In this document: piece after piece, positions 1 to 25,098 of the stretch
Layout of the letters: every line of letters begins with the position of its first letter
How positions within the stretch are numbered: position 1 is the first letter of the stretch
Virus record (IMG/VR): IMGVR_UViG_3300037189_017523
Coordinates: 1-25,098 of that record
Origin: a virus
Strand: one strand, 5' to 3'
DNA: 25,098 nt
Position numbers and translations under genes: made by a program
Notes under the pieces: generated by a model
Seen by the model: only the letters and a program-made list of their open reading frames with translations
Databases searched by the model: none
What the model was told of the DNA's origin: nothing

Positions 1-65
1 GTCGTCTCAAGCTTTCGCTCTGCTGGTTGGTCTTGTGGACTCAGCAGTAAAGAGCCTTTAGTTAC

Positions 66-251
66 TTAATAATATAAATAGTTTACCAAGATTATTGCTC
101 CAACTAATACCAAGCCAAAAAGAGTAAGTCCGCCTACTAGAAGTAAACAACTCTTCCATTCATTCTTCCAGCCAGTCCAACCAGTTGAGTATTTTTCTAT
201 ATGATCGTCTGGAATGGGGTCTGGGTAAGGATTTATGAAGCCACCAGCCAC
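66..251 (-). CDS. Small single-pass membrane protein, unknown function
   Basis: This 61-residue protein starts at GTG, with a good AAGGAG Shine-Dalgarno site five bases upstream. Residues 1-33 are polar and rich in proline, glycine and tryptophan. Residues 35-59 form one long hydrophobic segment, so the N-terminus would face one side of the membrane and almost nothing follows the helix. It lies downstream of hsp20 beyond a terminator-like hairpin and a structured non-coding stretch. Small one-helix phage proteins are often holins, superinfection-exclusion factors or membrane anchors, but nothing here separates those options. I do not recognise the family. Confidence 0.7.
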   Translation of the reverse strand: MAGGFINPYPDPIPDDHIEKYSTGWTGWKNEWKSCLLLVGGLTLFGLVLVGAIILVNYLYY

Positions 252-273
252 TATTTACTCCTTATCTAATCCG

Positions 274-344
274 TGGACTGTGTAGATTTGCACTACCGAT
301 TACTACCTACCGCATCGACTCGTAGCCCATGGCTACGCCAGTCC
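274..344 (-). ncRNA. tRNA-like fold (non-canonical)
   Basis: Read on the minus strand, GGACTG (344-339) pairs with CAGTCC (280-275), closing a 70-nt element of tRNA size. A D-arm-like hairpin sits at 337-321 and a T-arm-like hairpin at 296-282, with 4-bp stem GTAG/CTAC and loop TGCAAAT. The middle can form a 5-bp stem (TCGAT/ATCGG), but its 13-nt loop has no normal U33-anticodon arrangement. It is therefore not a standard tRNA. It may be a decayed tRNA, a tRNA mimic or chance pairing. Confidence 0.3.
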
Positions 345-368
345 TTGGAGATTCCGTTGCCTAGGACG

Positions 369-399
369 TGTAGACCGCTAAACCGCTCCTTTGTCTACA
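369..399. other. Perfect 7-bp inverted repeat between the two tRNA-like folds
   Basis: TGTAGAC (369-375) and GTCTACA (393-399) are exact reverse complements around a 17-nt loop. No T-tract follows on either strand, so it is not an obvious terminator. It falls between the two tRNA-like elements and may be part of the same structured transcript. Confidence 0.35.
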
Positions 400-403
400 A
401 GCG

Positions 404-483
404 TGGACCAGCGCAGAATTGAACTGCGGTCTTACAGACTCCGACATGCGGCTTTGTTCTGCAATCGACACCATTTCTAGCCC
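404..483 (-). ncRNA. Second tRNA-like fold (non-canonical, long variable-like arm)
   Basis: On the minus strand GGGCTAG (483-477) pairs with CTGGTCC (411-405) over seven positions, two of them G-U, and an A follows in the discriminator position. Next to it is a convincing T-arm at 428-412, with stem CGCAG/CTGCG and loop TTCAATT. GTCT-GTA-AGAC could be the long variable arm of a class II tRNA. The best anticodon-arm candidate has a stem mismatch and loop AACAAAG, which lacks U33, and there is little room for a D-arm. I rate it a degenerate tRNA or mimic. A covariance-model scan would decide. Confidence 0.35.
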
Positions 484-488
484 TTATA

Positions 489-518
489 ACCTGGGTACCG
501 TTTCCTGCGTACCCAGGT
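489..518 (-). terminator. Hairpin terminator downstream of hsp20
   Basis: ACCTGGGTAC (489-498) and GTACCCAGGT (509-518) form a perfect 10-bp stem with a 10-nt loop. It lies 27 bases after the hsp20 stop. The downstream tract is only mildly T-rich (TTATAA), so it could be a terminator or an RNA-processing hairpin. Confidence 0.55.
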
Positions 519-545
519 GTTTATGTGATTAGTTTACACTAAGAT

Positions 546-1067
546 CTACTTAATGTCAATTACCTTTGGTTTTAATTCATCAGGAAGAATCTTGTTGAAC
601 TGAACAGTCAACATACCATTTTCCATCTGAGCATTAGTTACTTCCCAGTACTCAGCAATAGCTAGAGATAGTTTGAAGTCACGAGTAGCAATGCCTTGGT
701 AAACAACTTCGCCACGTTGCTTATCTTTTTGCTTACCTTCAATAGTAATTGCTGAATCTTTTACAGTAACAGCAACTTCTTTTTTAGTAAACCCAGCAAC
801 AGCTACATTTAATAGCGTAGTGTCTTCATCCATCTGAACAATGTCATATGGAGGATAACTTGGCTTGTTGTTAGTAATCTCCTTGAGTTGATCAAGAAGT
901 GGAGACCAACCAATAGAAAGGCGGTCTAAACGAGGAAATAGATCATTAATTGTAATAATCTTTGGTGGAGCAGTTTTTTCCCACTCTTTTTTCTTATCCC
1001 ACGGATCATGTGGGTTAATGTATGGGTTTTTGTGTTTATCCCATGGATCTGGTACATTAATGTGCAT
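546..1067 (-). CDS. Small heat shock protein (Hsp20/IbpA family)
   Basis: This is an ATP-independent holdase chaperone that binds unfolding proteins in the cytoplasm. The 173-residue protein has an alpha-crystallin domain at about 71-160. It opens with YPPYDI (71-76), carries YQGIATRDF (123-131) as in IbpA, and has the G-x-L motif GMLTV (151-155). A C-terminal VIDI (169-172) resembles the oligomerising I-x-I tail. The N-terminal 60 residues are unlike IbpA and contain DPWDK twice (7-11 and 21-25). The start has AAGGAG seven bases upstream. The gene has its own leader and probable promoter. Small heat shock proteins occur in other tailed phages, where a role in virion protein folding is suspected. 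Confidence 0.92.
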   Translation of the reverse strand: MHINVPDPWDKHKNPYINPHDPWDKKKEWEKTAPPKIITINDLFPRLDRLSIGWSPLLDQLKEITNNKPSYPPYDIVQMDEDTTLLNVAVAGFTKKEVAVTVKDSAITIEGKQKDKQRGEVVYQGIATRDFKLSLAIAEYWEVTNAQMENGMLTVQFNKILPDELKPKVIDIK

Positions 1068-1069
1068 TT

Positions 1070-1156
1070 TCTACTCCTTAGACGTAGATAAGCGTCTGCC
1101 ATACGGCAAAGTCCCCATAAGGCAGACTATTGTTTACGGCACCCAATTGGCGTGCC
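1070..1156 (-). promoter_or_regulatory. Structured hsp20 5' leader, possible RNA thermometer
   Basis: Between the probable promoter and the ATG are three hairpins. GGCAC/GTGCC is at 1138-1156 and GTCTGCC/GGCAGAC at 1094-1127. A 5-bp stem TCTAC/GTAGA (1088-1084 with 1074-1070) holds the AAGGA ribosome site in its loop. Such leaders on small heat shock genes often act as RNA thermometers. Here that is an inference from position only. Confidence 0.35.
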
Positions 1157-1163
1157 TATATAG

Positions 1164-1172
1164 AGTATAGCA
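1164..1172 (-). promoter_or_regulatory. Extended -10 promoter for hsp20
   Basis: The minus strand reads TGCTATACT, an extended -10 element (TG-n-TATACT), about 97 bases upstream of the hsp20 ATG. No good -35 box is visible, which fits an extended -10 promoter. The surrounding TAGCA/TGCTA inverted repeat could be an operator. Confidence 0.4.
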
Positions 1173-1181
1173 CAGATTATG

Positions 1182-1541
1182 CTATCTTTCACCAAAATTC
1201 TTAGGTAATCCTAAAGATCTTGCCCATCTATAACCTTCAGGTCCATACGAAGACCTAAGTAGATCTGGCTTAATGATGTTATGTTCAGCAGCTTTTTGTA
1301 AAGCAAACTTGTACATAGCAGTAGCTATACCTTTACGCTGGTGTTCAGGGTCTACATCTACGTCTATTGCGCCTGGGGTACGCGCGCCCGCGTCATGCGT
1401 GAACCAAATTAAACTACCTACATGCTCATCATCTTTATCAAAAGCATCTACTCTGTGGTGGTCACAGTCTTCTACAGGAGAAGTATCAGCGTGCTCAAAC
1501 TCTAGAGTGTAGCCATGAAAGTCTGCATTATTTCTACCCAT
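1182..1541 (-). CDS. GNAT-family N-acetyltransferase-like protein
   Basis: The GNAT acetyl-CoA binding motif is visible in VDVDPEHQRKGIATAMY: a beta strand, then QRKGIA (68-73, the Q/R-x-x-G-x-G/A signature), then the pyrophosphate-binding helix. The preceding strand VGSLIWF (41-47) and the following helix fit the core fold. At 119 residues it is short, so it may be a minimal or substrate-specialised GNAT; the substrate is unknown. It starts MGRNNADF, nearly identical to the start of the upstream protein, and its ATG overlaps that gene's stop by eight bases. It is the last gene of the left operon before the hsp20 promoter. Confidence 0.7.
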   Translation of the reverse strand: MGRNNADFHGYTLEFEHADTSPVEDCDHHRVDAFDKDDEHVGSLIWFTHDAGARTPGAIDVDVDPEHQRKGIATAMYKFALQKAAEHNIIKPDLLRSSYGPEGYRWARSLGLPKNFGER

Positions 1542-1911
1542 TTTCTTGGTCTTTCATAATTGCAGAGCATACAGGGCAAGAACGTTTAATTTGCCCTAAC
1601 TTATCTTTAAAATCTTTTCGCATTTGTTCTTTAGGAAATAGGTCTCTAGCTCTTTCATAATGATACCATTCTCCTTCTTTCCAATCCTTTGTATTTTTTT
1701 CAGGATCAGGATCTAAATCATTTTCACGAGTAACATATGAAAACAAGTCTGGATGTGGAAGAACAGGGATTCTATCACCATTATGCTCAATATACGCTCT
1801 GCCTTTAGGAGGTATAGCAATACGAAGAGACCCATTATCAATGTGTTTGTCAAAGTCTAGTTTATCACCATGACCTGCTACACCATAAAAATCTGCTCTA
1901 TTTCTACCCAT
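1534..1911 (-). CDS. Unknown 125-aa protein with MGRNRADF start and CPVC motif
   Basis: I do not recognise this family. It opens MGRNRADFYG, matching its downstream neighbour's MGRNNADFHG, but the rest is unrelated. It has a central stretch with alternating hydrophobic residues (about 28-50), then a charged C-terminal half. CPVC near residue 113 is a lone Cys pair that could bind metal as a dimer or be redox-active. The ATG overlaps the upstream stop as TAATG, so translation is probably coupled. Confidence 0.7.
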   Translation of the reverse strand: MGRNRADFYGVAGHGDKLDFDKHIDNGSLRIAIPPKGRAYIEHNGDRIPVLPHPDLFSYVTRENDLDPDPEKNTKDWKEGEWYHYERARDLFPKEQMRKDFKDKLGQIKRSCPVCSAIMKDQENG

Positions 1912-2069
1912 TACTTTTTCTTTCTAGAAGCCGCCATATTGTCTACTAGATTAGGGTAAGGACGACCTGCAGCTTTAGCACGAGCTTTAGCAGATGCTTT
2001 TTTAGACTTAGATAGTTTTTTATCTTTTTTAGTAGGATCTGGAGTTTCCCAAACTTTTTTAGTAGCCAT
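1911..2069 (-). CDS. Small lysine-rich phage protein
   Basis: A 52-residue basic protein (about one third Lys/Arg) joined to both neighbours by TAATG overlaps. It starts MATKKVWETPDP, has an Ala/Lys-rich middle (KASAKARAKAAGRPYP) and ends NLVDNMAASRKKK. The AGRPYPNLVDNM stretch looks like a conserved motif seen in other phage small proteins, though I recall this rather than having checked it. The charge suggests nucleic-acid binding or a role inside the capsid. Function unknown. Confidence 0.75.
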   Translation of the reverse strand: MATKKVWETPDPTKKDKKLSKSKKASAKARAKAAGRPYPNLVDNMAASRKKK

Positions 2070-2374
2070 TACTTCTTCTTTCCTTCATTACGCTTACGAA
2101 TAGCGGCAGCTTTTTTTCTAGCGTCAGCTTTAGATGAGGCACCCCATGCTTCTAGGCTCAAAAGCAGTCTAGTAGGCTCACCATTAGGTTTGTGCTCTGG
2201 ACCTGGGTTGCCAGCCATTCTAGCCAAGAAAGAGGCTCTACGAGGATTATCGCCCTTTTTTACAGGTGCTTTGAGGTTATGCCCCTCTTTTTTAGCAGAA
2301 GCTCTACCCTTAGCATTAAGACCGCCTTTAGGATTTTTACCTTCTGCTCTTTGCCATGCAGGTGATTTACTCAT
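2069..2374 (-). CDS. Conserved basic phage protein (DUF6321-like)
   Basis: The likely start is ATG at 2374, giving 101 residues beginning MSKSPAWQRAEGKNPKGG. It has AGGA seven bases upstream and overlaps the previous stop by eight bases. An upstream extension to 2404 has no ribosome site. The protein is strongly basic. Its motif order (WQRAEGKNPKGGLNAKGR, PVKKGDNPRRASFLARM, GEPTRLLLSLEAWG, then a Lys-rich tail) matches a protein widespread in phages of aquatic bacteria, which I associate with DUF6321. Its role is unknown. Confidence 0.75.
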   Translation of the reverse strand: MSKSPAWQRAEGKNPKGGLNAKGRASAKKEGHNLKAPVKKGDNPRRASFLARMAGNPGPEHKPNGEPTRLLLSLEAWGASSKADARKKAAAIRKRNEGKKK

Positions 2375-2555
2375 TTTTATCCTCATTTTTAGAGTCTTCT
2401 TCATTAGCAGTTCGTTTAGCAGAAAGCTCCATTATAGAGTTAAACTGCTCTTTGCTAAGAGGTCTGCCCTCAGTTAGCTCATGTAATTCTCCAAGAGTTC
2501 TAGGAGCATTAGTTTCATTAATATCGCTAAAATCTAATTCTTCGGGATCAGTCAT
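2367..2555 (-). CDS. Small acidic protein, unknown
   Basis: A 62-residue, strongly acidic protein starting MTDPEELDF and ending in a Glu/Asp/Asn-rich tail (about 50-62). One predicted helix spans about 21-47 (TLGELHEL, EQFNSIMELSAKR). It overlaps the gene before it by eight bases (ATGACTGA) and the gene after it by eight. Its acidity next to two very basic proteins makes it a possible partner or chaperone for them, which is inference only. Confidence 0.65.
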   Translation of the reverse strand: MTDPEELDFSDINETNAPRTLGELHELTEGRPLSKEQFNSIMELSAKRTANEEDSKNEDKNE

Positions 2556-2847
2556 ACTTTTTTGCTCCTATATCCAAGCCAATGTTTCCTTGTACTTTTT
2601 TAAACTGTACTGACTTAGGAGGTTTAGGTCCATAAACTTTAGCCCATACAGGGTATTGTTTAATAAACTCTTCATTAATATCGTGAGCAGCTTGATCCAT
2701 TAAATCATTACGAAGAGTGTGGTGCTCATCTTCAGGGTACTCATTCAGTATGTCTGCACATCTTCTGTTGTGTTCTTGACTAGCAGCTTCGTGTAGCTCT
2801 TCTAATTCTGCCGCTTCACTTTGTACTGGTTTTTTTCTTCTACCCAT
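2548..2847 (-). CDS. Unknown 99-aa protein with MGRRKK start
   Basis: Not recognised. The first residues MGRRKK echo the MGR start of several neighbours. Residues 10-50 are acidic and helical with many His and Glu. The C-terminal part (from about 66) is more strand-like with VWAKVYGPKPPKSVQF. It follows the 174-residue gene by three bases. It ends in TGA, which is rare in this window. Confidence 0.65.
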   Translation of the reverse strand: MGRRKKPVQSEAAELEELHEAASQEHNRRCADILNEYPEDEHHTLRNDLMDQAAHDINEEFIKQYPVWAKVYGPKPPKSVQFKKVQGNIGLDIGAKKYD

Positions 2848-2850
2848 TAG

Positions 2851-3375
2851 TTATTCTCCATTAGGGGCTTTACCATCACCACGGTTAACCCAGCTACCTG
2901 GAAGAAGCAAGTTCTTATCATCGGCTATACCTTCAATGACTTCTCTAGCGTTATCTTGTAGGTCTCGTTGATCTAACCCCTTTTTTTGCTGATTAGCTAC
3001 AATTTCTGTGCCTTTATTTAAAAAGTCTTCATGATGGTTAACAAATGAGTTCATGTCTGCCATGTTTGTAAGTACAGTGTCTGGAGATAACTCGCCTCTT
3101 TTAGCGCGCTCAATTTGATCTTCTCCTGCAGTCATTAGCATTTGAAGAACACCATGAGTATGTTGGTATGATCGCCTTAGCGAAAATAAAGAACCTTGTG
3201 AATCACCAGAGTTTGATTTAAGCATAGAGTCATTAAGATGTTTAGTAGCAGTATCCATATGATTAACAATACTTGAACCATCACTATCTACTACCGGCGT
3301 ACGCGCGTGTAACTGACTAGCAATATAATGCATGTTAGCTAAAGTAGCTAATGCTTCAATGTGTTGTTGGCTCAT
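2851..3375 (-). CDS. Helical protein, unknown (174 aa)
   Basis: An almost entirely helical protein with many His, Met and Asn residues. A helix-turn pattern around NHMDTATKHLNDS, then GDSQGSLFSLRRSYQHTHGVL, resembles the 144-residue protein at 3811-4245 (QGDPSGTWYHLNELNDHL), so the two may be distant paralogs. AAGGA lies nine bases before the ATG. A 73-base gap separates it from the upstream gene, with a CATAAT box that could be an internal promoter. Function unknown. Confidence 0.7.
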   Translation of the reverse strand: MSQQHIEALATLANMHYIASQLHARTPVVDSDGSSIVNHMDTATKHLNDSMLKSNSGDSQGSLFSLRRSYQHTHGVLQMLMTAGEDQIERAKRGELSPDTVLTNMADMNSFVNHHEDFLNKGTEIVANQQKKGLDQRDLQDNAREVIEGIADDKNLLLPGSWVNRGDGKAPNGE

Positions 3376-3448
3376 TACGTGCGTCCTTAAGTGCTATTCA
3401 ATTATGCCAAAAAAAGTTAAATTTAGAACGCTAAGCCTTGTTTAGTAA

Positions 3449-3811
3449 TTATTCAGTCTTTTCTGAATTCCAAGTCCATTTACTAAGATCACCAGTTGTA
3501 AACAAATGTCTAGCAGGTAGGTTCCTAGTTGTTAATCTAAATCCATCTGGCATAGTAGATCTTCCTTCTCGTGCAGCATCTTCACGATCTAAAAATCCTA
3601 CATCTCCTGGGTTCACTCCGCGGCTACCAGTTGGGACGAGTATATGCAGCCTTGAAAGTTTAGATGGCTTATTTCTAGATCTAATAATAATATCTTTAAC
3701 TACAGAGCTTGCAACGTGCTTATCTAGATTATCGTAAATATCTGGACCAAATCCTTGTGTCAGATCATGTAAAGGCACAGCAGCGTTAAAACTTGCTTTA
3801 CTTCTTCCCAT
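3449..3811 (-). CDS. Possible ADP-ribosyltransferase-fold protein (MGRS start)
   Basis: It starts MGRSKASFN, a variant of the MGRNxADF signature. The middle and end read ILVPTGSRGVNPGDVGFLDREDAAREG, then LPARHLFTTGDLSKWTWN. This resembles the later half of phage ART-like proteins (x-PGD-x-x-x-DRE-x-A-x-x-G, then a lipid- or NAD-pocket closing strand and W-x-Y-like end). I cannot identify a full R/H-S/Y-E triad, so the assignment is tentative. Its ATG overlaps the upstream stop. Confidence 0.5.
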   Translation of the reverse strand: MGRSKASFNAAVPLHDLTQGFGPDIYDNLDKHVASSVVKDIIIRSRNKPSKLSRLHILVPTGSRGVNPGDVGFLDREDAAREGRSTMPDGFRLTTRNLPARHLFTTGDLSKWTWNSEKTE

Positions 3812-4245
3812 TACTCGCCCTCTTTAGGCGGTTCAACAACTCTGTATAACTCACTGTATGAGTGTTTTGCATTTTTTACATGTGTAAGGCTAGATAAGAC
3901 CTCTGTGTGTAAATTGTGTAGTCTATCTGCAGGAACACGTCCTTCAAAATCCTCATTAACAACATGGTGAGCTAACTTTTGTAAATGGTCATTTAACTCG
4001 TTTAAATGATACCAGGTACCTGATGGGTCACCTTGATCATGACTATCTTGTGCATTATATAAAGATTGCCCTACATTCATAAAAGTTTCTGCGGTTCTTG
4101 GAGTAGAGTTTGTATATCTATCTACAGCAGTATCATTGAATGTATGTTCATATTTGTCAAAAACACCGTCTAAGTTTTCATTTAGTTGACTTAGAATGTG
4201 ACGACCCGCAATATCTTTAAATTGATCTGGGTTTAATTCTGTCAT
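3811..4245 (-). CDS. Helical protein with MTELNPDQF start, unknown
   Basis: A 144-residue helical, His-rich protein. Its first residues MTELNPDQF match MTELNQYQF in the protein starting at 6529, though the rest differs. It has AAGGA seven bases before the ATG and a 54-base gap upstream containing TTATAC and TATACT boxes, so it may have its own promoter. Possible distant paralog of the 174-residue protein at 2851-3375. Function unknown. Confidence 0.7.
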   Translation of the reverse strand: MTELNPDQFKDIAGRHILSQLNENLDGVFDKYEHTFNDTAVDRYTNSTPRTAETFMNVGQSLYNAQDSHDQGDPSGTWYHLNELNDHLQKLAHHVVNEDFEGRVPADRLHNLHTEVLSSLTHVKNAKHSYSELYRVVEPPKEGE

Positions 4246-4299
4246 GTAGTATCCTTACGTATAAGTACTAGTATACTTACCTACGTTGGCGTTTTATGT

Positions 4300-4713
4300 C
4301 TATTCCCAGTATGATTCGTGTTTTAAAACATCTATGTAAGGCTCTCCGCGTAGGCGCGAGGCAATAATGCGATGATGCCCCTCATTTATCCATAAAGCTC
4401 CATCACGGTCAGGATAAACTTCAGGCTTGTCAGAACCTGCCCAAGCGGTATTAACAGTTGGGTTATCTACATAGTGCCTAATTCCCATGGTGCCAAAGTG
4501 TGATTGCTCAGTAAATAGCGGCTCGTCCCTATGAAGACGGTACTCATTATACCGAGTGCCTTCATGAGCCATATCGTGCTCCATAGACTCGTCTTTGGTC
4601 AAAGGGACGTATGTGATGTTGTGCATACGCGCGACTCTACCTGTCATAGGTATACGAGGTTCTCCAAAAAAACTTACGGTGTATTCCGGGTTTTCTTCAG
4701 GATCTATAGGCAT
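4300..4713 (-). CDS. ParB-like (GHHR) protein, copy 1
   Basis: The C-terminal part reads DGALWINEGHHRIIASRLRG (104-123). The hydrophobic strand followed by GHHR (112-115) and a helix is the core motif of the ParB/sulfiredoxin-like fold, found in chromosome-partition proteins, nucleases and many phage accessory proteins. The N-terminal part shares IPMTGRVARMHNITYVP (21-37) with its upstream neighbour, so the two are tandem duplicates. Both also share SHFGT-x-GIRHY. The start overlaps the upstream stop (TAATG). NTP binding or nuclease activity is possible but unproven. Confidence 0.65.
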   Translation of the reverse strand: MPIDPEENPEYTVSFFGEPRIPMTGRVARMHNITYVPLTKDESMEHDMAHEGTRYNEYRLHRDEPLFTEQSHFGTMGIRHYVDNPTVNTAWAGSDKPEVYPDRDGALWINEGHHRIIASRLRGEPYIDVLKHESYWE

Positions 4714-5186
4714 TAAGCACCTACTCCACGGTCAATTACTTTAATAGACTGTTCACCACGTAGGCGCGAAGATATAATTCTGTGATGCCCATTGTGTATC
4801 CACATTCTACCATCTTTACCTGTGTACACTACTGGTGTAGGATAATCTGTTTCCTGTGCAAGTACATCCGGATTGTCTATGTAGTGCCTAATACCCTGTG
4901 TGCCAAAATGTGACTGTTTACTAAATAAAGGCGTATTTCTATCCAACTGCTTTTCTTTTTCATTAGGATAATACCACTTAGGTTTTCTTACCGGCTCACT
5001 AAAGTTTTCGTCCTCATGATTCATGACTTCTTCGTCAGACATAGGGACGTAAGTTATGTTATGCATCCTAGCTACTCTACCTGTCATAGGTATTTGTGGT
5101 CCACCAGTGTCCTCTTTAAAGTACTTAGGATTTTTAATAGCTGAACCATCCCAGGGCGTACCATCATCATTTTTAAGTCTGCTCAT
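4713..5186 (-). CDS. ParB-like (GHHR) protein, copy 2
   Basis: A 157-residue tandem paralog of the gene downstream. Shared blocks are IPMTGRVARMHNITYVP (32-48), QSHFGTQGIRHYIDNP (91-106) and MWIHNGHHRIISSRLRGE (128-145, with GHHR at 133-136). It has a different, longer N-terminus and an insertion around 60-80. As in copy 1, the C-terminal block fits the ParB/sulfiredoxin-like fold. The MTGRVARMHN motif is unusual for ParB and may be the substrate-specific part. Both ends are joined to neighbours by TAATG. Confidence 0.65.
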   Translation of the reverse strand: MSRLKNDDGTPWDGSAIKNPKYFKEDTGGPQIPMTGRVARMHNITYVPMSDEEVMNHEDENFSEPVRKPKWYYPNEKEKQLDRNTPLFSKQSHFGTQGIRHYIDNPDVLAQETDYPTPVVYTGKDGRMWIHNGHHRIISSRLRGEQSIKVIDRGVGA

Positions 5187-5722
5187 TAATTATTGCTCAC
5201 TAACATGCCGGGTTTTGTAGGATGCGGTCTAACATTCTTAAAACTTTCAATTCCAAATTGATTAGGGTCTTCATGCGTGTTGTCATAGTCTAGAGGACAG
5301 TCTTCTTTTTTATGCCAGTGGATCTCATCTATTTGTTGAGTCCACCCTCCACTGTAAAATTTAACAGGATCTTTAAGATGATGAGCTATAACGTGACCTA
5401 CACGCTTCAGGTGGCTAGGAGGCACTCCTTTAGCCCAATACACTCCAGATGCTGGTTCCCATCCTCCAGGTTCTCCATATAGTTGACTGTTCTTAGGATC
5501 ATTATGATCTAACTCTGCATTACCAGCAATAATATTAGGGTGTTTTCTCACTTCATAGATGTCACCACCATATTCGGCTGCTAGCTCAGGATTGTCAGTA
5601 ACGTGACCACCTAATAGTCCCCTAGACTCAATGCTGGCTCTATCTGTATGCCAAGCACCGTGATATAGCACAGCAGGCACACGACCGTAGTCAAACTCTT
5701 CATTTTTGCCCATAAAGCCCAT
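5186..5722 (-). CDS. ADP-ribosyltransferase-like protein
   Basis: The N-terminal half has the order of an ART-fold enzyme of the H-Y-E type. VLYHGA (18-23, His21) is strand 1. GLLGGHVTDNPELAAEYGG (36-53) matches the T-x-(D/N)-x-x-x-A-x-x-YG segment. DIYEV (54-58) is the next strand. Later parts (GVPPSHLKRVGHV) also fit phage ART-like proteins. Such enzymes use NAD to modify host proteins or RNA. The catalytic Glu is not certain, and an inactive binding domain is possible. The start MGFMGKNEEF carries a second in-frame ATG (MGKN) resembling the MGRN starts. Both ends are TAATG overlaps. Confidence 0.55.
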   Translation of the reverse strand: MGFMGKNEEFDYGRVPAVLYHGAWHTDRASIESRGLLGGHVTDNPELAAEYGGDIYEVRKHPNIIAGNAELDHNDPKNSQLYGEPGGWEPASGVYWAKGVPPSHLKRVGHVIAHHLKDPVKFYSGGWTQQIDEIHWHKKEDCPLDYDNTHEDPNQFGIESFKNVRPHPTKPGMLVSNN

Positions 5723-6138
5723 TACTCAAAACACCTATGATTCATGTTCTCATCACTTGTCTCAAACCACTTGTTACATACACGGCACCTATAACCAGGC
5801 TCATGCTCGTCATCAATAGGGCTATCTGGCAAACTATCGCATTTATCACAAAAACCGCCATTTTTGGCAGCATTCTCTTTAGTAATAGAAGTTCCACAGT
5901 TTTCACACGGAGTAACCTTCAAAGCGTCTGTGGCTCCGCCAAAGTATAGCACGTCTCTAAATTGCTGCCCTAAGCTACTGTTTGACTCAGATCGTGGAAT
6001 ATCAAACAATGCAAAGTCATGGGTAAGGTCTTTACCACAGTTGTCACACTTATCTACTACACAGTCTGTAGGGTGTCCTGGTGTAAAGCACATATCGTAC
6101 GATGTGCTGTATTTACTGTGATCGCAAGAATCAGTCAT
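5722..6138 (-). CDS. Zinc-ribbon protein with about four Cys-pair motifs
   Basis: The likely start is ATG at 6138 (MTDSCDHSKY), because GGAG lies five bases before it; a GTG at 6144 would overlap that site. Cys pairs are visible in CDNCGKDL, CENCGTSI, CDKC and CRVCNKWFE followed by HRC, enough for two or three zinc ribbons or fingers. Between them is a stretch (FDIPRSES through DVLYFGGATD) that could be strand-rich. It probably binds nucleic acid or protein. It overlaps both neighbours. Confidence 0.65.
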   Translation of the reverse strand: MTDSCDHSKYSTSYDMCFTPGHPTDCVVDKCDNCGKDLTHDFALFDIPRSESNSSLGQQFRDVLYFGGATDALKVTPCENCGTSITKENAAKNGGFCDKCDSLPDSPIDDEHEPGYRCRVCNKWFETSDENMNHRCFE

Positions 6139-6529
6139 TTCCACTCCAATAATGAATAGGTATAGGTGTATTAGGGCGGTGTTTTAACATAACTGCAAAG
6201 CGGTGGTGACCATCAGTCAATTTTAGTTTTCCACCTTTATTAACAAACATATCAAGAGGTTCTTTAATGCCATTTTTAAGAATGTCATCTTTGAGACCGT
6301 CTTTAACTGCTGATTGGTACTTTTCTTTTAACAGTGCTCGATCTTCTTCAAGAGAAGAGGAGTAGGAGTCGTTATCCTCAAAATCAATTTTACCAAATAG
6401 CTGTTTAGCCGTTTGTGTTGGAGTAAGACCATGCTTTTGAAGTAGTTCTTTAGAAGGGTGGAATGACGTTCCCCCACATACTTCACAAGGCATGTCATTA
6501 CCGAATTGGTATTGATTTAATTCTGTCAT
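6131..6529 (-). CDS. ParB-like protein with N-terminal Cys pair (MTELN start)
   Basis: The start chosen is ATG at 6529, giving 132 residues. The earlier ATG at 6538 lies inside the TATAAT box, and neither has a ribosome site. CEVC (15-18) could be half of a zinc site. The C-terminal part has an acidic helix, then ILKNGIKEPLDMFV and KLKLTDGHHRFAVM (101-114), the ParB/sulfiredoxin-like core with GHHR at 107-110. It is the first gene of the left-going operon. It shares MTELNxxQF with the protein at 3811-4245. DNA binding or nuclease function is plausible but unproven. Confidence 0.65.
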   Translation of the reverse strand: MTELNQYQFGNDMPCEVCGGTSFHPSKELLQKHGLTPTQTAKQLFGKIDFEDNDSYSSSLEEDRALLKEKYQSAVKDGLKDDILKNGIKEPLDMFVNKGGKLKLTDGHHRFAVMLKHRPNTPIPIHYWSGND

Positions 6530-6536
6530 AAAAGCC

Positions 6537-6542
6537 ATTATA
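6537..6542 (-). promoter_or_regulatory. Consensus -10 box for the left operon, probable leaderless start
   Basis: The minus strand reads TATAATGGCTTTTATGACA. The consensus TATAAT ends eight bases before the ATG at 6529, so transcription would begin at or next to the A of that codon. There is no Shine-Dalgarno site. This is the arrangement of leaderless mRNAs, which are common in actinobacteria. No good -35 box is visible. Confidence 0.5.
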
Positions 6543-6625
6543 GGCTACTGCCTAACTTTATAGGTACCAAGCGTGGATTTCATCTGGGCAGACTTGCTCG
6601 CACCTTACCATAACCGGTGGCATAA

Positions 6626-6730
6626 GTCAAAACGACACGCCGTATTTTACATAACATTTTGATAACGCTTATTCTGGGTGGGTGCGTAGTGTAGTGCCTA
6701 TTAGCTGATTAGTCAAATCACGACACGCCG
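6626..6730. repeat. Direct repeats GTCAAA-n-CGACACGCCG
   Basis: GTCAAAACGACACGCCG (6626-6642) and GTCAAATCACGACACGCCG (6712-6730) differ by a 2-base insertion and one change. A partial third copy, GTCAAAACGG, is at 6795. They flank a TTGATAACGC stretch. They are candidate operator or iteron sites for a DNA-binding protein such as the nearby XRE regulator. Confidence 0.55.
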
Positions 6731-6874
6731 AGCCTGTGGATTATACGACTTTTTGGCTATTCGGGCAGTTGCCACGCCGGTTATCTGCTGTATGGTCAAA
6801 ACGGGCTTCTATGGGGTCGTGTAGGGCAGTAACTAGGTAATGGATAGATAGTTAGGGTTAGGGCAGATAAGGGC

Positions 6875-6927
6875 TTCTAGGGCTATTGTGGCGTGTTACC
6901 AATAGATACAAGGGTTCTAGGGCTATT
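6875..6927. repeat. Direct repeats TTCTAGGGCTATT
   Basis: Two identical 13-base copies at 6875-6887 and 6915-6927, start to start 40 bases (about four helical turns). Such phasing would put two bound proteins on the same face of the DNA. Confidence 0.5.
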
Positions 6928-7027
6928 TCGGGCTACTGCGAGCAACTAGGGCAGGTTCAGGGCTGGTGAGTTCAGGTCAGGCAGGGTTCGCCGGTGCTGT
7001 TATCAGCTATTCCGGGATCGTGTGCCA

Positions 7028-7200
7028 GGTCGAGTGTTGCCAGGCTAAAGAGCTGCTTTCCGGTGATCCTTATTCGCCTATCTTGCCCTGTGTTTGTCTA
7101 GGGTCAGCGTTCAGGTCGAGTGGTGGAGTGTGCTGTGCTGTGGTGTATTCGGTGCTGTGGTGTCCTGTGGTGGTGTCCTTAGCTAGTGCCGGGTCGAGTG
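7028..7200. repeat. Three direct repeats GGTCGAGTG
   Basis: Exact 9-base copies at 7028-7036, 7114-7122 and 7192-7200, spaced 86 and 78 bases, in the G/T-rich part of the control region. Two are preceded by CA and one by CGG. Possible regulator or replication-protein sites. Confidence 0.45.
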
Positions 7201-7344
7201 CTGCTTTATCTCGTTCAGGTGTATTCAGGGCTGTTTAGGCGTGTGTCTAATCGTTTCCTATTGGTATTTGTTTCTAATCGGTGTAGTTTTATTCCTGTTG
7301 GCAACCCTGCCAGCGTTCATCTATTCAGTTAGGAAGTGCCAGAA

Positions 7345-7629
7345 ATGGAACTTACAAGAGAAAGAGAACAAGACCACAAGCACTTTAGGTTTGCCGAGCA
7401 AGAAGCTGTAAGCCTAAAGTCTGGTGTTGTTGTTATACATCAGGGCGAGAGTAAGGAAATACTTGCCGAGATTACCCGTTACCTAGACAACGAGAGTTAT
7501 CTCGTCTGGGTGTGCTACGAAGCAAAGAGCAGAGCCACAGAGAGCAAGCACTTGGTCGTATTTAGGGCATTAGAAAGTGTCCTAGTTGATACTTGGGCTA
7601 GTTGTAAGGGAGAGTGTTCTAATGTCTAG
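7345..7629 (+). CDS. Unknown 94-aa protein, first gene of rightward operon
   Basis: ATG at 7345 is chosen over GTG at 7336 because AGGAAG lies eight bases before it. The N-terminus is highly charged (MELTREREQDHKH). The rest alternates strands and helices (SGVVVIHQG, SYLVWVCYEAKS, KHLVVFRAL), suggesting a small mixed fold. It overlaps the XRE gene by eight bases, which suggests the two are made together. The leader AGGAAGT-n7-ATGGAA is repeated at 8443. Family not recognised. Confidence 0.7.
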   Translation: MELTREREQDHKHFRFAEQEAVSLKSGVVVIHQGESKEILAEITRYLDNESYLVWVCYEAKSRATESKHLVVFRALESVLVDTWASCKGECSNV

Positions 7630-7843
7630 TAAGCAGACTTGGAATTGGTTTATGACCAGACTTGACGAACTTGGTTACAAGTCGCTTAGTCAATTCGCCA
7701 CAGCTAAGGGTTTCCACAAATCCAGCCTTAGCCGATACTTCCACCAGCAGAGAGTTATGCCAGCCGATACCTTGTGTCGTGTTGCTAAGTGTCTAAAGGT
7801 TTCCCCTGTTGTGTTGCTCGTAGCGTTAGGACACAAAATCTAA
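7622..7843 (+). CDS. Cro/C1-type (XRE) helix-turn-helix regulator
   Basis: The start is ATG at 7622 (MSSKQTWNW), overlapping the previous stop, with GGGAG upstream. The 73-residue protein is a single HTH domain. SLSQFATAKGFHKSSLSRYFHQQRVMPADTL has the helix 2/helix 3 pattern (Q-x-A-x-x-x-G-(h)-x-x-S-x-(h)-S-R-Y), and a further helix reads LCRVAKCLKVSPVVLL. It is close to the usual size for Cro-like repressors. It sits next to the divergent control region, whose repeats are natural candidate operators. It may govern the switch between the leftward and rightward operons. Confidence 0.8.
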   Translation: MSSKQTWNWFMTRLDELGYKSLSQFATAKGFHKSSLSRYFHQQRVMPADTLCRVAKCLKVSPVVLLVALGHKI

Positions 7844-8184
7844 TGGCGAAATACAAATCCAGCGAAGAAATGCTAGAACAAGTGCCAATGGAGTTGTGGA
7901 GTATTGGCGAACTTTACGAATACCAGAGCAACTTAGGCGAGTATGGGCTTAGAAATACCAACCCTTTCTTTACCTTTCTTTACCTAATCGGCTATCAGGA
8001 TAAGGGGGGTAATGGGCAACCTTACGACTACACGCCACCTGAGAACTTGGGCTACCTAGAACTACAACTACTAAGCAAGGCACTAATGACCTACACGCTA
8101 AACGCTAGTGGAGTTCAGCGTTGGTTAGAGCAACTTTTCGACTTAGTTGATGATGAACAATTAGCCGATAGTGAAGCGTATTAG
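7843..8184 (+). CDS. Unknown 113-aa protein
   Basis: It begins MAKYKSSEEMLEQ at ATG 7843, overlapping the XRE stop as TAATG. It is acidic and largely helical, with a Gly/Pro-rich turn in the middle (IGYQDKGGNGQPYDYTPPEN) and a C-terminal helix pair ending in an acidic tail. Aromatic residues are frequent. A strong terminator follows, so this closes the first rightward operon. Not recognised. Confidence 0.7.
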   Translation: MAKYKSSEEMLEQVPMELWSIGELYEYQSNLGEYGLRNTNPFFTFLYLIGYQDKGGNGQPYDYTPPENLGYLELQLLSKALMTYTLNASGVQRWLEQLFDLVDDEQLADSEAY

Positions 8185-8201
8185 CTAATCCCCTAAGAAC
8201 T

Positions 8202-8230
8202 AACCCTGTCCAATTCGGGCAGGGTTTTTT
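8202..8230 (+). terminator. Rho-independent terminator
   Basis: AACCCTGTCC (8202-8211) pairs with GGGCAGGGTT (8217-8226), 10 bp including one T-G, around loop AATTC. TTTTTT runs directly from the stem. It ends the operon holding the XRE regulator. Confidence 0.9.
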
Positions 8231-8244
8231 CTTTAGCCGGGTGT

Positions 8245-8255
8245 AGTGATCCATA
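8245..8255 (+). repeat. AGTGATCCATA motif, copy 1
   Basis: This 11-base word lies just after a terminator and about 190 bases before the next gene. The same word is at 10162-10172 upstream of the MoxR gene. It may be a shared promoter or regulator element. No clear -10/-35 pair surrounds it. Confidence 0.3.
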
Positions 8256-8442
8256 GGCAGCTTCTCTCCTGGTCGCAGGTGTTCGGGGGTTGCCGGTGAT
8301 AGTGCCAAATTATCGCCTACCTAGTGAGAAATAAAGAGAGAGCAATAAGGGCAAAATCAGGTGTAGTTGTCGGGTCGTTAGTTTAGGTTTATTCCACTAG
8401 GCGAAAACGCTTAGTAATCCCTACTAACAGGAAGTATCACAA

Positions 8443-8943
8443 ATGGAAAATCCAGAACCAGAAAAAGTGCCAGAGTTCCCTAGCATTATCGGGGTCGCAC
8501 TAGACCGAGAAACACTAGCACCTAAAAACTTGCTAACTATGTGTGGTTTGACCAGCGAAGAAATTGCTGATGAAGTGGCAGAGTTTAGCCAAGAAGCAAG
8601 CGAGAGAAGTCCAAGCCAAGCCGAGCTAGTGATAGAAGCAACAGCATTTAGAGTTGCCGAAGTCCTAGACACGATTACAGGACAAATCCACGACAACGCT
8701 TTACAGGAACTAGGTAAGAAGATAATTCTCGACCTAGCATTTATGACGCTTCAGCAGGTATGTATAGAACAGCGAGCAGTTATTCGCCACGAAAACCGAG
8801 AACTAGACCACAACTGCGAACTAGAACAATGCCCTATGGCGTTTATCAGTTTCGAGCCAGCACAGGATCACTTGCTAGACAACACCGGGTCGAGCCTTGC
8901 TTCACGCCTAGATACTTCGGCTATGTGGGAAAGTGAGTGGTAG
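8443..8943 (+). CDS. Unknown acidic 166-aa protein
   Basis: It starts MENPEPEKVPEF with AGGAAG eight bases upstream, in a leader like that of the 7345 gene. The protein is acidic. A long helical middle (about 35-115) contains TSEEIADEVAEFSQEA and VIEATAFRVAEVLDTI. The C-terminal third has scattered Cys and His residues (HNCELEQCP) that could bind metal. It overlaps or abuts the next gene. Family not recognised. Codon use differs from the left block, favouring CTA and TTA for Leu. Confidence 0.7.
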   Translation: MENPEPEKVPEFPSIIGVALDRETLAPKNLLTMCGLTSEEIADEVAEFSQEASERSPSQAELVIEATAFRVAEVLDTITGQIHDNALQELGKKIILDLAFMTLQQVCIEQRAVIRHENRELDHNCELEQCPMAFISFEPAQDHLLDNTGSSLASRLDTSAMWESEW

Positions 8944-8945
8944 AG

Positions 8946-9353
8946 ATGAACGAGCAACCAGAACAGCCAGCACAAGAGCCAGCAGGTCAGCAGGACAGCG
9001 ACCTACAATTCCTAAACGCTGAACTCGACAAACTAATCGAGCAGGAAAAGGCTAAACAAGGTCAGGCAGAAAACGCACCTAAGGACAACAACGGACAGCC
9101 TAGATTAGCCAGCGTTGCTCTAAGCCATGATGAAATCCACGCAATAGGCACAGCAGTAAAAATGTTGTTTCAGTTCTGTTCTATGGCACTTATTCAGGGA
9201 AACAACTCGAAAGACGAGAGCCAAGAGTGGAAAGAAAGAATAGAAACCCTATTAGGCGTAAAAGACCAACTGCTCGAACAACACAAGGCTACTTACGATA
9301 ACGAACCTTGTGATGATGATGATGATAACGACAACTGCGACCACGACCACTAA
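8946..9353 (+). CDS. Unknown acidic protein with Asp-rich tail
   Basis: ATG at 8946 is preferred; GTG at 8937, three codons earlier, is also possible. The N-terminus is Gln/Pro/Glu-rich and probably unfolded. A helical core at about 50-115 has SHDEIHAIGTAVKMLFQFCSM. The C-terminus ends in a run of Asp/Asn with Cys and His (CDDDDDNDNCDHDH), which could bind divalent metals. It may act with the Cys-rich protein that follows 20 bases later. Not recognised. Confidence 0.65.
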   Translation: MNEQPEQPAQEPAGQQDSDLQFLNAELDKLIEQEKAKQGQAENAPKDNNGQPRLASVALSHDEIHAIGTAVKMLFQFCSMALIQGNNSKDESQEWKERIETLLGVKDQLLEQHKATYDNEPCDDDDDNDNCDHDH

Positions 9354-9373
9354 AGAGAAAAGGACTAATCAAA

Positions 9374-10150
9374 ATGGGTATGGCTGATGATGAAAAAATG
9401 GGTTTAGCACAATACGAGATAGACACTCAAAGGCGTTTCTGGTATTTACAGGGCGTTCAGCGTAGCCAATACAACTATTCGTGGGCTATGAACGCGGCTT
9501 TATCAGCTATCAGTTATTCGTGGGATCAGGTTGCCGACAGAGTTCATCAGGACTTAGACAACAACGAGATAATAACTATCGGCTACCAGATAAGTTCCGT
9601 AGTCCAAAGGCTAGAAGTGTATGGGTCGTTTCTAATGTCTAGTGATGTTGAAGTTTGGGGGCTAGACAGGGATAGTGATGAACCCACGCCAGAATACGCA
9701 GATGAAGTTGTGGAAAGGTATGTCGGTGTCGGGTTTAGCATTTACCAAAAACTAATTAGATACCCGAAGTTGTGGCAACAGGTATTCGGTTGTCGCAAGC
9801 AGGGCTATTTAGGCTCAATAACACACACTTACCACTATGTAAAAGAGCAGGTAGCGAAGTTTGGCAAAGAGCAAGCGTTCCGTAGCCAGCAAAGACCGAG
9901 CCAGCAGTATCTCTACGAGTTGCTGTCTAATTCGCCTAAGAGCCTAGAGCTAATCTTCTCTGTAACACCGAGCCGGGATTTCCTTGCCGGGTGCGTATGC
10001 CAAGAGTGTAAGTCTTGTTGTGGAACAGCGTGTAGTTGTAAATACCAGCACCACGCCGCTTTTGAGTGTGAAGAAAACCTTGATGACGAGTGCGACCAGA
10101 ACGACCACTACCAATGCTTAGGGTGCGAACCTGAGTGTGAGTGTTGCTAA
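9374..10150 (+). CDS. Unknown protein with cysteine-rich metal-binding-like tail
   Basis: A 258-residue protein with AAAGGA upstream of its ATG. Residues 1-205 are mostly helical with many Tyr, Trp and Gln, and no family is recognisable. The last 52 residues hold 14 cysteines, as in CVCQECKSCCGTACSC (207-222) and CLGCEPECECC at the end, with several His. This resembles a metallothionein-like or multi-zinc cluster. The neighbouring gene also ends in Asp/Cys/His residues. The tail may sequester metal or bind nucleic acid. The split between core and tail suggests a fusion. Confidence 0.7.
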   Translation: MGMADDEKMGLAQYEIDTQRRFWYLQGVQRSQYNYSWAMNAALSAISYSWDQVADRVHQDLDNNEIITIGYQISSVVQRLEVYGSFLMSSDVEVWGLDRDSDEPTPEYADEVVERYVGVGFSIYQKLIRYPKLWQQVFGCRKQGYLGSITHTYHYVKEQVAKFGKEQAFRSQQRPSQQYLYELLSNSPKSLELIFSVTPSRDFLAGCVCQECKSCCGTACSCKYQHHAAFECEENLDDECDQNDHYQCLGCEPECECC

Positions 10151-10161
10151 GAAAGGAAAAA

Positions 10162-10172
10162 AGTGATCCATA
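10162..10172 (+). repeat. AGTGATCCATA motif, copy 2
   Basis: Exact copy of the word at 8245-8255, here 12 bases after a stop codon and about 130 bases before the MoxR start. Shared position upstream of two operons suggests a regulatory site. Confidence 0.3.
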
Positions 10173-10212
10173 ACAATTCACCTTGATTAGAACTGAACTA
10201 AAAAAAGGGTAG

Positions 10213-10273
10213 TGCCAAGTGGCAGTTATTCGGGTGCGATACCCGACTATCCACGATTAGCCAAAAGGCTAAT
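10213..10273 (+). promoter_or_regulatory. Three-hairpin leader of the MoxR gene
   Basis: Three perfect hairpins follow one another: TGCCA/TGGCA (10213-10224), TCGGGT/ACCCGA (10230-10246) and ATTAGCC-AAAA-GGCTAAT (10256-10273). The MoxR ATG is 31 bases further on. No T-tract follows, so this looks like a structured 5' leader controlling translation or stability. It matches no riboswitch that I recognise. Confidence 0.45.
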
Positions 10274-10304
10274 TATCCAAATAATAAGAACCAAGAAAGA
10301 AGCT

Positions 10305-11192
10305 ATGACTATTCAAATAGAGATAGAGAAGCCACAGACCTTTACAGGTAGAGAGTGGGCAACGCTACGCCGACCAAGTATGAACGACCCTGAACCAGCA
10401 GGACACTTCCCTAGAGAAATCGCAGGACAGAGTATCGGGGCTATTTTGGACTTCGCCAGGCTAAACCAAAAAGCAGTAATGATTACAGGCGAAGCAGGAA
10501 CAGGAAAAAGCAGCACAGCCGAGTGGTATTCTGCCAGCCGTAACCTGCCACTAGCTATTGTGGAGTGTAATGCCGAGATGAACTCTCGTATCGTTCAGGG
10601 TGGCTTCGTGCCAACAGGCGTAGGCGAGCAGTTAGAGTGGCACAATAGCGAACTAGCAACAGCGTTAGGGCAAGAAAGCGTAGTCCTACTAAACGAGGCA
10701 ACTCGTATGAGTGCTAAGGCTAATGCTCTATTCCTACGCATACTTCAGGAACGAGAACTAACGCTGGACACACACAAGAACGAGAAAATCAAAGTTCATA
10801 AGAACTGCCTGATTATCGCTGATGCCAACTTAGATTATCGGGGCGTATCGAAACCCGACCAAGCGTTTATGGATCGTTATGCCATAAAGGTCGAGTTCCT
10901 TTATGACGAAGTGTTAGAAGCGAAGTTTATTCCTAGCGATAGTCTGCTCGAATTGGCTAAGTCAATGAGAGAGCTTGCTCGCAACGAAAACAAGTTCAGC
11001 ACACCTATTTCGACCCGGTTGCTAAAAGAGTTTGTTCAGGTTGCTAATGGCTTAGGTTTCGGCTTCGCTGTCTATAACTTCGCCCAGAACTTCCCTACTG
11101 ATGAACGCCCAAGCGTAGAAATGCTATTGGCTACTTATGCCGAGAGAATTGCTACCGACTTATCCCTATCCCTAGACACTTACGCTGTCTAA
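10305..11192 (+). CDS. MoxR/CobS-type AAA+ ATPase
   Basis: The 295-residue start at ATG 10305 (MTIQIEIEKPQTF) follows a structured leader; upstream codons have no better site. Walker A is GEAGTGKS (62-69). Walker B reads VVLLNE (126-131), with Asn where the usual Asp binds magnesium. LFLRILQERELTLD follows as in MoxR proteins. Sensor 1 is in CLIIADANLDY, and QAFMDRY is the arginine-finger region of MoxR/CobS. Such ATPases work with VWA proteins to insert metals or remodel complexes. The next gene encodes a VWA protein. The N for D change may slow hydrolysis. Confidence 0.85.
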   Translation: MTIQIEIEKPQTFTGREWATLRRPSMNDPEPAGHFPREIAGQSIGAILDFARLNQKAVMITGEAGTGKSSTAEWYSASRNLPLAIVECNAEMNSRIVQGGFVPTGVGEQLEWHNSELATALGQESVVLLNEATRMSAKANALFLRILQERELTLDTHKNEKIKVHKNCLIIADANLDYRGVSKPDQAFMDRYAIKVEFLYDEVLEAKFIPSDSLLELAKSMRELARNENKFSTPISTRLLKEFVQVANGLGFGFAVYNFAQNFPTDERPSVEMLLATYAERIATDLSLSLDTYAV

Positions 11193-11210
11193 ACACCAAC
11201 CAATCAACCA

Positions 11211-11247
11211 GAGAGCAAGGCAAGCCACTATCGGTTGCCTTGCTCTC
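11211..11247 (+). other. Perfect 13-bp hairpin between MoxR and VWA genes
   Basis: Left arm 11211-11223 starts GAGAGCAAGG; right arm 11235-11247 is its exact reverse complement; loop 11 nt. It lies 18 bases after the MoxR stop and 26 before the next ATG. No T-tract follows. It may stabilise the upstream mRNA, set the ratio of the two proteins, or be an RNase site. Confidence 0.6.
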
Positions 11248-11273
11248 GCCACCTAACAAGAAAGCAACTAAAA

Positions 11274-13163
11274 ATGAACGATTACGAACAAGGCTGGACT
11301 TGTGGCACAGAGAGCCAAGTCCAATGGAACACACGCCAACGAACACAACTACAAGAAGCACAAGAACGCTTAGAGAGAGTTAGTCAGGTATTCTCTCGAT
11401 ACGCAAGTGTTATCACACTTCGCAAGGTCGAGTGTATGGTCGTGCCGAGTAGTGCTACCCCCGTATTCTCGACTAGCAAAGTGATCGTGTTTGGTGCTAA
11501 TCACCTAACCGACATAACAGACCCTAAAAACGCTATGGCACTAAAAGGGCTAACACTTCACGAAATCTGCCACATACTATTCACGCCTAGAAACGCCACA
11601 ACTTATAGACGGATAGTGAGCAAAGAGAAGCTAGAACAGGTATTCCACATAGCAGAAGATAGTCGTATTGAAACCTTGCTTATTGGTCGCTTCGGTGTAG
11701 GCATTACAGCGTGGCTAAACGCAACTATGTTTAGGCACTTACTTACTCCGAAACTTGACTTGTCTAACCAATTCCCACAGGTAGCAGGTCGCAAGTATTT
11801 ACCACTATCAGTTCGCCAGAGCCTAAGAGATGTCTATTGCGAGCCAGAACACGCAGACGAAATCGAGAGCCTATTAGACGAGTATCGCCTAATGGTATTC
11901 AGTAGTGATGATGTTGTCTTGCGAGCATTAGACATACTTCGCAGACTAAAGGAATTACTGAAACTGCCGACAGAAAGAAGTCGTGGTGGTAATGGTATTC
12001 CTAGCCCTAATGGACACCACAACAGACCCGGTGACGAACTCGAAGCCAGCACTTCACGCCCACTCTCTCAAAAGGAACAGGAACAGGCACAGAAAGCAGC
12101 TACAAGGCGAAATGACCCGAACACTAACGGAACACAGCAGACAGCACCAAACTCGCCTATCAACTCGACAGACCCTAATCCAACAGAAACAGGTTGTATG
12201 CCTAGACCAATAGGAAATCAGCCTGGCGATAAAGGCGAAAGCAACGACCCTAACGACAATGGCAACGACCAAAACTCTAAAGGTTCAGGAAAAAGTGATC
12301 CTATTACCCTTACTCCAGCGTTAGAGCAGGAAATCAACGACTTATGGGATAAGGACTTGAGCAAGGTAAAGAACGAAGTCAGCAAGGACATTAGGAACTT
12401 TAGAACCAATTTGGACTTAGATGATACCTACACCAAAAAGCCAAGCAAAGCTCAATACGCCGACAAGAAAATTGACTACAAGACACTTTCAGCAGGTAAG
12501 CAGTTTGGCGTGGAGTTAGAACGCATTAGGACAGACCTAGAGCCTGGCTGGTTGCTTAGACAAGAAGCAGGAAAGATAAACGCCAACAGGTATCTAACAG
12601 AGAACGACCTAGAAAGCGTGTTTGACGAGTGGCAAGACGGGAGAGAAGAAGCAACCGACATAGAAGCAATTATCTTGCTCGACAATTCTGGCTCTATGTC
12701 TGGTAGCAACGCAATTCGAGCCTATAAGTCTATGTTTGCGATAAAAATGGGCTTACAGGCTATCGGTGCTAATTGTTCAGTAATCGTCTATAACAACAAA
12801 GCCGAAATGCTATACGAAGCTGATGATCTAGTGAAGTCAAGTATTCGAGACGCCGGTGCTGATGGTGGCACAGACCCGACAGAAGCCTTGATGTATTCGC
12901 AAAGCGTATTCGCTAACTCGAAGCGAGCAGTAAAGTTGCTATTCACTATCACAGACGGAGAGTGGGGCAACGCTGAAACAGCAGACGAGATTATTGCTCG
13001 ACTTGGAACAAGTGGAGTGATTACGAGTATTGCCATTATTGGTGATGAAACCAGCAACACACACAACAGCACTATCTCGGCACAAATCTCTAATCCAAAG
13101 GACTTAGTAGGGCTTGCCAAATCTATCGTCAAACTATCTATCCAACACGCACTAATCAAGTAG
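11274..13163 (+). CDS. HEXXH metallopeptidase-VWA fusion protein (DUF2201-like)
   Basis: The 629-residue protein begins MNDYEQGW. An N-terminal putative zinc metallopeptidase domain has LTLHEICHILF (HEXXH at 96-100) and a later VFHIAEDSRIE (124-133) that could supply the third ligand. A low-complexity Asn/Asp/Pro/Gln linker spans about 235-345. The C-terminal VWA domain has a full MIDAS: DNSGS (470-474), Thr533 in GGTDPT and Asp561 in ITDGEW. This is the layout of the DUF2201-type partners of MoxR ATPases, and the MoxR gene is immediately upstream. It probably acts as the adaptor or target-binding half of the ATPase machine. CobT-like cobaltochelatase is a less likely alternative. Confidence 0.85.
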   Translation: MNDYEQGWTCGTESQVQWNTRQRTQLQEAQERLERVSQVFSRYASVITLRKVECMVVPSSATPVFSTSKVIVFGANHLTDITDPKNAMALKGLTLHEICHILFTPRNATTYRRIVSKEKLEQVFHIAEDSRIETLLIGRFGVGITAWLNATMFRHLLTPKLDLSNQFPQVAGRKYLPLSVRQSLRDVYCEPEHADEIESLLDEYRLMVFSSDDVVLRALDILRRLKELLKLPTERSRGGNGIPSPNGHHNRPGDELEASTSRPLSQKEQEQAQKAATRRNDPNTNGTQQTAPNSPINSTDPNPTETGCMPRPIGNQPGDKGESNDPNDNGNDQNSKGSGKSDPITLTPALEQEINDLWDKDLSKVKNEVSKDIRNFRTNLDLDDTYTKKPSKAQYADKKIDYKTLSAGKQFGVELERIRTDLEPGWLLRQEAGKINANRYLTENDLESVFDEWQDGREEATDIEAIILLDNSGSMSGSNAIRAYKSMFAIKMGLQAIGANCSVIVYNNKAEMLYEADDLVKSSIRDAGADGGTDPTEALMYSQSVFANSKRAVKLLFTITDGEWGNAETADEIIARLGTSGVITSIAIIGDETSNTHNSTISAQISNPKDLVGLAKSIVKLSIQHALIK

Positions 13164-13176
13164 AAAGAAAGAGCTA

Positions 13177-13911
13177 ATGAACATAGCAAAAATAAAAGCA
13201 GCACTAAAGAAAGACACCGAAACAGAGTTCATCTATACGCAGTATTCGGGTAATCCCGAACCTAGACACAGCACTAAGGCAATAGTGGTCAGCAGTAAGC
13301 GTGTATCCTGGTCGCAGTTTCAGGGATACAGCGATAATGAACTAACGCCTAGTGATGTTACTTCGGTAATGAACGCACCTGAATACATAGGCACAACAGG
13401 CTATTACTTGCTCGTCAAGTTGCTTCTGCCAAATAAAGATGTCTATGTGATGACGAAACCTAGCAACATAAAAGGCTTTTACGCTGATGTCGAGAAACAA
13501 TGGGCTAAAGAGAAACAGCTATACGCCATAGTTGATCGCCTAAAGCAACAACACCAGAAAATAGTCGCTGAACTAGCAGGAATAGTGAAAACTAAGGAAG
13601 CGTTAGAACTGAAAGAATTAGTGAAGTTTCTTAGTGATGTCGGTATAAGCGAGAAAGAAGCAGAGAAAATAGGCGTGAGAGCAGACATAAGCATAAACTT
13701 CGCAAAAAAACATTATCCAGAGTTAGAACACCTATCGAACCTATTTAGTTTGGACTTAGACAACTACGAAACACAAGTGTCGTATCGGGTTATGAACTTC
13801 CCTTATGAACACTTACAGGCGATTAGCGAAGTAGTCCATACATTACGCCAAACTAACCTAGACTTAGCGAAAGAGCTAGACAGAGAGAAGCGACTAAATG
13901 CTACCCGATAA
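13177..13911 (+). CDS. Coiled-coil protein after the MoxR/VWA pair
   Basis: A 244-residue protein 13 bases after the VWA stop, with AAAGAG before its ATG, so very probably co-translated. Residues 1-105 are mixed strand/helix with YYLLVKLLLPNKDVYVM. Residues about 105-160 are a charged, Gln/Lys/Glu-rich helix likely to form a coiled coil, and 215-244 is another helix ending in basic residues. Not recognised. Its position suggests a third component or substrate of the ATPase system. Confidence 0.7.
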   Translation: MNIAKIKAALKKDTETEFIYTQYSGNPEPRHSTKAIVVSSKRVSWSQFQGYSDNELTPSDVTSVMNAPEYIGTTGYYLLVKLLLPNKDVYVMTKPSNIKGFYADVEKQWAKEKQLYAIVDRLKQQHQKIVAELAGIVKTKEALELKELVKFLSDVGISEKEAEKIGVRADISINFAKKHYPELEHLSNLFSLDLDNYETQVSYRVMNFPYEHLQAISEVVHTLRQTNLDLAKELDREKRLNATR

Positions 13912-14236
13912 CCAGATACAAGACCCATTAGACGAGTTATTACTATCGCCTAAGCAGATAGCCCAACTCGCCCAGAAGCCCCTAGCAACAATTTACAGGT
14001 GGCTTCAGGACAGCGAGCCAGCCAACGCCATTAGAAAAGGCTCTAGGTTGTCTTACAGGGTTCGAGATGTGAGAGTGTGGCTCGAAGTCCAGACCAAAGA
14101 AAAGAAGCGTAGCAAGGGAGTTTCTAGCCCTACTTACTATGTCGGCAAGCGTGTAATGGCTCTCAAAGAGCAGGACAACGCCAAATACCTACTAATCCTT
14201 GACCTATTGGACATAGAGATAAAGCCAGGCAGCTAA
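13898..14236 (+). CDS. Excisionase/MerR-like helix-turn-helix protein
   Basis: The ATG lies inside the end of the previous gene (14-base overlap). Residues 15-62 fit the HTH_17 (Xis/MerR-like) pattern: LLSPKQIAQLAQKPLATIY, then RWLQ, then a wing with KGSRLSYRVRDVRVWLE. This domain occurs in phage excisionases and also in ordinary regulators. No integrase is visible, so a regulator is as likely as an Xis. The C-terminal 50 residues are basic then hydrophobic. It ends the operon before a strong terminator. Confidence 0.7.
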   Translation: MLPDNQIQDPLDELLLSPKQIAQLAQKPLATIYRWLQDSEPANAIRKGSRLSYRVRDVRVWLEVQTKEKKRSKGVSSPTYYVGKRVMALKEQDNAKYLLILDLLDIEIKPGS

Positions 14237-14244
14237 GAGATCGT

Positions 14245-14287
14245 GTAGGGTTGCTCAACCGGGCAACCCTACCGGCATCTTTTTTTT
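14245..14287 (+). terminator. Rho-independent terminator
   Basis: GTAGGGTTGC (14245-14254) pairs perfectly with GCAACCCTAC (14263-14272), loop 8 nt. A run of eight Ts (14280-14287) follows after seven bases. It separates the MoxR operon from the microgene array. Confidence 0.85.
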
Positions 14288-14347
14288 ATTACAAAAAATC
14301 AACTTTACATAATAATCGTTATCGGCAATTACAACTAGGAATTAGAA

Positions 14348-14614
14348 ATGACTATCAAACCCGGATCAGCTACCGGCACTAGCAAGCAACCAGCAACAGA
14401 CCTACGCCAGACAGCACAGACAGCACAGGGCAGGTTGCTACTACTAAAGGCAGGTATCGCCAAAGGTATTGACGGCAAACCAACTGAAATCAAACTTGAT
14501 GCTGAAACCAAATCAGTAATCGTAGATGTATTACAGGACTTACAGCAACTTATTACGGGCTTAGGCGAACAAAGCCAAAGCCAAGCCAAAGCAAAGCCAA
14601 AGCAGAAGCGATAG
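14348..14614 (+). CDS. Small protein with Gln/Lys/Ala-rich tail
   Basis: An 88-residue protein with AGGA about eight bases before its ATG. The N-terminal 30 residues are Thr/Gln/Ala-rich. The middle reads IDGKPTEIKLDAETKSVIVDVLQDLQQLITGL, a strand then amphipathic helix. The tail QSQSQAKAKPKQKR is made by the start of the AAAGCC/AGAAGC repeat tract. First gene of the microgene array. Not recognised. Confidence 0.65.
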   Translation: MTIKPGSATGTSKQPATDLRQTAQTAQGRLLLLKAGIAKGIDGKPTEIKLDAETKSVIVDVLQDLQQLITGLGEQSQSQAKAKPKQKR

Positions 14615-14970
14615 CAAAAGCCATCGAGATTAGAACACAAACAGAACTACTTTTTTAGAGAGGGGCTGAAGAAGAAATAGAAATAGAAATGAAGAAGCAA
14701 AGCCAAAGCAAAGCCAGAAGCAATACCAGAAGCAATATCAGAAGCCATACCAGAAGCCAAAGCAATACCATAAAGATAACGAAAGGATAACACTTATGCT
14801 GAAATGTGGATGGTGTATCACAAAGCACCACGAAGGGTGTAGGATAAAAATCAACACAGGACAAGTCATAGCGATTTGTGAATGTGAATGTAAAGCAGAA
14901 GCCAAAGCAGAAGCAAAAGACAAAGCAATACCAGAAGCCGAAGCACAAGCAGAAGCCATACCAGAAAAGA
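14570..14970 (+). repeat. Low-complexity AAAGCC/AGAAGC repeat tract crossing genes
   Basis: Short units of AAAGCC, AGAAGC and related words recur from the end of the 88-residue gene through a 180-base gap into the 61-residue gene. They are read in different frames, giving QSQAKAKPK in one protein and KAEAKAEAK in another. The gap itself (14615-14795) has no convincing gene; a 33-codon ORF at 14689-14790 lacks a ribosome site. Confidence 0.65.
14715..14762 (+). repeat. Four tandem 12-bp repeats (CAGAAGCmATAC)
   Basis: Units at 14715, 14727, 14739 and 14751 read CAGAAGCAATAC, CAGAAGCAATAT, CAGAAGCCATAC and CAGAAGCCAAAG. Related units appear at about 14925-14965 (in the next gene) and 15150-15180 as CACAAGCAATAC, so the repeat has spread or been copied. 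They could be iterons or slippage products. Confidence 0.7.
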
Positions 14971-14981
14971 AAGAGAAATAA
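14796..14981 (+). CDS. Small zinc-finger-like protein with Ala/Glu/Lys repeats
   Basis: A 61-residue protein with AAAGGA before its ATG. Residues 4-31 have CGWC, then KHHEGC, then ICECEC, enough Cys and His for one zinc site. Residues 33-61 (KAEAKAEAKDKAIPEAEAQA) are the translated 12-bp repeat and would be a charged helix or unfolded. Function unknown. The next gene starts at GTG directly after its TAA. Confidence 0.65.
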   Translation: MLKCGWCITKHHEGCRIKINTGQVIAICECECKAEAKAEAKDKAIPEAEAQAEAIPEKKEK

Positions 14982-15197
14982 GTGCAAGACGCATTAGAAA
15001 ACCTAATCACCAAGTCAAGCGAGATGGGAGCAAGCATTGAGCGTGCGACTATCTTTGGAGAAATACTAGAAAAGATGAACGAAGCCATTATGAATGAAGA
15101 TGTAAAGTCTATGAAACTTTTACAAGAGATCTTAGATGGAATAGCAAGCCGTACCACAAGCAATACCACAAGCCAGACCACAAAGGAAGATAACTAA
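14982..15197 (+). CDS. Small helical protein, Thr/Ser-rich tail
   Basis: It starts at GTG immediately after the previous stop, in a purine-rich context (AAAGAGAAATAA), giving 71 residues. Residues 1-52 are two amphipathic helices (ENLITKSSEMGASIERAT, FGEILEKMNEAIM). The tail RTTSNTTSQTTKEDN comes from a diverged copy of the 12-bp repeat. It ends KEDN, the same as the next gene, through the shared junction sequence. Unknown function. Confidence 0.6.
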   Translation: MQDALENLITKSSEMGASIERATIFGEILEKMNEAIMNEDVKSMKLLQEILDGIASRTTSNTTSQTTKEDN

Positions 15198-15325
15198 TGG
15201 AAATCAAATTAACTGATTACCAAGCAGAAGTCTTACAGGGCTTGTTGGCTGAACAAATTGACACAAACTCGCAATACGAAATACTACAACCACTTTACGA
15301 ACAACTAACAAAGGAAGATAACTAA
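15197..15325 (+). CDS. Microprotein (42 aa)
   Basis: ATG overlaps the previous stop in GGAAGATAACTAATGG, which contains its ribosome site. MEIKLTDYQAEVLQGLL is a helix-like start, followed by QYEILQPLYEQL; it ends KEDN. Too short for family recognition, but the start signal, coupling and clean end support it. Confidence 0.6.
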   Translation: MEIKLTDYQAEVLQGLLAEQIDTNSQYEILQPLYEQLTKEDN

Positions 15326-15501
15326 TGAGTAAGTATGTAAAGCACCTAACCAAAACAGAACTAATGGAGCGTCTAGCAGACGAATTAGTTGAGATGCACG
15401 AACTAACAGCAATAGACTTAGCCTATTGGGAAACAGCACGCGAACTCGTAGAACGCTTCTATGATGTTCAAATTACACTAACAATTACAGAAAAAGAATA
15501 G
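15325..15501 (+). CDS. Microprotein (58 aa), helical
   Basis: Starts in AAGGAAGATAACTAATG. Helical throughout: HLTKTELMERLADELVEM, then AIDLAYWETARELVERFYD, and a short C-terminal strand QITLTITEKE. Could dimerise as a helical hairpin. Unknown function. Joined by TAATG to the previous gene and by eight bases to the next. Confidence 0.6.
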   Translation: MSKYVKHLTKTELMERLADELVEMHELTAIDLAYWETARELVERFYDVQITLTITEKE

Positions 15502-15509
15502 AGCGAGTA

Positions 15510-15677
15510 ATGGATAAGTATAAAGTTGAGTTATCTGTAATTGTTGAGTATGAAATGGATGACTCTGGTAGAACTCCTGAACAAATTGCAGAGCAAATAA
15601 TGGAAAACATTTGTTGGAGTTATACAGCAACAGGCGAAATACTAAAAATAACTAATTTAGGAGAAACAAATGACTAA
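15510..15677 (+). CDS. Microprotein (55 aa), paralog of the 16510 gene
   Basis: MDKYKVELSVIVEYEMD forms one long strand pair, followed by a helix (RTPEQIAEQIMENI) and a last strand. The order matches MEKYTARVEFIVYEFEA plus helix and strand in the protein at 16510-16680, so the two look like paralogs. The GAGCGAG before its ATG is a fair ribosome site. Function unknown. Confidence 0.6.
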   Translation: MDKYKVELSVIVEYEMDDSGRTPEQIAEQIMENICWSYTATGEILKITNLGETND

Positions 15678-15717
15678 ACAAGAACTAATCGACTTTATGG
15701 AAGAACAGGGGCTATAA
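15670..15717 (+). CDS. Possible 15-residue peptide
   Basis: A 16-codon ORF starting at ATG 15670 inside the end of the previous gene. AGGAG lies six bases upstream, one of the best ribosome sites here, and nothing else would use it. The peptide is MTKQELIDFMEEQGL, an amphipathic helix. It may be a leader peptide coupling translation to the next gene three bases later, or a decayed microgene. Confidence 0.4.
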   Translation: MTKQELIDFMEEQGL

Positions 15718-15720
15718 CTA

Positions 15721-15858
15721 ATGCCTAAATACACAATTTTAATTGGAGAAAAGTTTATTGTTGAAGCTTCAAATGAAGATGAAGCAATGTTCAAGTTAGA
15801 ATCAAACTCTCCTGATGTTGAGTTTATTGAAGTAGATTCTTGGGTGGTGGAAAACTAA
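15721..15858 (+). CDS. Microprotein (45 aa)
   Basis: MPKYTILIGEKFIVEASNEDEA reads as two strands then a helix; the C-terminus VEFIEVDSWVVEN is another strand. The strand-strand-helix-strand order resembles its neighbours at 15510 and 16510, so it may be a shorter relative. It ends VEN in the GGAAAACTAATG junction that also starts the next gene. Confidence 0.6.
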   Translation: MPKYTILIGEKFIVEASNEDEAMFKLESNSPDVEFIEVDSWVVEN

Positions 15859-16349
15859 TGCAGACATTCATACCAATAGCAACAACTAACTTTAGCGACA
15901 TTGCTAAGACGCTAGATAATAAGCGTCTAAACAAGCAAGCATTAGAAGGCTGGCAAATCCTTATGACGCTTGTTGAACTCAATCCTAATGGCGACCACAG
16001 GACGCCTAAAGGCTGGGTCAATCATCCTGCAGTAAAGATGTGGCGTGGGTATGAAACAGCGTTGCTTCACTACATTATTGCTATGTGTGATGAATGGCGT
16101 TCTAGGGGCTATCACACAACAATTGACGACAAAGCACGCACAACTTTTGCAACAGCAGTATTGAATGGCAAGGTGTCTACCACACTTGTTTATCCACCCT
16201 GTATTGTTGAAGAAGTTGCAACAACACATCGTCAGGCACTACTATCAAAGTACTATGAATGGTATAGTCAGTTTCAATGGGCAGAAGATACTGGAACAGC
16301 ACCACTTACCTATGAATATTTATGGGTATTAGAAGATAAGGAAAACTAA
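15858..16349 (+). CDS. Pyrimidine-dimer DNA glycosylase-like (Pyr_excise) protein
   Basis: The start ATG 15858 follows the TAATG junction, giving 163 residues. MQTFIPIATTNFSDIAKTLD, then NKRLNKQALEGWQIL, then GWVNHPAVKMWRGYE (about 47-66) and DEWRSRGYHTT match the actinobacterial proteins related to T4 endonuclease V, which cut UV-damaged DNA. The N-terminal Thr nucleophile of the T4 enzyme is not at position 2 here (Gln2, Thr3), so the mechanism may differ. It would protect phage DNA from sunlight damage. It sits inside the microgene array, joined by TAATG at both ends. Confidence 0.75.
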   Translation: MQTFIPIATTNFSDIAKTLDNKRLNKQALEGWQILMTLVELNPNGDHRTPKGWVNHPAVKMWRGYETALLHYIIAMCDEWRSRGYHTTIDDKARTTFATAVLNGKVSTTLVYPPCIVEEVATTHRQALLSKYYEWYSQFQWAEDTGTAPLTYEYLWVLEDKEN

Positions 16350-16510
16350 TGGAAAAACAACTTTTGATTGAATGGCTGGATGAACAAATAGCCATCTTCC
16401 AAGAACAAATGGAACTATCTGAACAAGATACAAACTCAGATTATGATTTTTATGATGGGGCTTGTAGTGCGTATCAAGTAATGCTAACTAAAGTAAAGGA
16501 AATGAATTAA
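16349..16510 (+). CDS. Microprotein (53 aa), helical
   Basis: ATG is in GGAAAACTAATGG. MEKQLLIEWLDEQIAIFQEQMELSEQD is an acidic amphipathic helix, and the second helix reads AYQVMLTKVKEMN. It is probably a helical hairpin. Ends in Asn-stop at the junction like its neighbours. Not recognised. Confidence 0.6.
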   Translation: MEKQLLIEWLDEQIAIFQEQMELSEQDTNSDYDFYDGACSAYQVMLTKVKEMN

Positions 16511-16680
16511 TGGAAAAATACACAGCAAGGGTAGAGTTCATAGTTTATGAATTTGAAGCCACATCAGAATCAAACGCAAATGAAAAAATAAATGATCTAA
16601 TCGACACATTATCTTCTGTAAAAACAGAAGTGCAATGGGACGAAGTTGATTGGACACTATACGAAGAAGGAATAAACTAA
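16510..16680 (+). CDS. Microprotein (56 aa), paralog of the 15510 gene
   Basis: MEKYTARVEFIVYEFEAT gives two strands, then ANEKINDLIDTLSSV a helix, then VQWDEVDWTLYEE a strand. It corresponds to the 55-residue protein at 15510 in length and element order. Junction TAATG on both sides. Function unknown. Confidence 0.6.
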   Translation: MEKYTARVEFIVYEFEATSESNANEKINDLIDTLSSVKTEVQWDEVDWTLYEEGIN

Positions 16681-16835
16681 TGATAAAACCAAAAGACATT
16701 TACCTATGCGATAACTGCTTTGAAATGGATGCAGATTATGGAGCAAATGGGATTGACGGCACTATGGTATACATTTGTAGTGCTTGCAAAGAAGAAGGAA
16801 CATTCTACAATGTTGAATTTGAAGGAGACAACTAA
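16680..16835 (+). CDS. Small zinc-ribbon protein (51 aa)
   Basis: The start is ATG 16680 at the TAATG junction. CDNC (about 10-13) and CSAC (about 33-36) form a C-x2-C...C-x2-C zinc ribbon, with a strand pair between (GTMVYIC). It could bind nucleic acid or an RNA polymerase. The protein at 17207 has the same layout, so they may be relatives. Confidence 0.65.
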   Translation: MIKPKDIYLCDNCFEMDADYGANGIDGTMVYICSACKEEGTFYNVEFEGDN

Positions 16836-17038
16836 TGAGTGAAATAAAAGCACTGCAAGCAATGGTAAATGAAGCAGTTTTAAATTCCAAGTATGTTGAA
16901 CAATTTGGCAAGGAAATTGAGCCAGAGGTAAACACACTTCTTATACTTGTAAAACACCTAACAGCATTACAAGCTTCTAGTACTTTTGCGCTAAAGCGTG
17001 CAGAAAATCTAAGTAAAAAACTAATGAAGGAAAACTAA
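16835..17038 (+). CDS. Small helical protein (67 aa)
   Basis: ATG in GAAGGAGACAACTAATG, a strong ribosome site. Nearly all helix: IKALQAMVNEAVLNSKYVEQ, then VNTLLILVKHLTALQASSTF, then LKRAENLSKKLMKEN. Coiled-coil-like, not membrane. Ends KEN at the junction. Unknown function. Confidence 0.6.
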   Translation: MSEIKALQAMVNEAVLNSKYVEQFGKEIEPEVNTLLILVKHLTALQASSTFALKRAENLSKKLMKEN

Positions 17039-17214
17039 TGAAACCTGTATTTACAGAGGAAGAAGCAACACTCGTAATGACTATTCTTTTGGATAATCTA
17101 ATTACTCTAAAGGACAGCAACGGGTTTGATGATTACGGAACTACTGAAGCATTACAGCGTGCAGTAGACAAGCTTGACGCATTACTAATTGAAACTGGGT
17201 ATGCTGATGAATAA
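17038..17214 (+). CDS. Small helical protein (58 aa)
   Basis: ATG in AAGGAAAACTAATG. MKPVFTEEEATLVMTILLDN is a helix, then a turn (DSNGFDDYGTT) and a second helix EALQRAVDKLDALLIETG. It looks like a two-helix hairpin. Overlaps the next start by eight bases. Unknown function. Confidence 0.6.
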   Translation: MKPVFTEEEATLVMTILLDNLITLKDSNGFDDYGTTEALQRAVDKLDALLIETGYADE

Positions 17215-17335
17215 TGCCTGTGATGTGTGTGAAGCAGTGGGTGATGATGTCCTAGAATACGATTTTGAGTTATTAGGATTAGGTACTACAATTTACTTAT
17301 GCACTAAATGCAACGATGAAAACAAGGAAGACTAA
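17207..17335 (+). CDS. Small zinc-ribbon protein (42 aa)
   Basis: MNNACDVCEAVGDDVLEYDF, then IYLCTKCNDENKED: Cys pairs at 5/8 and 32/35, a compact zinc ribbon. Its ATG overlaps the previous stop by eight bases. The TAA is followed within a base by the HicA-like GTG, and AAGGAAG in its last codons is that gene's ribosome site. Confidence 0.6.
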   Translation: MNNACDVCEAVGDDVLEYDFELLGLGTTIYLCTKCNDENKED

Positions 17336-17336
17336 A

Positions 17337-17567
17337 GTGAAATCAAAAGAGATCCAAGAACTAATTAAAGTAGCAGAAGACCAGGGATGGCGTGTAGAGC
17401 GGTCTAATGGGGGTCATTTTAAATGGCTATCTCCTAATGGCAAAATGGTCATTACATCAGCTACACCATCAGATAAGCGTGCTTTTGCCAACATTCAGAC
17501 CGATTTACGGCGTTATGGATTAATCCTAGTTAAAAAGAACCCTAAGCGTAAAGATCGTTTACAATAG
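17337..17567 (+). CDS. HicA-like mRNA interferase fold, no HicB partner
   Basis: GTG at 17337 is chosen because AAGGAAG lies six bases before it; an ATG at 17316 has no site. The 76-residue protein has a helix (IQELIKVAEDQGW), then strands with SNGGHFKWLSP (His27 would be the HicA catalytic His), NGKMVITSATP, and a C-terminal helix NIQTDLRRYGL. That is the order of the HicA dsRBD-like fold. HicA toxins cut mRNA and need HicB as antidote; no HicB gene is next to it. It may be a phage RNA-binding protein or a solo toxin. Confidence 0.7.
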   Translation: MKSKEIQELIKVAEDQGWRVERSNGGHFKWLSPNGKMVITSATPSDKRAFANIQTDLRRYGLILVKKNPKRKDRLQ

Positions 17568-17590
17568 AAGAGCATCAAAAAACCACACCA

Positions 17591-17623
17591 TTGACAAATA
17601 CAAAGGCTGGCTGTGTAGATAAT
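17591..17623 (+). promoter_or_regulatory. Possible promoter of the NlpC/P60 gene
   Basis: Consensus TTGACA at 17591-17596 and GATAAT at 17618-17623, but 21 bases apart, longer than the usual 17. The gap between the HicA-like stop and the next ATG has room for an own promoter. Confidence 0.35.
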
Positions 17624-17660
17624 CTTTCTGCATAAGTAGTCTTGGATAGGAGGTTCTATG

Positions 17661-18200
17661 ATGAACAAGAAGATAGTAATAGCCGGCATAATTTTAAGTC
17701 TTGCTGGATGTTCTGCTTCAACTGCAACAGCTTTTAGTTATACTAACGTTGCTGCAGAAAAACAAGTAGTAGTGTCAAATAATGTAAAAACAGATTTATT
17801 AAAGTCTGCAAAAGCACAACGTAACACTTCTCAAATGAAAAAAGTAATTAAGTACCTAAAAACTAGAGTAGATAAAACTGCTTATGTTTTTGCAGGTGCC
17901 AGTCCTCGTGGATGGGACTGCTCAGGTCTAGTACGTTGGACTTATGAAAGATTTGGTATAGAGCTACCACATTCAGCAAACAAACAAGGACATCTAGGCA
18001 AGCGTGTTCACAAGCCAAAACTAGGTGACATTGTAGTATTTGCGTATAATGGATCTACCAACTTCTATCATTCCGCCATTTATATCGGAAATGGAAAAAT
18101 AATCAACGCACATCGTGGAGCACATTCTACGATAATTCAGCCATTGACAGATTATTTATCTGGTCAAATAAGGTTCATAAGAGTTATAGAAACAAAATAA
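17661..18200 (+). CDS. NlpC/P60 peptidoglycan hydrolase with lipoprotein signal
   Basis: This probable cell-wall endopeptidase cuts peptide stems. ATG 17661 is seven bases after AGGAGG; ATG 17658 is also possible. Residues 1-17 are a lipoprotein signal: basic MNKK, a hydrophobic core and lipobox LAGC with Cys17. A linker of about 60 residues precedes the NlpC/P60 domain. GWDCSGLVRWTYERFG has the catalytic Cys, YHSAIYIGNG the His, and INAHRG the third residue. The domain is of normal length for the family. A lipid anchor is odd for an endolysin and fits better with wall remodelling or exclusion of other phages. A terminator follows. Confidence 0.85.
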   Translation: MNKKIVIAGIILSLAGCSASTATAFSYTNVAAEKQVVVSNNVKTDLLKSAKAQRNTSQMKKVIKYLKTRVDKTAYVFAGASPRGWDCSGLVRWTYERFGIELPHSANKQGHLGKRVHKPKLGDIVVFAYNGSTNFYHSAIYIGNGKIINAHRGAHSTIIQPLTDYLSGQIRFIRVIETK

Positions 18201-18212
18201 CAAGACAAAGAG

Positions 18213-18245
18213 AAAGCCCCTGGCAAAAACCAGGGGCTTTTTCTA
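18213..18245. terminator. Bidirectional terminator between convergent genes
   Basis: AAAGCCCCTGG (18213-18223) and CCAGGGGCTTT (18230-18240) form a perfect 11-bp stem with loop CAAAAA. T-tracts follow on the plus side (TTTTTCT) and a T-rich tract on the minus side. It lies between the NlpC/P60 gene and the oppositely directed small gene. Confidence 0.9.
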
Positions 18246-18251
18246 TTGGGA

Positions 18252-18410
18252 CTACTTAGTAGTCTTTTTTACTACTGGCTTAGAAACCCTTTTCTTTGGC
18301 TTCAAAGCTTTTACATCAGACTTCAACTGCTCAATTTCAGAAGCGTGTGTTTGAATTAGGCTGTATAGAACTTCTAGATCAGCAATTAGTTTCTTTAGTT
18401 TTCCGAACAT
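18252..18410 (-). CDS. Small coiled-coil protein with basic tail
   Basis: The ATG at 18410 has AAGGAG seven bases upstream, giving 52 residues (MFGKLKKLIADLEVLYSLIQ). A heptad-like helix spans about 5-35 (IADLEVLYSLI...IEQLKSDVKAL), and the last 17 residues are Lys/Val/Pro-rich. It follows nrdJ by 14 bases and is the last gene of the rightmost operon. Unknown function. Confidence 0.7.
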   Translation of the reverse strand: MFGKLKKLIADLEVLYSLIQTHASEIEQLKSDVKALKPKKRVSKPVVKKTTK

Positions 18411-18424
18411 ATGTTCTCCTTGTT

Positions 18425-20443
18425 TTATTGGTTGTCCTTGACGAGTTTGATCTCGCAAGCATCTGTGGTGCAGTAAGCCTCACCAATAGCGTCTGAAGCC
18501 ATACCAGCATAGACACCCTTAAAGTCAATCGGGAAGAGTTGCATAGCGTAGCCATTATACTCTTCTTCTGTGATTTCCTGGTAAGGCATTTGATCGTAAA
18601 CTTTATTGCCACTAGGCAAGAAAGATACGGTTTTTAGTTGTCCATCGTACATATGCAATACACGACCGACATCTTCTGATTCTTTTTCAGGATCAAAAGA
18701 AACGGTGACTGATACAGAGTTATCTGACCAGTAACGTTGTGCTGTCGCAGCTAGAGCAATCTTTTCGTAAATAGATACATCTTTAGCAGAACGAACAGAG
18801 TTTGATTTAATAGGGAAGTAAACTACAGATGAACCCTTAGTGTATACGCTTTCTTCTACACGATAGTTAGCCATCTTGAAAAGAGGAAGCATAGGGTCGT
18901 TATCTGCAAAGGTAATCAAGCGCATTTGGTAGCGACCTGCAACGTCCCAGTGAACACCGGCAGATTCACCTGCAAGAAGCGATACCGTACCTGATGGCTT
19001 GATTGTAGTCATCTTGATAGACTCACGAATACCTAGCCACTCAGAATACTTTTTGTCATAGTCCATTACTACTTGGTAGCCTTCATCCATCCATTGACGC
19101 AGTACTGGTAATCCTTTGTTATCTGCAAAGTTAGCTACACCAGACATTGATGTGCCAATACGGCGATTACGTTGCATAATAGCGTTAGTCTCTTCCCAGT
19201 GTGTCGGTAGGAGAGTCACTGTTTTAGCGTATAGATACGCAAACTTTAAAGTACGCTTGTAATCTTCTAGATCTGTGTGGCGATTTAGGTAAGTTTCAAC
19301 CAGAGTACACATTTCAAAACTTTCTAGGCTTTGCTCTGCACAAGGGTTGTACCCAGCAATACGCCAGTCTTTGTTGTTTGCTTTGTCTGCCAAACGACCA
19401 TACTTACGTGATGTATCCATCCAAATAACTCCTGGCTCGCCATTTAAGGCGATACCTTCTACAATTGGAGTAAAATCTGTACCAACAGATACTTCTACTG
19501 AGTTATTTGACATCCAACCCCAGTTAGCCATACGCTCAGGGTTTACTTCAGGATTTTTTAGGTTAAGGAAATCTTGGTCATCAATACGCCCAATTAGTAG
19601 CTCTGCTGAACGGCGAACATTTCCAGAAACAACGCACACACCAATCATATTACCGATGTCCGCAATATCTTTACGGGTCAGTAGTTCGTAAGCACGAGTA
19701 TCAAACAATGCACGAATGTGATCGTGTAGTTTAATTAGTGGCTCTGGACCAGATGCGGTTCCTCCAAATGTGGCAATAGAAGCACCGTATGGACGGATCT
19801 CTGAGTAATCAAAGTTTAGTTTAGACTGATCTGGTTTTAGGTAAGAGTTAATTAGTGCAACAGTGCTTTCCTGCCATCCTTCACGAGTATCAGGAATAAC
19901 ATACTCTATTTCTCCTTGAATTGGAGAAAAGATCTCAAAACCCTTATCTGCGCCTTTATCATCAAAACCAACGCCTACACCTAGCATTGACGCTTCCATT
20001 AGAAATGCAAATGGTTTGCCAGGGTTTTGCTTAGTCATTTCGTTAGTGGATACAAAGGCACAGTTTTGTAGTGCAGCCGAGTTACGCTGCTCATTTACTA
20101 GTGGAGTACCCATAACCCATAGTCCACGACCAGGAGGTGTCCACTTTAGATTAAATAGGCGATCAAAGGCTTCTTTTGCACTGGCAGCAGCTTTGGCATC
20201 AGACCAAGGCAAACGGTTCTGTTTAGCGTGGTCTTTTTGAAGAGAGTACATACCATTGATAACGCGTTCACATACATCTACCCAAGTTTCTTTAGTTCCA
20301 TCTTCTTTTTTACGAGAATAGGTACGTAAAAAGGTAATCTCGCCTACTGAGTTGCCTGCAACATCTGTATAGCCAAAAGGGGCTTTCTTGGTTTTATATC
20401 CGGATACAAACTCTTCGGATAATTTAAAGGAAAAAATGGTCAT
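18425..20443 (-). CDS. nrdJ: Adenosylcobalamin-dependent ribonucleoside-triphosphate reductase (class II, monomeric)
   Basis: It converts ribonucleotides to deoxyribonucleotides in the cytoplasm using coenzyme B12, so it works with or without oxygen. ATG 20443 (MTIFSFKLSEEF) has GAGAG upstream; a TTG at 20455 is less likely. The 672 residues show all active-site elements of the Lactobacillus-type enzyme: Cys128 in LQNCAFVS, NPCAEQ with the radical Cys368 and Glu370, and Cys379 eleven residues later. The C-terminal redox pair is Cys658/Cys663 (YCTTDAC). Length is slightly below the family norm of about 740. No NrdB/NrdG is needed. It depends on host or scavenged cobalamin. A palindrome overlaps its promoter. 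Confidence 0.95.
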   Translation of the reverse strand: MTIFSFKLSEEFVSGYKTKKAPFGYTDVAGNSVGEITFLRTYSRKKEDGTKETWVDVCERVINGMYSLQKDHAKQNRLPWSDAKAAASAKEAFDRLFNLKWTPPGRGLWVMGTPLVNEQRNSAALQNCAFVSTNEMTKQNPGKPFAFLMEASMLGVGVGFDDKGADKGFEIFSPIQGEIEYVIPDTREGWQESTVALINSYLKPDQSKLNFDYSEIRPYGASIATFGGTASGPEPLIKLHDHIRALFDTRAYELLTRKDIADIGNMIGVCVVSGNVRRSAELLIGRIDDQDFLNLKNPEVNPERMANWGWMSNNSVEVSVGTDFTPIVEGIALNGEPGVIWMDTSRKYGRLADKANNKDWRIAGYNPCAEQSLESFEMCTLVETYLNRHTDLEDYKRTLKFAYLYAKTVTLLPTHWEETNAIMQRNRRIGTSMSGVANFADNKGLPVLRQWMDEGYQVVMDYDKKYSEWLGIRESIKMTTIKPSGTVSLLAGESAGVHWDVAGRYQMRLITFADNDPMLPLFKMANYRVEESVYTKGSSVVYFPIKSNSVRSAKDVSIYEKIALAATAQRYWSDNSVSVTVSFDPEKESEDVGRVLHMYDGQLKTVSFLPSGNKVYDQMPYQEITEEEYNGYAMQLFPIDFKGVYAGMASDAIGEAYCTTDACEIKLVKDNQ

Positions 20444-20495
20444 AGTGACTCTCAATCATAAATAAGGAGGGTATTTGCCTTTTGGGCAGAATACT

Positions 20496-20524
20496 AGTGT
20501 ACACTACAAAAGTGTGATTGTCTA
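20496..20524 (-). promoter_or_regulatory. nrdJ promoter with AGTGTACACT palindrome
   Basis: On the minus strand, TAGACA (20524-20519) and TACACT (20501-20496) are 17 bases apart. The -10 lies inside the perfect 10-base palindrome AGTGTACACT (20496-20505), a likely operator. A leader of about 45 bases follows. It is too short for a cobalamin riboswitch. Confidence 0.6.
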
Positions 20525-20615
20525 ATCGCGCATAAAACTATTTTTTTGTATGTATTAACTCAAAATAGTGCGGACCATATTTCAGGGTTTAAAATACCCT
20601 GTTATCAGATAACAG

Positions 20616-22112
20616 CTATTCTATAGAATCGCGTATAATTCTATTAGTGTCATCTGCATTTAGGGTGTTAGGCATCTCTCTAAGTGCTTGTGCACGGTCA
20701 CCAAATATGGCTGACAAAACACCTCCACTAGATGAACGTTCAGCAGTAATTCTAACAAACTCTTTGTTCTCGTCAAGTTCTTTCATTGACTTAACTAACT
20801 TCATCAAACGATCTACTTCTTGTGATACATTTGGATCAGCATAACCACCGTTCAATTCCTCTGCAAACCGCATAAATGCTACTCTCTGACCCTGCATCTC
20901 TATGATTGCAGTTAGTAAAGATTTGAGTTGATCTTTGGTTTTTACCTCTACTGGTAGATTAAATGCACAGGTGTTATCTGGTTTAAACGCGGGGCAATTT
21001 GCAGCAACAAAACAGGTGTTGCACTGTCTTAAACTGGTGCTATTTGACCTAACAACTGGCACATCTTTTAGAACATCAATACCGTTTTCTGTCTCTATTA
21101 CAGTTTTGTATTCATAACCAAAAACAGGCATAGAACTGACCTCAGAAGGGTCTCTTTGTACTACTTCAGTACGTTCTTTTTTGAGGTCTTCAGAACCACT
21201 GTTATTAGAACCATACCCACCCATTTGCATCAAACCTGTGTATAGGGTATCATCACTGTTATCAGATAGTAGTGAGTCTTTACCACCCTGTATAACTCTT
21301 AAATCCGGTTTATCTTTGTCCATTATTTTCTCTAACTGTAAATACGACCAAATTGCAACTTTGGTGGCTTCTAGTGTGTCATCTTCTACAAACTTTTTAA
21401 AATCTAATCCAGCTTTTTCTACAACACTCTTGTATCGTATTCTTGCTTGATCTTTCATATTTTTAGGGTATCTAACTAGTTTACTACCATCCCAGACAAT
21501 TGTCTCGCCTCTTCTCATTGGAGTTAGCCAGGATAATGTGCTAGTGGTAGAAAAAGGGATTTGGCGTAAATTGTCTGGTTTGACCGTAGCAAGGGCGTGA
21601 AAAGAAACCTGATAGTTTTGTTGTAACCTTCTTGTAATGGCGGCTAGTGACGTCACAGCCTCAATTTCAGTACCTGGGATGGCTATATTAGAGTACTCTT
21701 TTGCCCAATCCTCTAAAACAAACGTTTTGTAGTTTTCGTGCCACACTACCCATAGTTTAGGATCACCAGCATATACAGCTCTATTTTGGTTTATTGTAGG
21801 CAATCCAAGTATTTGGCTATCAAACTCTGTAAACCCTTCAATACGGGCGTAATTATTGGCAATAAACTCTTCATACTCAGCTGCGTATTCTTCTAGTTCT
21901 TTTCTAGAAAGGTTGGATTTATCTGCCTGAGTTGCACCTGAATCTACCCATATTTTCATATCGGGGAAAAAGTGCTCCCCTATTAAATACGTTTTGTTCT
22001 TTGGCAGTCCACGCTTGCGCAAACCTCAGTAGTTCAACATTACATTTGTTACGCCAGAACGTTCTAATAATGTACGATTTGAGGGTATTTCTACCCCACC
22101 AAAAATAATCAT
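20616..22112 (-). CDS. TGT/DpdA-like barrel protein, interrupted by in-frame TGA at codon 29
   Basis: The natural start is ATG 22112, joined to the HNH stop by TAATG. The frame is open for 28 codons (ending VMLNY), meets TGA at 22028-22026, then continues GLRKRGLPKNK to a TAG, 498 codons in all. If translation restarts, TTG at 22022 would give 468 residues. Numbering from that TTG: VDSGA (26-30), EFDSQIL (66-72), LWVVWHENY (90-98) and FHALATVKPD (141-150) then STLSWLTPMR resemble the order of tRNA-guanine transglycosylase-like barrels, including phage DpdA. The usual nucleophile Asp would fall near Ser/Thr 158-164. A Cys4 cluster (334, 337, 343, 352) and a helical C-terminus follow. Function is uncertain. 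Confidence 0.6.
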
Positions 22113-22570
22113 TAAATAACATCCACGAGACTGCTATGACGCCTTATATTGCACAGAGAGTGTGATGGACGTACATTATCTAGCGTGTTAGGACCATTTT
22201 TAGATATTGGTATAATATGATCTACTTGAAACCCTACCTGCCAATTAGGTAACCCATTTTTCCTTGGAGCATCCATATCAATTGGCTCATTGCATAAGTG
22301 GCAATCAGTTCCATACTTATCTAGTATATCTTGTATGGTGTGGTTATCTGTAACTGCTGCTTTCAGCATTCCATCGCGTTTCCTTGCACGAGCAACTGCG
22401 CGTTCTGGATAAGAACGGTAGTGCTTATCCCTACTAGCTTTAACTGATTCAGGGTTTTTATTCCTAAGTTCAGTTTTGTATGCATTGTAGGCAACACGAC
22501 ATTCATCACAAATTTCTTCTTTTTTCCTGTAGTGTTTTTTGTATCCAGCTGGTGTTCCGCAGTTATCCAT
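22112..22570 (-). CDS. HNH endonuclease
   Basis: A 152-residue protein with AGGAG seven bases before its ATG. The C-terminal half has CHLCNEPID, then FQVDHIIPISKNGPNTLDNVR and SHSLCNIRRH. This is an HNH (beta-beta-alpha metal) nuclease with D-H-x-x-P, N and H residues and a structural zinc from two Cys pairs. The N-terminal part has CGTPAGYKKHYRKKEEICDEC, a second small Cys/His cluster likely to bind DNA. Free-standing HNH nucleases act in phage packaging, homing or recombination. Its stop is the ATG of the interrupted gene downstream. Confidence 0.88.
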   Translation of the reverse strand: MDNCGTPAGYKKHYRKKEEICDECRVAYNAYKTELRNKNPESVKASRDKHYRSYPERAVARARKRDGMLKAAVTDNHTIQDILDKYGTDCHLCNEPIDMDAPRKNGLPNWQVGFQVDHIIPISKNGPNTLDNVRPSHSLCNIRRHSSLVDVI

Positions 22571-22572
22571 GT

Positions 22573-22917
22573 TTATTCTCCTATTAAATGTTCCAACAAT
22601 TGAGGGTTATCTTTTAAAACCATTAGTAATGTTTCTTCGTACATACCAATAAAATAATGTTCAGTATCTTCAAAGTTTAGCTTTGGTGCCATCTTACTAC
22701 CTGTAAAAAAAGTAAACCTAATGGCGTGTAAAATCTCGTGCATCAATACTTGGCGTTTACGGCTATCAGACGCATCTTTGTCTAATACTATCATATTACG
22801 ACGTTCCATAGTGTATCCGTAATTGTCCTCGTATAACATCCCGTCTTCTTTAGAGGTATGTTCTACAATAGTCCAAATTTGAGTACCTAATTTTATACTA
22901 GGTGGTAATTTACTCAA
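22573..22917 (-). CDS. HEXXH putative metallopeptidase
   Basis: The start is TTG at 22917: AAGGA lies seven bases before it and it overlaps the previous stop (TTGAGTAA). The 114-residue protein has QVLMHEILHAIRF (HEILH at about 60-64), typical of small zinc peptidases of the ImmA/IrrE or SprT-like kind. The upstream strands IKLGTQIWTIVEH and MIVLDKDASDS fit. An acidic residue later (EDTEHYF or MYEETL) could be the third ligand. The substrate is unknown; cleavage of a host regulator or of a phage protein is possible. Confidence 0.75.
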   Translation of the reverse strand: MSKLPPSIKLGTQIWTIVEHTSKEDGMLYEDNYGYTMERRNMIVLDKDASDSRKRQVLMHEILHAIRFTFFTGSKMAPKLNFEDTEHYFIGMYEETLLMVLKDNPQLLEHLIGE

Positions 22918-23395
22918 AATTTAATCCTTCAGTCCGTTGTAATCGTGCGTCTTTTGTTTTTAGTATGTTTTGTTTTTCTACCGCATCTTGTACTTGATCC
23001 CAGGATCTTATCTTTTTTGGTGCATCAGGTCTAAATTCTACACGCAAATACTCTGGAACACCAAACATTATACTGGGGATTCCTTGATTAAATGCATATA
23101 CCCATAACGTAGGATTACTAGTTATGAATAAGTCTATATTACCACGAGATCGGGCAACTTGTATCTGCCGCTCTTGTAGATTTTCTGTTTCTAAATGAAC
23201 AGATTTGTCTATTAATAGGTCATAGTCTACAATTTTATTAACGTTCAGCCAACGCTCAGCTTCAGCTGTGGACATTTCTGTCATCAAAACAATCTGGTTG
23301 TATGCTGTTAGGGGTCCGTACATAAGGAATCCAGTGGCTATTATACCATCTTTTCTATCCTTTAATACTCCGTCTATTTCTACTAATATTCTCAT
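22910..23395 (-). CDS. HAD-like protein with degenerate active site
   Basis: The N-terminus MRILVEIDGVL matches HAD motif I (DxDG-T/V), but the first Asp, the phosphorylated nucleophile, is Glu. VLMTEMS gives a motif II-like Thr. The later part IDLFITSNP then GIPSIMFGVPEYLRVEFRPD follows the end of phage HAD proteins, but its usual acidic pair is missing. The enzyme is probably inactive as a phosphatase and may bind nucleotides or proteins. 161 residues, three bases after the upstream stop. Confidence 0.6.
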   Translation of the reverse strand: MRILVEIDGVLKDRKDGIIATGFLMYGPLTAYNQIVLMTEMSTAEAERWLNVNKIVDYDLLIDKSVHLETENLQERQIQVARSRGNIDLFITSNPTLWVYAFNQGIPSIMFGVPEYLRVEFRPDAPKKIRSWDQVQDAVEKQNILKTKDARLQRTEGLNFE

Positions 23396-23398
23396 TTG

Positions 23399-23881
23399 TT
23401 ATCTTTTTGGTGGTTTTTGATCTTCTGGAAAGTTTTCTTCTGCATAACCTTCAAAATCATTTACGTGACCTAAAAATGTAGGCATAGAAATTCCATGGTA
23501 ATATGGCTGCTCATCATGTCTCTTAGAGTAATCTTCCATATTTGTTAAATCTACAGTATTTCCTGGACGGTTTTGGTGCTCAATATACGGACCACCTGCC
23601 CAAATGTGTGTCCATCCACGTGGCGTGGTCATCTTGACGTGGTATCCATACAGGTCATTGTAATGGATCATGTGTGAAGGGAAATCATGCATTCTAGAAA
23701 TAGCATTTGACTCTCTATCAATTTCGTGCTGATGATCTGAGTTTAAATCAGCATCACCTTCAGAAAATGTTGATCGAGCTTCTATTGCTTTTTTATCTTC
23801 TGGGGTAAAATTTCTACCCATGATTTCCTCAAACTGCTTACCTACGTTTGGGTTCTCTTCCGGTTGTTCATTTTCATTCAT
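23399..23881 (-). CDS. Unknown 160-aa protein with internal MGRN
   Basis: ATG 23881 has AGGAG six bases upstream. The first 20 residues (MNENEQPEENPNVG) are polar. Residue 21 starts MGRNFTPEDKK, like the N-terminal tag of left-block proteins, and GAGGA lies just before that ATG (23821), so an internal start is possible. The C-terminal half is strand-rich with many Trp, His and Tyr (HVKMTTPRGWTHIWAGGPYIEH). Function unknown. Confidence 0.65.
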   Translation of the reverse strand: MNENEQPEENPNVGKQFEEIMGRNFTPEDKKAIEARSTFSEGDADLNSDHQHEIDRESNAISRMHDFPSHMIHYNDLYGYHVKMTTPRGWTHIWAGGPYIEHQNRPGNTVDLTNMEDYSKRHDEQPYYHGISMPTFLGHVNDFEGYAEENFPEDQKPPKR

Positions 23882-23978
23882 AATCGTCTCCTAAACAATC
23901 ACATTTACAATAGTTTTCTACGCACATTCCTGCTAGTAATTCATGCCCACATTTGTGGCATGTATCTTTTAATGACAT
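23874..23978 (-). CDS. 34-aa zinc-finger-like microprotein
   Basis: ATG overlaps the nucleotidyltransferase stop as TAATG, and its TGA stop overlaps the next ATG by eight bases. The sequence has CHKCGHELLAGMC then CKCDC, about six Cys and two His in 34 residues, enough for one or two zinc sites. Its last codons carry the AGGAG site of the next gene. Short, but coupling and composition support it. Confidence 0.6.
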   Translation of the reverse strand: MSLKDTCHKCGHELLAGMCVENYCKCDCLGDDYE

Positions 23979-24865
23979 TAATTATTCCTGTATACTGCTG
24001 CTCTACGGATCAGTGTTGCTGCATCTGGCAACTCTACACCATAACTGGTTGATGATAACCCAGATAGGTATTTACTGATACCCTTTAACTTTTGTACTGT
24101 ACCTTCGCGTTTACCTGCTTGCCAGCGATAGTTATTAAAATCTGAGTATCCTTGACCACTAGAACTAAACGCTTGACTGCGGTTAGAATGGATCTCATTA
24201 AACAATGCTAGCCCTTGCTGTCCTGCACTAATTGCTTTTAGCTCGGCGTTTCTTTTTATTCCAGGATTAGTGGACATTTGGATCTCATTAACGGCAGCTG
24301 TTACTCTTGAATGAATTTGGTGAGCTTTACTGGCGTCTTCTGCAACTACCTTTTCCCATTCCGGATTATATGGTGGCTGTGCCTGTGGGTCTGGAGTAAC
24401 TGTCCATTCGTCATATTTTAAATCATACGCTGCATATGGGCGGATACTTCTAATGTCTGTACCTGTAGGGTTTACATAAAATGTTAACTCGTATCCATTC
24501 CAGTTATTGGTCTGCAAATCTAACTCTGATTTAAACCCTTCATTAATTTCAGAACTAATTTCTTTGTCTGACAATCCCTGATAGGATGGATTAGCGCGTC
24601 TAAACTGTGGAAAATCTACACCAACTAAACAGTCTAAATCGCCTGGGGTTCTAGCTGACTGCCATTGATGTGAAACACCTGATCCTGCTAACCATGCATG
24701 TGACCAGATCTCAGGATGGTTATACTTAGTATTTAGATACTTATCTAAAATAGATGAAATTTCTGATCTAACGCCGTTATGCAAAGTCCTACCCTGAAAT
24801 AGTTTAGGGTCCAGGGTAGGACTGGGCACGCTGAAATACGAAGTAGGTCTGGCGTTTATAGTCAT
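23978..24865 (-). CDS. Nucleotidyltransferase-like protein (Pol beta fold)
   Basis: A 295-residue protein. WLAGSGVSHQWQ followed by TPGDLDCLVGVDF (about 58-85) fits the G-S...D-x-D motif of the Pol-beta nucleotidyltransferase fold. A further strand YELTFYVNP could give the third acidic or neighbouring element. The C-terminal 120 residues are helical. In phages such proteins often lie near packaging or replication genes and may modify tRNA or proteins. Its ATG has no nearby ribosome site; GGAGGAG is 18 bases upstream, inside the preceding gene. Confidence 0.7.
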   Translation of the reverse strand: MTINARPTSYFSVPSPTLDPKLFQGRTLHNGVRSEISSILDKYLNTKYNHPEIWSHAWLAGSGVSHQWQSARTPGDLDCLVGVDFPQFRRANPSYQGLSDKEISSEINEGFKSELDLQTNNWNGYELTFYVNPTGTDIRSIRPYAAYDLKYDEWTVTPDPQAQPPYNPEWEKVVAEDASKAHQIHSRVTAAVNEIQMSTNPGIKRNAELKAISAGQQGLALFNEIHSNRSQAFSSSGQGYSDFNNYRWQAGKREGTVQKLKGISKYLSGLSSTSYGVELPDAATLIRRAAVYRNN

Positions 24866-24874
24866 AAGACTATT

Positions 24875-25098
24875 CTACGCTGTCTCCTCCGTAGAATCGG
24901 TCTTAATTCCGCGTTCTTTTAGCTTTTCTTTTACCTTGTCGGGTACAGTCTGCTCAACCTGCGGTGATAAAGCAGCCAAAACTGCGTTTGTAACACGGTC
25001 TGCTACCATCTGGGCTTCTACGTTCTGTACAATTTGCTTGACTACAGTGTAGATCTCAGAAATAGTGATCTCGTGGTTTTTTTCTAGGTTTTCTGGTA
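24875..25098 (-). CDS. Partial helical protein running off the right edge
   Basis: Open on the minus strand from the window edge to a TAG at 24877-24875; 73 complete codons are visible. It contains EIYTVVKQIVQNVEAQM, RVTNAVLAALSPQVEQTV and KVKEKLKERGIKTD, an amphipathic helical C-terminus with an acidic last stretch. The beginning is missing, so the family is unknown. It ends nine bases before the nucleotidyltransferase start, so they are probably co-transcribed. Confidence 0.65.
   Translation of the reverse strand, partial: PENLEKNHEITISEIYTVVKQIVQNVEAQMVADRVTNAVLAALSPQVEQTVPDKVKEKLKERGIKTDSTEETA

Follow-up and report, generated by a model that had tools for sequence, protein, structure and literature searches.

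The window, the whole stretch of 25,098 nucleotides that was analysed, is a single 25 kb virus record and represents an incomplete phage genome. On its minus strand, at positions 20616–22112, lies a dpdA-like gene of the queuine tRNA-ribosyltransferase-like family phrog_887, whose reading frame comprises 498 codons when an in-frame TGA at codon 29 is counted. The frame begins with an ATG at 22112–22110, sharing bases with the TAA stop of the preceding gene (TAATG), stays open for 28 codons (22029–22112), meets the TGA at 22028–22026 and continues for another 469 codons before ending at a TAG (20618–20616). An earlier note had described this overlap, the position of the TGA and these codon counts, all of which match the sequence. 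Two codons past the TGA, at codon 31, a TTG (22020–22022, minus strand) is a putative restart codon without a well-spaced Shine-Dalgarno motif.

The gene directly upstream (22112–22570, minus strand) encodes an HNH endonuclease and is an insertion between a metallopeptidase-like gene and the dpdA-like gene. Three relative contigs (G002, G003 and G004) lack it and have about 30 bases in its place, and among 80 relative loci it is shared only by L001, the closest relative. Since L001 carries the same insertion together with an intact TGG, the insertion was rejected as the cause of the stop. A class II (B12-dependent) ribonucleotide reductase gene (18425–20455, minus strand) adjoins the dpdA-like gene and is found close to it in most relatives.

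Family membership and presumed function

The part of the gene following the TGA matches the phrog_887 profile (queuine tRNA-ribosyltransferase) at 3.7e-60, and L001, an intact homolog of 498 codons, matches it at 3.4e-63 over residues 1–490, so that the N-terminus encoded ahead of the TGA belongs to the family as well. Every relative whose sequence reaches far enough shows conservation of the 28 codons preceding the TGA. Because of this conservation, the extent of the profile match in L001 and the fact that no other conserved gene of the window is interrupted, the sequence comparisons identify the frame as a genuine gene and not a chance frame.

The nearest named phages include the Streptomyces phages GiJojo, in which the gene is annotated as dpdA-like, BRock and Alone3, with 31–32% identity over the part following the TGA. 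Their genes resemble that of the window over the whole length (about 31–34% identity) and share its N-terminus, but have Phe at the position of the TGA and no stop.

The AlphaFold model of the L001 protein shows a confident barrel over residues 1–260 and a poorly modelled C-terminal half. Among solved structures (PDB) the model matched generic barrels only, while matches in a viral structure library include phage proteins annotated as queuine tRNA-ribosyltransferase-like (TGT-like). Searches of Pfam and NCBIfam gave nothing significant and no match to a TGT model, and a sequence search of the PDB found no relative. The name DpdA-like is thus based on profile and annotation, and the activity is putative. 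Neither QueC nor QueD was found in 11 relative contigs, which fits the class of singleton dpdA genes without a preQ0 pathway that has been described in phages (PMC6884629). Compared with the DpdA and DpdA2 of phage 9g (Hutinet et al. 2019, PMC6884629), the window gene is likewise a full-length member of phrog_887 with a modelled N-terminal barrel, but it differs in having a stop at codon 29, and base exchange on DNA is only presumed for it. The gene product presumably swaps guanines for 7-deazaguanines in phage DNA.

The residue at the TGA

Each of the 80 IMG/VR relatives that were fetched reads TGG at codon 29, among them L001, whose protein is 99% identical to that of the window, and Trp29 is invariant in an alignment of 29 diverse members. 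Together with the Phe of the three distant Streptomyces phages this indicates that the protein runs across the TGA and that the position is aromatic. The proposals in the earlier note that one continuous protein spans the TGA and that the stop plausibly occupies a Trp position are therefore borne out: the relatives are conserved on both sides, the phrog_887 match is full-length, and the homologs do not begin at LRKRGLP, the alternative start that had been considered.

The TGA is rare. A degenerate pattern of the site carrying TGA or TAA had no match in 2.9 million viral contigs, whereas the same pattern carrying TGG had at least 120 matches as a positive control. When a near-exact DNA pattern permitted either base, the sole match was L001, carrying TGG. 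Both scans may leave out the window's own record.

A shortened product was weighed in this context. Terminating ribosomes can reinitiate nearby, and the restart at TTG proposed earlier is possible in that the codon lies in frame two codons on; a restart there, at 22022, or at the ATG at 21959 would also retain the VDSGA motif and a Cys cluster, both encoded downstream. Such a protein would, however, lose 28–30 residues that are conserved across the clade, down to 33% identity, and with which the predicted barrel begins (strand 2–6, helix 13–18 and strand 23–27 of the AlphaFold model). Furthermore, no relative begins at the TTG position and neither candidate has a well-placed ribosome-binding motif, making a working protein from such a restart very unlikely.

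Genetic code and recoding

Among the TGG and TGA codons of the window that stand opposite a Trp of a relative, 79 are TGG and one, codon 29 of the dpdA-like gene, is TGA. TGA is scarce as a stop in the window, ending 2 of 40 called genes, and the relatives use it more: in G004, a relative of 93 kb, it closes 16 of 103 ORFs, and in G001, the contig of L001, 6 of 40. The scarcity in the window is what could be expected if UGA were read as Trp by the phage or its host (code 4), but given the 79 TGG codons against a single TGA, and the normal use of TGA as a stop in relatives such as G004, this changed code was rejected and we regard it as barely credible.

With ARAGORN no tRNA gene turned up in the window, nor did one in G001–G004 with ARAGORN and Rfam; more distant relatives carry a tRNA-Asn (G006) and a tRNA-Gln (G011). 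The UCA-anticodon or suppressor tRNA that the earlier note suggested looking for was thus found neither in the window, an incomplete genome, nor in the relatives of the phage group that were searched, and a suppressor tRNA of the group was rejected as the cause. Stop-codon recoded phages, such as the crAss-like phages in which TAG encodes Gln, and others (PMC9523058), likewise have in-frame stops within conserved genes, but the window differs from them in having one such stop, no detected suppressor tRNA, and relatives in which TGA is a stop. Conserved programmed readthrough and a selenoprotein were also rejected, as the relatives have TGG (80/80), the distant phages have Phe, no stop is shared and no Cys stands in its place.

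Low-level readthrough occurs at any UGA, and it may occur here in a casual manner. The stronger proposal is that UGA is read as Trp often enough to yield a working enzyme, by a near-cognate tRNA-Trp of the host or by a UGA suppressor of the host. In its favour, the TGA is located exactly at a Trp position, the coding sequence beyond it is intact and conserved, few genes of the window end in TGA, and in E. coli UGA can be decoded by Trp-tRNA variants whose anticodon is CCA (PMC13092985). The RNA downstream of the TGA also folds slightly more stably than shuffled sequences (z −1.9), but this fold is weak, and with the stop absent from every relative no recoding signal can be conserved; the structure was rejected as such a signal. 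With all other conserved Trp codons being TGG, a search of the phage group that yielded no suppressor tRNA, and TGA a normal gene end in relatives, the recoding option raised in the earlier note is not supported, and we consider sufficient readthrough improbable. More speculative still, and highly improbable in our judgement, is that the phage lineage keeps its dpdA-like enzyme under inefficient UGA readthrough, for example to limit DNA modification, in a host that inserts Trp at UGA with unusual efficiency.

Nonsense allele or sequence error

The window gene and that of L001 differ in 12 codons: seven changes are synonymous, four are mild replacements and one is the TGA. No second lesion is present, so the stop is either recent or false. 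Per 250 bases, the divergence from L001 is 0.4–2% across the dpdA-like gene (20500–22250) and 2–19% over much of both flanks. This near-identity against divergent flanks points to recombination, judged from the sequences, and such mosaicism is typical of phages. Of the changes derived in the window, 17 of 61 are G-to-A on the gene strand compared with 8 of 50 on the L001 branch, too few changes to claim deamination or hypermutation.

The lone TGA could be an error of sequencing, amplification or assembly, in which case the consensus base would be mistaken and the true codon of the phage would encode Trp. It is a single transition at an invariant codon in a gene with no second lesion, no other contig shares it, and the window is one virus record, whose IMG/VR relatives suggest a metagenomic origin. 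On the other hand, comparison with four relative contigs revealed no other interrupted conserved gene in the window; the remaining flagged interruptions were opposite-strand shadow ORFs, stops lying no more than three residues from an end, or an extension 5′ of a gene start. The contig is therefore not generally error-rich, and poor overall quality was rejected as an explanation. Internal stops were absent from the 80 dpdA copies and from three neighbouring genes (62–74 full-length copies each), and their absence from a total of about 280 gene copies of IMG/VR relatives suggests that such errors are rare. The same counts weigh against a real nonsense allele, since they indicate that real alleles of this kind are rare here too; base rates consequently do not separate the two. 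We consider an error unlikely, though a serious candidate.

We find it probable that the TGA marks a nonsense allele, private to this phage and of recent origin, in an otherwise ordinary dpdA-like gene. The weights given to this allele and to an error are our judgement and not a computation. Of the options listed in the earlier note, a nonsense mutation and an assembly error are the best supported, with TGG in 80/80 relatives and recoding unsupported. That the base present in the record is real in the phage we infer. One substitution, changing TGG to TGA (read as C to T on the plus strand), would then have made a nearly universal Trp codon a stop, and the allele would be recent and private, the remainder of the gene being intact and about 99% identical to the closest relative. 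This lack of decay also counts against a real allele, as it may mean that function was kept until very recently or that the base is an error.

As for the effect on function, we infer that translation of a nonsense allele would end after 28 residues, giving a non-functional product save for traces arising by UGA readthrough or reinitiation. The dpdA-like gene stands alone, and the relatives searched have no preQ0 synthesis pathway. If its product has the presumed role, losing it would deprive the phage DNA of a protective modification, a loss that could be tolerated.

A suspicious lone stop in a phage contig proved largely resolvable by comparison, which made clear what residue belongs at that codon, that the protein is continuous and that there is no recoding. 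Should the base prove real, the window holds a naturally occurring loss-of-function allele of a dpdA-like phage gene of the singleton type, with a presumed function, and such alleles could help to reveal the role of these genes.
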